Shown here: in pieces, positions 1 to 64,000 of the stretch
Position numbering within the stretch: the first letter of the stretch is position 1
Layout of the letters: each line of letters starts with the position of its first letter
Assembly (NCBI GenBank): GCA_945905815.1
Contig: CAMDQH010000006.1
Span: forward strand, 1 to 64,000
Length of the DNA: 64,000 bases
From: Bacteriovorax stolpii
Lineage (GTDB): Bacteria > Bdellovibrionota > Bacteriovoracia > Bacteriovoracales > Bacteriovoracaceae
Reading direction: 5' to 3'
Made by a program: the position numbers and the translations under genes
Notes under the pieces: model-generated
Database searches by the model: none
The model's input: the letters and a program-made list of their open reading frames with translations, nothing else
Told to the model about the DNA's origin: nothing

Positions 1-2
1 TT

Positions 3-323
3 ACGGCAATGGGTTTTGAAATTGCTATTAGAGATATATTTCCTGGCGATGAAATGACTAATGATTATGGGACATTGAATATTATTGAAGCATTTGAATG
101 TGCGAATGGACCTCACCCTGAACGGGAACGGGTATGCCCTGATGACTTATGTCGTTTTCACTTTTTATGGGATAAGCAAATTCACGAAGCTTTTCATTTG
201 ATACCCAAAATTACACAGCCATTAAATGACTTTCTAACAGACCATCAGCGAGATGAAATAAACCAGATCCAAACTGACAAAAAAGCCATACCCACAGTTC
301 TCTTAAACCTTTATAAGTCATGA
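3..323 (+). CDS. SET-domain protein, C-terminal part (5' end outside window)
   Basis: Open frame runs in from the window edge; GDEMTNDYG resembles the SET catalytic ELTYDY-type motif, followed by FECANGP...C. Family call from motif only. Confidence 0.6.
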   Translation, partial: TAMGFEIAIRDIFPGDEMTNDYGTLNIIEAFECANGPHPERERVCPDDLCRFHFLWDKQIHEAFHLIPKITQPLNDFLTDHQRDEINQIQTDKKAIPTVLLNLYKS

Positions 324-565
324 CATTACGAAAACTTAGACCCTGTTCATTTTAATTCTTGGTCCTTTTTCTGTATATCCTGAACTAGGAAGCAAGTTCC
401 TTACGATAAATAACAGAATCTTAGAAAAAAATATGAGTGAATGTTAAAGTACCATAGGGCCTTTCTGAGTTAGCGACTTCGTTCGTCGTCGAAATGTCTA
501 ACTAATGTTGATATTCTCTTCGAGGCGACTAGGTTTCTAAAAATTCACGTGTTAACATTATTTTA

Positions 566-1252
566 ATGAAAAATTATATCTATCTAATTATTTTAATATC
601 CTCCATCCAAACAAACTTATTCGCTCAAAATATAACTATTTCAGTTGCGGAAATTGACTGCAAAATAACGGAAGAAAATTATAATAAGATTATTAATGAT
701 CTTTCTACTAATTGTTCTAACCACGATGAATGTCACGTCGATCGGATTGCCTGGAATCCCAACCTTCTAATTGGTCACAAGGAAAGCGAGGAGCAGGTAT
801 TAAAGCTTACAAACACTCGAGCTGACATGCATGAACGCTGTCATTATATTGCCCCTAAAACAGGGGCCTGCTTGCCTCGAAAAGCTATTTGTTTAAATAG
901 AAAATGCCAAAACTACGCCGATCTGCAACCCCTCTTTAATACGAATATAAAATTTAGATTTACCCACAAAGGTGAGGCTCTTAAAAATAAAACTATCTCA
1001 CTTAGTGTCGACACAGGCTTAAGGTGTTTCACCACGCCTTGTCCTGCAAGAATAGAAGTTGACTCATTATTCACAAATGAAGTGGGAGAAGTAGCAATAA
1101 CTCTTGGGAAATTTCAACTTATTCTCAATAAAAAAAATGCAACGATAGGACCGGATGGCCTCGCGTTTTCATTAGAAAATATTGGATATGACCCTGTTGA
1201 TTTCAATACGCTTTTGATTGATACAAATAAAATTAATGAAATTCAGTTTTAG
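566..1252 (+). CDS. Secreted/periplasmic hypothetical protein, Cys-rich
   Basis: Signal-peptide-like N-terminus MKNYIYLIILISSIQTNLFAQ, many Cys residues; no family recognised. Confidence 0.6.
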   Translation: MKNYIYLIILISSIQTNLFAQNITISVAEIDCKITEENYNKIINDLSTNCSNHDECHVDRIAWNPNLLIGHKESEEQVLKLTNTRADMHERCHYIAPKTGACLPRKAICLNRKCQNYADLQPLFNTNIKFRFTHKGEALKNKTISLSVDTGLRCFTTPCPARIEVDSLFTNEVGEVAITLGKFQLILNKKNATIGPDGLAFSLENIGYDPVDFNTLLIDTNKINEIQF

Positions 1253-1272
1253 AAAAATACGGAATCAAAAAA

Positions 1273-1349
1273 TGGCGCAATCGGGACGATTCGAACGTCC
1301 GACCTCTTGATTCGTAGTCAAGTGCTCTATCCAACTAAGCTACGACTGC
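1273..1349 (-). tRNA. tRNA-Arg(ACG)
   Basis: Reverse complement folds as GCAGTCG...CGATTGC acceptor, T-arm GGACG-TTCGAAT-CGTCC, anticodon loop CTACGAA, encoded CCA. Confidence 0.93.
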
Positions 1350-1715
1350 GCTAATGAGTGACTAGTTTTAGACGAAGATGAGTCAGTTATCAAGTTTCAA
1401 ATTTAATATATTTCATAGTGTTATAAGAATCAAGTATTGCATGTAAAATCAAGAACTTATCGTAATGGTCTCTTGTACCCTTCTTATGCTCTCTTCATAA
1501 TCAACACTTTAAGACACCAATATTGCAGTAAACCTCTAATATATAATTTATTTAAATAGCCTTCTCTCGGCAGATCTATATACTGTGCACAATTCAGGTT
1601 TGCTTTTTTCAGCTTAGACGTTCATTACCTCTTCCCTAAAAACTACATCCTTAAATTTACATAATAAAAAAGTTTTCGTTACAACTCACTGTAATGAATT
1701 TCATTGGAGATATTA

Positions 1716-1988
1716 ATGAGTACTAAAATTTACGTCGGCAACCTTGGTTACACTGTTGCAGACAATACATTGTCAGAGAAATTTGCACAATTCGGAACAG
1801 TTCAATCAGCAAAAGTCATCATGGACCGTGATACTAATAGAAGTAAAGGATTTGGCTTTGTTGAAATGTCTACAAGTGCAGAAGCTGCTCAAGCTATCAC
1901 TTCACTTAACGGAACAGATTTTGGTGGACGCCAAATGAATGTTACTGAAGCTAAGCCTATGGTTCCGCGTGATAACAAGCGTTACTAA
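1716..1988 (+). CDS. RRM-domain RNA-binding protein
   Basis: RNP2 IYVGNL and RNP1 KGFGFVEM; ATG at 1716 preceded by GGAGA (the ORF track start at 1704 is TTG). Confidence 0.9.
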   Translation: MSTKIYVGNLGYTVADNTLSEKFAQFGTVQSAKVIMDRDTNRSKGFGFVEMSTSAEAAQAITSLNGTDFGGRQMNVTEAKPMVPRDNKRY

Positions 1989-2006
1989 GATCTAGTTTTT
2001 TTCCGA

Positions 2007-2045
2007 GGGAGAATATTGGTTTACTAATATTCTCCCTTTTTTTTT
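2007..2045 (+). terminator. Rho-independent terminator of the RRM gene
   Basis: GGGAGAATATT (2007-2017) pairs with AATATTCTCCC (2026-2036), followed by a long T run. Confidence 0.9.
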
Positions 2046-2090
2046 GCCAAGTTTTCTAATTTTTTCAAATACTAATTCAAATTAAATCCC

Positions 2091-2141
2091 AAAAAAAAAG
2101 AGCTATAAAATTCTTGAATGAATCAAGTCTCTATAGCTCTT
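2091..2141 (-). terminator. Rho-independent terminator downstream of the tRNA-Ser genes
   Basis: Minus strand: AAGAGCTATA...TATAGCTCTT stem (2132-2141 with 2098-2107), inner CTTGA/TCAAG stem, then a T run (A run 2091-2099 on plus). Confidence 0.8.
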
Positions 2142-2159
2142 AAAAATAATTTCTTGGAA

Positions 2160-2249
2160 TGGCGGAGACGATGAGATTTGAACTCATGGAAGATTTTACT
2201 CTTCGCACCCTTAGCAAGGGTGTGGTTTAAGCCACTCACCCACGTCTCC
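2160..2249 (-). tRNA. tRNA-Ser(GCT)
   Basis: GGAGACG acceptor, CACCCTTGCTAAGGGTG anticodon arm, long variable arm, encoded CCA. Confidence 0.93.
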
Positions 2250-2317
2250 GTATTTGGCTTACATCACTTACCAAGATCTGAATTTCAATTGCGGCCAACG
2301 GCTGCATCAACAAAAAG

Positions 2318-2407
2318 TGGCGGAGGACTAGGGATTCGAACCCCAGGAAGGCGTTAACCCTCGGCAGTTTTCAAAACTGCTGCCTTAAACCGCTCGGCCA
2401 GTCCTCC
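2318..2407 (-). tRNA. tRNA-Ser(TGA)
   Basis: GGAGGAC acceptor, GCAGTTTTGAAAACTGC anticodon arm, long variable arm, encoded CCA. Confidence 0.93.
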
Positions 2408-2453
2408 ACTACAGGAGGTTAAATATAAAGAAATTCAGAAAAAAAGACAATCG

Positions 2454-3728
2454 CTATTTACGGATCTCTTTCATGCCACCCAAATAGGGCCATAGAACTT
2501 CAGGAATTTGGACCGATCCATCTTTTTGCTGGTAATTCTCGAGTATTGCCACCACTGTACGTCCCACAGCTAGGCCTGAACCGTTGAGAGTGTGAGCAAA
2601 CTCGAGCTTTCCTTCCTTGTTACGGAAGCGGATGTTGGCCCTTCTGGACTGAAATTCGCCACAATTGGAAATAGAGGCAATTTCTCGGTATTTGTTCTGA
2701 CTCGGTACCCAAACTTCTAGATCAATCGTGTTTTGCGATGCGAAACCCATATCTCCGGTACATAACCGTAGCGCCCGGTAGGGAAGATTTAATTTTTCGA
2801 GTATCTCACATGAACTACTGATCATTTTTTGATGAATTTCCTGTGACTGAGAGGGAGAGCAAATAGAAACCATTTCAACTTTATTAAACTGATGAAGACG
2901 AATCAAACCTTTAACGTCTTTTCCACTTGAACCTGCTTCTGATCTAAAACATGGAGAATAGGCCGCATATAAAATAGGGAATTCTGATTCCTCAATTATC
3001 TGTTCACGTTTTATATTTGTAAGTGTCACTTCAGAAGTTGGAATAAGGTACCAGGGCTGTTCTGAGTTAAGTTTAAAGAGTTGGTCCTCGAACTTTGGCA
3101 AGTTGCCCGTTCCAATTAAAGATCTTTCATGAGCAATGAAGGGAGTTATCATTTCCATGAACCCCTTAGAACCTTGATGATCAAGCATGAAGTTTATCAA
3201 CGCTCTTTCAAGTTTTGCAATTCCAGCTTTATAAACCACAAATCTCGCACCGGTTATTCTGGCACCCGCTTCAAAATCAAGCATACCAAGCTTTTCACCA
3301 ATGTCGGCATGATCAACTGGAGTGAAATCAAAACTTCTTGGTATTCCCCATCTTTTTTCTTCAACATTTTCTTCTTCCGTTTTCCCAACAGGAACTGATG
3401 AGTCAGGAAGATTAGGAATATTTAGTAAGAGATTTGTCTGCTTTAATTGAACATCATCAAGTTCTTTTGCTTCTTTTTCCATTTCATTTTTTAAAGAAGC
3501 TACTTGGTTCATTAATGAGGCGGCGTCTTGCTTGTTCTTTTTAAGCTCACCGATTTCACGTGATAATTTATTGATCTCAGCTTTTTTTGTTTCCGAAGCT
3601 GTTGTTAACATCTTTCTTTGTTTATTAAGTTCTAGTATCTCTGTCAAAAGTGAAGTATCGAAATTTCTATTTCCAAGACTCGTTTTGATTGATTCAAAAT
3701 CACTTTCGATTTTTTTTACGTCTAACAT
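2454..3728 (-). CDS. serS: Seryl-tRNA synthetase
   Basis: MLDVKKIESDF coiled-coil arm; class II motifs including PTSEVTLTN, FRSEAGSSGKDVKGLIRLHQFNKVEM, NGSGLAVGRTVVAILENYQ. Confidence 0.95.
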   Translation of the reverse strand: MLDVKKIESDFESIKTSLGNRNFDTSLLTEILELNKQRKMLTTASETKKAEINKLSREIGELKKNKQDAASLMNQVASLKNEMEKEAKELDDVQLKQTNLLLNIPNLPDSSVPVGKTEEENVEEKRWGIPRSFDFTPVDHADIGEKLGMLDFEAGARITGARFVVYKAGIAKLERALINFMLDHQGSKGFMEMITPFIAHERSLIGTGNLPKFEDQLFKLNSEQPWYLIPTSEVTLTNIKREQIIEESEFPILYAAYSPCFRSEAGSSGKDVKGLIRLHQFNKVEMVSICSPSQSQEIHQKMISSSCEILEKLNLPYRALRLCTGDMGFASQNTIDLEVWVPSQNKYREIASISNCGEFQSRRANIRFRNKEGKLEFAHTLNGSGLAVGRTVVAILENYQQKDGSVQIPEVLWPYLGGMKEIRK

Positions 3729-3737
3729 TTGATGCAC

Positions 3738-6700
3738 CTATTGCATGAGATTAATATACGCCTCGATATTGCTTTTATCGGAAGCCTCTGGGTTCATTTC
3801 AAGATACAGTTTATAGGATTCCACGGCAAGAACCCCTTGACCTAGCAAGCGGTAAACATCACCAATTTTTCTGTGTATAACAGGTTCGTCGCTTTTTTCT
3901 GTCATGGCCCTTTTATATAGATCAAGCGCAAGTTCAAAGTTATTTCTCTTTGAACTAATATCAGCTAGACCAACAAGAGAATCATAAGCTTTAGGATTAA
4001 TTTTCTGCGATTTTTTAAAAAGAGTTTCGGCTTTAATTAAATCGCCTTTTTCAGTATAGATCTGGGCCATCAATGTTAAATCAGCATCATTATCACCATT
4101 TACTTTTAGATCAGCTTCAACTTCTTTTAGCGCGCCGTCATAATCCTTACTTAGGTACTTAATCTTAGCGAAATAAAAATGAACCTTGGGATAAGATTCT
4201 AGTTTTTCTTGAATTCGCTTAAACCACTTGGCCGCATCAACAAGCTTTCCATTTTCATATAAAACACGGCCAGCAGTCATCATCGCCTCGATTTCACCCG
4301 GTTCAATCGCAAGTAGATTTTCAACCAAAATAGGAATCTCATCAAAGCGTTCATCCAGGAGTGCTGCCTTGATTAAAAATTCATAGAGTGACTTATCTTT
4401 CACCGGCATTTTCTCTAGTTTTTCTTTATAAGCTAGAAAATCCTTTGTTTTACCAGCACGGTAATAGAAAATAGCAATTTCTGATAGGACTTTGGGATTT
4501 TCTCCAAACTCGTCAAGAAGTCCTAAAAGGTATCCAATGGCAGACATGTCATCTTGTTGTTCATATACAATTTTGGCATATGCAATTCTATAATCTGCAT
4601 TAATCGGATCCAGCTCCATACATTTATTAAGAAGAAGCCTAGCTGCATCGAAATTGGCCCTTTTAATAATTATCTCTGCTAACAAATAAATATCATGATC
4701 ATTTAAAGGGTTCATGTTTATAGAATTCTTCAGCCACGAAATTGCTTGTAATGAATCACCCATTCTAAGATAGAGACGACCATTGGCAGAAGCGAATTCC
4801 CAAGTTCCTTTGAGTGCTGAAGAAGACATAATACCAATGCGAGTTTTTGCGTCGTTAAATTTATACGTATCAATGTAGCCATCAACGAGGGCCATGTTTA
4901 TACTTTTGTCGTCTGGGTATTTCTTAAGTAGGTCTTCCAGAGTTTCCAATCCCTGTTTTGCCAAACCTAAACGGAGCTGAACTTTTGCGAGAAATAATTC
5001 TGAAGGTATGTGGCCAGGAAATGCATCCGTTGCTCTCGCAGCGGAACTTAAAGCAAGTTCATAATTTCGTTTCTCTAAAAAATCTTTGGCTTGTGTGAGA
5101 AGTTTTATCGCTTTAGATTCTGCTATGAGTTTATCTGTTTCGTTATTTATTTCGTCGCTACCGCCTAACTCTGCAAGCTTCATGCGCAATTTATATGAGT
5201 CTTCAAGCTCTAGTGACTTCGTAAAGTAAACGGTAGCCTTCTTAACATCACCTTTGTGAGCAATTATAAGGCCCTTGAGGAGTAAGTATTCGGCACGATT
5301 AATGTTGTTGTGTTCCAGATTTAAATCATCAGCCTTTTGAAGATATGTACCGGCGTCATCATATTTTTTTAACTTAATTAAGAAATCAGCTTTTTTGAGA
5401 TAAAATCCAACAAGTTTAGGGAAATTTTTAATAGCATCATTAATATATTCAATTGCTTTGTCATCTTCCTGATTTAGAAGTGAATAATCTATAAGGGCAT
5501 CATAGACGTATCGATTCTTTTGAGGAGATTTTTCAAGCGGAATTTTAAATTGTTTTGCTAGATCTATTTTTCCTATTTCAAGTAATGTTTTCAAGTAAAC
5601 CGCAAATAAATCTGGTGTTACATTTTTGGGGTACAGTTTCAGGTATTTGGAAACAACATCAGCAGCAGCTTCGTACTTGTTAATGCTCATATAAAATAAA
5701 TTTAGCCCAATGACTCCATCCGGATTTTTTGCCAAAAAAGGCCGCTTCGCTTGTATGAGGTTAAATATAATCTGAGCATTGCTCTGCTTGTCTTCTTTAG
5801 AATATTTGAGTTGTTCAGCATAGTCCCTGACTAAAAACGAGACAACTTCTTCGTTTTCAATGTTATTTTCATAACTGCTTTTTAAAAGTATACCGGCCTT
5901 AATTATACTAATATAATCACCGGCCGCAAAAAGTGCTCGCGCCTTATCAAATTCTATTTTTGATCTTTTAAGATCAGATTTATCAAAAGGAAGAGGGAAT
6001 TCAACTACTGGCTCTACGTGTTTAAAAGGAGGCTTTTTTGGCTTATCTTCACCAGGAAACATAATCACGTACAGTACAACCGCTATTGAGAGACCTATTA
6101 TTATTTTAAACTTTTTCTTTTTTGCAATTTCTTCGTTTTCAGAACTATTTTCTTCGTCTTTTTTCTCAGCATCTTCCTGAATTTTTTTTTGTTTTTTTAT
6201 TTCCTTAATCTCTAAATCAATTATTTTTTCTTCATGATTGGCCAAGCTTATTAATTCTAAATTAAATTTATCCAAATGGATCATTTGAGTGGATTCATCA
6301 GCGTCAATTAGTATTTGAAGTTCGTCTGCTTTTTTCTGCTCTTCTTTTATAACTAGCTGTTGGTTCTCAGATTCTTTGTTTCTCGCGTCCTCTTCTTTTT
6401 GATTTTTCCTGATTCGCTCCATGTCTTTTTGAGCAATGGGATTAATAGTTGTTTTATCGCCTGCATATTCAATTGGTTCTGGAATTGGAACTGGCCTTTT
6501 AACTTCATTTTTTGTTTGTTTATTTTCTTTTTGATTATCTAATAAAATTTCAAACTTTGTGTTGGCACCACTGGGCTTAATTTCTTTAGATGGTATTCTT
6601 ATTGTTTCAGTTAAATGATTAACCGGTTCATGCTTTATGACGTCAATTTTATCTATTTCTAATTCATTCTTTTGATTTCTAAGTTTTGTAAGATCGATGA

Positions 6701-6926
6701 CAAACGTTTCTTCTTTAGGCTCGTTTGCAATCACAGCAGTATGGTTTAGATCCATTAACTCGGCATAAAAATCAAAACTAGAAATTGGACCCCAATCTCC
6801 CGTTGGAAATATTTGTGCTTCTTCATCACCTTGAATACGTCCACTCGACTTCAACTCATAGAGTTGACTCATAATAAACGGACCTATGACCCGTGCATTT
6901 TTAAGCCGTATTCGATACTTCGTCAT
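3738..6926 (-). CDS. GYF_2-like domain + single TM + multi-TPR protein
   Basis: N-term YRIRLKNARVIGPFIMSQLYELKSSGRI...FPTGDWGPI resembles GYF_2; charged linker; TM FKIIIGLSIAVVLYVIMF; many TPR-like repeats. Confidence 0.75.
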   Translation of the reverse strand: MTKYRIRLKNARVIGPFIMSQLYELKSSGRIQGDEEAQIFPTGDWGPISSFDFYAELMDLNHTAVIANEPKEETFVIDLTKLRNQKNELEIDKIDVIKHEPVNHLTETIRIPSKEIKPSGANTKFEILLDNQKENKQTKNEVKRPVPIPEPIEYAGDKTTINPIAQKDMERIRKNQKEEDARNKESENQQLVIKEEQKKADELQILIDADESTQMIHLDKFNLELISLANHEEKIIDLEIKEIKKQKKIQEDAEKKDEENSSENEEIAKKKKFKIIIGLSIAVVLYVIMFPGEDKPKKPPFKHVEPVVEFPLPFDKSDLKRSKIEFDKARALFAAGDYISIIKAGILLKSSYENNIENEEVVSFLVRDYAEQLKYSKEDKQSNAQIIFNLIQAKRPFLAKNPDGVIGLNLFYMSINKYEAAADVVSKYLKLYPKNVTPDLFAVYLKTLLEIGKIDLAKQFKIPLEKSPQKNRYVYDALIDYSLLNQEDDKAIEYINDAIKNFPKLVGFYLKKADFLIKLKKYDDAGTYLQKADDLNLEHNNINRAEYLLLKGLIIAHKGDVKKATVYFTKSLELEDSYKLRMKLAELGGSDEINNETDKLIAESKAIKLLTQAKDFLEKRNYELALSSAARATDAFPGHIPSELFLAKVQLRLGLAKQGLETLEDLLKKYPDDKSINMALVDGYIDTYKFNDAKTRIGIMSSSALKGTWEFASANGRLYLRMGDSLQAISWLKNSINMNPLNDHDIYLLAEIIIKRANFDAARLLLNKCMELDPINADYRIAYAKIVYEQQDDMSAIGYLLGLLDEFGENPKVLSEIAIFYYRAGKTKDFLAYKEKLEKMPVKDKSLYEFLIKAALLDERFDEIPILVENLLAIEPGEIEAMMTAGRVLYENGKLVDAAKWFKRIQEKLESYPKVHFYFAKIKYLSKDYDGALKEVEADLKVNGDNDADLTLMAQIYTEKGDLIKAETLFKKSQKINPKAYDSLVGLADISSKRNNFELALDLYKRAMTEKSDEPVIHRKIGDVYRLLGQGVLAVESYKLYLEMNPEASDKSNIEAYINLMQ

Positions 6927-6969
6927 GGTTCTATTATAAATGATTTTGAGGATTTAGGTGGGGAAAACA

Positions 6970-6991
6970 AAAGGGAGCCTAAGCTCCCTTT
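6970..6991 (-). terminator. Terminator of the nuo operon
   Basis: Perfect AAAGGGAGC-loop-GCTCCCTTT stem just after nuoN on the minus strand, followed by TTTTGTTTT. Confidence 0.75.
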
Positions 6992-7000
6992 GAGGTAGTC

Positions 7001-8467
7001 TTACTTTATAAAAAGAACTGCATTTCCAGACATAATCATTACTTTTTCCCAGAATATGCCCAGAAAAAGAACCGGGATAAATAGGGCAATGATTACAGCT
7101 TGGTTCCCCGATGTGAAACCTAGAACTTTTACGTCACCATCTGCTTGACCAAAAATCATTGTTTTCGCTAGTTTAACATAATAATAAAGAGCAATAACTG
7201 AGTTGATTGCTGCAACAATAGCTATTCCATACAATTTTTTCTCAATTACAACCGAGAAAATATTGAACTTGGCCACAAAACCACTGAAAGGTGGCATGCC
7301 AGCTAATGAAAATAGAACCGCTGCCATTATTATTGCCATCGTTGGATGCTTATAAATTAATCCTTTAAATACGTCGTACGAGTCCGTTCCATACATGTCT
7401 GACAAGTGTGACGTTATATAAAACGCAATAAGTGTCATAAACATATAAACAATTCCGTAGAATAGTATTGCTCTCACACCTTGCTCGTTTAAGACAACTA
7501 CACCCAGAATCATTAAACCTACGTGGCCAATTGAAGAGAAGGCCAGAAGTCTTTTAACGGATGTCTGTCCAATTGCTGTTACGTTACCAACAGTCATTGT
7601 CATTGCCGATATAACAAGCATCAATCCTGTCCAAGAAATACTTAAGGCAGAATTATTATTGAAAAAGATAAAAGACACCCGAATTAAAGCTGCAAGACCG
7701 GCCATTTTAGGCACGATTGCAAAAAATGAAGTTACTGGAATTGGGGAGCCTTGGTATACATCCGGTGTCCACATATGGAACGGAAATACCGAAATTTTGT
7801 ATCCAATACCAACAAAAAAGAACATGAAAGAAACAAGCACGATAAGTAGATTTGTTCCTTCAAGGCCTGGTAGTTTATCAACCATGTCGACGAATTGAAT
7901 TGATCCTAAAATTCCATAAAGATGGCTAATTCCATAAAGAGCAACTCCGGCAGAAAGGCCTCCGTAAAGTGCATACTTCATACCAGCTTCAGTCGAGGTA
8001 GATTCATCTCTTTTAAATGAAGCCATTACATAAGATAGAATAGATAAAGTTTCGATGCCTAAATAAAGGGTCAGCATGTTGTTGGCAGATGCTAAAAGCA
8101 TCCCACCAAGCAGTACGCCAACGGCCATTATTGCAAATTCTGATTTTAGATTTGTATAAATATCTTTTGAGGAATAACTAAGAAAAATGGCACCCATAGT
8201 TCCAAGAACCATAATAATCTTTATCAGCGTGCTAAAAGGATCAATCGTAATAGCATTATGAAAAATAAACCTAGGGGCTTCCCCGAGATTTTGAAACAAA
8301 AATAACAAGCAAAGTGCAAGCATTGCCAGGGCATAACCAATTATCTTCCCACGACTACCATGTTCTTCTTTGACAGTAGATTCAGCTACTAACAGTGTCG
8401 TCATAAGCACAACGCAAATGATCTCAGGTATGAAGTAGCTTAAAAATCCAAAAAGCTGCTGTATCAC
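7001..8467 (-). CDS. nuoN: NADH-quinone oxidoreductase subunit N
   Basis: Proton-channel antiporter-like protein; position after nuoM; YKISVFPFHMWTPDVYQGSPIPVT. Confidence 0.93.
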   Translation of the reverse strand: MIQQLFGFLSYFIPEIICVVLMTTLLVAESTVKEEHGSRGKIIGYALAMLALCLLFLFQNLGEAPRFIFHNAITIDPFSTLIKIIMVLGTMGAIFLSYSSKDIYTNLKSEFAIMAVGVLLGGMLLASANNMLTLYLGIETLSILSYVMASFKRDESTSTEAGMKYALYGGLSAGVALYGISHLYGILGSIQFVDMVDKLPGLEGTNLLIVLVSFMFFFVGIGYKISVFPFHMWTPDVYQGSPIPVTSFFAIVPKMAGLAALIRVSFIFFNNNSALSISWTGLMLVISAMTMTVGNVTAIGQTSVKRLLAFSSIGHVGLMILGVVVLNEQGVRAILFYGIVYMFMTLIAFYITSHLSDMYGTDSYDVFKGLIYKHPTMAIIMAAVLFSLAGMPPFSGFVAKFNIFSVVIEKKLYGIAIVAAINSVIALYYYVKLAKTMIFGQADGDVKVLGFTSGNQAVIIALFIPVLFLGIFWEKVMIMSGNAVLFIK

Positions 8468-8480
8468 AAAAGTACCTCGA

Positions 8481-9998
8481 TTAGAATTTCGCCATTAGGT
8501 CAACAAGTTGACCAACAGAAGCTTTCATTACGTTTAAAAGTGGGCTTGGAAAAATACCAAACACAACTACACAAACACAAAGGGGAAGCATATAGAACAC
8601 TTCGCGAGCATTCATATCATCATACTCTTCAGTTTCCGGGTTAACTTCTCCAAAGAACATGCGCTTAAACATCCAAAGCAAGTAAGCAGCACCAATCAAA
8701 AGACCAACAACTGCAATAACTGTGATTGTCGTGAACTTCTGATAAATTCCTAAAAAGATCAAGGCTTCAGAAATGAATCCAGATAAACCAGGAAGTCCTA
8801 AAGAAGCAAACATTCCAATAATAAATACTACTGTGTATTTAGGAAGCTTAGTTGATAAACCGCCGTAACCTTTCGAACCATCTGGCTTAACAATCCAACG
8901 GTGATGTGATCTTTCATAAAGAATTCCTACGAGTAAGAACATCATCGCTGTAGAAGTTCCGTGGTTAAACATTTGAAGAACTGCACCGTTCATACCTTGG
9001 GTTGTCATGGCCGAAAGACCGAGCATCACGAAACCCATGTGAGAGACTGAAGAGTAAGCAATTAGCTTTTTCATATCATCCTGGGCCATGGCACAGAACG
9101 CTCCGTAAATAACAGAGATCAGACCTAACCAAGCAATGATGCTTGAAAAGTGAACCGCAGCTTGAGGGAAAATCGGGAATGCAATTCTTAGAAAACCGTA
9201 TGTTCCCATTTTAAGTAGAACACCTGCGAGGATAACTGAAACCGCAGTAGGCGCTTGTACGTGTGCATGAGGTAACCATGTATGAAACGGGAAAACTGGA
9301 ACCTTAATCGCAAAACCTAAAAACATAAACCAGAAGAATAGGTGTTCGAAAGAGAAGGTGTGTCCAAATATGCTGACTGTTTCGTTAACATATTTACCGC
9401 CCTGGTGAGCAAGAATGCTGAATGAATCAACACCTTTTCCAGATGCGTAATAAAGAGCAATGATACCGACCAACATGAAGATCGAACCAAAAAAAGTATA
9501 GAGAAAGAATTTGATTGCTGCGTATTCTCTGTTTTCTCCGCCCCAAATACCGATAAGGAAAAACATCGGAAGAAGCATAACTTCCCAGTAAACATAGAAA
9601 AGGAAAAAATCGAGAGAAAAGAAAACCCCGAAAACTGATGATTGGAGCATCAAGAGTAGAGCAAAGTAAGCTTTTACGTTCTTCTCAACTGTCCAAGACG
9701 ACAGAGTACAGATGAAGAAGAGTAGAGCATTTAGGAAAGTCATTAGCATTGTTATGCCGTCAATTCCTAGATGATAGTTGATGTGGAACTGTTCAATCCA
9801 CGGCACTTTAACCACAAACTGCATTGCAGCCGTTGAAGTATCAAACTTCAAATAAAGCACTACTGTTAAAACCAGCACTATTGAAGTTGTACACAATGTA
9901 ATCCAGCGGACGACATTGTCTTTCACATTTGGAATAGCAATTGCTACTACTGCTCCAATAATCGGTAACCATAAAATCCAATTAAGTATTCCGTTCAC
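8481..9998 (-). CDS. nuoM: NADH-quinone oxidoreductase subunit M
   Basis: FYVYWEVMLLPMFFLIGIWGG; VPVFPFHTWLPHAHVQAPTAVSVILAGVLLKMGTYG. Confidence 0.95.
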   Translation of the reverse strand: MNGILNWILWLPIIGAVVAIAIPNVKDNVVRWITLCTTSIVLVLTVVLYLKFDTSTAAMQFVVKVPWIEQFHINYHLGIDGITMLMTFLNALLFFICTLSSWTVEKNVKAYFALLLMLQSSVFGVFFSLDFFLFYVYWEVMLLPMFFLIGIWGGENREYAAIKFFLYTFFGSIFMLVGIIALYYASGKGVDSFSILAHQGGKYVNETVSIFGHTFSFEHLFFWFMFLGFAIKVPVFPFHTWLPHAHVQAPTAVSVILAGVLLKMGTYGFLRIAFPIFPQAAVHFSSIIAWLGLISVIYGAFCAMAQDDMKKLIAYSSVSHMGFVMLGLSAMTTQGMNGAVLQMFNHGTSTAMMFLLVGILYERSHHRWIVKPDGSKGYGGLSTKLPKYTVVFIIGMFASLGLPGLSGFISEALIFLGIYQKFTTITVIAVVGLLIGAAYLLWMFKRMFFGEVNPETEEYDDMNAREVFYMLPLCVCVVVFGIFPSPLLNVMKASVGQLVDLMAKF

Positions 9999-10026
9999 AA
10001 CGAACCTCTCTCTATAAAAAAACTAA

Positions 10027-12234
10027 CTAAATATTTAACGTCCAAACATAACTAGCAAGAACCATAATCAACATAATGAAGTAAAACTGAATCTTCCCTG
10101 ATTGCACAATTCGCAACACCAAATTAAAAAGATTAACAGCGACTCCAGTACCATCTACACCGATTGCATCAACTACCACGTTATCAAACCACTTCGCAGA
10201 TTTATAAAGCACACGGTTTACAAACGCCATTCCGTCTACAACGTAACGGTCGTAAATACCCATATCAATCCATGCAAGTCCGCGGTTTAAACCTAGCAAG
10301 CCTTTTTTAATCAAAATATCGATATAGAATTCATCGAAGCCATATTTATTCTCAAGAGTTTTGGTAATTCCTGGGAATTTAGATGCCCATGGCTTAACAG
10401 ATCCCTTGATGTACATAAGGAAGGCCAAGAACACACCGGCAAAAGCAATAAAGATAGAAGCAATTGCGCCGATTGTGTGTGCTGAATGCAGTTTGTGCTC
10501 ATCCGGATTTGGACCAGCATAACCAGTTTGGTGATGGTAATGAGCATGCTCAAGATGAGTTTTCTCTCTTGTATCTACTCTGCTGAAATCTTCACGTTTA
10601 TGGTCTACAAATTTTTCAACAACTGGAGCTTCAACCAAAACTTTAAACCATTCCGTTTTAGCACCAAAAACTTTACCGAAACTCTGGCCAGTTAAAGTAC
10701 CGCAGAACCAAAAGCCAAGAGTGAAAACGGCAAGGATAAGTAGAGGAACGTTTTGACGAACATCTAGGTGTTCATGATGAATTTCATGTCCATGGGCCTC
10801 GTGTCCGTGCGCATCTTTATGACCATGGCCGTGACCATGATTATCATGCGTTCTATTCTCACCGTAGAAAGTTAAGAACATCATACGAAACATATAGAAA
10901 GCTGTAAGACCGGCAGCCGCAAAGCCAAGAATTGGAACAATCGCTAGAAGGGGGTTCTGACCAGACATGAAGCCGTAATAAAGAGCATCTCCAAGAATTC
11001 TGTCTTTAGATACAAATCCAGAGAAGAATGGAATACCAGCAATTGCAAGTGTACAGGCCATCATCGCAAAATGCGTGTATGGAAGATACTTACGAAGACC
11101 ACCAAGTTTAGGCATCTCCTGTTCATGCACAGAGTGGATAATTGATCCAGCTGATAAGAAAAGACACGCTTTAAAACAGGCGTGAGTAATAAGGTGCATG
11201 AAAGCAGCATTGTATGAACCAACACCAACTCCCATAATCATATAACCAAGTTGTGAAAGCGTTGAATAAGCGAGTACTGCCTTAATATCTGTTTGAACAG
11301 TTGCAACCGTTGCTGCTCCAAAGGCAGTAATGGCACCAACCACAGCAATAAACCAAGTGATGTCACCAAGAACCATTAATGGATACATACGAAGAGAAAC
11401 CCAGACGCCCGCAGTAACCATAGTAGCGGCGTGGATCAAAGCAGAACCAGGAGTTGGACCCATCATTGCATCTGGAAGCCAAACGTGAAGTGGGAACTGA
11501 GCTGATTTGCCCATAGCTCCAAGAAATATACAGAGGGCCGTGAAAGTAGCAAAAGAAATCCCAAGAACAGTTTGACCAGCAAACTTACCCTCTGCGATGG
11601 CTGCGTAAATATCCACGTAGTTAACACTTCCAAGGAACATCCATAAAGCCACGATACCCAACAAAAGGAATACGTCTCCCACTCGAGTTGTCATGAATGC
11701 TTTCAGTGAAGCGTCGCCAGCTTTCTCTTTTTGGTTATAGATACCGATAAGGGAGTACGAGCAAAAGCCCATAATTTCCCAAAAGATAAAAAGAGAGAAA
11801 AGGTTATCTGAAAGAACTAAACCAAGCATGGCCGAGGTGAATAAAGGAAGAAAAACAAAGAAGCGACCATGTTTCTCATCATGATCCATATACCAGGTAG
11901 AGAATAGGTGAATCAAAAATGCAACGCCAGACACCATAAGAAGCATAATGGCGGTCATATTATCGATATAGACACCCATGTCGACTTTGAAAATAGTTGC
12001 AGCATGGTTAAGGTCAAACCATGTGAATGTTTTATGGATAAAGAAGTCAGTCGCAAAGTTGCCAAAGACAAAATCACCAAAAATTCTGGCGGAGTAAATA
12101 AAAGAGATAAAGATACTTAAAGTTGCCAACCAATCGCCCTGACGAGGGAGTTTTCTTCCCAAAAAAGCATTAATAACAAATGCTATTACGGGAGAAAGAA
12201 AAATCGGCGCAATACTTCCAACGGTATATTCCAT
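10027..12234 (-). CDS. nuoL: NADH-quinone oxidoreductase subunit L
   Basis: FVFLPLFTSAMLGLVLSDNLFSLFIFWEIMGFCSYSLIG; SAQFPLHVWLPDAMMGPTPGSALIHAATMVTAGV. Confidence 0.95.
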   Translation of the reverse strand: MEYTVGSIAPIFLSPVIAFVINAFLGRKLPRQGDWLATLSIFISFIYSARIFGDFVFGNFATDFFIHKTFTWFDLNHAATIFKVDMGVYIDNMTAIMLLMVSGVAFLIHLFSTWYMDHDEKHGRFFVFLPLFTSAMLGLVLSDNLFSLFIFWEIMGFCSYSLIGIYNQKEKAGDASLKAFMTTRVGDVFLLLGIVALWMFLGSVNYVDIYAAIAEGKFAGQTVLGISFATFTALCIFLGAMGKSAQFPLHVWLPDAMMGPTPGSALIHAATMVTAGVWVSLRMYPLMVLGDITWFIAVVGAITAFGAATVATVQTDIKAVLAYSTLSQLGYMIMGVGVGSYNAAFMHLITHACFKACLFLSAGSIIHSVHEQEMPKLGGLRKYLPYTHFAMMACTLAIAGIPFFSGFVSKDRILGDALYYGFMSGQNPLLAIVPILGFAAAGLTAFYMFRMMFLTFYGENRTHDNHGHGHGHKDAHGHEAHGHEIHHEHLDVRQNVPLLILAVFTLGFWFCGTLTGQSFGKVFGAKTEWFKVLVEAPVVEKFVDHKREDFSRVDTREKTHLEHAHYHHQTGYAGPNPDEHKLHSAHTIGAIASIFIAFAGVFLAFLMYIKGSVKPWASKFPGITKTLENKYGFDEFYIDILIKKGLLGLNRGLAWIDMGIYDRYVVDGMAFVNRVLYKSAKWFDNVVVDAIGVDGTGVAVNLFNLVLRIVQSGKIQFYFIMLIMVLASYVWTLNI

Positions 12235-12243
12235 TTTCGACCT

Positions 12244-12549
12244 TTAATTTCTTAGCTGAGTGGCTTCATCTATATGTATTGTTTCTTTAATTTGGAAGAA
12301 ACGTATAACGATAGCTAAACCAACAGCAGCTTCAGCAGCGGCTATTACAATAATAAAAAGACTGAAGATGTGGCCGTCTAAATTATTTGTCACATAACGA
12401 GAGTAAGCGACAAAATTTAAGGCAGCTGCATTAAGTATTAACTCAATACCAAGAAGAATTGCGACGATGTTTTTTCGTGCAATCATTACGACTATTCCTA
12501 CTACAAAGAGGATTAGTGAAATAATTAAATAAGAGGCAAGGCTCATCAT
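12244..12549 (-). CDS. nuoK: NADH-quinone oxidoreductase subunit K
   Basis: IVAILLGIELILNAAALNFVA ... IVIAAAEAAVGLAIVI. Confidence 0.95.
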   Translation of the reverse strand: MMSLASYLIISLILFVVGIVVMIARKNIVAILLGIELILNAAALNFVAYSRYVTNNLDGHIFSLFIIVIAAAEAAVGLAIVIRFFQIKETIHIDEATQLRN

Positions 12550-12561
12550 AGTGTTTCTCGC

Positions 12562-13098
12562 TTAATTTTGCTTACGTGGACGAGCAATTATTGCAGCTCC
12601 CACTAAGGCACCTAGTAAAAGGACTGATGACATTTCAAATGCTAAAACATGGTCTTTAACCAATAGATGTCCGATTTGCGTAACAGTAGAAGGAAATTCA
12701 TTTGTAATTGTTTTTACCGGCAAGGCTTTTGTTAAGCCTCTAATTAATTGAATGTTTGTAAGCAAAAAAACAACTCCGACTAACAGACCAATCGCATATG
12801 TCCATTTGTTACCCATGGAAGCCGGAAGGCCTAAAAGGTTTTGGGCCCGAGATACAAAATCGTTTCCGCCTGTTAACATCACTGCAAAAAGCATAAGAAT
12901 TACAACTCCACCGACATAAACCATAATTTGTGTGATCGCTACAAAGTCAGCACCGAGTGTAGCGTAGAGACCTGCTATGCCCATTAAAGATCCAAGAAGG
13001 AAAACACATGAATGCATAATGTTTTTAACCATCAATACGCCCAAGGCACATGAAACGGTTAAAACAGCCGAGCTGATAAAAAGAAATTGTAAAAACAT
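12562..13098 (-). CDS. nuoJ: NADH-quinone oxidoreductase subunit J
   Basis: ADFVAITQIMVYVGGVVILMLFAVMLT. Confidence 0.93.
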   Translation of the reverse strand: MFLQFLFISSAVLTVSCALGVLMVKNIMHSCVFLLGSLMGIAGLYATLGADFVAITQIMVYVGGVVILMLFAVMLTGGNDFVSRAQNLLGLPASMGNKWTYAIGLLVGVVFLLTNIQLIRGLTKALPVKTITNEFPSTVTQIGHLLVKDHVLAFEMSSVLLLGALVGAAIIARPRKQN

Positions 13099-13111
13099 CA
13101 GATACCTCTAG

Positions 13112-14227
13112 TTAGTGACTGCCTAAAACAAGTTCAGCAATAGATTTGCCATTAAAAACAACCATCCAAATCGCACAACCCATTAAGTTAAAAATAGCGA
13201 TAGGGGTGAGGTATTTCCAACATACTGACATTAACTGATCCACACGAAGACGTGGAAGAGTCCATCGTATCCAAATTACTACGTAATAAAGAACCAATGT
13301 TTTTGTCATAAAAATAACGAATTGGGCAGCTTGCATCGGAAGAATATCTAGTTTAATTCCTGGGACATTATATCCACCAAGGAAGAGAGAGGCAGCGACC
13401 CCGCAAACAACAAAAACTTCAATATATTCCGCAAGAGCGAAAAAACCAAATCTCATACCTGTATACTCTGTGTGATATCCAGAAACGAGTTCTGATTCAG
13501 CTTCTGGTAAATCGAAAGGAGCACGATTCGTTTCCGCTAAGGCGCCCACGCTATAAACAAAGAAAGCAATAAAAGCGAATGGGTTATGAAACATAAACCA
13601 TTCGTGAGGTAATCCACCTTGTCTACCAACAATTGTTCCAAATCCCATTCCACCTGCAAGAAGCACAATAGCAAGAATGGAAATAGTAACAGGGATTTCG
13701 TAAGAAATAATTTGAGAAGCTCCTCTCATACCACCAAGCATTGACCATTTAGAATTGGATGCATATCCGCCAAGAAACACACCTAAACCAACCAGGGAAG
13801 AAATGGCGACGAGATAAAATATTCCAACGTTAAGGTCGGCCATGATAAAGCCAGAAGAGAACGGTAGTACGGCAAGCGTTGCAAATACTCCTGTTAGACA
13901 AAGAAGAGGGGCAAGATAAAAGAGTTTTTTATCTGCAGTAAACGGCATGATGTCTTCTTTAGTCATCATTTTTACACCGTCGGCCAACATTTGAAGTAGT
14001 CCATAAGGCCCAACACGATTAGGTCCAATTCTAGCTTGTAAATCGGCTGAAATTTTTCTCTCAGCGTATGTTCCTAAACCACCAATTGTGGCGCACATTC
14101 CAACGATAATTAGTGCCAAAAGAAGATATAGTGTAAAGGCCAGAACACCTTGATTATTTCTAAAGAGAGCAAGTAAGAAGTCGTAGAATTCATACTGCGA
14201 AAGATAACTAACAACTGTTTGATTCAT
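13112..14227 (-). CDS. nuoH: NADH-quinone oxidoreductase subunit H
   Basis: AERKISADLQARIGPNRVGPYGLLQMLADGVKMMTKEDIMP; ETNRAPFDLPEAESELVSGYHTEYTGMRF. Confidence 0.96.
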   Translation of the reverse strand: MNQTVVSYLSQYEFYDFLLALFRNNQGVLAFTLYLLLALIIVGMCATIGGLGTYAERKISADLQARIGPNRVGPYGLLQMLADGVKMMTKEDIMPFTADKKLFYLAPLLCLTGVFATLAVLPFSSGFIMADLNVGIFYLVAISSLVGLGVFLGGYASNSKWSMLGGMRGASQIISYEIPVTISILAIVLLAGGMGFGTIVGRQGGLPHEWFMFHNPFAFIAFFVYSVGALAETNRAPFDLPEAESELVSGYHTEYTGMRFGFFALAEYIEVFVVCGVAASLFLGGYNVPGIKLDILPMQAAQFVIFMTKTLVLYYVVIWIRWTLPRLRVDQLMSVCWKYLTPIAIFNLMGCAIWMVVFNGKSIAELVLGSH

Positions 14228-14238
14228 AAATGTAGACC

Positions 14239-14670
14239 TTATTTATTTTCTTTTTTATGAGAGTGTTGGAAAGATTTAACCCAATCTAAATCACCCTTTT
14301 TCCAACAGTAAGCAATTCCTTCAATCAAAACTGAAATGAAGCTCAAAAATATGATCAAGGCATAACCGCCTTGTCCCATGTCATTTAGTTCTCTAAAAAT
14401 TGAAGCGACAGGAAACATCAGAACTGATTCCACATCGAAAATAATAAAAATTAACCCAACTACATAAAAACGAACGTTAAACATAGACCAAGCAGATCCA
14501 ACTGGTAGCTCACCACATTCATAAGGTGTCGACTTTAGATGTGATGGTTTCTTGGGGGCCAATACTACTGAAAGGTAATGACCACCGAAAAATAGCAAAA
14601 TTGCTAACCCCATAAAAATAACAATAGGCATTAAAGCATCGAACTGTGCTGGTATCATGGAAATCTCCAC
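14239..14670 (-). CDS. nuoA: NADH-quinone oxidoreductase subunit A
   Basis: PYECGELPVGSAWSMFNVRFYVVGLIFIIFDVESVLMFP. Confidence 0.95.
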   Translation of the reverse strand: MEISMIPAQFDALMPIVIFMGLAILLFFGGHYLSVVLAPKKPSHLKSTPYECGELPVGSAWSMFNVRFYVVGLIFIIFDVESVLMFPVASIFRELNDMGQGGYALIIFLSFISVLIEGIAYCWKKGDLDWVKSFQHSHKKENK

Positions 14671-14809
14671 TTCAATACAATCTTAAGAAAAAGTAGTTTT
14701 AAGATACAAAAGATGTTGAAAATAGGGAAGATGTTATTTCATCTGGTTGGATGTAAACTCGTAAAATAGAAGTTGGAAAAACAAACTTTTTTAATCGGAT
14801 TTTAACGAT

Positions 14810-17800
14810 ATGTTATTTAGTGGCATCTATACCAAACTCAAATATTGGAACGATCACCAGCAACTTCTTCAACTGAAGGGGATTTCTCCCAATCAGTGGT
14901 GCCTTTTAGCAGGAAGTTATTTTAGTGATCAGATTTTTTCAACCTCACATGTTCTCATTTGTTCAGATCAGGACGAAGCTGAGGAGGTTTATGAAGCATT
15001 GAAGCATTTAAAAAACGTATTTTTTTACCCAGGGCACAATCATTCTTTGTATAGCTCGATTCTAACATCCGAGAGTTCACTTTTGGCCCGCTGGTCAGTT
15101 CTTCAAAGATTAGTGCAAGGTGAAAAGATTATCGTGGTCAGTACATGGGAAGCATCTTTTATGCTTGGCCCAGATCCTATCTTTTTTAAAGAGAGGTCTT
15201 TTACCTTTAGAAAAGACGATATCATTTCACCGATAGATCTTGCGAGCCGCTTAACTGAAATGGGTTATTTTCCTGCCTCAACCATTGAGGAGCCTGGAAC
15301 ATTTTCTAAGCGAGGAGAGATTTTTGATATTTATCCCGTAGCTCATCCACCTGTAAGACTCCATTATTTTGACGATCTAATTGAAGAGATATTTGGGATT
15401 GATTTGCAAACTCAAAAAACTGATCGTGAAAAAACTTTTCAAGAGGTTTGCTTAGTACCCGGTCCAGGATTTTTATCCAAAGATCCTTTTGCTAACAATC
15501 TTCGGTCAAAACTTCCTCAACCCCAACCACGTTTCAAAAACAGATACGAAATTAGAAAACAAGTTTTCCAAAAAATGAGCGAAGGGCAACTTTTTGACAA
15601 TTATCCTTTATTTATTCCGCTTTTCTTTGAACAACCTTACACCTTACTAGATTATTTGCCTTCCGATTCAAGGCTTACTTTCTTTAATGCAGATAATGGT
15701 CAAAAGAACTTTGATCTTTTTCTAGACCAACAAATTGATGATTATTCGGCCCTCCAAAACGACATTGAAAGTTCTTCCATTATCCCTGCTCCCGATTCTT
15801 TCTACCTAAAAGAATTTAAAAAAAACACACTCAAAACATTGCATGTAGATCAACTTGATATTACCCTCGACCTGGATCAAAACCTCGATCGAGAATTACA
15901 TTTAAACCTTGAAAAATTAAAATCGCATTTACAAATAAAACTGCAGCGTGCAGGAGAAATTCCTGAAAATAAGTTTGAGTACATAAAGGGCAGCCTCAAA
16001 GTTTTAAAAAATGAACTTAAAAGCTATGGACATCTAATAGTCACTTACAAGTCTGAAAACGCTCGGCAGGAACTAAGTTACCTTTTAGAAGAAAATGGAC
16101 TTAACGCAATCGGTGAAAGATTGCATTTTGTTTTCGGTAAACTAGATGAAGGTTTTTATTATAAAAATGAGAATACCTTTGTCCTCTCAGAAAGTGATTT
16201 CTTCGCAATAAAAAAGAAAAAAACAAAACAGGTTTCTTCCAATAATAAAGACTTATTCGCTGAACAGCTCGCAACTCTTAAAATAAATGATTACGTCATT
16301 CATAGAGATTATGGTGTTGGTATTTATAAGGGACTGGAAACCATTCAGGCAATGGATCAACAGAACGATTATCTCGTTATCCTTTATGAAGATAATGATA
16401 AAGTTTATGTCCCTGTTTATAAGTTAAATCTTGTTCAGAAACATGCAGACTCATCGTCGGGCCTAAAAGTTGCCTCACTTAAATCGAAAAAATTTAGCGA
16501 CTTAAAGGCGAAGGCACGTAACTCTGTTAAAAAGCTGGCATTTGATTTGATAAGACTACAGGCCGAAAGAAAACTTGGCGGAGGATTTCCTTATTCACCA
16601 CCTGATCATATGTTTAAAGAGTTCGAGCTATCATTTGCCTTTGAAGAAACTCCAGATCAGTCAAAAGCTATAAACGACGTTTTAGAAGATATGCAACAAC
16701 AATTCCCAATGGACCGTCTAGTATGTGGCGATGTGGGATTTGGTAAAACAGAAGTCGCAATGCGAGCGGCAATGAAAGCTGTTTTAGATAAAAAGCAAGT
16801 TGTGATTTTAGTCCCTACTACAGTCTTGGCACTCCAGCATTATCATTCATTTACCAAGAGATTTGAAAATTTTCCCGTTATCGTGGATTTTATTTCACGT
16901 TTCAAAACACCTAAAGAGAAATTACAAACTGTTCAAAAACTGAAAGAAGGAAAGATTGATATCTTAATAGGAACTCATGCTGTTCTATCTGATAAATTGG
17001 AATACTACGATCTAGGACTTTTAATTATTGATGAGGAACATCGATTTGGTGTGGGCCATAAAGAAAAACTGAAAGTTCTAAAAACCGGAATTGATGTTCT
17101 CACTATGACAGCAACTCCTATACCGAGAACACTTCAGCTCTCCTTTCTTGGCATTAGGGATTTATCTTTAATTCAGACTGCTCCACCAAGAAGACAGGCC
17201 ATCAAAACCTATATTATTAAAGAAGATGATCTCACCTTGAAGGCCGCGATTGAAAAAGAATTGTCCAGAGGTGGTCAGGTTTATTATGTTCATAATAGAG
17301 TTCATGATATTGAAGAACATGAACTTTACTTAAAAAAATTAGTTCCAAAAGCTCGCGTTAGTGTGACTCATGGCCAGATGAACGAGCGTGAACTAGAAAA
17401 ACGTATTAATGATTTTTATGACCATAAATCTGATATTTTACTCGCAACCACTATTATTGAATCAGGCCTTGATATTCCTAATGCCAACACTATGATTATT
17501 GATCGTGCCGACACTTATGGATTGGCGCAACTCCATCAACTTCGAGGTCGAATTGGTCGTTCGGATCGTAAGGCCTATGCTTACTTTATGGTTCCAGAAA
17601 ATCGCGTGCTAAGTGAGTCCTCTCAAAGAAGACTTCAAGCTCTGCAAACTTATGCAGAAATGGGTGGCGGTTTTTCTTTGGCATCGTCAGATATGGAAAT
17701 TCGAGGAGCAGGCGATATTTTAGGTGCTGAGCAATCAGGCCACATCGAAGGAATTGGTCTTGAATTCTATATGGACCTGTTACAGGATGCTGTTCATGAA

Positions 17801-18283
17801 ATTCGTGGTGAAAGAAAAGTCTCTGCTAAAAATATTGAAATCCAAGCACCATTTTCGGCATACATTCCCGATGCCTATATCTCCGATCATGCACTTCGCT
17901 TAAAATACTATAAGAGACTTTCAAACTGTAACGACATGAATCGTCTGGATGACATCGTAACTGAAATGAATGATGCCTTTGGAATTACTCCCCGAGAGCT
18001 CGAAGCACTTTATTCAATTCTCCGGTCTCGGATTTATTTTCAAACTTTGGGTCTCCGATTGGTTAAAGTTTCCTCAACGCAGATCATCTTATTTTTTGAT
18101 CAAGAAGTACTTAACCATAATACTCAACTAAGAGATAAGATGCTGAGTTTTTTCATGAATAAGCCCAAATTATACAAGCTTAACCCAGACTCATCAGTTT
18201 CCTGCTTCTTTAAGGAGTCAGTGAGTCATCATATGCTGCTAGAATTTGCGAAACATATTGCAGCACAAATCGGTGCATGTTAA
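14810..18283 (+). CDS. mfd: Transcription-repair coupling factor
   Basis: UvrB-like N-terminus, CarD-like RNAP-interaction domain, helicase motifs GDVGFGKTEVAMRA, DEEHRFGVGHKE, TATPIPRTLQ, QLRGRIGRSDRKAYAYF. Confidence 0.97.
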   Translation: MLFSGIYTKLKYWNDHQQLLQLKGISPNQWCLLAGSYFSDQIFSTSHVLICSDQDEAEEVYEALKHLKNVFFYPGHNHSLYSSILTSESSLLARWSVLQRLVQGEKIIVVSTWEASFMLGPDPIFFKERSFTFRKDDIISPIDLASRLTEMGYFPASTIEEPGTFSKRGEIFDIYPVAHPPVRLHYFDDLIEEIFGIDLQTQKTDREKTFQEVCLVPGPGFLSKDPFANNLRSKLPQPQPRFKNRYEIRKQVFQKMSEGQLFDNYPLFIPLFFEQPYTLLDYLPSDSRLTFFNADNGQKNFDLFLDQQIDDYSALQNDIESSSIIPAPDSFYLKEFKKNTLKTLHVDQLDITLDLDQNLDRELHLNLEKLKSHLQIKLQRAGEIPENKFEYIKGSLKVLKNELKSYGHLIVTYKSENARQELSYLLEENGLNAIGERLHFVFGKLDEGFYYKNENTFVLSESDFFAIKKKKTKQVSSNNKDLFAEQLATLKINDYVIHRDYGVGIYKGLETIQAMDQQNDYLVILYEDNDKVYVPVYKLNLVQKHADSSSGLKVASLKSKKFSDLKAKARNSVKKLAFDLIRLQAERKLGGGFPYSPPDHMFKEFELSFAFEETPDQSKAINDVLEDMQQQFPMDRLVCGDVGFGKTEVAMRAAMKAVLDKKQVVILVPTTVLALQHYHSFTKRFENFPVIVDFISRFKTPKEKLQTVQKLKEGKIDILIGTHAVLSDKLEYYDLGLLIIDEEHRFGVGHKEKLKVLKTGIDVLTMTATPIPRTLQLSFLGIRDLSLIQTAPPRRQAIKTYIIKEDDLTLKAAIEKELSRGGQVYYVHNRVHDIEEHELYLKKLVPKARVSVTHGQMNERELEKRINDFYDHKSDILLATTIIESGLDIPNANTMIIDRADTYGLAQLHQLRGRIGRSDRKAYAYFMVPENRVLSESSQRRLQALQTYAEMGGGFSLASSDMEIRGAGDILGAEQSGHIEGIGLEFYMDLLQDAVHEIRGERKVSAKNIEIQAPFSAYIPDAYISDHALRLKYYKRLSNCNDMNRLDDIVTEMNDAFGITPRELEALYSILRSRIYFQTLGLRLVKVSSTQIILFFDQEVLNHNTQLRDKMLSFFMNKPKLYKLNPDSSVSCFFKESVSHHMLLEFAKHIAAQIGAC

Positions 18284-18321
18284 TGTTTTTATTAGATTCG
18301 ATTTTCAAACCAGGGATGTGT

Positions 18322-19119
18322 ATGAATAAACTTTTAATCGTAGTTTTCACGGCTTTTATTGCCCTTCCAGCAATTGCACAAAAAGAAATTGTTGCAACTG
18401 TTAATGGACGAAACATTACTAAAAAACAATTTGAAGAATATCACCTTCAAAACTTAAAATTTGTTGGTCAAAGAAAAATTACCAAAGAAATTTCACTTCA
18501 AGATTTAGTTAATCGTGAATTAGGAATTCAAAAAGCTAAGAAGACTGGCCTTGATAAAGATCCAGTAGTAGTTGCAAAACAAGAAGATATTCTTTTTCAT
18601 GCACAAATCTCAAAAGATCTTGAAAATGAATTTAAAAAAATTGTTGTTTCTGATGATGATGTAAAAGCATATTACGAAGGTAATAAAGAATACCGATCAG
18701 CACATATACTTTACCGTTTAAGAGCTGAACCTACAGCTGATGAAGTTAAGGCTTCATATGAGCAAAGTGTTGCAATTTATTCCCAACTTCAAAAAAACCC
18801 TGAAGATTTTGCTAAAATGGCGAATAAATATTCGCAAACCTCTGCCGCTCCAATTGGTGGGGACTTGGGTTTCCAACCTCCAACTCGTCTTGCTCCTGAA
18901 TACTATGAGGCGATAAAAAATCAAAAAGTTGGCTTTATTACTAAGCCAGTAAGAAGCCAAATGGGTTATCACATCATTAAGGTGCTTGGTGTTAAAACAA
19001 TCGATCAAATTGACAAAAACTTGTACAAGAAAATCATTTACGATACTAAAAGAGACGCCATTATTGCAGATTATTTCAAGAATCTTGCTAAGGGCGCGGC
19101 AATTAAGACGAACCTTTAA
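18322..19119 (+). CDS. Parvulin-type peptidyl-prolyl isomerase, exported
   Basis: Signal peptide MNKLLIVVFTAFIALPAIAQ; rotamase core AHILYRLRAEP...GGDLGFQPP...GFITKPVRSQMGYHIIKV. Confidence 0.88.
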   Translation: MNKLLIVVFTAFIALPAIAQKEIVATVNGRNITKKQFEEYHLQNLKFVGQRKITKEISLQDLVNRELGIQKAKKTGLDKDPVVVAKQEDILFHAQISKDLENEFKKIVVSDDDVKAYYEGNKEYRSAHILYRLRAEPTADEVKASYEQSVAIYSQLQKNPEDFAKMANKYSQTSAAPIGGDLGFQPPTRLAPEYYEAIKNQKVGFITKPVRSQMGYHIIKVLGVKTIDQIDKNLYKKIIYDTKRDAIIADYFKNLAKGAAIKTNL

Positions 19120-19131
19120 AATTGAAGTTTA

Positions 19132-20055
19132 GTGAAAAAATTATTCTTATATCTAATCATAGGTTCCGTTTTCATAAACGGAGCTTATGCTCAGGAAAAA
19201 CTTCTCGATAAACTCGTCGCTGTTATAAATACTCGCATTGTGTCTTTGTCTGAAATTAAACGCATGGAAGATACCCTCCCTGCAAGACAAGAAGTTTCTC
19301 CGATGGTGTACAATGAAGCTAAGTACACCCATAAAGAACTACTCAACATCATTATTAGATCATTCATTATTCGCGAGAAAATAAATGGCCAAGGTTATGT
19401 CATTAATGACGATGCTGTAGAATCACGAATTAAAATGACCGAAGAACGCTTGGGATTAAAGCGTGCAGACCTTCTAAATTTCCTTAAAAGCAAAAATCTC
19501 ACTTATGAAGAATATTTTGAAATTATTCGTGAAACAATGGAATACAACGTATTTGCGTCAAAAATTATTGCTCCTTTAATTTCTGTAACTGAACAGGAAA
19601 TTAAAAACGAATACTATAAGCGAAATACATCCAACAATGCTTTGTCTTTTAAATACAATTTAGTGGATTTTTATATAAAGGAATCTATCTTAGTTGAAAA
19701 AAATGAATTGAAATTCTTAGCAGTCTTAAAAGATTACCAACTCACAGGCAAGCTTCCAGAAGAGTATCGTGAACTTGAAACCAATAATCTTGAGAACCTA
19801 AACGAAGATGCACTTTCAAAAGAACTAGGTTCTATTTTAAAAACGACCTCTGAGGGTACATTTTCTAAAGCTTCTACGATAAATGGCTACATGCATGTTT
19901 TTTACGTACAGAAAAAGGATCTTGTAGAGTCTCAAAATTTTGTAAAATTTAAAGAACAGATTCAAAATGATATTTTCATGTCAAAGGGAAAATCAGTAAC
20001 TAACAACTGGTTTGATCGTGAATATTCAAATTACTACATCAATAATTTATTATAA
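19132..20055 (+). CDS. SurA N-domain-like periplasmic chaperone/PPIase-related protein (GTG start)
   Basis: Signal peptide, LLDKLVAVINTRIVSLSEIKR resembles SurA N-terminus; no clear parvulin core. Confidence 0.7.
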   Translation: MKKLFLYLIIGSVFINGAYAQEKLLDKLVAVINTRIVSLSEIKRMEDTLPARQEVSPMVYNEAKYTHKELLNIIIRSFIIREKINGQGYVINDDAVESRIKMTEERLGLKRADLLNFLKSKNLTYEEYFEIIRETMEYNVFASKIIAPLISVTEQEIKNEYYKRNTSNNALSFKYNLVDFYIKESILVEKNELKFLAVLKDYQLTGKLPEEYRELETNNLENLNEDALSKELGSILKTTSEGTFSKASTINGYMHVFYVQKKDLVESQNFVKFKEQIQNDIFMSKGKSVTNNWFDREYSNYYINNLL

Positions 20056-20058
20056 ATA

Positions 20059-21015
20059 ATGAAAATCTATGTCACACAAGGACATCAAGAAGGTATCGGT
20101 CTAGAGGTCTTCTTTAAAACTTGTTTGTTTCTTAGTGATCAAGAGCTCAATTCTATAAATCTTTTAGCATACAAAAAAAGTGTAACGGAAACTCTCATAT
20201 CTATGCGTTTACCTTTTGCCTTGTTTGCTGATTACGTTCAATTAAATCACTCAAAAATTCCAGTAACCTGGCTAGAAAATACGAATCATTCTGAAAGTTT
20301 TACTTCGTTAGAACTGGGGATGCGCTTGGCCGAAAGTGGAGGGATTCTTTATACACTGCCAACCTCCAAAGACCAGTTCCCAGGTTTTTCAGGACACACA
20401 GAGTACTTCCGTCACTTCTACAGAAAACCTGAGTTGGGAATGTTTTTTGCCGCTCCAGGAATGCAAATGCTTCTGATTACTGATCATGTTCCGATTTCTG
20501 AACTGGCCAAAGTTATAACTGAAAAAAGAATTTTAGACAGTCTCATTAATGCACATGATACTTTAGCAACTTGGAATTGGCCGACTAGAAAATTTCTTGT
20601 TTCTGGATTAAATCCACATGCTGGTGAGGCCGGACTTATTGGGTCGGAAGATGATCGAGTGAGCTCAGCAGTTAAACATATTCAAGACAAATTTAATATT
20701 GATATTGCGGGGCCTTTCCCTGGTGATACAATGTTAAACGAAAGAAAATCACCCGAGGATGTTTTAGTTTATTTATTTCACGATCAAGGCCTAAGTCTAT
20801 TTAAAGGACTTCAGGGATTTATCGGATCTAATATCACTCTTGGTTTACCATATCCGCGGTTCAGTCCAGATCATGGAACTTCATTTCAACTTTTTGGAAA
20901 AAATGAAGCAGATTATCGCGGTTGCCAGTTTTCTCTCAACCAGGCGATCTTACAACTCAAGAGGTTGATTCATGGACAAAATTCGAGTCACCAAGGCCAA
21001 AGTACACAATCTTAA
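20059..21015 (+). CDS. pdxA: PdxA-family protein (4-hydroxythreonine-4-phosphate dehydrogenase-like), divergent
   Basis: VSGLNPHAGEAGLIGSEDD, AGPFPGDTML, FHDQGLSLFK, PRFSPDHGTSF; three metal-His contexts appear present. Confidence 0.75.
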   Translation: MKIYVTQGHQEGIGLEVFFKTCLFLSDQELNSINLLAYKKSVTETLISMRLPFALFADYVQLNHSKIPVTWLENTNHSESFTSLELGMRLAESGGILYTLPTSKDQFPGFSGHTEYFRHFYRKPELGMFFAAPGMQMLLITDHVPISELAKVITEKRILDSLINAHDTLATWNWPTRKFLVSGLNPHAGEAGLIGSEDDRVSSAVKHIQDKFNIDIAGPFPGDTMLNERKSPEDVLVYLFHDQGLSLFKGLQGFIGSNITLGLPYPRFSPDHGTSFQLFGKNEADYRGCQFSLNQAILQLKRLIHGQNSSHQGQSTQS

Positions 21016-23779
21016 AAGTATTGATGTATCAATTCCAAGGCATTCATTAACAGTAATAACTGGGCCTTCTGGATCTGGAAAATCTTCGCTCGCATTTGAT
21101 ACAATCTATGCTGAAGGTCAGAGAAGATACATGGAATCTCTCTCTAGTTACGCTAGACAATTTATAGGGCAAATTGAAGCCCCAGAAGTTGAAAGCATCA
21201 CCGGACTTTCTCCTGCAATTGCCATAGACCAAAAATCAACTACTAAAAACCCTCGATCAACAGTGGGAACAATAACTGAAATATATGATTATTTACGCTT
21301 GCTCTACGCCAGACTAGGCGATGCCCATTGCCCTGAAACAGGCGAAAAAGTTGCCAAACAATCACCACAACAAATTGTTGAGCAAATATTGAAATTTAAA
21401 ACCGGCATAAAGCTGCAGTTACTTTCACCTGTGATTCGAAACAAAAAAGGTGAACACAAAGAAGACCTCGGTAAGTTTTTAAGTATGGGTTTTTCAAAAA
21501 TTAGGCTAAATGGTGAGATTTTTAATCTTGATGACCAAGTTGTTATACAAAAAACTAAATTTAATAACATTGATATTGTTGTCGATCGTTTAGTCATGAA
21601 AGATGGAATTCAAACCAGACTCACTGATTCGGTAGAACATGCCTTGAAATTATCAGATGGGTATCTGGTGGTTCTAGCCGACGATAAAGAGCATTTTTAC
21701 AGCGAAAAAAATTATTCTTTTAAATCCGGCAAGAGTTATCCTGATCTTGAACCAAGATTATTCTCCTTCAATTCCCCACTTGGTGCCTGTCCAATTTGTA
21801 ATGGTTTAGGTATTTCTAAAACTTTCGACCTTGATAGCCTTTTACTTGATGAGACAATGAGCTTGGAAGATGGAGCAATTCCTATTCTAAAAAAGAACTC
21901 ATTTCTTATGCAAATGGTAAGGTCAGTTGCAGCTGCTGAGAAAGTTGATATTGAAAAGCCCTTTAATAAGCTCACTGAAAAATTTCTGCAACTTCTCTAT
22001 TACGGTAATGGTGAAAAAATTTATAATTATAAATTTGAATCTGAGAATTCATCTTGGAATTTCAAGAAAGAATTTCCTGGCATCATGGCATGGTTAGAAA
22101 AGAAGCATAAGGAATCTGAATCCGAAAAAACCAGGCTAGACTTAGAAGAATACATGATCATAAAGAAATGTCCTGGATGCAAAGGGAAAAAATTAAACCC
22201 GTTTGCTCTTGCAGCTACTCTTAATAATCAGTCAATTATTGATGTATGTGATCTCTCTATCAATGAAGCCGCTGAATTTTTCGAAAAACTTGAATTTTCT
22301 GGCAATCAGGCAATCATTGCTCAAAAAGTTTTAAAAGAAATTAAAGACCGGTTAAAATTTCTTTTAAACGTGGGCCTTAACTATTTAACTTTGAACAGGG
22401 ATGCAATGTCACTATCGGGGGGTGAATCTCAGAGGATTCGTCTCGCTACACAAATTGGGTCAGCTCTTTCTGGAGTATTATACGTTTTAGATGAGCCTAG
22501 TATTGGTCTTCATCAGAGAGATAATGAAAAACTGATCCAAACATTAATTAATCTAAGAGATATTGGGAATACTGTCTTGGTTGTTGAACACGATGAAGAA
22601 ACAATGCTTGCTTCAGACTATTTAATTGATATGGGTCCTCATGCTGGGCTTCATGGTGGAGAGGTTGTAGCGGCTGGAACTCCAGAAGAAGTCATGAAGA
22701 ATACAAAATCACTCACAGGAAAATATCTTTCTGGTATTAACAAAATCCATATTCCAACAGAGAGAAGAAAACTTTCTAATAAAATTATTTTAAACAAGGC
22801 ACGTGAAAATAATTTGAATGATGTTACGTTGCATCTCCCGCTAGGAGGACTCACTTGTATTACAGGTGTTTCTGGTTCTGGGAAATCTACACTGGTACAC
22901 AAAGTATTAATTCCGGCCGTGAAAAACTATCTTTCCCGTGGCAGAAGAGGAAGTTCGGCCAATTACCAATCTGTTACAGGTGTAGATAAAATTCAAGGAG
23001 TCATTGAGTTAGATCAATCTCCCATAGGAAGAACCCCGCATTCTAATCCTGCAACGTATACAGGGCTTTTTGACGACATCCGAAATATCTATTCAATGAC
23101 TAATGAATCTAAAATTCGTGGTTATAAATCTGGACGGTTTTCCTTTAACGTAAAAGGTGGGCGCTGCGAGAGCTGCGAGGGCAATGGATTATTAAAAATT
23201 GAAATGCACTTTCTGCCTGATGTTTATGTCACTTGTTCTGAGTGTCGCGGGTCCCGTTATAACAACGAAACCTTATCCATACTTTATCGAGGTAAAAATA
23301 TTGCTGATGTTTTAGCAATGAGTATTGAGGAAGCTGGCCCATTTTTCGAGAATCACCCGAAAGTTAACCGTGCCCTAAGAGTTATGAATGAGGTTGGTCT
23401 TGGTTATATAAAACTAGGTCAGCCTGCAACCACCTTGTCTGGTGGAGAAGCACAGAGATTAAAGCTTTCTCGTGAGCTTGCGAAATCAACAAAAGGTGCA
23501 ACACTTTACGTTCTTGATGAGCCTACAACTGGTCTTCACTTTGAAGATATTAACATCCTACTTAAATCACTTAATAAACTAGTTGATCAGGGACATTCGC
23601 TTTTAATTATTGAGCATAATCTTGATGTAATTAAAACTGCTGACTGGGTCATTGATCTGGGTCCAGATGGTGGTAAATTTGGCGGGCAAATTGTTGCTGA
23701 AGGCACACCGGAGACTGTGGCCAAGGTCAAAGGCTCATACACGGGTCATTACTTAGCGAAGGCATTGAAACAAAAATAA
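20972..23779 (+). CDS. uvrA: Excinuclease ABC subunit A
   Basis: Two ABC modules GPSGSGKSSLAFDTIYAEGQRRYMESLS and GVSGSGKSTL; zinc-binding CPGCKGKKLN and CESCEGNGLLKIEMHFLPDVYVTC. Confidence 0.97.
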   Translation: MDKIRVTKAKVHNLKSIDVSIPRHSLTVITGPSGSGKSSLAFDTIYAEGQRRYMESLSSYARQFIGQIEAPEVESITGLSPAIAIDQKSTTKNPRSTVGTITEIYDYLRLLYARLGDAHCPETGEKVAKQSPQQIVEQILKFKTGIKLQLLSPVIRNKKGEHKEDLGKFLSMGFSKIRLNGEIFNLDDQVVIQKTKFNNIDIVVDRLVMKDGIQTRLTDSVEHALKLSDGYLVVLADDKEHFYSEKNYSFKSGKSYPDLEPRLFSFNSPLGACPICNGLGISKTFDLDSLLLDETMSLEDGAIPILKKNSFLMQMVRSVAAAEKVDIEKPFNKLTEKFLQLLYYGNGEKIYNYKFESENSSWNFKKEFPGIMAWLEKKHKESESEKTRLDLEEYMIIKKCPGCKGKKLNPFALAATLNNQSIIDVCDLSINEAAEFFEKLEFSGNQAIIAQKVLKEIKDRLKFLLNVGLNYLTLNRDAMSLSGGESQRIRLATQIGSALSGVLYVLDEPSIGLHQRDNEKLIQTLINLRDIGNTVLVVEHDEETMLASDYLIDMGPHAGLHGGEVVAAGTPEEVMKNTKSLTGKYLSGINKIHIPTERRKLSNKIILNKARENNLNDVTLHLPLGGLTCITGVSGSGKSTLVHKVLIPAVKNYLSRGRRGSSANYQSVTGVDKIQGVIELDQSPIGRTPHSNPATYTGLFDDIRNIYSMTNESKIRGYKSGRFSFNVKGGRCESCEGNGLLKIEMHFLPDVYVTCSECRGSRYNNETLSILYRGKNIADVLAMSIEEAGPFFENHPKVNRALRVMNEVGLGYIKLGQPATTLSGGEAQRLKLSRELAKSTKGATLYVLDEPTTGLHFEDINILLKSLNKLVDQGHSLLIIEHNLDVIKTADWVIDLGPDGGKFGGQIVAEGTPETVAKVKGSYTGHYLAKALKQK

Positions 23780-24020
23780 TTAATTGTTCGCTGACAACTG
23801 AGGATAATTATTTTCAGTCATTTCAATAATTTCCAATTGCCCAAACAAGTCCGAAATACACATTTCTGTTTATCAAACAGAAATGTGTAGAGGACGCTAC
23901 AACTCTGAACCAGTTAGTGGACCTCCATGTCTTAAATGAAACAGGGGATTTCCACAAATTAGGTGGAAGACATGGATTTGGGCAATTGGAAATTATCCTC
24001 AGTTTTCTGCGAACAATTAA
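23780..24020. repeat. 241-bp nested inverted-repeat element (MITE-like or structured RNA)
   Basis: Outer arms 23780-23809 and 23991-24020 pair with 2 mismatches; inner arms 23832-23845/23977-23990; hairpins 23857-23889 and 23924-23976; AATAA at 23775-23779 and 24021-24025. Confidence 0.75.
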
Positions 24021-24030
24021 AATAATTCAT

Positions 24031-24057
24031 AAAAAAAGGCCCTCTTTCGAGGGCCTT
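24031..24057 (-). terminator. Terminator of the atpB-atpE operon
   Basis: Minus strand AAGGCCCTC-GAAA-GAGGGCCTT followed by a T run. Confidence 0.9.
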
Positions 24058-24084
24058 CCATTTCTAGATTTTAAAATTCTAAAA

Positions 24085-24339
24085 TTAAGCAGCAAATTTC
24101 TGAAGGATAAGGAATGCAATACCAAATCCGAAAAGAACTAGAGACTCGATTAGTGCTAGTGCAAGAATCATTGGAGTCTGAAGTTTATCAGCAGCAGCTG
24201 GGTTACGAGCGATACCTTCAAGAGCTACAGAAGCAGCTTTACCTTGAGCCATTGTTCCACCGAATACTGCAGCAGCAAATGCGATTGAAGCAGAAAGTAC
24301 TACCCATGAGTTAACAGCCATTACACCAGAATTTTCCAT
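24085..24339 (-). CDS. atpE: F0F1 ATP synthase subunit c
   Basis: Two TM hairpin with ALEGIARNPAAADKLQTPMILALALIESLVLFGF. Confidence 0.93.
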   Translation of the reverse strand: MENSGVMAVNSWVVLSASIAFAAAVFGGTMAQGKAASVALEGIARNPAAADKLQTPMILALALIESLVLFGFGIAFLILQKFAA

Positions 24340-24371
24340 TTTGTTTTCCTTTGAGAAAAAATTAGATCCTG

Positions 24372-25142
24372 TTAGTGGTGCGCCTCGTGCTCATCATGAT
24401 CGTGATGTGCAGTCGCCATACCAATATAGATCATTGTTAAAAGAGTAAATACGAACGCCTGAAGAAAACCAACAAAAATTCCCATCGCGTAAAATGGAAT
24501 CGGAACGATGTAAGGAACTAGTTCCGAAAAAATACCCAAGATTAGATGATCTCCATCCATGTTCCCACGTAATCGAAGGGCAAGTGAAAGAGGTCTAACT
24601 GAGATAGAAATTATTTCAATAGGAAAGATAAGAATAGCAAGTGCCGGCATAGGCCCTGCAAAATGCTTCATGTAATTAATAAATCCAACAGCTCTGATTC
24701 CTTGGAAGTTAAAATAAATAAATGTGAAGATACCAAGAGCAAGAGTTGTATTTAAATTTTGGTTCGGAGACATTGAGCCAGGAAATACACCCATAACGTT
24801 AGTAATTAAAATGAAGCAAAAAACAAAAATAACATATGGGAAATAACGCTTAGTACTTTCTTCTCCCATAACCGATCTTGCAGTGTTCATCATCATTTGG
24901 GCCAGAGATTCTACAATATTACGAACAGATACTCCTTTATCAGGAATAACTACGTTTTTTACTGTTGATACTTTGGCACGGTAATAAACACCAACAGCTA
25001 AAAACACTAATGAACCAAAAATTAAAGCTAGTGTATGAGCTGGGATATGAAAAATATGTGAAGCGTTGGTAAAAAAGTTATACCCACCGCTTGCCCATAA
25101 AGAGCTACTGAATAATAGAACTAATAAACCCAAAAGTTTCAT
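24372..25142 (-). CDS. atpB: F0F1 ATP synthase subunit a
   Basis: LILIFPIEIISISVRPLSLALRLRGNMDGDHLILG; C-terminal His-rich tail. Confidence 0.95.
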   Translation of the reverse strand: MKLLGLLVLLFSSSLWASGGYNFFTNASHIFHIPAHTLALIFGSLVFLAVGVYYRAKVSTVKNVVIPDKGVSVRNIVESLAQMMMNTARSVMGEESTKRYFPYVIFVFCFILITNVMGVFPGSMSPNQNLNTTLALGIFTFIYFNFQGIRAVGFINYMKHFAGPMPALAILIFPIEIISISVRPLSLALRLRGNMDGDHLILGIFSELVPYIVPIPFYAMGIFVGFLQAFVFTLLTMIYIGMATAHHDHDEHEAHH

Positions 25143-25160
25143 GTTGGTCCCGGCAATATT

Positions 25161-25526
25161 TTAATAGTTGTTTTTAATACTAACGACTTGAATTATCAAT
25201 TGGAAAATCATCAAGATGAGTAGTTTTGGAATTAAATTAACGTTATAAAAATAGACTCCAAAAACAATAATTGCCAATAGCGTCATTTTTAAAAGAATAA
25301 GTAATAGCGCTTTTCTTAGAGATCGCTTCGCGTCAGAACTACTAAGAATCATAGATTGTGTAGCCGCAAAAATCATTTTAACCATGGTTGTGTGATTTAA
25401 AACCAATATGATTAAAGATCCAATCAATGCCAAACTATCCAAGGTAAGACCATTGCCAAGCCACAAAGCAGTCAATATGTTCAAGGACGAGATAAGATAG
25501 AATTTCTTAGTTATTTTTTTTTCCAT
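25161..25526 (-). CDS. Small membrane protein, AtpI-like position
   Basis: Four hydrophobic segments, upstream of atpB; start chosen at MEKKITKKF. Identity inferred mainly from position. Confidence 0.5.
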   Translation of the reverse strand: MEKKITKKFYLISSLNILTALWLGNGLTLDSLALIGSLIILVLNHTTMVKMIFAATQSMILSSSDAKRSLRKALLLILLKMTLLAIIVFGVYFYNVNLIPKLLILMIFQLIIQVVSIKNNY

Positions 25527-25699
25527 GAGACCTGTATCATTTTGATTAATATTACACATACGGCCAAGATTAAAATAATCTGGGCCCAACCCTGAGAAAC
25601 GTAACCAATCTTAACTAATTGCTGGAACGCAAAAAATATTCCCAATATAGTTGATGGTAGACCAAGTGCAAGTGCCAAAGCTTTTTGCCAGCTGTTCAT
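25511..25699 (-). CDS. AtpZ/AtpI-family small membrane protein
   Basis: 62 aa, two TM, at the head of the atpB-atpE operon. Confidence 0.55.
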   Translation of the reverse strand: MNSWQKALALALGLPSTILGIFFAFQQLVKIGYVSQGWAQIILILAVCVILIKMIQVSWKKK

Positions 25700-25736
25700 T
25701 TAGTCCCATTTCGTTATTTCAAATAAGATAAATAAA

Positions 25737-26561
25737 CTAGCGCTTTCTGGCAACTCTACGAGCATATAAAGATTTTAAACGCGCCCTTAGAACATCTGGA
25801 TTTGGATAAGTTGGCAGCAGCGAATAATAAATATTATAAGCTTCTTTAAGTTTTTCGTTAGATTCATAGGCATTTGCGATTAGGAATTTTACTTTTGTGA
25901 TCTGCTCTTTCCGACGTTCTCTTTTTAAATATTCAAGCCAATACTCCACTGCCTTGTCCCAGTTTTTATTATAAAACTCAATTAGCCCCATCTGGTTATA
26001 GGCTTCAACGTAGTAGGGGTTTGTAGGCTGACTAATAATCTGGTTAAAAATTTCACGGGCCTTATGGTATTTGGCCATTTCAAAATATGATTCTCCAACT
26101 CGAAGAAAATAATAATCGTAATTTTTGAGTCTTGGCTTCACATTCATCAATATCGTATATGCGCGTACGGCCTCGATAAAGTTTTTAGAAAAACTAAAAT
26201 TAATATCTGCAATCTTTTCGAGCGATTTAACCTGCCAAAGAGGGTCATCAACATTTTCAACAATGAATTGGTAGTACTTAAGTGCTTTTACCTGCTCATC
26301 CATATAAAGATAATAAATTTCAGCTAACTGATAGTTAATTTTTGTTTTTATTATTTTTGATGGATTCTTTTTAAGCACCCGCTCATAAAGCTCAACAGCC
26401 TTAGGGAATTTTTGCTGATCAACATATTTTTGGGCCGAGAGAATGTCTTGATTGAGTCCTGAGGTAAAGTCACATGAACTAAACCCCAGGATCACTATAA
26501 TAAAAAATAGCTTACTGAACAGGTGGTGTTTCAGAAGGTTCACCTTCATTGGTCTCTTCAT
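25737..26561 (-). CDS. TPR lipoprotein
   Basis: Lipobox-like LGFSSC after a hydrophobic segment; TPR-like repeats. Start uncertain (26561 or 26549) and lies inside the gyrA 3' end. Confidence 0.65.
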   Translation of the reverse strand: MKRPMKVNLLKHHLFSKLFFIIVILGFSSCDFTSGLNQDILSAQKYVDQQKFPKAVELYERVLKKNPSKIIKTKINYQLAEIYYLYMDEQVKALKYYQFIVENVDDPLWQVKSLEKIADINFSFSKNFIEAVRAYTILMNVKPRLKNYDYYFLRVGESYFEMAKYHKAREIFNQIISQPTNPYYVEAYNQMGLIEFYNKNWDKAVEYWLEYLKRERRKEQITKVKFLIANAYESNEKLKEAYNIYYSLLPTYPNPDVLRARLKSLYARRVARKR

Positions 26562-29001
26562 CTGGATCAATGATTTTCTCAATTGCGATAACTTTTTCAT
26601 CAGGCTTAACATTAATTAAACGAACACCTTGAGTGTTACGGCCCAGAAGTGAAATTCCAGAAATTTTCGTTCTGATCACTTGACCTTTATCCGTAATTAT
26701 CATGAGGTCGTCTTTATCCGTAACAGGAAGAATACACATGATCTCACCAGTTTTTTCAGTGAGTTTCATAGCAAGAATACCTTTACCACCACGTGACTGC
26801 TTACGATATTCTTCAGCAGATGAACGTTTACCGTATCCGCGAGAAGTGACTGTTAGTATTTCAGATTTATCGTCAATGACTTCCATTCCGATAACGACTT
26901 CGTCATCAGTGAGGCTCATTCCTTTTACACCCTGAGAAACACGACCTTGTGGACGACAATCATCTTCAAAGAATCTGATTGATTTACCACCAGAAGAAGC
27001 GAGGAGTACGTCTTTCTTACCATCAGTAATTCTAACAGAAAGAACAGAGTCCCCATCTACTATCTTGATGGCCTTTAATCCGTTTTGACGCATATTTTTA
27101 TATTCAGAGAGTTCAGATTTTTTCACTATTCCGTGCTTAGTAGCAAAAATCAAAAAGTGACCTTCAGCTTCTTTAGGAACAGTAATAATCTCTTGAACTT
27201 TTTCATCAGCAGGAACGTTAATAATGTTTACAACATTTCTTCCCTTGGCCGTTCTTAGACCTTCAGGAATCTGATAAACTTTGATCGAGAACACAGTTCC
27301 CTTATCAGTGAATATCATCAATGTATCGTGAGTATCGGCCGTGAAAATTGAAGTGTAGAAATCGTCATCTAGATCTGCGCCTTTAACACCTTTACCACCA
27401 CGTTTTTGTGAGCGGAAAGTGTCCATCGCCATACGCTTCAAGTAACCTTTCTGCGTAATTGTAACGATAACTTCTTCATTTTTAATCAGATCTTCCATCT
27501 GAATTTCATCGGCCTGAGCTATGATTTCAGTTCTACGCTCATCACCGTAGTTTTCGCGAATTTCTGTGAATTCACCCTGAATGATTGCCTTAATTTCTTC
27601 TTCAGAACCTAAGATGCTTTCTAAACGATGGATTTCTTTCATGATTAATTCGTAATCAGCAATAATCTTATCTCTTTCAAGACCAGTTAAACGCTGGAGA
27701 CGCATATCCAAGATCGCTTGAGCTTGAATAGTTGAAAGCGCATAAGCACTCATCAACTTTTCTTTTGCCTGAGCAGGACCTTCAGATTTCTTGATCATTT
27801 CAACAATTGCATCGATATTCTCAACGGCAACTTTTAGACCTTCTAAAATATGAGCGCGTTCTTTAGCTTTCTTTAATTCATAAGTTGTACGACGAATAAT
27901 AATTTCACGGCGGTGCTCAATAAAACACTCAAGCTGTTGCTTAAGGTCAAAAACTCTCGGCTGACCGTTATAAATCGAAAGGAAAATAATCCCGAACGAT
28001 ACTTGCATCTGAGTTTGTTTAAATAAACGATTCAGAATAACAGAACCTTGTTCACCGCGCTTAACATCAATAACAACACGAATACCTTCACGAGAAGATT
28101 CATCACGAATATCTGAAATACCTTCGATGGCTTTTTCAGTTACAAGTTCAGCGATTTTTTCAATCAAACGAGCTTTGTTAACTTGGTAAGGAAGCTCTGT
28201 AATAATAATTTTTTCACGGTCATTCTTGCCAACTTCAATGTCCGCTTTTGCACGAACTTGAATGACTCCTTTACCAGTGTGATAAGCCGACTGAATTCCA
28301 GCTGTACCTATAATCGATCCAGAAGTAGGGAAGTCAGGACCAGGAATTATTTTAATTAATTCATGAACTGTAATTAATGGGTTTGCAAGAACGGCCAACA
28401 ATGCATTCATTACTTCAGTTAAGTTATGAGGAGGAATATTGGTCGCCATACCTACAGCAATACCAGCAGATCCGTTAATTAAAAGATTTGGTATTTTAGT
28501 AGGAAGAACAGTTGGCTCTTGTAATGAACCGTCATAGTTGTCCTGCCAATCCACAGTTTCTTTATCAATATCACCCATCATATCATTGGTGAGTTTTTCC
28601 ATACGAACTTCGGTATATCGCATCGCCGCAGCGTTATCTCCGTCAATCGAACCGAAGTTCCCTTGACCGTCGATAATTGGGTATCTCATAGAAAAATCTT
28701 GAGCAAGTCGAACCATTGCTCCGTAAACAGCAGAGTCACCATGTGGGTGATACTTACCGATAACGTCACCAACAACACGTGCCGACTTTAAATATGGACG
28801 GTTGTGATAGTTGTTAAGCATGTGCATCGCAAACAACACACGTCTATGCACGGGTTTGAATCCGTCACGAACGTCCGGAAGTGCTCGGCCCACAATAACC
28901 GACATGGCATAATCCAAATAACAGCTCTTCATCTCATCTTGAATTAAAAGAGGAGTGATATTTCCGTGATTGTGATTAGCATTGTTGTTTTCATCGCTCA
29001 T
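26512..29001 (-). CDS. gyrA: DNA gyrase subunit A
   Basis: [26 protein letters not shown]; GyrA box QKRGGKG; C-terminal repeats. Confidence 0.97.
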
Positions 29002-29018
29002 AAATCTGATCCTTCAAA

Positions 29019-31466
<2,448 letters not shown>

Positions 31467-31476
31467 TCAGAATCTC

Positions 31477-32577
31477 CTATTCGTGGTTAATGAGCGTTCC
31501 ATGTTCAATTAAAAACTTCTTTGAATTAGGTATTTTTTCTAACTCTTTCCCAAAATTCTCATTGGCAGTTGTAATCAATACTTGGAAGCTTTTAGTTTCC
31601 AAATATTGGATCAAATTTTTCCATCTCTGGCTATCCAATTCACCAGAAACGTCGTCAATAAGTACAATAGGATAAGAGGTAAATTTATACCTAAAAAGCT
31701 CAATATAGGCAAATATAAGGCTCAGAAAGGCCATTTTTTGCTGACCTAAAGAACAGAACTCAAACGCATTGAGTCCATCAAAGCTAAAAATGAAGTCATC
31801 GCGGTGTATCCCAACCTGAGTAATATGTGCTTTTATATCGTTTGGTTCCTGATGACGATAGAAGTCAAATACCTTTTTTTTATCCCAATGAACAAACATA
31901 CTATCTAGATCGAGTTGTAAGCGATGTTCTTCCGAAAATATGGCCTTAAATGTTGGAGTTATGTGCTGATTTAGTTCTTGTAAAAAGTCATAGCGTTTTT
32001 GGGTTAGAAAACTTGAATATTCTGCCACTTGCTCATCAATTGCCTGCAGTTGTGTAGAAGTATTTTTTCCTCCTATACCTAAAACTGAATTTCTAAATTT
32101 TATGGCCTTTTGAAAACGTCCAAGAACTTGCTTAAATTCCTTATTTATCAAAGATAAATGAGAGTCAAACCACTGGCGTCGAAAAGTAGAACTAGTATGA
32201 AATAAGTACGAATCAAAAGGATTAATAAAAACGGAAGTTGAAACTGTTTTTGATTTTTCAAAAGTATTATTCAAATAACGTTCTTCTAGTCCATCAGTCA
32301 TCCTCAGTGAGTAGGAGACTTGTTTATCATTACTTTCAAAAACTGACTGAAGAATCATCTCAGGACTGGCGCCTTCAATGTTAATCATTTGTGAATAACT
32401 CGTGTTTTTACGGAAAGATTTTTTATTAGTCAGTAGATAAATGGCTTCTAAAAGATTTGTTTTTCCATTTCCGTTTTGACCAAAGATACAATTTATTCCA
32501 GATGAAAAATCAAAAACGTCTTTATTAAGATTTCTAAAGTTTTGGACCTGTAATTTTTTAACCTTCCAACAATCCAT
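31477..32577 (-). CDS. recF: DNA replication/repair protein RecF
   Basis: FGQNGNGKTNLLEAIYLL; SLGQQKMAFLSLIFAYIELF; VLIDDVSGELD. Confidence 0.95.
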   Translation of the reverse strand: MDCWKVKKLQVQNFRNLNKDVFDFSSGINCIFGQNGNGKTNLLEAIYLLTNKKSFRKNTSYSQMINIEGASPEMILQSVFESNDKQVSYSLRMTDGLEERYLNNTFEKSKTVSTSVFINPFDSYLFHTSSTFRRQWFDSHLSLINKEFKQVLGRFQKAIKFRNSVLGIGGKNTSTQLQAIDEQVAEYSSFLTQKRYDFLQELNQHITPTFKAIFSEEHRLQLDLDSMFVHWDKKKVFDFYRHQEPNDIKAHITQVGIHRDDFIFSFDGLNAFEFCSLGQQKMAFLSLIFAYIELFRYKFTSYPIVLIDDVSGELDSQRWKNLIQYLETKSFQVLITTANENFGKELEKIPNSKKFLIEHGTLINHE

Positions 32578-32583
32578 CCACTA

Positions 32584-33696
32584 TTAGAGTTTAAGTGGCA
32601 TAATAATGCCCAAAAACTCTGGTAGATCATCTGCCTTAATAACCACTGGGCTCAATTCATTGTTAAACTCAAAAGTCACATCTGTTTCATTTAAAACTGA
32701 AAGACTCTCTATTAAATATTTTGCATTAAAGCCAATTTCTGTTGCTTTACCTTCATAGACAATAGGAAGTGTTTCATTTGCCTGACCTAGCGCTGGATGA
32801 TTTGTAGAGATAGTAAGCAGTCCAGGGGCGATATTTAACTTAATACCATTGGTCTTCTCGTTTGAGAGGATCTTCACCCGTTTAACTGCATTTAATATTG
32901 CATTACGATCAATATGGAAGCGGTTAGTGGTCTTAGATGGAATTACAGTTTGATATTTAGGGTATTCACGGGCAATCAGACGAATTGATAAATAGTACTC
33001 ATTTCGTGCATTCACAAACATAAATGAATCGTCTAATGAGATTGAAACATCATCTTCTGGATAAGTATCAGCGATTTTTTTAAGTTCATTTATTCCTTTT
33101 CTAGGAATAATGACTCCATCTACTAAAAACTTATTATCTCCGATAAATTCATGAGTATCTAAAAGAGCAAGTCTGTGTCCATCAATAGCAACAGATCTTA
33201 ATTTCGAATCATTTAACTGAAAATAGATACCATTAAGGTACAATCTTGTTTCGTCTGAAGAAATTGCATGTTGAGTTTTATTAATTATATGTGAAATTTG
33301 TTTCGTTTTTAAACGGAATTCTGAGCTTTGGTTTTGAAAATTTAACTGAGGGAACTCATCTGCGCTCGTAATTAGAAGAGAGTAGTTAATGCTTTTACAA
33401 TTTAAATTTAAAAGATTGTTGTTATCTACATTTAAAAACAATTCTTCATTCGGTAGTTCTCTTAAGATATCAGAAATATTCTTGCTGTTTATACAGAAGC
33501 TTCCTTCTTTTTCTATTTTAGCTTTTAAAATAATTTTTGCAGAAACTTCTAAATCAGTCGCAATCAATTCTAAATTTTGACCTTGTGATCTGATTAGACA
33601 GTTCGTAAGTATTGGTCGTGAGTTTTTCTTATCAACAACTGATAGAACTTTATTGATTGCATCACGTAGAACATTCGTCTGTATCGACAGTTTCAT
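32584..33696 (-). CDS. dnaN: DNA polymerase III sliding clamp
   Basis: Three-domain beta-clamp; SVDKKNSRPILTNCLI; C-term EFLGIIMPLKL. Confidence 0.96.
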   Translation of the reverse strand: MKLSIQTNVLRDAINKVLSVVDKKNSRPILTNCLIRSQGQNLELIATDLEVSAKIILKAKIEKEGSFCINSKNISDILRELPNEELFLNVDNNNLLNLNCKSINYSLLITSADEFPQLNFQNQSSEFRLKTKQISHIINKTQHAISSDETRLYLNGIYFQLNDSKLRSVAIDGHRLALLDTHEFIGDNKFLVDGVIIPRKGINELKKIADTYPEDDVSISLDDSFMFVNARNEYYLSIRLIAREYPKYQTVIPSKTTNRFHIDRNAILNAVKRVKILSNEKTNGIKLNIAPGLLTISTNHPALGQANETLPIVYEGKATEIGFNAKYLIESLSVLNETDVTFEFNNELSPVVIKADDLPEFLGIIMPLKL

Positions 33697-33783
33697 TTTT
33701 AATCCTTAGAAGCGGTCTCAATGTTTTAACTTCTAGAGTTCGTTTTATCAAGTCTCGGGATTGTTCCCCATTTCTCTTCTCTC

Positions 33784-34110
33784 TTATTATATTCTTTATA
33801 TTTCTTAATACTAATAAGCGCGGACAGTGTGGATCATATTTTGAGGATGTAATAATTAAGGGTGTTTAGGGTTCTTTTTTCCTTATTTCATCCACTCACT
33901 CATAACTTTGTCATAATTTTACGTTCGTATATCTTATGTAATTTTAGGCTATCTTCTTTGTTATCCACATTAAAAATAAATTCTTTTTGGACGGTGCTTT
34001 GAGTCAGCAATCTTTTTAAGAATAACCCAGCTTGTTATTCTTTTTTAACCCACATTTTCTCAACATTGTTGATAACTCGGATGTGGATTTGATCTTTTCA
34101 ACATTGTGTT
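33784..34110. promoter_or_regulatory. Candidate oriC: DnaA-box cluster with adjacent AT-rich stretch
   Basis: TTATCCACA at 33961-33969; TTATCAACA (minus) at 34067-34075; TGATCCACA (minus) at 33828-33836; weaker AAATCCACA (minus) 34082-34090 and TTTTCAACA 34095-34103; AT-rich 33784-33819; in the dnaA-dnaN gap. Confidence 0.8.
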
Positions 34111-34226
34111 GTGTTAATTTGTTCATTTACTTCAAATTTATTTACTTATTATAACTAGTCACCAGTACCAGAAATTCTGATATTGGTGGCAGTCTTAAAA
34201 AATGTGAAAAATTAGTGAAATAGTAT

Positions 34227-35831
34227 TTAGAACTGTTTTTCGATATCTAAAACATGCTGTGCAAGAAGTGAATCTGCTTTTATACGGTCACGAACAGTAT
34301 TGATTGCATGAAGTACTGTCGAGTGGTCGCGCCCACCGAAGTATTGCCCATTCTCTTTTAAAGTAGGCTTTATGAGTTTATTAATAAGATACATAGACAC
34401 CTGACGTGGCAGTGCTACTTCCTTGGTCTTTGCCTTACCTCGAAGATCACCAAGAGGTATTTTGAAGTGATTACAAACTGTTTTTGTAATTGTCTCAATA
34501 GTTATGAGTTTTTGGTTCTCTAGCTCTTCGTTTAAATTTAGATGCTCTTTTGCTACTTCAAGGTCGATATCTATTTTAAGTATTGATGTCACTGCACCAA
34601 GTTTTATTAAACAACCCTCTAATTCACGGATATTACTTTTCACGCATTTAGCAATCAGATTAACAACATCATCACTGAGGTAGATGTCTTTTTCCACTGC
34701 TTTTTTCTTAAGAATAGCGATACGAGTTTCAAGGTCTGGTTGTTGTACTTCAACTGGTAAAGCAGAAGAAAGCCTAGTTCTTATCCTGTCTTCAATTCCA
34801 TCAATTTCTTTAGGTGGTTTATCAGAGGTAAAAACTAATTGTTTTCCTCTTTCTATGAGCTCATTAAAAATATGAAAAAATTGGTCTTGTGTTCCAGTTC
34901 GATTTTTTAACTCATGTATATCGTCAATAATTAAGAGATCAGTCTTTTCCACATACTTTTGTCTAAATTCTGGAAATTTTTGACTCTGCATGGCCTGGAT
35001 CATCTCATTCATGAACTTATTTGCTGAAGTTATTGAAATGCGCATGGTCGGATTGGTGTTTTGAACACAATTAGCAATTGCATGGATTAAATGAGTTTTT
35101 CCGAGCCCAGAATTTCCGTAAACGTACAGAGCTGGATATGTTTTGCCTGGGTCTTTAGCAACTGCCATAGCAAGAGCATGAGCTATATTGTTAGAAGGAC
35201 CTATTATAAAATTTGCAAAGGTTTTGTGAATATCTAGTTGAGAAGAAGAGGGCGAAGACATGTGCTCTATAACTCGTGAATCAACCGCTTTTAATAAATC
35301 ATCTTTCGTATGGGCGAGATCTTGAATGATGAATGTATTATTTTTTGGTAATTCCGTTTTTTTCTCAGTTTTTAAACTATTTAATATGTTTTCTTCATTA
35401 GAACTCATGGATCTAGTGGTTCCAAGGACTTGAACGTTTAACTGATACTCTTTTCCAAGAATTTCTATCAAGGCCTGTTTGATTGTCTCAATATAGTGAG
35501 TTTCAATCATTTTCTTGATGAAGCTTGTGGTTACTACGAATTCTACAACGTCTTGGTTTACGGCCGAGACGGTAAATGTATTTAAAAAGTAGGCATGGAA
35601 CTTATTCGGGTTAATAAGAGTCTTTATATGCTCCAGCAGCGCTTCGGTGATTGTTTTTAGCTCTTCAAATAGAAACTCTGGTTCAAGCTTAGGCTGTGCG
35701 GATGCCAGCGCTTTTATGGTTTGTCCTATTACAACCGGAGAAACCGGTACTTCAGTCTTTCTTATAACTGGCTGCACGTCGTTAAGGCTGCCTAGCTTCA
35801 AAAAATGATCAAAAGGGAACTTTTGTGTCAT
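34227..35831 (-). CDS. dnaA: Chromosomal replication initiator DnaA
   Basis: YGNSGLGKTHLIHAIAN, DLLIIDDIHELKN, C-terminal GRDHSTVLHAINTV. Confidence 0.98.
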   Translation of the reverse strand: MTQKFPFDHFLKLGSLNDVQPVIRKTEVPVSPVVIGQTIKALASAQPKLEPEFLFEELKTITEALLEHIKTLINPNKFHAYFLNTFTVSAVNQDVVEFVVTTSFIKKMIETHYIETIKQALIEILGKEYQLNVQVLGTTRSMSSNEENILNSLKTEKKTELPKNNTFIIQDLAHTKDDLLKAVDSRVIEHMSSPSSSQLDIHKTFANFIIGPSNNIAHALAMAVAKDPGKTYPALYVYGNSGLGKTHLIHAIANCVQNTNPTMRISITSANKFMNEMIQAMQSQKFPEFRQKYVEKTDLLIIDDIHELKNRTGTQDQFFHIFNELIERGKQLVFTSDKPPKEIDGIEDRIRTRLSSALPVEVQQPDLETRIAILKKKAVEKDIYLSDDVVNLIAKCVKSNIRELEGCLIKLGAVTSILKIDIDLEVAKEHLNLNEELENQKLITIETITKTVCNHFKIPLGDLRGKAKTKEVALPRQVSMYLINKLIKPTLKENGQYFGGRDHSTVLHAINTVRDRIKADSLLAQHVLDIEKQF

Positions 35832-35953
35832 TGGCCCTACAAATTTGGTTGAGTACTATTAAAAAAGTTTTAATGAAGTAACACTCTCAAAAATGAAATT
35901 CAATCTTTGGCCTCTTACAAGAACTTACTCTGACGCCTTGTTTTATAAAAATT

Positions 35954-35982
35954 ATTGACTCCATTACACTTTTACCGTAGAT
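35954..35982 (+). promoter_or_regulatory. Possible sigma70-type promoter for rpmH
   Basis: TTGACT, about 17 nt, then TAGATAAT; weak -10. Confidence 0.35.
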
Positions 35983-36027
35983 AATTATTTCCCAAATCAA
36001 GCAAAGTACCTTTTCGAGGAAGAACAT

Positions 36028-36186
36028 ATGAGTATGCAAAAAAGAACGTGGCAACCTAAGAAAACCAAGAGACTTCGTGATCATGGCTTTCTCAAAAGAA
36101 TGTCATCTGTTGGTGGTAAGAAAGTAATCGCTCGTCGTCGTGCTAAAGGACGTAAGAGTCTTACTGTTTCTACTGGTATTAAGTAA
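36028..36186 (+). CDS. rpmH: 50S ribosomal protein L34
   Basis: [52 protein letters not shown], 52 aa; missing from the supplied ORF track (too short). Confidence 0.97.
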
Positions 36187-36196
36187 GAAGTAAGAG

Positions 36197-36556
36197 ATGA
36201 CTGGCCCTGCTACTTTTGGCTTACCTAAATCTCTTAAACTGACCCAAAAAAAAGATTTTGAATACCTCCGTGAGCAAAGTCAAAGAGGTTTTGCTCACCC
36301 GTTGGTTTGTTTCCACAAGCCTTCACATAACAATGGTGTTTGCGCCCGGTTTGCCCTCAGTGTTTCCCGGAAAATCGGCAAATCCCATGACCGTAATCGC
36401 TTAAAACGTTTATTAAAAGAAGCCTTCCGTCTGCATCCTCACATCCGTAACAAGCCATTGGACATGTTGTTTGTGATTATTAAGAAACCTGACAGTGAAG
36501 AACAGCTGCTGACGGCTTTTAATAAGGTCGTAAATTATATTTGCGGCGCGAAATGA
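36197..36556 (+). CDS. rnpA: Ribonuclease P protein component
   Basis: [28 protein letters not shown]. Confidence 0.95.
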
Positions 36557-36762
36557 ACCGGCTTGCGGGTATTTTAATTAGATTTTATAAATTTTTTATT
36601 TCTCCCTTACTAGGTCCCAACTGTCGCTTTTATCCATCATGCTCTCAATATTCACTCGAATGCTTTAGAAAGTTTTCTTTCCTTAAAGCTTTATGGTATT
36701 CATCCAAGCGAATTTGCAAATGTCATCCGTATCATCCGGGAGGGGTAGATCCTGTACCCTAA
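36553..36762 (+). CDS. yidD: Membrane protein insertion efficiency factor YidD
   Basis: [27 protein letters not shown]...[17 protein letters not shown] overlap with rnpA. Confidence 0.95.
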
Positions 36763-36786
36763 TCCTATGTCTTTATTGGAGAAAAA

Positions 36787-38247
36787 ATGGGTTCTGAACA
36801 AAAAAATGCCTTTCTAGCGATTTCTTTATCTGCTTTAATTTTATTTGGTTGGCAGTTCTATTTTGCCCCAAAAAAGCCGGCGAACGCCCCTACAGAGGCG
36901 CCCGTTTCAACCCCGATCCAAGTGGCTGGTAAAACGGACTCTACTTCCGTAGGTGGTCCTATAGAACCAAATGCAGCAGTTGCTTCTACTTTCTCACTCA
37001 ATAGAGGCGAAGTTTCTGTTTCTTTTGACAACAATTTAGCCATGAATGACTTCAAAAATCCTCAGGCAGCTTTCGAGTTTAAAGATACTGTTGGTGCAGC
37101 GAAACCATTAAAAATTGATTTTGATTTTGGTCAAGGTTTTCAATCGGTCAATCTTGTTCAATCCGGCGAGAATAAGTTCTATGATGCTGCTCTTGATCTA
37201 ACTGTTACGACAGGATTGGATGAAAAAGGTGTTGCAGCTTTTAATGTAACATCTTCTAAGGTTTTCCGTTCACGCATTCAATTTGCTAGCGAAACAAAGA
37301 AACTTGAGAACGGACAGCAACGTTTTTTTGATATCTACACTGATACCTTAACTCATTTAACTATTAATGATGAAGAGTCTAAAGATCAGGCCATAAAATG
37401 GGCCGGTATTGATTTTAACTACCATATGTTTGGACTTTATTTTGATAAACCTACAGACCTAATATACCAAAATACGACTAATTCTATTCTTTCTATTCAC
37501 TCAAATAAGTCTGAGAACGCGTTTAGTTTTAATGTTGTTTATGTCAAAAAAGACTACGATTACCTCGCCAGCCTAGGTCACAACCTTCAAAATGCTGTGG
37601 ATTTTGGAATCTGGGGTTTCTTTGCAGTATGGATCTTAAAAGGTCTTCAATATTTCTACACTTGGGTGCCTAACTACGGTATATCGATTATTCTTCTTAC
37701 GTTTCTTATTAGAATGATTACTTTTCCTCTTCAGTACAAATCAATTGTATCGATGAAGAAACTTCAATTGGTTCAACCAGAATTAACAAAAATCCGTGAA
37801 AAGTTTAAAGATGATCCACAAAGAATGCAGAAAGAAAGCATGGAGCTTTTTAAAAAATCTGGCGCCAATCCCATTGGAGGATGTCTTCCACTTGTACTTC
37901 AGATGCCGGTCTTTTTTGCCTTCTATAAAGTCTTGAATAACTCAGTTGAATTAGTGGGCGCTCCTTTTTATATGTGGATTCACGATCTTTCTAATAAAGA
38001 TCCATATTTTGTTCTTCCTGTACTTATGACAGGGGCCATGTTTCTTCAGCAAAAAATGACTCCGAATACAATTTCGGATCCAGTCCAGAAAAAAGTCATG
38101 ATGTTTATGCCGCTTATTTTTGGATTTATTATGAAGGATCTTCCATCTGGATTGAGCTTGTATATTTTTGTCTCAACCCTTCTTGGTATTCTTCAACAGG
38201 TTTTTGTTTTCAACGCTAAGAAGAGCCCAGATCCTGTTGTTGTATGA
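36787..38247 (+). CDS. yidC: Membrane protein insertase YidC
   Basis: YGISIILLTFLIRMITFPLQYKSIVSMKKLQLVQPEL; KKSGANPIGGCLPLVLQMPVFFAFY. Confidence 0.96.
   Translation: MGSEQKNAFLAISLSALILFGWQFYFAPKKPANAPTEAPVSTPIQVAGKTDSTSVGGPIEPNAAVASTFSLNRGEVSVSFDNNLAMNDFKNPQAAFEFKDTVGAAKPLKIDFDFGQGFQSVNLVQSGENKFYDAALDLTVTTGLDEKGVAAFNVTSSKVFRSRIQFASETKKLENGQQRFFDIYTDTLTHLTINDEESKDQAIKWAGIDFNYHMFGLYFDKPTDLIYQNTTNSILSIHSNKSENAFSFNVVYVKKDYDYLASLGHNLQNAVDFGIWGFFAVWILKGLQYFYTWVPNYGISIILLTFLIRMITFPLQYKSIVSMKKLQLVQPELTKIREKFKDDPQRMQKESMELFKKSGANPIGGCLPLVLQMPVFFAFYKVLNNSVELVGAPFYMWIHDLSNKDPYFVLPVLMTGAMFLQQKMTPNTISDPVQKKVMMFMPLIFGFIMKDLPSGLSLYIFVSTLLGILQQVFVFNAKKSPDPVVV
36955..36970 (+). repeat. CCTATAG dyad, copy 1 (GGTCCTATAGAACCAA)
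   Basis: Direct read; inside yidC. Confidence 0.8.
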
Positions 38248-39611
38248 AGTTTCTTTATTCGGATGAACCGATTATTGCCTGCAGTACATGTAATCATGCT
38301 AACGCGGCTTTGGCGGTTCTCCGGATCTCTGGTTTTAAGCACTTAGATACTCTTTTGCCCTTTTTTAGTCATTCTGGTCCTATAGAACCAAGGCGTGTTT
38401 ATTACACGAAACTTCGCTCTGGTGATGAAGTTTTAGATGATATATGTCTTACATATTTTGAGGGTCCAAAAAGTTATAATGGCGAAAATATTCTTGAGCT
38501 CTCCATTCATGGAAACACTCTTAATACCGAAAGAATTTTAAAGTTTTTCATCGATAAAGCTAATTGTCGATTAGCAGCTCCAGGTGAATTTACCTATCGC
38601 GGTTTAAAAAATAAAAAACTCACACTATCTCAAGTTGAAGGTTTGGATTTATTTCTCAATGCAAATTCTGGTTACGCCTTAGACCAAGGACTTTCTCTTT
38701 TAAGTGGGAATCTTCAAGAAATTTATACAGAGCTTTATGATCTTTTTCTTAAGCATAAGTCCGCCCTAGAACTATCAATTGATTTTGGTGATGACGTAGG
38801 GGAGGAGACAGCTAAAGGTTATTTTAATTCTTCGCTAATTGATTTTAAGAAAAAATTTACAACACTTCATCGTCGAGTCATTACAATGGAGCATAATTTA
38901 CTTCAACCTGAAATTGTGTTGGCCGGGCTTCCTAACTCTGGAAAAAGTTCTCTGTTTAATCATTTACTCAGAGAGGAACGAGCTATCGTTTCAGCTTTGG
39001 CCGGTACTACCCGAGATTATCTTTCTGAGAGTTTGGTTATCGAGGGAGTTAAATATAAATTGATTGATACTGCTGGCATTCGTGAAGCCACAGACCTGAT
39101 TGAAGCCGAAGGAATTAAGCGTACTAAAAATAAAATGCAGCACAGTTTTTTTTCGATACTTCTCATAAACCCCCTGGAAATGAGACATGAGTTTTCTGAT
39201 TTAGCTAAACTGCATTTTGATGCCGTTTATTTCACACATAAAGATGTTAATGGATTTGCAGAAGCTCATAAAAAAGTCATAAAAGACTTTCCTCAATTTG
39301 GTCCTATGGGGGCAATTGATTTATTAAATTCCCAATCCGAGCTCGAGGTAGATCTTTTTACTTTTATAAATAAAAAATACCTAACTCTTACGAAAGATAA
39401 ACCAATTTTATTGGATAGGCACAAGATATTGATTTCTGAAGTGAATACTCATCTTGATCGTTATGTAAAATTAACCACTTACGAGACTGATGTAGCTGTT
39501 TTGTCCCATGAATTAAATATCTTGGCCACTTGTCTATCAGAACTCCTAGGTATAGTTTCCCCTGATCAAATCTTAAATTCTATTTTTTCAAACTTTTGTA
39601 TCGGAAAATAG
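38244..39611 (+). CDS. mnmE: tRNA modification GTPase MnmE
   Basis: GEFTYRGLKNKKLTLSQVEGL; GLPNSGKSSLFNHLL; GTTRDYL; DTAGIRE; C-terminal FCIGK. Confidence 0.97.
   Translation: MKFLYSDEPIIACSTCNHANAALAVLRISGFKHLDTLLPFFSHSGPIEPRRVYYTKLRSGDEVLDDICLTYFEGPKSYNGENILELSIHGNTLNTERILKFFIDKANCRLAAPGEFTYRGLKNKKLTLSQVEGLDLFLNANSGYALDQGLSLLSGNLQEIYTELYDLFLKHKSALELSIDFGDDVGEETAKGYFNSSLIDFKKKFTTLHRRVITMEHNLLQPEIVLAGLPNSGKSSLFNHLLREERAIVSALAGTTRDYLSESLVIEGVKYKLIDTAGIREATDLIEAEGIKRTKNKMQHSFFSILLINPLEMRHEFSDLAKLHFDAVYFTHKDVNGFAEAHKKVIKDFPQFGPMGAIDLLNSQSELEVDLFTFINKKYLTLTKDKPILLDRHKILISEVNTHLDRYVKLTTYETDVAVLSHELNILATCLSELLGIVSPDQILNSIFSNFCIGK
38376..38391 (+). repeat. CCTATAG dyad, copy 2 (GGTCCTATAGAACCAA)
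   Basis: Direct read; inside mnmE. Confidence 0.8.
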
Positions 39612-39613
39612 AT

Positions 39614-39629
39614 TGTTCCACGTGGAACA
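39614..39629. promoter_or_regulatory. parS centromere-like site 1
   Basis: Perfect 16-bp palindrome TGTTCCACGTGGAACA, mnmE-mnmG gap. Confidence 0.93.
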
Positions 39630-39644
39630 TTTGTTGGGGATTAA

Positions 39645-41495
39645 ATGCAAACTTTCGACATCACCATAGTTGGCGGCGGACATGCTGGAATTGAAGCCGC
39701 TCATATAGCCGCTCAGTTTGGAGTCAGTGTTGCTATTATTACTATGCCTGGAATTGGTCTTGGCTCTGCTCCATGTAACCCTTCTGTAGGTGGAGTTGGC
39801 AAAGGTCAAGTTGTCCGTGAACTAGATGCATTGGGCGGCTTAATGGGAATCTTGGCAGATAAAGCTGGGATCCAGTTCCGCACCTTGAATGACTCAAAAG
39901 GATTTGCTGTTCAGTCTACCAGAGTCCAAATCGACAAAGATCTCTACTCACAAAGAGCCGAAGAACTCATTGCTAATATACCTAACATTTCTGTTATTAG
40001 AGAGAAGGTTCTCGAGATTAAACCCTCCGAGGATAACTTTGAAATTACAACGAGTAAGCGGTCCTATAGGACCAAGAAAATAATTATGACAGTTGGTACT
40101 TTCCTCAATGGAAAGTTACACACAGGTTCAAGTCAAACATTAGGCGGAAGGGTTGATTGCGAGCCTTCTCGTGGTCTACAAACACTTTTTAGCGACATCA
40201 AGACACTTCCATTAAGGTTTAAGACTGGAACGCCTCCCAGGATTGATAAAAAGACAATCGACTATACAAAGCTAGATGAGCAACCATCCGATTCTACCGT
40301 TAGAAACTTTCATTGTTTGCATGATCCCTTTACGCGACTTTCTGAGCAGGTTTCATGTTTCCTTGCACGAACCAATCATGAAACAATGGGCATTATACGC
40401 GCTAATAAAGAAAAAAGTCCGATGTTTAACGGCCAAATTAAAGGTGTGGGTGCTCGTTATTGTCCATCAATTGAAGATAAGGCTTATCGATATCCTGATA
40501 AGAATGTTCACCATGTTTTCATAGAACCCGAGGGACTTAAGCTCGATACTATGTATCCTTCAGGTATTTCTTCCTCTTTGCCGGCCGATGTTCAGTTAGA
40601 ATACGTGCGGTCTATTGAAGGTTTGGAGAAAGCTGAGATTCTGGTCTATGGATACGCGGTTGAGTATGACGTTATTGATACAACAGAACTAAAAATTACC
40701 CTGGAACACAATCAAATCCCGAATTTATATTTCGCTGGGCAGGTAAATGGTACTTCTGGCTACGAGGAAGCCGCTGGTCAAGGCTTCATCGCTGGTGCCA
40801 ACGCCACCTTGGCCCTTTTAGGACTAGATCCACTAATTTTGAGTAGGCATGAAAGTTACATTGGTGTGATGATCGAAGATTTGACTTCAAATACAAGAGA
40901 TGAGCCTTACCGATTGTTCACTGCCCGTTCAGAAAATAGACTTTTCATACGTGAAGACAATTCTATTCAACGTATGTTTCCATATCGATCTCAGTTATTG
41001 CTAAATACTACGCTCGATATCTATCAAAAAATATTTTTGCATGATTTTGAAGAGCTTTTAGATTTTTGTGATGAAACAATGATTCCAGAATATTCACCAT
41101 TAATCTTAGAATTCTCTGGAGAAGGTGATCTTCAGAAATTATCGCGAAGAATGAGTGTTACCGAAATCTTAAAACAAGCATGGTTAAATCCAATTTCTAC
41201 ACTTGAGAGAGTGCTAGGGTACCATGGGGTCGTGGTTCCACTCGATTTAATCCGAACTGTGGCCATTTCTAAGAAATATGATGGATATATTAAGAATTCA
41301 CAGGTTCAGCATGAGAAATTAAAGAAAATGGATGGAATGAAGATCGATTGGCAAAATATCAGTTCATCAAAAAATATTTCTTTTGAATGCAGACAAAGAG
41401 TAACTCGAATTAAGCCTGAAACCTTCGGGCAGTTAAAACTTATTGAAGGCATTCGACCTGCTACTCTCGCAGTAGTTGCTGCCAAGGCGCTATAA
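39645..41495 (+). CDS. mnmG: tRNA uridine 5-carboxymethylaminomethyl modification enzyme MnmG
   Basis: VGGGHAGIEAAHIAAQFG; CNPSVGGVGKGQVVRELDALGGLMG; FAGQVNGTSGYEEAAGQGFIAGANA. Confidence 0.97.
   Translation: MQTFDITIVGGGHAGIEAAHIAAQFGVSVAIITMPGIGLGSAPCNPSVGGVGKGQVVRELDALGGLMGILADKAGIQFRTLNDSKGFAVQSTRVQIDKDLYSQRAEELIANIPNISVIREKVLEIKPSEDNFEITTSKRSYRTKKIIMTVGTFLNGKLHTGSSQTLGGRVDCEPSRGLQTLFSDIKTLPLRFKTGTPPRIDKKTIDYTKLDEQPSDSTVRNFHCLHDPFTRLSEQVSCFLARTNHETMGIIRANKEKSPMFNGQIKGVGARYCPSIEDKAYRYPDKNVHHVFIEPEGLKLDTMYPSGISSSLPADVQLEYVRSIEGLEKAEILVYGYAVEYDVIDTTELKITLEHNQIPNLYFAGQVNGTSGYEEAAGQGFIAGANATLALLGLDPLILSRHESYIGVMIEDLTSNTRDEPYRLFTARSENRLFIREDNSIQRMFPYRSQLLLNTTLDIYQKIFLHDFEELLDFCDETMIPEYSPLILEFSGEGDLQKLSRRMSVTEILKQAWLNPISTLERVLGYHGVVVPLDLIRTVAISKKYDGYIKNSQVQHEKLKKMDGMKIDWQNISSSKNISFECRQRVTRIKPETFGQLKLIEGIRPATLAVVAAKAL
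40060..40075 (+). repeat. CCTATAG dyad, copy 3 (GGTCCTATAGGACCAA; perfect 14-bp palindrome)
   Basis: Direct read; inside mnmG. Confidence 0.85.
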
Positions 41496-42130
41496 TGCTA
41501 GATTTCTCAATTAGGTACCTCAATATACTAAAAACTCAATTCGAAGGTCTTAATCTCACCAAGATTCTCGAGCAAGATGAGTTTTATCACAAGCAGATTC
41601 TTGATTCGATACTTCCTTATCAAGAGTCCAAACTCTTTCAAGACGATGTTAAAAAAACGGGTCTGGTTGTAGACGTAGGTTTCGGTGGGGGATTTCCTAT
41701 CCTTCCGCTTGCAAAACTACTTCCTCATGTCAGGTTCATAGGAGTGGAGTCACGGAAGAAGAAAGCCGAAGCTGTAACTATAATTGCACAAGAACTGGGT
41801 CTAACGAATGTGACACTTGTTCACTCTCGTCTAGAAGATTTTCTCTTTGATAAACCTGCGACGATTACTTTTAAAGCAGTTGGAACTATTGGCGATTATT
41901 TACCAGCTATTAGCAGTAAATTTCCCATAAAAGCTTTCTTTTATAAAGGACCAAGCTTCCTTGAACTAGAGGGTGAACAGATAAAGAAAATCAAAAAAGA
42001 TTGGAAACTTATAGAAAATCAGGAAATTAAAGTACCGGGAACTCAACAACGTTTCTTGGTTTCTTTTTCTTCGTGTAATGTTCCACGTGGAACAGCTAAA
42101 TCACTTGTCAAACTAACCGACTTTCTCTAA
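41495..42130 (+). CDS. rsmG: 16S rRNA m7G methyltransferase RsmG
   Basis: VVDVGFGGGFPILPLAKLLPHVRFIGVESRKKKAEAV; position after mnmG. Confidence 0.92.
   Translation: MLDFSIRYLNILKTQFEGLNLTKILEQDEFYHKQILDSILPYQESKLFQDDVKKTGLVVDVGFGGGFPILPLAKLLPHVRFIGVESRKKKAEAVTIIAQELGLTNVTLVHSRLEDFLFDKPATITFKAVGTIGDYLPAISSKFPIKAFFYKGPSFLELEGEQIKKIKKDWKLIENQEIKVPGTQQRFLVSFSSCNVPRGTAKSLVKLTDFL
42079..42094. promoter_or_regulatory. parS centromere-like site 2
   Basis: Perfect TGTTCCACGTGGAACA inside the rsmG 3' end. Confidence 0.93.
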
Positions 42131-42165
42131 AACTAGATCTCTCGAAACCAAACTGTGAGGACTAA

Positions 42166-43011
42166 ATGGCTAAAATCATAGCGATTACGAACCAGAAAGG
42201 TGGCGTCGGAAAGACGACTACTTCAGTCAACTTAAGCGCATCACTCGCTGCAGCAGAAAAAAGAACGCTTCTAATCGATCTTGATCCCCAGGGCAACGCT
42301 AGTTCTTGTTTAGGGATGGATAAAGACACCTTTATTAAGGCCAATATTTATCATGCGCTCATTAATGAAGAGAATTTTGAGAACTGTATATATAAGACAG
42401 ATCTTCCATCTTTAGATGTTTGCCCATCAAATAATGATCTTGTTGGTGCTGAACTTGAACTTGTTCACATGTTTGCTCGTGAGTCTAAATTGAAAGTTGC
42501 TCTCGAGGCAATTCAGCACAAATATGATTACATTATTATTGATTGTGCTCCTTCATTAAACCTTTTAACAGTGAATGCATTTACAGCAGCACACTCTTAC
42601 TTGGTTCCAATGCAAACTGAGTATTTAGCAATGGAAGGGCTTTCTCAGCTTTTAAATACAGTAAGACTTATTCGAGCTTCGCTAAATCCAAAACTGACTT
42701 TGGAAGGCATTCTGCTCACTATGTATGATTCAAGAAATAATCTTTGTAAGTTAGTTGCTAACGATCTAATGACCCACTTTAAAGAAGATATTTTTAAATC
42801 AATAATTCCAAGAAATGTGAAGCTTTCTGAATGCACGAGCTTTGGGAAGCCTATTATTCTTTATGATATTACTTCAAAGGGAAGTGAAGCGTATCTGTCT
42901 TTGGCGAGAGAAATAATTCTTAAGTCAGAGGTTAAATCTGGGCCTGCTCAGGTGAAATTATCTATTACAAACCAAATTCCAAAATTTGATGACTATCAAG
43001 TTAACCCTTAG
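42166..43011 (+). CDS. parA: Chromosome partitioning ATPase ParA
   Basis: AITNQKGGVGKTTTSVNLSASLA; DLDPQGNASSCLG. Confidence 0.97.
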   Translation: MAKIIAITNQKGGVGKTTTSVNLSASLAAAEKRTLLIDLDPQGNASSCLGMDKDTFIKANIYHALINEENFENCIYKTDLPSLDVCPSNNDLVGAELELVHMFARESKLKVALEAIQHKYDYIIIDCAPSLNLLTVNAFTAAHSYLVPMQTEYLAMEGLSQLLNTVRLIRASLNPKLTLEGILLTMYDSRNNLCKLVANDLMTHFKEDIFKSIIPRNVKLSECTSFGKPIILYDITSKGSEAYLSLAREIILKSEVKSGPAQVKLSITNQIPKFDDYQVNP

Positions 43012-43022
43012 GAGTAATCGTT

Positions 43023-43919
43023 ATGCAAAAAAAACCAATTCAACTTGGCAAAGGTATGGCAGCACTTTTAGGAAATAATCCTGGTGGCTATACTGATAGA
43101 GACGTTGCCCCTATAGAGCCAAAGAAAATTCAAATTGAAACTCAACCCATGTTAGTGGACGTTGATAAGATTGTTGCGAACAAGGCTCAGCCTAGAAAAA
43201 TCTTTAAAGAGAAAGATCTCTTAGAGCTTTCTGAATCAATAAAAGAAAATGGCGTCATCCAGCCACTGCTCGTTCATGAAAAAGACGGAGTGTTTGAAAT
43301 CATCGCAGGTGAAAGACGTTATCGCGCCTCTAAGCTTGCAGGTCTTACCAAAGTACCAGTAATTGTAAAACGCACAACGAAGAAAGAAGTTTTGGTGATG
43401 TCGATCATTGAGAACGTTCAGCGTGCAGATTTAAACTGTGTAGAAGAAGCTCTGGCCTATTTTCAATTAATGAATGAATTCGAATTAACACAGGAAGAAG
43501 TTGCTAAAAAGATCGGAAAAGAACGATCAACAATTGCAAATTATCTACGAATATTGAAACTTCCTAAAGACGTAATTATTTCTCTTCAAAAAGAGCTTCT
43601 TTCTTTTGGCCATGCGAAAGTTTTGGTCAGCTTGAATGATGATGAACTAACAAAACGTTTGGCCAATGAAGTGATCGTTAAAGGCCTTTCAGTTCGTGAT
43701 TTAGAAGAGCTTGCAAAAAGCGCTAAAAAGAAAATTAAGCCAGCCGCAACTTCCAATAAATTTATAGCTGACCAGTATACACAACTAAGAAATAAGCTCG
43801 AGCAAAAAACGGGTTATCACTTTGCTGTGAAAGGTAAGAAAAATGGAGCAGGTGAGTTAGTGATTAAATTTAGTAACGAAGCTGAATTTAATGATATATT
43901 TACTTATCTGATGAAATAG
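43023..43919 (+). CDS. parB: Chromosome partitioning protein ParB
   Basis: AGERRYRASKLAGLTKVPVIV; ENVQRADLNCVEEA; HTH EEVAKKIGKERSTIANYLRILKLP. Confidence 0.97.
   Translation: MQKKPIQLGKGMAALLGNNPGGYTDRDVAPIEPKKIQIETQPMLVDVDKIVANKAQPRKIFKEKDLLELSESIKENGVIQPLLVHEKDGVFEIIAGERRYRASKLAGLTKVPVIVKRTTKKEVLVMSIIENVQRADLNCVEEALAYFQLMNEFELTQEEVAKKIGKERSTIANYLRILKLPKDVIISLQKELLSFGHAKVLVSLNDDELTKRLANEVIVKGLSVRDLEELAKSAKKKIKPAATSNKFIADQYTQLRNKLEQKTGYHFAVKGKKNGAGELVIKFSNEAEFNDIFTYLMK
43107..43122 (+). repeat. CCTATAG dyad, copy 4 (GCCCCTATAGAGCCAA)
   Basis: Direct read; inside parB. Confidence 0.75.
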
Positions 43920-43936
43920 AACTGACGGAGTAGGCA

Positions 43937-44272
43937 TTGGCTAAAAAGAACGATATTTGCGCCATTATAGAAGAAGGTTGCAAGTTTGAAGGCAACCTTT
44001 CATTTAGCGGCACTGTGCGTATCGCTGGATACGTCAATGGAAGTATCTTTTCAAATGACACGCTCGTAATTTCTGAAGGTGCGGTAATTAACGCAGACAT
44101 TAACGCAAATATTGTGATTATTTCTGGATCTGTTAAAGGAACTATTAAAGCGTCCTCGCGTGTTGAAATAAGACGCCCTGCGCGATTTGAAGGAACAGTT
44201 ACTTCACCAAGTCTAATTGTTGAAGAAGGTGTAATTTTCCATGGTATTACAAAGATGAAAGACAAAAAATAA
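43937..44272 (+). CDS. Bactofilin (polymer-forming cytoskeletal protein)
   Basis: GNLSFSGTVRIAGYVNGSIFSNDTLVISEGAVINADINANIVIISGSVKGTIKASSRVEI; TTG start. Confidence 0.9.
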   Translation: MAKKNDICAIIEEGCKFEGNLSFSGTVRIAGYVNGSIFSNDTLVISEGAVINADINANIVIISGSVKGTIKASSRVEIRRPARFEGTVTSPSLIVEEGVIFHGITKMKDKK

Positions 44273-44285
44273 GTCCCTAAAATCC

Positions 44286-44314
44286 TTGACTGTCTATTCC
44301 CCTGAGCTTAAAAA
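44286..44314 (+). promoter_or_regulatory. Possible promoter of the atpF'-atpC operon
   Basis: TTGACT, 17-nt spacer, TAAAAA. Confidence 0.4.
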
Positions 44315-44352
44315 ATTACTGCCAAATTAAATTAAATCTTAAGGTCCAAATA

Positions 44353-44784
44353 ATGGAAATTTTCACTCAATTGGGTGTCGACTCTTCTTTGCCATATCAG
44401 TTTGGGATTATTCTCGCAGTATTTATACTAGCGAATTTTATCTTCCTCGGTAAATTACAGAGCGTACTTGAAGTCAGAGAAGAGAAAACAATTAAACTTG
44501 AAAACGCTGCTGAAGGCACAATTGAAAAAGCTTCATCAATGCAAAATGAGTATAAACTCAAAATCGATGATGCCAACAGAACAGCTCTGAAAGTATCAAC
44601 TGAAAAAAAGCAAAAAGTTACTCAGAAATTTACTGACCAATACAAACAAACTGAAAAAGAAGTGAATTCATTAGTGGATAAATCACGAAGTGATTTCAGC
44701 AAAGAAATAGCTGATAGCAAAGAAAAGTACCTTGCTGAATCAGAAAATCTTGCTCAGTCACTTGTTCAAAAGATTCTTCAATAA
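44353..44784 (+). CDS. atpF: F0F1 ATP synthase subunit b' (first b-type subunit)
   Basis: N-terminal TM then long coiled coil; first of two b-type genes. Confidence 0.82.
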   Translation: MEIFTQLGVDSSLPYQFGIILAVFILANFIFLGKLQSVLEVREEKTIKLENAAEGTIEKASSMQNEYKLKIDDANRTALKVSTEKKQKVTQKFTDQYKQTEKEVNSLVDKSRSDFSKEIADSKEKYLAESENLAQSLVQKILQ

Positions 44785-44792
44785 GGATAGAT

Positions 44793-45341
44793 ATGCGTTT
44801 TTGGACTGCTTACGCTTTCATTGCAATTGGTATCGCTACTAAGGCCTGGGGTTCTTCAGATAGTGAACACCATGCCTCAATTACAGATCTAATTGCTCCT
44901 GCCTTTAATGTTGCGGTTCTTTTCGGCGTATTAATTTATGCTACAAAAGACAAACTCAAGAGCTATTTCGTCTCTTATTCTGAAAGTATTTCAAATACTC
45001 TTCAACGCGCAGATATGAAATCTAAAGAAGCTCAACTCATGTTGGAAAATCAAAAAATCAGACTCGCAAGCTTAGATGTTGATGTTAAAAATATTCACGG
45101 CCAGTCAGAAGCAGATGTGGTGATTTTTGAGAAAAAATTATCTAAAGAAACTGAAGATAAAATTGCAAAATTCAAAATTGATGCAAATTCCAAAATCGCT
45201 GCAGATAAAAAACAAATGATTGATGGCTTAAATGCTGAACTACTAGAGCAACTAATTCAGAAAACAAAATCATCAATAAAAAACAATGCTGAAAGTCAAA
45301 ACAAGGTTTCTTCGAAACTGTTACAGGGATTACAACAATGA
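44793..45341 (+). CDS. atpF: F0F1 ATP synthase subunit b (second b-type subunit)
   Basis: Signal-like N-term, TM, coiled coil; immediately before atpH. Confidence 0.82.
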   Translation: MRFWTAYAFIAIGIATKAWGSSDSEHHASITDLIAPAFNVAVLFGVLIYATKDKLKSYFVSYSESISNTLQRADMKSKEAQLMLENQKIRLASLDVDVKNIHGQSEADVVIFEKKLSKETEDKIAKFKIDANSKIAADKKQMIDGLNAELLEQLIQKTKSSIKNNAESQNKVSSKLLQGLQQ

Positions 45342-45877
45342 AAGAGCTGTCTGTAGCAAAAGTATACGCGAGATCATTTCTTGAACTAGGTGATGAGAAA
45401 AAAATCAATATCGCTGATGAGATGATAAAGTTAACTGAAGTAATAAATAAATCGAATGATTTAGAAAATGTTTTATTCCTTGAAGTCTTTACACTCGAAG
45501 AGAAAAAAAACATCTTTTTAGAAGTAGCCAAAAAGATAAGTCTTTCTCAGCTTTCCGTTGAAGCGATAACCTATCTTATTGATGAAAAACGTATTGGCCT
45601 TCTTCCATTAATCATCAAAGAAATAGTCGTTATAGATGATGAAAGAAAAGGCTTTATAAAAGGTACTATCGAAGGCAACGCTGCCCAAATGGACGAAGCG
45701 CTAAAGGCTAAAATCATCAATTTTCTTAAAAAGAAAATTGGGCGCGAACCAAACCTTGAATATATTCAAAACACTAAAATTAGCGCAGGCTTCAAAGTAA
45801 CAGTTGAAGATCTACAGTTAGATGCTTCACTTGATAATCAACTTGAACAATTTAAACAATCAATTCTTAGCGAATAA
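45338..45877 (+). CDS. atpH: F0F1 ATP synthase subunit delta
   Basis: VAKVYARSFLELG; C-terminal NTKISAGFKVTVEDLQLDASLDNQLEQFKQS. Confidence 0.93.
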   Translation: MKELSVAKVYARSFLELGDEKKINIADEMIKLTEVINKSNDLENVLFLEVFTLEEKKNIFLEVAKKISLSQLSVEAITYLIDEKRIGLLPLIIKEIVVIDDERKGFIKGTIEGNAAQMDEALKAKIINFLKKKIGREPNLEYIQNTKISAGFKVTVEDLQLDASLDNQLEQFKQSILSE

Positions 45878-45904
45878 ATAACCCAACAAGGGAAGGGACT
45901 TTAG

Positions 45905-47419
45905 ATGAGTACATCAATTAGACCTGAAGAAATTACAGGAATCATCAAAGAGCGCATTGCAAACTTTGAATCTCGTCTTCAAATGAATGAAATCGGGACA
46001 GTTCTCACTATCGGTGATGGTGTGGCACGTGTTTTTGGTCTTAAAAACGTTCTCGCAGGAGAATTAGTTGAATTTGAAAGTGGCGTAAAAGGCATGGTTC
46101 TAAACCTTGAAACCAACAACGTTGGGATCGTGGTACTAGGAAGTGACGAAGCTATTAAAGAAGGCTCAACTGTTAAACGTACTGAAAAAATCGTTTCAGT
46201 TCCAGTTGGTAACGCTCTACTTGGTCGCGTAGTAAACGCAATTGGTGAGCCTATCGATGGTGCAGGCGAAATCAATACAAAAGAATTTCGTAACGTAGAA
46301 ATTAAAGCTCCAGGGATCATTGCTCGTAAATCAGTTCACGAGCCTATGCAAACTGGTATTAAAGCTATCGATGCGATGATTCCAATTGGCCGTGGTCAGC
46401 GCGAGCTTATCATTGGTGACAGAAAGACTGGAAAAACTGCTGTTGCGATCGACACTATTATCAATCAAAAAGGTAAAGATGTTGTTTGCGTTTACGTAGC
46501 AATCGGCCAGAAACAATCTACAGTTCGTCAGGTTTATCAGAAATTGATGGAAGCCGGCGCTCTAGAGTACACAATTATCGTTTCAGCTACTGCTTCTCAC
46601 TCGGCACCACTTCAATATCTTGCGCCGTACACAGGCTGTACAATGGGTGAGTATTATCGTGACCAAGGTAAGCATGCTCTTATCGTTTACGATGATTTAA
46701 CAAAACAATCACAAGCTTATCGTCAGCTGTCTCTTCTTCTTCGTCGTCCACCAGGACGTGAAGCATTCCCGGGAGACGTATTTTATGTTCACTCAAGACT
46801 TCTTGAGCGTGCATGTAAAGTTAACGATTCATTGGGTGCTGGATCTCTTACAGCTCTTCCAATCATCGAAACTCAAGAGGGTGACGTTGCCGCCTATATT
46901 CCTACAAACGTAATTTCGATTACTGATGGTCAGATTTACCTTGAATCAGACTTATTCAACTCTGGTATCCGTCCTGCGGTAAACGTAGGTCTTTCGGTTT
47001 CTCGAGTCGGTGGATCTGCTCAAGTTAAAGCAATGAAGAAAGTTGCTGGTACTCTTCGTTTGGATCTAGCTCAGTACCGTGAACTTGCAGCGTTTGCTCA
47101 GTTCGGTTCGGATTTAGATGAAGCGACTCAGCGTCAGCTTAACCGTGGTGCGCGTTTGGTTGAACTTCTTAAGCAAGGTCAATACTCGCCAATGGATGTA
47201 ATCGATCAATCAGTTAGTATCTTTGCAGCTACTAAAGGTTACTTCGATTCAATTCCTGTAAATAAGATCGGTAATGTTGAAAAAGACATGCTTGCCTCAT
47301 TCCACTCAAGAAATGCCGATATGATGAAATCAATGAAGGCCGAGAATCAAATCTCAGCTGAAAATGAATCTAAATTGGTAGAAGCTATTAAAGCTTTTGT
47401 TGGCAGCTATAAGGTTTAA
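45905..47419 (+). CDS. atpA: F0F1 ATP synthase subunit alpha
   Basis: [64 protein letters not shown]. Confidence 0.98.
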
Positions 47420-47439
47420 TTTTTAAGGATTAAAAGACT

Positions 47440-48309
47440 ATGGCAAATATTAAAGAACTCAAGAAAAAGATCAAAAGTACCAAGGGTACTTTTAAGATCA
47501 CAAGGGCGATGAAGCTTGTATCAGCTGCAAAGCTTGCTAAGGCCCAGAGTCGAATCTTGGGACTTCGTCCGTATTCAGTTGAGCTTGAAGGAACTGTGCG
47601 AACAGTTTCTGCCCTTGCTCAGGATTACACGAATGATTATTTTTTACCTAAGAACAATAAACAAAGTGTAGTGCTAGTTGTCTCTTCTGATAAAGGCCTT
47701 TGTGGTGGATATAATTCTACTCTGGCAAAAACGATTAGAAGATTTACGGTTGAAAACAAAGATGAAGACCTTAAGTTTTTATGGGTCGGGAAAAAAGTAA
47801 GAGATTTGATTTCGAAAGAAGTTAACTCTGGAAAAACGTATGTTTTTGCTAAAGCTGATCCGACTTATGAAGAAGTAAGAAAGATGGCCGAAGAATTATC
47901 AAATATGTTCATGACTGGAGAAGTTGGAAAAGTTTACGTAGCTTACAACTCTTTTCTATCTGCTATTGCATTTGATTCTAAAGTTAAGCAGCTTCTTCCT
48001 ATGCAGGTGTCTGAGCTGGTTAAAGAAGAGATTAAAACAAAGTATCCTTACGATTTTAAATATGACCCTAGTGCAGATCAAATTTTGGATACCTTGGTTC
48101 CTGAAGTTTATCTTACGACGGTTTATACATGTATTCTTGATGCTATTGCCTCAGAACATGGAAGCCGTATGAATGCGATGGAAAACGCCTCTAAAAACAG
48201 TAAAGAAGTTATTAAAAAGTTATCTCTTAAAATGAATAAATTGAGACAGGCAAGAATCACAACTGAGTTAATCGAAGTTGTTTCTGGTGCCGAGTCTCTG
48301 AACGGTTAA
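47440..48309 (+). CDS. atpG: F0F1 ATP synthase subunit gamma
   Basis: KKKIKSTKGTFKITRAMKLVSAAKL; SDKGLCGGYN; ASEHGSRMNAMENAS. Confidence 0.97.
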   Translation: MANIKELKKKIKSTKGTFKITRAMKLVSAAKLAKAQSRILGLRPYSVELEGTVRTVSALAQDYTNDYFLPKNNKQSVVLVVSSDKGLCGGYNSTLAKTIRRFTVENKDEDLKFLWVGKKVRDLISKEVNSGKTYVFAKADPTYEEVRKMAEELSNMFMTGEVGKVYVAYNSFLSAIAFDSKVKQLLPMQVSELVKEEIKTKYPYDFKYDPSADQILDTLVPEVYLTTVYTCILDAIASEHGSRMNAMENASKNSKEVIKKLSLKMNKLRQARITTELIEVVSGAESLNG

Positions 48310-48320
48310 GGAGTTTTTAA

Positions 48321-49739
<1,419 letters not shown>

Positions 49740-49741
49740 TT

Positions 49742-50155
49742 ATGGCAGCAGGGTTTAAGCTCAATCTTTTTACGCCTAAGGGTGTTGTTATTAAAGATCT
49801 TGAGTGTAATGACATCGTTATACCTACAGTTCGGGGAGATATTAATATCCTCCCTGACCACACCCATATTCTAACCGAATTAAGTACTGGTGTAATGATT
49901 GTTAAAACTCCAATGGGTCCTCGTCATTTTTCAGTGACTGCAGGTCTATGCCGAGTTTTAAAGGATACTGTAACTATTTTATCATTCACTTCTGAGAAAG
50001 CTGAAGATGTCGATGTTGAGCGTGCTAAATCTGCTAAGGCAAAGGCGAATGATCGTTTGTCTGGTAAGGAATCTTTGAGCGACGTGGATATATTGAAATT
50101 CCGTAGAAAGCTTGAAAGAGCTGAGCTCCGAATAAGACTCGCAAATTTAAAGTAA
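49742..50155 (+). CDS. atpC: F0F1 ATP synthase subunit epsilon
   Basis: Follows atpD; TVRGDINILPDHTHILTELSTGVM. Confidence 0.95.
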   Translation: MAAGFKLNLFTPKGVVIKDLECNDIVIPTVRGDINILPDHTHILTELSTGVMIVKTPMGPRHFSVTAGLCRVLKDTVTILSFTSEKAEDVDVERAKSAKAKANDRLSGKESLSDVDILKFRRKLERAELRIRLANLK

Positions 50156-50161
50156 TTTTAG

Positions 50162-50187
50162 GGCCTGCTATGAAGCGGGCCTTTTTT
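50162..50187 (+). terminator. Terminator of the atp operon
   Basis: GGCCTGCT-ATGA-AGCGGGCC followed by a T run. Confidence 0.9.
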
Positions 50188-50352
50188 ATCTGATTCTTAA
50201 AAATCTTCCAACCAGCATATATTACTACAATTCTTGGAGTAACGAGCCTCTCATAGCTATCAAATAAATTACAGCGTGTAGAACCATTAGTCGCATGTTT
50301 AGACAGGACGGTTAAAGTATCCATGTATGAAAGTGCTTAGGAATCCTTTATT

Positions 50353-50368
50353 GCCCCTATAGGTCCAA
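50353..50368 (+). repeat. CCTATAG dyad, copy 5 (GCCCCTATAGGTCCAA)
   Basis: Direct read; intergenic after atpC. Confidence 0.75.
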
Positions 50369-50494
50369 ATCCATTCGACTATCCATGACTACTCAATCGG
50401 GTTGAGCTAAATAATTAAAATGATTAAGCAAATAATGCAATGAAAGGTTATTGATAACTGCGAAAATTGAGTGTGTGGCGTAGAATAAACTTAT

Positions 50495-52555
50495 ATGTCT
50501 CGATTGCTTACACGGATGTTTGCTTATTTTACGCTCGTTTGTTACCTCGTTGTGGGTTCAATGGCCGTTCGTTTCTATTTGCCAGAAAACGTTTCTATTG
50601 GTTTTTCAACTTCATATTTAAATCTTTTATCGGACTCTTATTTAGAAGCTTCTGGAAGCGAAGAAATCTCAGCTCCTGAAATGAAATTTGCTGAAATTAA
50701 TATTCCAGTTGAGAAAAAAGTTATTCAAATAGTTGCAAAGAAAATTGAAGAGAAATTAACAGTAGTAGTTGTCTCCGTAAATGAACTTCCATTTTATGAG
50801 CCAGTAACATTATCTAAAATTGAAATGAAAGAAGAGCTACCAACTAATATGGTGGCTTTGTATAGGGACTTTAGTTTTGAAGAAACAGTAGTAGCTAAGA
50901 CTGAAGTAGTTACTGATAAAGTTTCTACAGTTTTGGCCGCAGCAGAAGTTACGTCTGAACCAGATTTTTTTGATTATGCAGTAAAGCCAAGCACGGTTAC
51001 TGAAGATAAAAAAGTTGAAGCCGCCACTGACCAGGTTGAAAATCAAAACGTAGCTGACCTAATAGAGCCAACTGAATCTATACTTCCTACAAACGATTCT
51101 GTCGAACCAGAGTTTTTTGACTATCCAGTTAAAATGAGTAGTCAGACAGATAAAGCTTCTACGACAGTTCAAGAGACAGCCAAAGTTGTGGATCCGAAAA
51201 GCCCTGATACAATCATTAATACAAATGCAGTGGCGTTTGATTACTCACATGCCAAACAAGATATTGCAAAACAAGTTATCCCGACAGTGAGTAGTCATAA
51301 GCCTAGAGTAATGGCTGCGAAACCATCACCTCTGCCAATACCATCTGGCAATGATGATAAAAAACCTGATATAAATGCACTCATTGGACCTAAAACATAT
51401 CCGGTTAGCATATCTATACTTGCTCTTGGTAGTGATCTTAAGAAACTAGAAAACTTGAAAGGCTTTGAAGTTAGATTTCAAGACGACTTGTCTGAAATGA
51501 TTGAGGATTACGGCTCAGGGGAAGTTAAGTTTGAAGCTGAGCTAAGTCAGCCCAAAATGACAAGAACTGTAACCATTCTTAAGCGGGGCTACAGTCCTGT
51601 TACTACTGAACTAATACTTGAAGATGGTGCGCCTGGAAGCGTTTCAATTCCATTAATAGAAGAAGATACTTTGAATGATCTTATGGCTCCATATGAAAGA
51701 AAAGGCGCTGTGGGAGTTCTGTTAGTGGAACTTGATGATGATACTGAAGTTGCAAAACTAGATGTACCTTTTGGTGATGTAATTAAACTTAACGGTGATT
51801 TTAAACGTACAAAAAATGATGATTATCGCTATCAGTTGTTTGTAGGGGTTCAGGCCGGGAATGCAATGGTTTCGTATCATGGCAACAATGGGGAAGTAGT
51901 ATCAAAGATTCTTCATGTACACGAAAGCGAAATGACATATGATGCAAATTTTTATGAAGATGTTGTAAATGAAAAAATACGTCTATTTGAAGAGAATTTA
52001 CTAGCAAGAGAAAGTTCACCGTTAATTATTTCTGGTGAACAGGTAAAAATATTTTCAACTAATATAAGTGCTAAGAAAATCAATAACCATACTTATAAAA
52101 TGGCTTTTGGTTCATCTAACTTGGCGGGACGTCGTTACCTGGAATTAAATCATCAGTCAGAGCCTGTATTTGTTGGGATTCGTGATAATAATAATATTAC
52201 AGTGCCTTCAGAAAACTTTATGAACTTCATACTATCAAAGGTAGAAGGTAGAAAGCTTGGTAATAGATGTCTTATTCAAGTTAATTTGAACAAAACAGCG
52301 AATAATGTGGATGTCGCCTCCGAATCAATAGGTCAATCCCTAATGACCTCTACGCAAATGCTTGATAGTGATGGAAAGTTTTATGACTCTCTAAGTGCTA
52401 AAACCAATAAGATTATAATTGTCGGCGAAGGCCAAGCTTCTTCAGATATCTCTCTTGATTCGAAAATTAACATTAAAATTGAATATGAAGATGGAAGTGT
52501 GCAATTTCTAAATTCTTATTGTTCACCTAATACTTATCTTGTCGAACAACTCTGA
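50495..52555 (+). CDS. Hypothetical exported/envelope protein, 686 aa
   Basis: N-terminal TM/signal anchor; two EP(D/E)FFDY(A/P)VK repeats; no family recognised. Confidence 0.7.
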   Translation: MSRLLTRMFAYFTLVCYLVVGSMAVRFYLPENVSIGFSTSYLNLLSDSYLEASGSEEISAPEMKFAEINIPVEKKVIQIVAKKIEEKLTVVVVSVNELPFYEPVTLSKIEMKEELPTNMVALYRDFSFEETVVAKTEVVTDKVSTVLAAAEVTSEPDFFDYAVKPSTVTEDKKVEAATDQVENQNVADLIEPTESILPTNDSVEPEFFDYPVKMSSQTDKASTTVQETAKVVDPKSPDTIINTNAVAFDYSHAKQDIAKQVIPTVSSHKPRVMAAKPSPLPIPSGNDDKKPDINALIGPKTYPVSISILALGSDLKKLENLKGFEVRFQDDLSEMIEDYGSGEVKFEAELSQPKMTRTVTILKRGYSPVTTELILEDGAPGSVSIPLIEEDTLNDLMAPYERKGAVGVLLVELDDDTEVAKLDVPFGDVIKLNGDFKRTKNDDYRYQLFVGVQAGNAMVSYHGNNGEVVSKILHVHESEMTYDANFYEDVVNEKIRLFEENLLARESSPLIISGEQVKIFSTNISAKKINNHTYKMAFGSSNLAGRRYLELNHQSEPVFVGIRDNNNITVPSENFMNFILSKVEGRKLGNRCLIQVNLNKTANNVDVASESIGQSLMTSTQMLDSDGKFYDSLSAKTNKIIIVGEGQASSDISLDSKINIKIEYEDGSVQFLNSYCSPNTYLVEQL

Positions 52556-53910
52556 TTTCCTAAAAACTTAGACCATTCTTTGGGCTTCTTTTGAATAATT
52601 TGCTTTAAATTGAGCTTATAGAATCGATTGTCCGGTAACTTAACCTTACTAGTGATGATGGTGCCCCGGGGAAAGGCTGTTTTGGTCTGAGTGATATGGT
52701 GATTATAGAAGAGGACATCATCTAGTTGAGATTTATTTAAATTCTTTTCAAGCCCTATAGTGCATTTTGTAAGATAGAAGTCTAAATCATTCTCCATGTT
52801 ATATCGATCATCTCGATGTATATCTGGAAAGAGTTCCTCTTCATAGGCCAGTGCGTGGACGAGAGCTAGAAACTCACTATAAAAATTTTTGGAGGCAAAT
52901 CCAAAATGCTGAGAGTCACTATGCTTAATAATGGCTTCAAGGTTGATATTGTTTTTAGTAGAGGCAAGTTCGCGCTTAGTTTTTAAAAGATGTTTAGTGC
53001 CTGAATTATAGGCCGTTACGGCCATATCCCAAGACTTCATAAGTTTAAAGTTTTCCTTCATAAGCAAAGCCGCTGCAATTGAAATAACTCCAATATTAGA
53101 TCGATAATCGAACTGAGGAGAGATTGATTTTTTTGGCACATAATAGCTAGCAATTAAAGGCATGAACTGCCAGGTGCCCAAGGCACCAACCTTTGACTCT
53201 GCTTTAGGGTTAAAGCTAGACTCAAGAAATGGAACTGCTAGTAACTCTGGTGGTAAGTCATGTTCAGCAAAATAGTTATTTAAGAAGGTTTTATAAGGCA
53301 GGGAACGGATAATCCCATCTTTGATGAAATTCCGTTGTCCTGTCTGGGTTCTGATATTTTCATTAAGTTTTAAAAACACTGCCTGTCGATCAATTTTCTT
53401 AATAGGCAGGTTGATACCGGCTTCTTTTAAGATTTTATATATATTTTTTGAGTCCTGATCGAGACCAAAGGGATTAACGATTAATCTTTTTAGGTCATTT
53501 TTAATCTTAGAAACTCTTTCTGACGAAATTTTTTGCTGAAGAATATATAAAATATTCTTTGATAGACCTTTCTCATGCAAAGAAGAAAAATCTAAAACTT
53601 TATAGATTAGTGAAAGATTGGTTTTGTCATGAATAATGACATGACCAGAATCAAACTGTGTATATATTAAAAACCAAAAATTAACATTGGGGTAATAGTA
53701 CTTTGTAACTGGGAACATGTTAGAAATACGATCGTCTTTATCGTCCAGATAAGACCTGAAGGAGTCTTTAGACATCCAGGCCAGCTCAGTAACATCATCA
53801 TTTTTAACTTTTGGAATTTTTCTCCAAGAAAGATCAGCTCCGAAATATGGGTCAGAAGCCGTTAATAGGCATGCTCCCAAAATTGAAATTATAAGATACT
53901 TTAAAATCAT
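52534..53910 (-). CDS. Lytic transglycosylase (SLT domain, MltD-like)
   Basis: LPPELLAVPFLESSFNPKAESKVGALGTWQFMP...MAVTAYNSGTKHL. Confidence 0.88.
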   Translation of the reverse strand: MILKYLIISILGACLLTASDPYFGADLSWRKIPKVKNDDVTELAWMSKDSFRSYLDDKDDRISNMFPVTKYYYPNVNFWFLIYTQFDSGHVIIHDKTNLSLIYKVLDFSSLHEKGLSKNILYILQQKISSERVSKIKNDLKRLIVNPFGLDQDSKNIYKILKEAGINLPIKKIDRQAVFLKLNENIRTQTGQRNFIKDGIIRSLPYKTFLNNYFAEHDLPPELLAVPFLESSFNPKAESKVGALGTWQFMPLIASYYVPKKSISPQFDYRSNIGVISIAAALLMKENFKLMKSWDMAVTAYNSGTKHLLKTKRELASTKNNINLEAIIKHSDSQHFGFASKNFYSEFLALVHALAYEEELFPDIHRDDRYNMENDLDFYLTKCTIGLEKNLNKSQLDDVLFYNHHITQTKTAFPRGTIITSKVKLPDNRFYKLNLKQIIQKKPKEWSKFLGNQSCSTR

Positions 53911-55091
53911 CGAGGACTCAGGATTTGCATAGTTCTCTTATACCCGGCCTCAACAGCATGGGCCGAGACTTTAGAATTAAGTGAGAATGAATTTGCAAAG
54001 AAGAGTTTGTAATCGTGGTGATCAGGAAAAATGTCTATTAGTTTGACCTTGGGATTAATGTTAAGTTTGCGCTCAAGAATGGCCATGAGCTCTCTGCGAT
54101 GTATGTTGGCAAATTTTTCTTTTTTCATGTAATCATTAACTGTATCCATGATATCAATCGCTTTGGCTCTTTCTGCTCGGGCAGAAATAATTTTCTTTTG
54201 TATCATTAAGTAGATTGATTGAATGGCTATTGGCTGAAGCCCATAATTAACCAAAGAACCAACTTCGTCGTGAAAGTGGTAGGGAGTGTGGGTCCATGAA
54301 CTAATGATCACATCACAACCATTATCTTCAGCAACGTGTGTTGAAAGAGTTTCCCTAATTTCACCGTCAATATAGTAATCTACACCTTTGGTCATAAGGT
54401 TTTTGATTGGGTATGGACAATAAAATGGAGGCACACTCATACTGGCTGCTGCCGCTTGAGAAACATTGGTTCCAGTGTAGTATACGGACGTTGAATCGTG
54501 GCTAGGGTTCGGATAGTTATACTTTGAAAATATCACTTTTCTAGAATGGTCTAATTGGGTAGCAACAATAAAAAGATCAGCCGCAAAATCTTCAAAGGTG
54601 TCTTTTTCAATAATATTCTCAAGCAAATAGTTTCTCACACCCTCAGTGGAAAATAGTCCAGGCAAAGAAATAATGGGTCGAACCAGATTTTTAAGAAATG
54701 GTGGAAAACCTTCCAGAGGGTGAAAGAGATCACTTTTTGGCGCCTTGAGGTCAGGCCTTTTAATAGTAAACATATCTTTGTAATTTATGCCTCGAATTTT
54801 CGAACCCTTAATACCAAGTGTCGCCTGAATTATGTCTTGAGGTGTATAGCCACTGGCAAGAAAAATACAAATCATTGCCCCTGCGCTAGAACCCACATAT
54901 GTACCAATTTCAAGACTTCTTTGATTAAGGTTCTGGGTAGAAGCTGAGTTTTTGTTATTTTTTAGATAGAAACCAAGTTCTTCCAAGGCGTGGGTTACAC
55001 CTAAGTGCCAAGCGGCTGCTTTGACCACGCCTCCGGATAGGACCAGGGCAATTTTTTTATTCTTTAGATCGTTTAAATCAACTGACTTCAT
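53907..55091 (-). CDS. Patatin-like phospholipase
   Basis: ALVLSGGVVKAAAWHLGV oxyanion region; GSSAGA nucleophile elbow; DGEI. Confidence 0.85.
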   Translation of the reverse strand: MKSVDLNDLKNKKIALVLSGGVVKAAAWHLGVTHALEELGFYLKNNKNSASTQNLNQRSLEIGTYVGSSAGAMICIFLASGYTPQDIIQATLGIKGSKIRGINYKDMFTIKRPDLKAPKSDLFHPLEGFPPFLKNLVRPIISLPGLFSTEGVRNYLLENIIEKDTFEDFAADLFIVATQLDHSRKVIFSKYNYPNPSHDSTSVYYTGTNVSQAAAASMSVPPFYCPYPIKNLMTKGVDYYIDGEIRETLSTHVAEDNGCDVIISSWTHTPYHFHDEVGSLVNYGLQPIAIQSIYLMIQKKIISARAERAKAIDIMDTVNDYMKKEKFANIHRRELMAILERKLNINPKVKLIDIFPDHHDYKLFFANSFSLNSKVSAHAVEAGYKRTMQILSPR

Positions 55092-55166
55092 TACTCAACT
55101 TTATATTAAGATTTTGCACTTATTCATCGGATTCTCTATCATAAAGATTAATGCATAGGAGGATGA

Positions 55167-55505
55167 ATGCATACCATAGATGGTGTTTGGTTATCTATAA
55201 CTGACTATTCAGTATATAAGAAGGTGTCGATTTCAACAATTCGACGTCACATAAAGACCAATGTAATTAAGCATAAAGAGGAAGACGGTAAGTATTTCAT
55301 TTATCTCGCGAATTCAGGCCGAATAAAATTAAAAGAAGAAGAAGAAATACTAAGAGTTAAACTTGAAAACGAACTATATAAATCTCAGATTAGACAGTTA
55401 CGTGAAGAAAATATGGGACTACGTATGCTTGTAGATCTTTATGAAAATAATAATTCGGATTTTTATAAATCGGCTGAACCACCAGAGTTACCAAAGTACA
55501 TATGA
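55167..55505 (+). CDS. Small HTH-like protein with C-terminal coiled coil
   Basis: WLSITDYSVYKKVSISTIRRHIKTNVIKHKEEDGKYFI resembles a MerR/excisionase-like HTH; charged helix after it. Confidence 0.55.
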   Translation: MHTIDGVWLSITDYSVYKKVSISTIRRHIKTNVIKHKEEDGKYFIYLANSGRIKLKEEEEILRVKLENELYKSQIRQLREENMGLRMLVDLYENNNSDFYKSAEPPELPKYI

Positions 55506-56962
55506 AATTTATTCTGCTTTTAGTTCTAATCTTTCCTATACATGTATTCGCTCAATCTTCAATGAGGCGTTGCACACTTCTGCCAATAACCGACAGTGTG
55601 GGGGGAGCGATTGCTTTTAAAGTATTTGAAAATGTAGAAAATCAATTAAAGAAAAGTAATTGGTGTACTTACGTTTCCAACTCCGGACTGATTAATATTT
55701 TTAGTCGCTACCGGGAAAATTTATCTCAATATCTAAAACAAAAAGAAGTTTTAAAAACAGTTGCAGAAAAATTGCAGGTTGGATCAATTATAAGAGTTGC
55801 CCTCGTAAACGAGATTAAAGGTGTTGAAATCCTGCTTGAAGTTTATGGCGACGATGGGGAAGATTTATATTTTAGTGAAAAAAAATTGGTTGCTACAGAT
55901 GAAATTGAAACGATATCGCAGAATGTAACAAATTGGCTGGATACTTATTCAAAAACCATTCCATATGACGCCAAAATAAATGGCATTTTAGGGGAACAAA
56001 TAACATTAGATGTGGGCAAGGGGTACCCTATTCAAATTGGTCAAAGTTTTGTTGTGAAAAGACCGATAGGAAAAAAGAAACATCCACTTCTAAAGAAAAT
56101 TGTAGACTGGGAAACAGAAGTGCTTGCCGAGGGTAAAGTCTTTAATATTTCTGATAACCAAGCATTGGGTATGGTTAAGGTCTATAAATCTAGTAGCAAA
56201 TTAGTATCCGGTGACTGGGTAAGACTTGAAACATTTAAACAAGATGCTTTTACAGAAAAAAGTTTTGAAGATAAAAAAGACGAGGAACCAGGAACTCTTG
56301 GCATTGTATCAATCGCGGTATTTGGTACTTCCTCTAGCGTTGATACAGTTACACCAACGGGATCTAAAAGGATGATTGGTAATCTTTTTGGATTTGATTT
56401 TCGGGGAGAAGGCTGGATTACTAGACAATACTTTGCTGCTCTTGAAATTGCACGTTCACTTGGCAAACTTTCAGATGTATCAGGCAATCCAGATAAAACA
56501 TCATTAAATTCTCAATTTGGAGTTTTTAAACTAACGGGTGGTTATAAATATTTACCACTTGGATTCTTTTATGGGCCTCAAATAGATATTTACGCCGGAT
56601 ATGCTAGTTATACTTTTGATTTAGATTATTCAGCTACTGATGGTTTTGGTAAAGGAACCATTTCAGGGATTCTATTAGGTGTTACCGCCAATATACCAAT
56701 AAACCGCGAATATAGATTTATGGTGCAAGCTGACTTTCTTCCATTTCCTAGTTTTGAAGACAGTGATTCTATGTATGGAGGTGCTTCTAGTGTATCTGCT
56801 ATGGATCTAGAAATTGGCGTTAAATACAATTACACGCCACGAATGACACTAGATGGCTCGATTGAAACTCTCGCAGGGAAGGCCAAATTCAGTGGTGCTT
56901 TAAAAGAAATATCATACCACGACAATATCAAATTAAAATTCGGTGCTTCCTTTAATTATTGA
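55502..56962 (+). CDS. Outer-membrane/periplasmic protein with FlgT-like features and C-terminal beta-barrel-like half
   Basis: Signal peptide; alternating hydrophobic C-terminal strands; ATGA overlap with upstream gene. Confidence 0.55.
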   Translation: MKFILLLVLIFPIHVFAQSSMRRCTLLPITDSVGGAIAFKVFENVENQLKKSNWCTYVSNSGLINIFSRYRENLSQYLKQKEVLKTVAEKLQVGSIIRVALVNEIKGVEILLEVYGDDGEDLYFSEKKLVATDEIETISQNVTNWLDTYSKTIPYDAKINGILGEQITLDVGKGYPIQIGQSFVVKRPIGKKKHPLLKKIVDWETEVLAEGKVFNISDNQALGMVKVYKSSSKLVSGDWVRLETFKQDAFTEKSFEDKKDEEPGTLGIVSIAVFGTSSSVDTVTPTGSKRMIGNLFGFDFRGEGWITRQYFAALEIARSLGKLSDVSGNPDKTSLNSQFGVFKLTGGYKYLPLGFFYGPQIDIYAGYASYTFDLDYSATDGFGKGTISGILLGVTANIPINREYRFMVQADFLPFPSFEDSDSMYGGASSVSAMDLEIGVKYNYTPRMTLDGSIETLAGKAKFSGALKEISYHDNIKLKFGASFNY

Positions 56963-56987
56963 TTAACGAAGCCTATAATTAAGCTCC

Positions 56988-58883
56988 ATGAAAAAAAATC
57001 AAATACAGGAATTAGAGAAACTCATTCTTCATCATAAAGAGCTATATTACCGTGGCAAAGCGGAAATCACGGATGAAGCTTACGACAAACTTGAAACCGA
57101 ACTAAAAAAAATCGATCCTTCTAATCCTGTCTTGAAACTAATTGGTCATATGCAGCTGGATACCAATCTTAAAGTTGCCCACCAAAAAAAAATGCTGTCA
57201 TTAGACAAAACGTATGATGAAAAAGATTTAGCTCAATGGATAGATAAGAAAGACGTTATTAGTATTTATAAAATAGATGGTTCTAGTTGTTCACTCATAT
57301 ACAAGGACGGACACCTTGCAATGGCGAAAACACGTGGTGACGGGCAGTTTGGTGAAAACATCACCAAAAAAGCCATGTTTATAACAGATATCCCAAAGTG
57401 GATTCCTATGAACGAAGAAATTGAAGTCAGGGGTGAAATATTCTGTGTCGAAGTAAACTTTTTTCATCTCTCAAAAGCAATGGAGGAAATGGGCCTAGAG
57501 AAGCCGGCCTCACAAAGAAATATAGTTGCTGGATTATTGGGTCGAAAAGAGAATATACAACTTGCCAGTTATTTAAGTTTTAAAGCTTTTGATATAATCA
57601 GTAATAAAAAACATACGAAAGAAAGACAGAAGCTTGAAGATTTAAAGATTCTTGGATTTGATGTTCCAGAAGTTGAAGTTCACACAGATTATAAAAGTGT
57701 GGAAAAAAGAATTCAGGAAGCCAAAGAGTTCATGGTTAAAGGTGAATATTTGGTGGATGGACTTGTATTTGTATATGACGATCTAAAACTTCATACAGAA
57801 CTAGGGGAAACTTCCCATCACCCGCGCTATAAAATGGCTTTTAAATTCGCTGGAGATACAAAGGTAACAGAAATCAATGATATTGAATGGGGCGTTTCAA
57901 GAAATGGCATCTTAACACCTGTTGCTTTAGTTAAACCGGTGGAATTATCCGGCGCCATGATTTCCAGAGTAACCTTGCATAACTTTGGACTTGTTCAAAA
58001 TTATGAGCTCAAGCAAGGCGACAAAATTGAAATTATTCGATCTGGTGAAGTTATTCCCAAATTTTTAGGAATTGTAGAAAAATCCAAAAGGGAATTTACA
58101 TATCCAACGAAATGCCCAAGCTGTAATAGTAAACTTGTTATTCAAGATATTTGGTTATTTTGTGAAAATGATAAATGTCACGCAAAAGTAAAAGAAGAAA
58201 TTCTTAATTATATTCAAAAAGCCGGAATAGATGATTTATCTGACAAGAGGCTAGACGAAATGATGAGCAAAGGTTTGGTTGAGACGATCCCAGATCTTTA
58301 TAAATTGGAATTGGAAAATTTTCTTCTTCTAGATAAGGTAAAAGAAAAGCTAGCCACTAAAATTTATGAGAACATACAAAAATCAAAAGAACAGTCTCTT
58401 GCCCAATTCATATCTGCTATAGGTGTGGAGGGCGTTTCAATAACAAAAAGCGAAAAAATCATCTCACAGGGCTACAATACTCTGGATAAAATTCTTTCAC
58501 TAGACCTTGAGAAAATGCAAAAAATTGAAAGTTTTGCAGAGAAATCATCACAGACGTTTCTTGATTCCATAAAGAATAAAACATCATTAATTAACGAACT
58601 TCTAAACGCAGGGATTAAAGTCAAGGCAGACGAAATCAGTTCGGGAGAAGGTCCGCTAAAAGACATGAAGTTTTGTATAACTGGTGAATTAAGCATGGGC
58701 AGAACAGAGTTTGAAAGACTGATTAAGAAAAAAGGTGGCGTGATGGTGAGTTCAGTTTCAAAAAACACCAGTTTTCTTATCACTAATGAAACAGAAAGCT
58801 CATCTAGTAAATTTGTGAAGGCCAAAGACCTTGGTATTCCGATAATAAGTGAAAAGAAGCTTTTACAAATGATCGAGGGATAA
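56988..58883 (+). CDS. ligA: NAD-dependent DNA ligase, divergent
   Basis: YKIDGSS active site, TRGDGQFGENIT, Cys4 zinc finger, C-terminal BRCT. Confidence 0.92.
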   Translation: MKKNQIQELEKLILHHKELYYRGKAEITDEAYDKLETELKKIDPSNPVLKLIGHMQLDTNLKVAHQKKMLSLDKTYDEKDLAQWIDKKDVISIYKIDGSSCSLIYKDGHLAMAKTRGDGQFGENITKKAMFITDIPKWIPMNEEIEVRGEIFCVEVNFFHLSKAMEEMGLEKPASQRNIVAGLLGRKENIQLASYLSFKAFDIISNKKHTKERQKLEDLKILGFDVPEVEVHTDYKSVEKRIQEAKEFMVKGEYLVDGLVFVYDDLKLHTELGETSHHPRYKMAFKFAGDTKVTEINDIEWGVSRNGILTPVALVKPVELSGAMISRVTLHNFGLVQNYELKQGDKIEIIRSGEVIPKFLGIVEKSKREFTYPTKCPSCNSKLVIQDIWLFCENDKCHAKVKEEILNYIQKAGIDDLSDKRLDEMMSKGLVETIPDLYKLELENFLLLDKVKEKLATKIYENIQKSKEQSLAQFISAIGVEGVSITKSEKIISQGYNTLDKILSLDLEKMQKIESFAEKSSQTFLDSIKNKTSLINELLNAGIKVKADEISSGEGPLKDMKFCITGELSMGRTEFERLIKKKGGVMVSSVSKNTSFLITNETESSSSKFVKAKDLGIPIISEKKLLQMIEG

Positions 58884-58884
58884 C

Positions 58885-60255
58885 ATGGCCAAAATTAAAA
58901 CGACTTTCACGTGTCAGGAATGCGGATATCAATCGGCAAAGTGGCTTGGAAAATGTCCTGAATGTAATCAATGGAATTCTTTTAGTGAAGAAGCCACTTT
59001 CAAAGAAAGCAAAGCTGCTCCGAAATCTATAGCTGGCAGAGAAACTAAACCTAAGACAATAAGTCAAATTGATCATGAAAATGTTGAACGCTATCAGACA
59101 AAGATTGGGGAATTTGATCGGGTTATGGGTGGTGGTGTAACTTTAGGTTCACTTACTTTAATTGGTGGTGAACCAGGAATTGGTAAATCCACACTTTTAA
59201 TGGAAGTTTGTGGAAAACTTTTAACTGAATATGGAAAAGAGCGAATTTTATATGTAAGTGGAGAGGAATCCGAGTCTCAAATTGCTCAACGCTCAAAACG
59301 ACTTGGTGTGAATAACGAGAATTTTTACATTTACAATGAGACCAATTGGCAGAAAATCCTCGAACAGGTAAAGAAATTAAATCCAAAATTCTTGGTTATT
59401 GACTCGATTCAAACAACTCATTCTAGTAACGTAGACTCTGCTGCAGGGACACTGACTCAAATCAGAGAAGTTACTTATGAGATGATGAATTACGCTAAAT
59501 CATATGACCTAACCTGCTTTATTATCGGCCACGTAACAAAAGATGGGCAAATTGCGGGCCCTAAGGTTTTAGAACATATGGTGGATACGGTAATATATTT
59601 TGAAGGTGATCAACTCGGCCAATACCGAATGTTACGAGTTATGAAAAATCGCTTTGGGAATACTAATGAAGTTGGAATTTTTGAAATGCAAGAGAAGGGT
59701 CTATTAGAAATAAAGAATCCTTCACAATATTTCCTGGAACAATCTCTTCCTGGATCATTCGGAAGATCTATCACGTGTATTCTTGAAGGAAGTCGGTCAC
59801 TATTCGTGGAAATCCAGGCATTAGTTGTTGAAAATAAATTTGCTGTTGGACGTAGAACAACTCAGGGGTTAGATACAAATCGAGTTGCTCTTTTAGTTGC
59901 CGTTATTGATAAATATTTAGGAATTCCACTTTCTTATAATGATATTTATGTAAATGTCGTTGGTGGTATGAAGCTTACTACTCGAGAAAATGATTTATCT
60001 GTTATTGCTTCATTATTAAGCTCATATTACGCAATTCCAATCGCAAATGACACGTTGTTTTTAGGAGAAGTTGGGTTAACTGGAGAAGTAAGATCCGTAC
60101 CAATGATGGAAATGAGATTGAAAGAAGTTGCCCAAATGAATTACAAACGGGTCATTACTTCGAAAAGAGCAGCTGATGATCTTAAAGGTAAGTATAAAGT
60201 TGAACTCATTGGTATAACGAAGGCAAGCGAGCTCAAGGATTTACTGTTTAAATAA
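58885..60255 (+). CDS. radA: DNA repair protein RadA
   Basis: CQECGYQSAKWLGKCPECNQWNS zinc finger; GGEPGIGKSTLLMEV; KNRFG motif. Confidence 0.97.
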   Translation: MAKIKTTFTCQECGYQSAKWLGKCPECNQWNSFSEEATFKESKAAPKSIAGRETKPKTISQIDHENVERYQTKIGEFDRVMGGGVTLGSLTLIGGEPGIGKSTLLMEVCGKLLTEYGKERILYVSGEESESQIAQRSKRLGVNNENFYIYNETNWQKILEQVKKLNPKFLVIDSIQTTHSSNVDSAAGTLTQIREVTYEMMNYAKSYDLTCFIIGHVTKDGQIAGPKVLEHMVDTVIYFEGDQLGQYRMLRVMKNRFGNTNEVGIFEMQEKGLLEIKNPSQYFLEQSLPGSFGRSITCILEGSRSLFVEIQALVVENKFAVGRRTTQGLDTNRVALLVAVIDKYLGIPLSYNDIYVNVVGGMKLTTRENDLSVIASLLSSYYAIPIANDTLFLGEVGLTGEVRSVPMMEMRLKEVAQMNYKRVITSKRAADDLKGKYKVELIGITKASELKDLLFK

Positions 60256-61752
60256 TTAAAGAAAAAGCCTTTTGATTGATGAATCCCAAAGATCTTTTTT
60301 CTTTGGGTAATAACTATTTTTTTCTGGTTTAAATTCTTTCTGCAGCTTCCAGTGACGACCCAGGTCCTGAATACCAATTTCACCTCTACTTACCATTGCT
60401 CCCATGGCAACTCCGAATGCGGTAGTATCAATAACTTCTGGTCGAAGAATAATTTTTTGTGAAAAATTGGCCTGTATTTGCATGAGAAGTTCGTTTGCTG
60501 CTGCTCCACCATCAACACGAATATCATTTAATTGTGAAAAATCTTTCTTAAAACTTGAAACAGAATCATTAACAGATAATGCAATTCCTTCAAGGCAGGC
60601 TCGGGCAATATGTGATGTTTGTGTTCCACGAGTCAGCCCTAATATAGCTGCCTTGGCTTCGGAATTCCAATACGGAGTTCCAATGCCGGTAAAAAAAGGC
60701 ATGAACAAAACGTCTTCCATTTGAGAAAGATCTTTAACATCATTTGCAAGATCTTCGACTTCACCAGATGACTTAATTGTTTTTAAATTATCTCGAAGCC
60801 ATTGTACTGCGGCACCTGCAACATAGGCAGCACCCTCAAGAGCATAAACCTTCCTACCTTTATGAAAGTAGGCTGCCGTAGTTAATAGTCCTGTTTGAGA
60901 ATGAATAATCTTCTCTCCAGTGTTTAAGAGTAAAAATGCCCCAGTGCCATAAGTACATTTTATATCACCGACGTTAACACAGGCCTGACCAAATAGTGCA
61001 GCTTGCTGATCTCCCAAAATAGAAAGTATAGGAATCCCATCAGGAAGAAATGAGCAACCTTGAGTAGTACCAAAGTCAGTAAAAGATTCTTTTATTTCAG
61101 GAAGAAACTTTTTATCAATTTCAAAAAAAGCTAAGAGATCATTGTCCCAATTAAAAGTTTCTAAATTCATAAGCATTGTCCGAGAGGCATTAGATGCTTC
61201 CGTTGCAAAACTTTTCCCATTGGTTAAGCGATAAAGCAGAAAGGTGTCGACCGTTGACATCAGGAGGTCGCCGCGATCTGCTGCGGCTTTTACTGCTGGA
61301 ACATTGTCTAGAAACCACCGCATTTTGGTTCCCGAAAAATATGGGTCAAGAGGAAGACCAGTTTTTTTCTGACAAACTTTTTTATACTCTTCACGGCGCT
61401 CATCACAGTAGTGAGCGGTTCTGCGATCCTGCCAAACAATTGCGTGATGTAGAGGCTTTCCTTGTTTATCGTAGGCGCAGGTTGTTTCTCGCTGATTAGT
61501 TATACCTATTGCCAGGATTTTTTTTCCATCGACGTTTTGACGCTTCATTAGGGTTTCGATTGATTTTGAAACGGAATTCCAAATATCATCGAGATTATGT
61601 TCAACCCAAGAAGGTTTAGGAAAAATTTGTGGGTAATCTATTTTTTCTTTATCAATTACTTTGAAGGTTTTTGCATCAATTAATAGAGAGGTAGAACCAG
61701 TTGTGCCCTGATCGATGGCCAATAAATAATTCATGAAGCATCCTTGTTTCAA
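60256..61752 (-). CDS. glpK: Glycerol kinase
   Basis: LAIDQGTTGSTSLLID; TNQRETTCAYDKQGKPLHHAIVWQDRRT; CTYGTGAFLLLNTG. Confidence 0.96.
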   Translation of the reverse strand: MKQGCFMNYLLAIDQGTTGSTSLLIDAKTFKVIDKEKIDYPQIFPKPSWVEHNLDDIWNSVSKSIETLMKRQNVDGKKILAIGITNQRETTCAYDKQGKPLHHAIVWQDRRTAHYCDERREEYKKVCQKKTGLPLDPYFSGTKMRWFLDNVPAVKAAADRGDLLMSTVDTFLLYRLTNGKSFATEASNASRTMLMNLETFNWDNDLLAFFEIDKKFLPEIKESFTDFGTTQGCSFLPDGIPILSILGDQQAALFGQACVNVGDIKCTYGTGAFLLLNTGEKIIHSQTGLLTTAAYFHKGRKVYALEGAAYVAGAAVQWLRDNLKTIKSSGEVEDLANDVKDLSQMEDVLFMPFFTGIGTPYWNSEAKAAILGLTRGTQTSHIARACLEGIALSVNDSVSSFKKDFSQLNDIRVDGGAAANELLMQIQANFSQKIILRPEVIDTTAFGVAMGAMVSRGEIGIQDLGRHWKLQKEFKPEKNSYYPKKKDLWDSSIKRLFL

Positions 61753-61757
61753 AAATT

Positions 61758-62006
61758 TTAATCTAAAGTGACCTGTTTAACAGGACTTGGTGGGTTGGCC
61801 CTGTTTGGGTGTCCGTCGTTAATGACTAAATTCACACAATGTGTCCAATATTTGCCAACAAATGTATTCATGGTGGAAACAAACGCATATGAAATACTGG
61901 AAACAACAGCAAGTAGCAGAACAAATTCTACTAAAGTTTGCCCTTTCTGGTTAATCCATTTGGAGCATTTCATTCTAAATAATGGCAGTCTCTTCCTTAA
62001 CTTCAT
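61758..62006 (-). CDS. Flp/TadE-like prepilin-type small protein
   Basis: NQKGQTLVEFVLLLAVVSSISYAFVS resembles a class III/Flp prepilin cleavage region; start uncertain (62006 or 61973). Confidence 0.55.
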   Translation of the reverse strand: MKLRKRLPLFRMKCSKWINQKGQTLVEFVLLLAVVSSISYAFVSTMNTFVGKYWTHCVNLVINDGHPNRANPPSPVKQVTLD

Positions 62007-62040
62007 AATTCGAAAAAAATAGGTTATGATTGGCCCTGTT

Positions 62041-62610
62041 ATGGGTAAAAGACCAATTAAAAAATATATTCCTATCCTCCTGTTTATTATGGCATTTAGT
62101 GGATTTCTTTCCACACAAATCCTTTGGGATACATATCATCTTAACGCGGAACAAGTGGATCAAGATAAACAAAAGTACTCTGTTTATGAATCCGTATTCC
62201 AAGGCCTTAAATTAACTACAACTAAAAGTAGGAGTATTGAACTCAAGAATTTAAAAGAGCCAATTGTCCTACTTAATTTCTGGGCATCCTGGTGCGTACC
62301 CTGCTTAAAAGAGCTTCCAAGCCTGGTCAAGTTTCAGGGCAAATTTGAGGGAAGGGTAAAAGTAATTGGAATAAATGGCGACGAAGAAAATCCAATCGAA
62401 ATGGTAAATAAAATAGAGAAAAAATATAAGCTTAATTTTGAATCAGCCACAGATATTAATAGCGAAATTTCAAGCAAATTCTTAATTGGAACCTATCCAA
62501 TTTCAATCATCTTCCATAAAGGTAAGGTGATTTATTTTAGTAAGACTATTCATGATTTCATGGATGATAAATTTATTTCTCTCATAGAGTCAGAACTTAA
62601 GGCAAACTAA
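62041..62610 (+). CDS. TlpA/ResA-like thioredoxin-fold protein
   Basis: VLLNFWASWCVPCLKELPSLVKF; N-terminal TM anchor. Confidence 0.9.
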   Translation: MGKRPIKKYIPILLFIMAFSGFLSTQILWDTYHLNAEQVDQDKQKYSVYESVFQGLKLTTTKSRSIELKNLKEPIVLLNFWASWCVPCLKELPSLVKFQGKFEGRVKVIGINGDEENPIEMVNKIEKKYKLNFESATDINSEISSKFLIGTYPISIIFHKGKVIYFSKTIHDFMDDKFISLIESELKAN

Positions 62611-63811
62611 CGGAAAAATTTCTTCCCCAGTTATACGTAATATGAGAAATGGATTCCGCTTTAAACAATGAAAAACGGGCCTTCATACCTGGAACAAGAA
62701 CACCTTGATCCATCTTTCCTAAAGAGTGTGAAGCGTTATAAGTGATAGCACACCAAAGTTCAGCTTGATTGATCTTTAGCTGAGCCGCCGAAATAGAAGC
62801 AATTAAAAGTAAATTATCACAGTGGCATGATCCAGGGTTGTAATCTGAGGCAATGGCCACTTTTACACCTGCATCTAGCATTTTCCTAGATGGGGCCAAG
62901 ATTTTACCCAGAAAAAATGCTGTGCCAGGAAGAAGAGTTGCTACTGTTGCCGAATGTGCGAGTTTAGCTATTCCATCATCTGAAATTTTAAGCAAATGAT
63001 CAGCACTTAAGGCCGAAAATGAAGCAGCGATTTCTGCGCCACCATTGGTATTTAATTCATCTGCATGAATCTTGCGTGGAATACCCAAGTCTAGCGCAAG
63101 TTGAAATAATTCCCGAGTGTCTTCTGCCGTGAAATAGTTTTTCTCATGAAAAATATCAACGGCATCAATAATGTTAAGCGGAGCAAGTTCTTTTAATAAA
63201 GGCAATACAACTTGTTTAACATAATCAGCAGAAGATGAAAATTCTTTGGGAACGTCATGTGCTGCAAGATAGGTGTTGAAAATCTGAATTTGGGGAGAAA
63301 AATGTTTTTTAAGACGGGCTATAACTAATGAGATTTCTTTTTCTTTCTCAAAATTGAGCCCATATCCAGATTTAATTTCTATTGTCCCAATTCCATAAGA
63401 ATATAATCTTTGAATTCGTTCACGGGCCAATTCAAAAAGTGCTTCATTGCCAGCATTTTGAGTTTCTTTCATTGTAAGAAGAATTCCGCCTCCTCGTTTT
63501 GCAATCTCTTCATATGGAATACCATTTAAACGATCTGCATATTCTTTGGCACGATCCCCACCAAATACGAGATGAGTATGGGAATCAACGATTTCTGGGG
63601 TTAGAACGTGGTCTTTAAGCGACATAAAAGGAAGAGATTTATATTGCTCTGGCATTTCTCCTGTGTGTCCAACCCATAAGATCATTTTATCATCAAAAAC
63701 GATAGCACCATCAGTAATGATACTTAAATCTTCCGGATTAAGTTTTCGTCCATCTTTAAGATGGGCCTTTTTTAAAGTAAGAATTTCATTTATATGAATA
63801 TAAGCTTTCAA
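62597..63811 (-). CDS. hutI: Imidazolonepropionase
   Basis: [55 protein letters not shown]. Confidence 0.95.
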
Positions 63812-64000
63812 AGTGATGGAAACTTTATTTTAGTTTCTGCCTTCTTCGCGATATCCAATGAAATGTCATAACCCGCATCTGCGTGGCGTACAATTCCCAT
63901 TCCTGAGTCTGAGTTAAGTACACGTGATAGGCGAATATCCATTTCAGCAGTTCCGTCACACACTATAACCATTCCAGAATGCTGAGAGAAACCCATTCCA
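63808..64000 (-). CDS. hutU: Urocanate hydratase, C-terminal fragment (gene continues past window)
   Basis: [25 protein letters not shown]; overlaps hutI start by 4 bp. Confidence 0.88.

Follow-up and report, generated by a model that had tools for sequence, protein, structure and literature searches.

The convergent junction of uvrA and atpE in the window (the whole 64,000-nt stretch of Bacteriovorax stolpii DNA analysed here) is filled by nested inverted repeats, which raises the question of whether a mobile element or a structured RNA lies between the two genes. The gene to the left is UvrA (TIGR00630, 1342 bits against a cut-off of 730), and its convergent neighbour is the ATP synthase c subunit, atpE (PF00137, 50 bits against a cut-off of 24). 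The evidence presented below indicates that the element is very probably a MITE, lacking a transposase and moved in trans by a transposase of the type found in congeners, with insertions at gene 3' ends.

The uvrA–atpE element, its copies and empty sites

The initial annotation described a 241-bp element (23780–24020) that starts at the base after the uvrA stop and is flanked by AATAA, and read it as MITE-like or as a structured RNA. All of its arms, the 15-bp perfect hairpin and the AATAA repeats were found at the coordinates claimed. However, comparison of copies, in which the 9-bp duplications that flank L001 and L133 fix the boundaries, gives an element of 237 bp, the outermost TT/AA pairs of the 241-bp version lying outside it. 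The AATAA repeats were rightly located but are the core of a 9-bp target-site duplication (TSD), AAAATAATT, instead of a 5-bp one; the element therefore begins two bases past the uvrA stop codon, which is itself part of the duplicated target (Table 1). Short, bounded by 28-bp terminal inverted repeats (TIRs) and without a transposase gene, the element has the make-up of a MITE.

Table 1. Features of the element in the window and its copies in the own genome
Feature	Position	Strand	Remark
Element read as MITE, one of nine full, cut or partial genome copies	23782..24018	.	copies 92–94% identical
Left TIR, AATTGTTCGCAGACAACTGAGGAT consensus with one mismatch here	23782..23809	+	
Right TIR, one mismatch against the consensus here	23991..24018	-	
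TSD, left copy, 9 bp, AAAATAATT	23773..23781	+	
TSD, right copy, 9 bp, AAAATAATT	24019..24027	+	
uvrA stop codon TAA, within duplicated target	23777..23779	+	same convergent junction in congeners
22-nt left-arm insertion, ATTTTCAGTCATTTCAATAATT	23810..23831	+	in all G000 copies reaching the left end (alignment)
Central hairpin, 15-bp perfect	23857..23889	+	perfect in the window copy only; 10 bp in others
Second inner arm, TCCATGTCTT/AAGACATGGA	23924..23976	+	
Terminator-like hairpin of atpE, AAGGCCCTC-tttc-GAGGGCCTT, T run on - strand	24036..24057	-	read by eye
Complete copies	C14:19604-19840; C5:179-415; C76:4-239		
Right-truncated copy	C16		
Copies cut by contig ends	C95:1; C14:1		
Right-end relics, 75 and 51 bp	C59 and C90		

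A sequence search of the own genome (3.0 Mb in 141 contigs) found the element to be multi-copy, with eight full, cut or partial copies besides that of the window. Because three contigs open within the repeat or at its margin, more copies may exist than were counted. The element had no match in plasmid and phage collections.

The uvrA end was well recovered in 25 of the 26 genus members, window included. Among the 24 congeners with a recovered end, nine (G019, G004, G007, G022, G005, G012, G013, G023, and G025) have the convergent uvrA–atpE junction without the element, with a gap of 28–93 bp. G019, one of the empty sites, has an A run and GCCCTCTTTCGAGGGC immediately after the uvrA stop, the latter being the terminator to the right of the window element. 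This terminator-like hairpin of atpE, which is absent from the list of the consensus terminator scan, is conserved there directly behind uvrA. The insertion is a clean presence or absence among congeners, as a mobile element at this junction had been expected to be, and it entered the stop codon of uvrA without harm to the gene.

Ends, target motif and partner IS

The ends AATTGTTCGCAGNNAACTGRGGAT were present in 13 of the 26 genus members in a pattern search, and a reversed control pattern had zero matches in the same search. These ends bound two kinds of elements, MITEs (mostly 235–270 bp) and ISs of 1302–1312 bp, and the TIR of the window element shares its 24 bp with the ends of the 1.30–1.31-kb ISs of congeners. 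Perfect 9/9 duplications are seen at the window copy and at L133, and the C14 copy has the duplication AACAATTTT. Of the 38 complete, mutually independent elements in the genus, 12 have flanks that match at 8 or more of 9 bases; shuffling gave a mean of 0.59 and at most 4 in 2000 rounds, and duplication lengths of 2–8 and 10–12 gave no clear excess. The other 26 elements have no clear duplication; such loss is common in old or rearranged ISs and is caused by inter-copy recombination, adjacent deletion, or decay (PMC11708052). The target consensus of the 76 flanks is the palindromic, AT-rich TAAnnnTTA (A at 78% and 70% at -8 and -7, T at 71% and 84% at -3 and -2). Multiple copies, TSDs, clean empty sites, and TIRs common to transposase-coding ISs bear out the MITE-like reading of the initial annotation.

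The partner ISs (1.30–1.31 kb, ends AATTGTTCGC) carry one intact ORF of ~364 aa and occur in six congener genomes (L066–L071). The six aligned transposases are 74–79% identical to the first one. A zinc ribbon (CxxxxC/CxxC) and an HTH are conserved among them, as are the candidate DDE residues, with D132, D218, and E271/E279 invariant. No Pfam family reached its cut-off against the partner transposase. The NCBIfam IS1 model NF033558 matched the zinc ribbon, the HTH, and the start of the catalytic domain at 42–50 bits (best E 4e-13), below its cut-off of 100. These domains and the 9-bp duplication, within the 8–9 bp of the IS1 family, are points of likeness, and the score under the cut-off and the single 364-aa ORF are points of difference; IS1 family ends are GG. 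By its sequence, the partner transposase appears distantly IS1-like, under every curated cut-off tested. An AF2 model reached a pLDDT of 51, with the ISCth4 transposase and retroviral integrases as the best PDB matches at low TM-scores; the alignment is too shallow for a reliable model, so these matches lend only weak support to a DDE fold.

Among 369 genomes of the phylum, 15 carry relatives of the transposase at E < 1e-30; one of these relatives, in another genus (G115), belongs to a 1495-bp IS whose 23-bp ends, AGTTGTGCAAGCACAACTGATGA, are perfect. The named relatives that carry the partner transposase are MAGs of the Bacteriovoracaceae, predatory-type bacteria of the phylum Bdellovibrionota. 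The partner transposase had no match in plasmid collections. In the own assembly of 141 contigs, no transposase match was obtained, and the sole trace of a partner IS is a 42-bp IS-end relic (C40:23685; L072 2186–2227), 90% identical to the IS of G025, so either the MITE family of the window is left without a partner or the partner IS was missed by the assembly. The relic adjoins genes that are tail-fibre-like by appearance only.

These elements suggest a mechanism in which a DDE transposase, supplied by the 1.30–1.31-kb ISs in other species of the genus, would recognise the 24-bp ends and move the transposase-less element in trans. The movement of the window copy itself is deduced, since no such transposase is left in the own assembly; with three of the 141 contigs starting inside the repeat, a transposase-bearing copy may be missing from it. 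The element would be pasted into the 9-bp AT-rich palindromic target, which is duplicated and often overlaps a stop codon; the insertions are found at gene 3' ends. As the element begins with AA, the stop would be kept or rebuilt and the length of the neighbouring gene left unchanged, and this preservation is probably the reason such insertions are tolerated. Older copies appear to have lost the rest of the non-coding DNA, one TSD copy included, so that the element touches both genes. The hairpin would require no function beyond paired inverted ends for the transposase.

Gene stop codons as insertion sites

The association with stop codons was measured as the distance to the nearest stop on either side, -1 to -3 being called flush, and compared with 183 non-disrupting motif sites of the 64-kb window alone, with ORF-based gene calls. 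Sites inside genes were dropped from this null because the AA of the element makes a stop in some frames anyway; a stricter null comprised the 92 motif sites with a stop within 200 bp. Thirty of the 38 elements lie within 10 bp of a stop (null, 27/183; stricter null, 27/92) and 20 are flush (null, 12/183; stricter null, 12/92). The TSD-bearing copies are within 10 bp in 8/12 cases (p = 6e-5, and 0.008 against the stricter null) and flush in 3/12, and the TSD-less copies in 22/26 and 17/26, respectively. In many elements, the boundary coincides with the end of a long ORF, on one side or on both, and the element completes the stop codon (TA/A at offset -2, T/AA at -1, the slash marking the boundary); the terminal AA completes the stop in many old copies.

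Comparison with relatives shows that, to within a few residues, the genes examined at filled sites keep their native ends. At L109, both genes finish at the same residue (FNF and AVGIK) as their orthologues at the unoccupied site of G008, whose stop codons are separated by two bases (TAA AT TTA); the right gene at L111 ends as in G018, and the genes at L103 and L104 end as in the empty G002 and G011. The genes at L108 overlap in the empty G008, and the right gene at L102 is shorter by about five residues. Nothing remains of the second TSD copy at L103 and L109, which shows that trimming after the insertion plays a part.

One convergent junction, between genes for an integral membrane protein and a peptidase-like protein (by inspection only), holds a MITE in G008 (L105), a 380-bp IS remnant in G002 (L110), and a decayed IS in G011 (L036). 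Such repeated occupation points to a recurrent target, possibly an insertion hot spot.

The stop-codon data fit both a transposase aiming at stops and selection leaving such insertions. In the latter account, which competes with active targeting and not with the MITE identity, insertion is guided by TAAnnnTTA but is otherwise random, and only copies at dense gene ends survive, to be trimmed later by deletions. Its chances appear evenly balanced. The motif alone lifts flush sites from 2% to ~7% of non-disrupting positions, trimming is seen at L103 and L109, and flushness is much stronger in TSD-less than in TSD-bearing copies. However, copies with intact TSDs already lie close to a stop even when the null is confined to sites near one, and unrelated elements have settled at one convergent junction in different species (L105 against L110/L036). 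Active targeting, an integration complex of the IS and MITE aimed at gene ends, with TAAnnnTTA as two convergent TAA stops three bases apart, is a tentative reading and somewhat doubtful. If true, an AA-ended element would restore any stop it hits and be adapted to tightly packed or overlapping convergent genes, leaving both proteins unchanged.

It is rather unlikely that the elements have been domesticated, their inverted repeats acting between convergent genes to terminate transcription in both directions or to stabilise mRNA 3' ends. Such a role would account for old copies persisting flush with both stop codons; orthologous insertions are kept in two species (L094/L108 and L095/L109), some IS ends give a hairpin with a T run (AAGTGGGGATAATATCCCCACTTTTTT), and at L102 a decayed IS stands in place of a lost native terminator. 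On the other hand, persistence may also be neutral, the native atpE terminator is still beside the window element, and the element itself is without a T run, as the initial annotation had remarked, the terminator scan listing none there.

At L102, a decayed 988-bp IS (1206–2193) separates two convergent genes that in the relatives G002 and G011 have a strong bidirectional terminator between them. L102 has lost this terminator, and its IS ends form hairpins followed by T runs. In full-length ISs (L067 282–330), AAGTGGGGATAATATCCCCACTTTTTT is a terminator-like hairpin made by the TIR itself, and it may block read-in transcription.

Relation to known systems, and the folded interior

The closest described case is MITEAba12/ISAba12 of Acinetobacter (PMC6382973), so that a MITE with a partner IS and a 9-bp TSD is already a known kind. 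There, too, a MITE is moved by an IS with matching TIRs, has an interior unrelated to its IS, and makes 9-bp AT-rich duplications visible in ~40% of copies. In contrast, MITEAba12 is 113 bp with 16-bp TIRs (GGCTTTGTTGCACAAA), has no target motif found beyond AT-richness, inserts within genes such as hns, and has no reported stop-codon pattern (PMC6382973). QMITE2 of Coxiella burnetii, as summarised in a later account (PMC5896051, via PMC10969869), has 23–29-bp TIRs, 7–9-bp duplications, and a core of 113–145 bp whose transcript has a very stable fold, but it comes from an unrelated organism and is likened by description, not by sequence. The IS1202 family and ISAjo2 (PMC10132070) share a 1.5-kb IS with 24–26-bp TIRs and a target bias, but target dif/pdif sites, not stop codons. 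Prokaryotic MITEs favour AT-rich intergenic DNA and give stable folds (PMC10969869).

No precedent for ISs or MITEs that target stop codons was found in a partial coverage of the literature, with subscription journals mostly outside it, so the missing precedent is weak evidence that the placement of this element family at gene stop codons, far above expectation, is new. The findings add an IS1-like transposase lineage outside all curated models tested, together with a pattern of insertion at native stop codons that can be measured and in which the first bases of the element complete the stop. They offer a clean case in which to ask how mobile DNA persists in ~90% coding genomes, and whether target choice or selection is responsible; with a 9-bp target that resembles stop codons and ends of 24 bp, the question is open to direct testing in vitro.

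The MITE families, as defined by their interiors, are restricted to one species or to the pair G002/G011. Species-own families with unrelated interiors (L097–L100, L113–L116, L117–L125, L127–L128, L104–L105, and L108–L109) have a similar length of ~235–270 bp, which suggests a favoured synaptic-complex length or repeated capture of new interiors. Derivation of MITE interiors from the ISs was rejected, since no MITE family matched any IS interior and L110 is the sole internally deleted IS among the elements.

The strand of the window element folds at -102 kcal/mol, compared with -47 +/- 4 in shuffled versions (z = -13, 0/200 as good). A folded interior is found only in the window's family (z of -4 to -8), other families being mostly at about -2 to +1, and the covariation term across four complete copies is about zero, with 1/74 pairs altered in both partners; the nested hairpins therefore belong to this MITE lineage and do not reflect a shared function. 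A structured RNA, transcribed as 241 nt in the uvrA 3' UTR and acting as a riboregulator or sRNA, could claim the very stable fold and the structured interiors of the species' own copies, but it is highly improbable given the lack of an Rfam family and of covariation, the unstructured interiors of sister MITE families with the same ends, and copies that are mobile and absent at orthologous junctions; this half of the initial annotation is not upheld.

The central hairpin has 10 paired bases in the six other copies covering that part, from which the window copy differs by one left-arm and five right-arm changes that give full pairing, as expected from template-switch correction of a quasi-palindrome or from the reverse loss in the other copies. 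At the gathering score, Rfam matched only tRNAs in the window and left the element unmatched. Two of the tRNA genes, 2163–2249 and 2321–2407 on the - strand and 71 bp apart, are each 87 nt, the size of tRNA types with a long variable arm.
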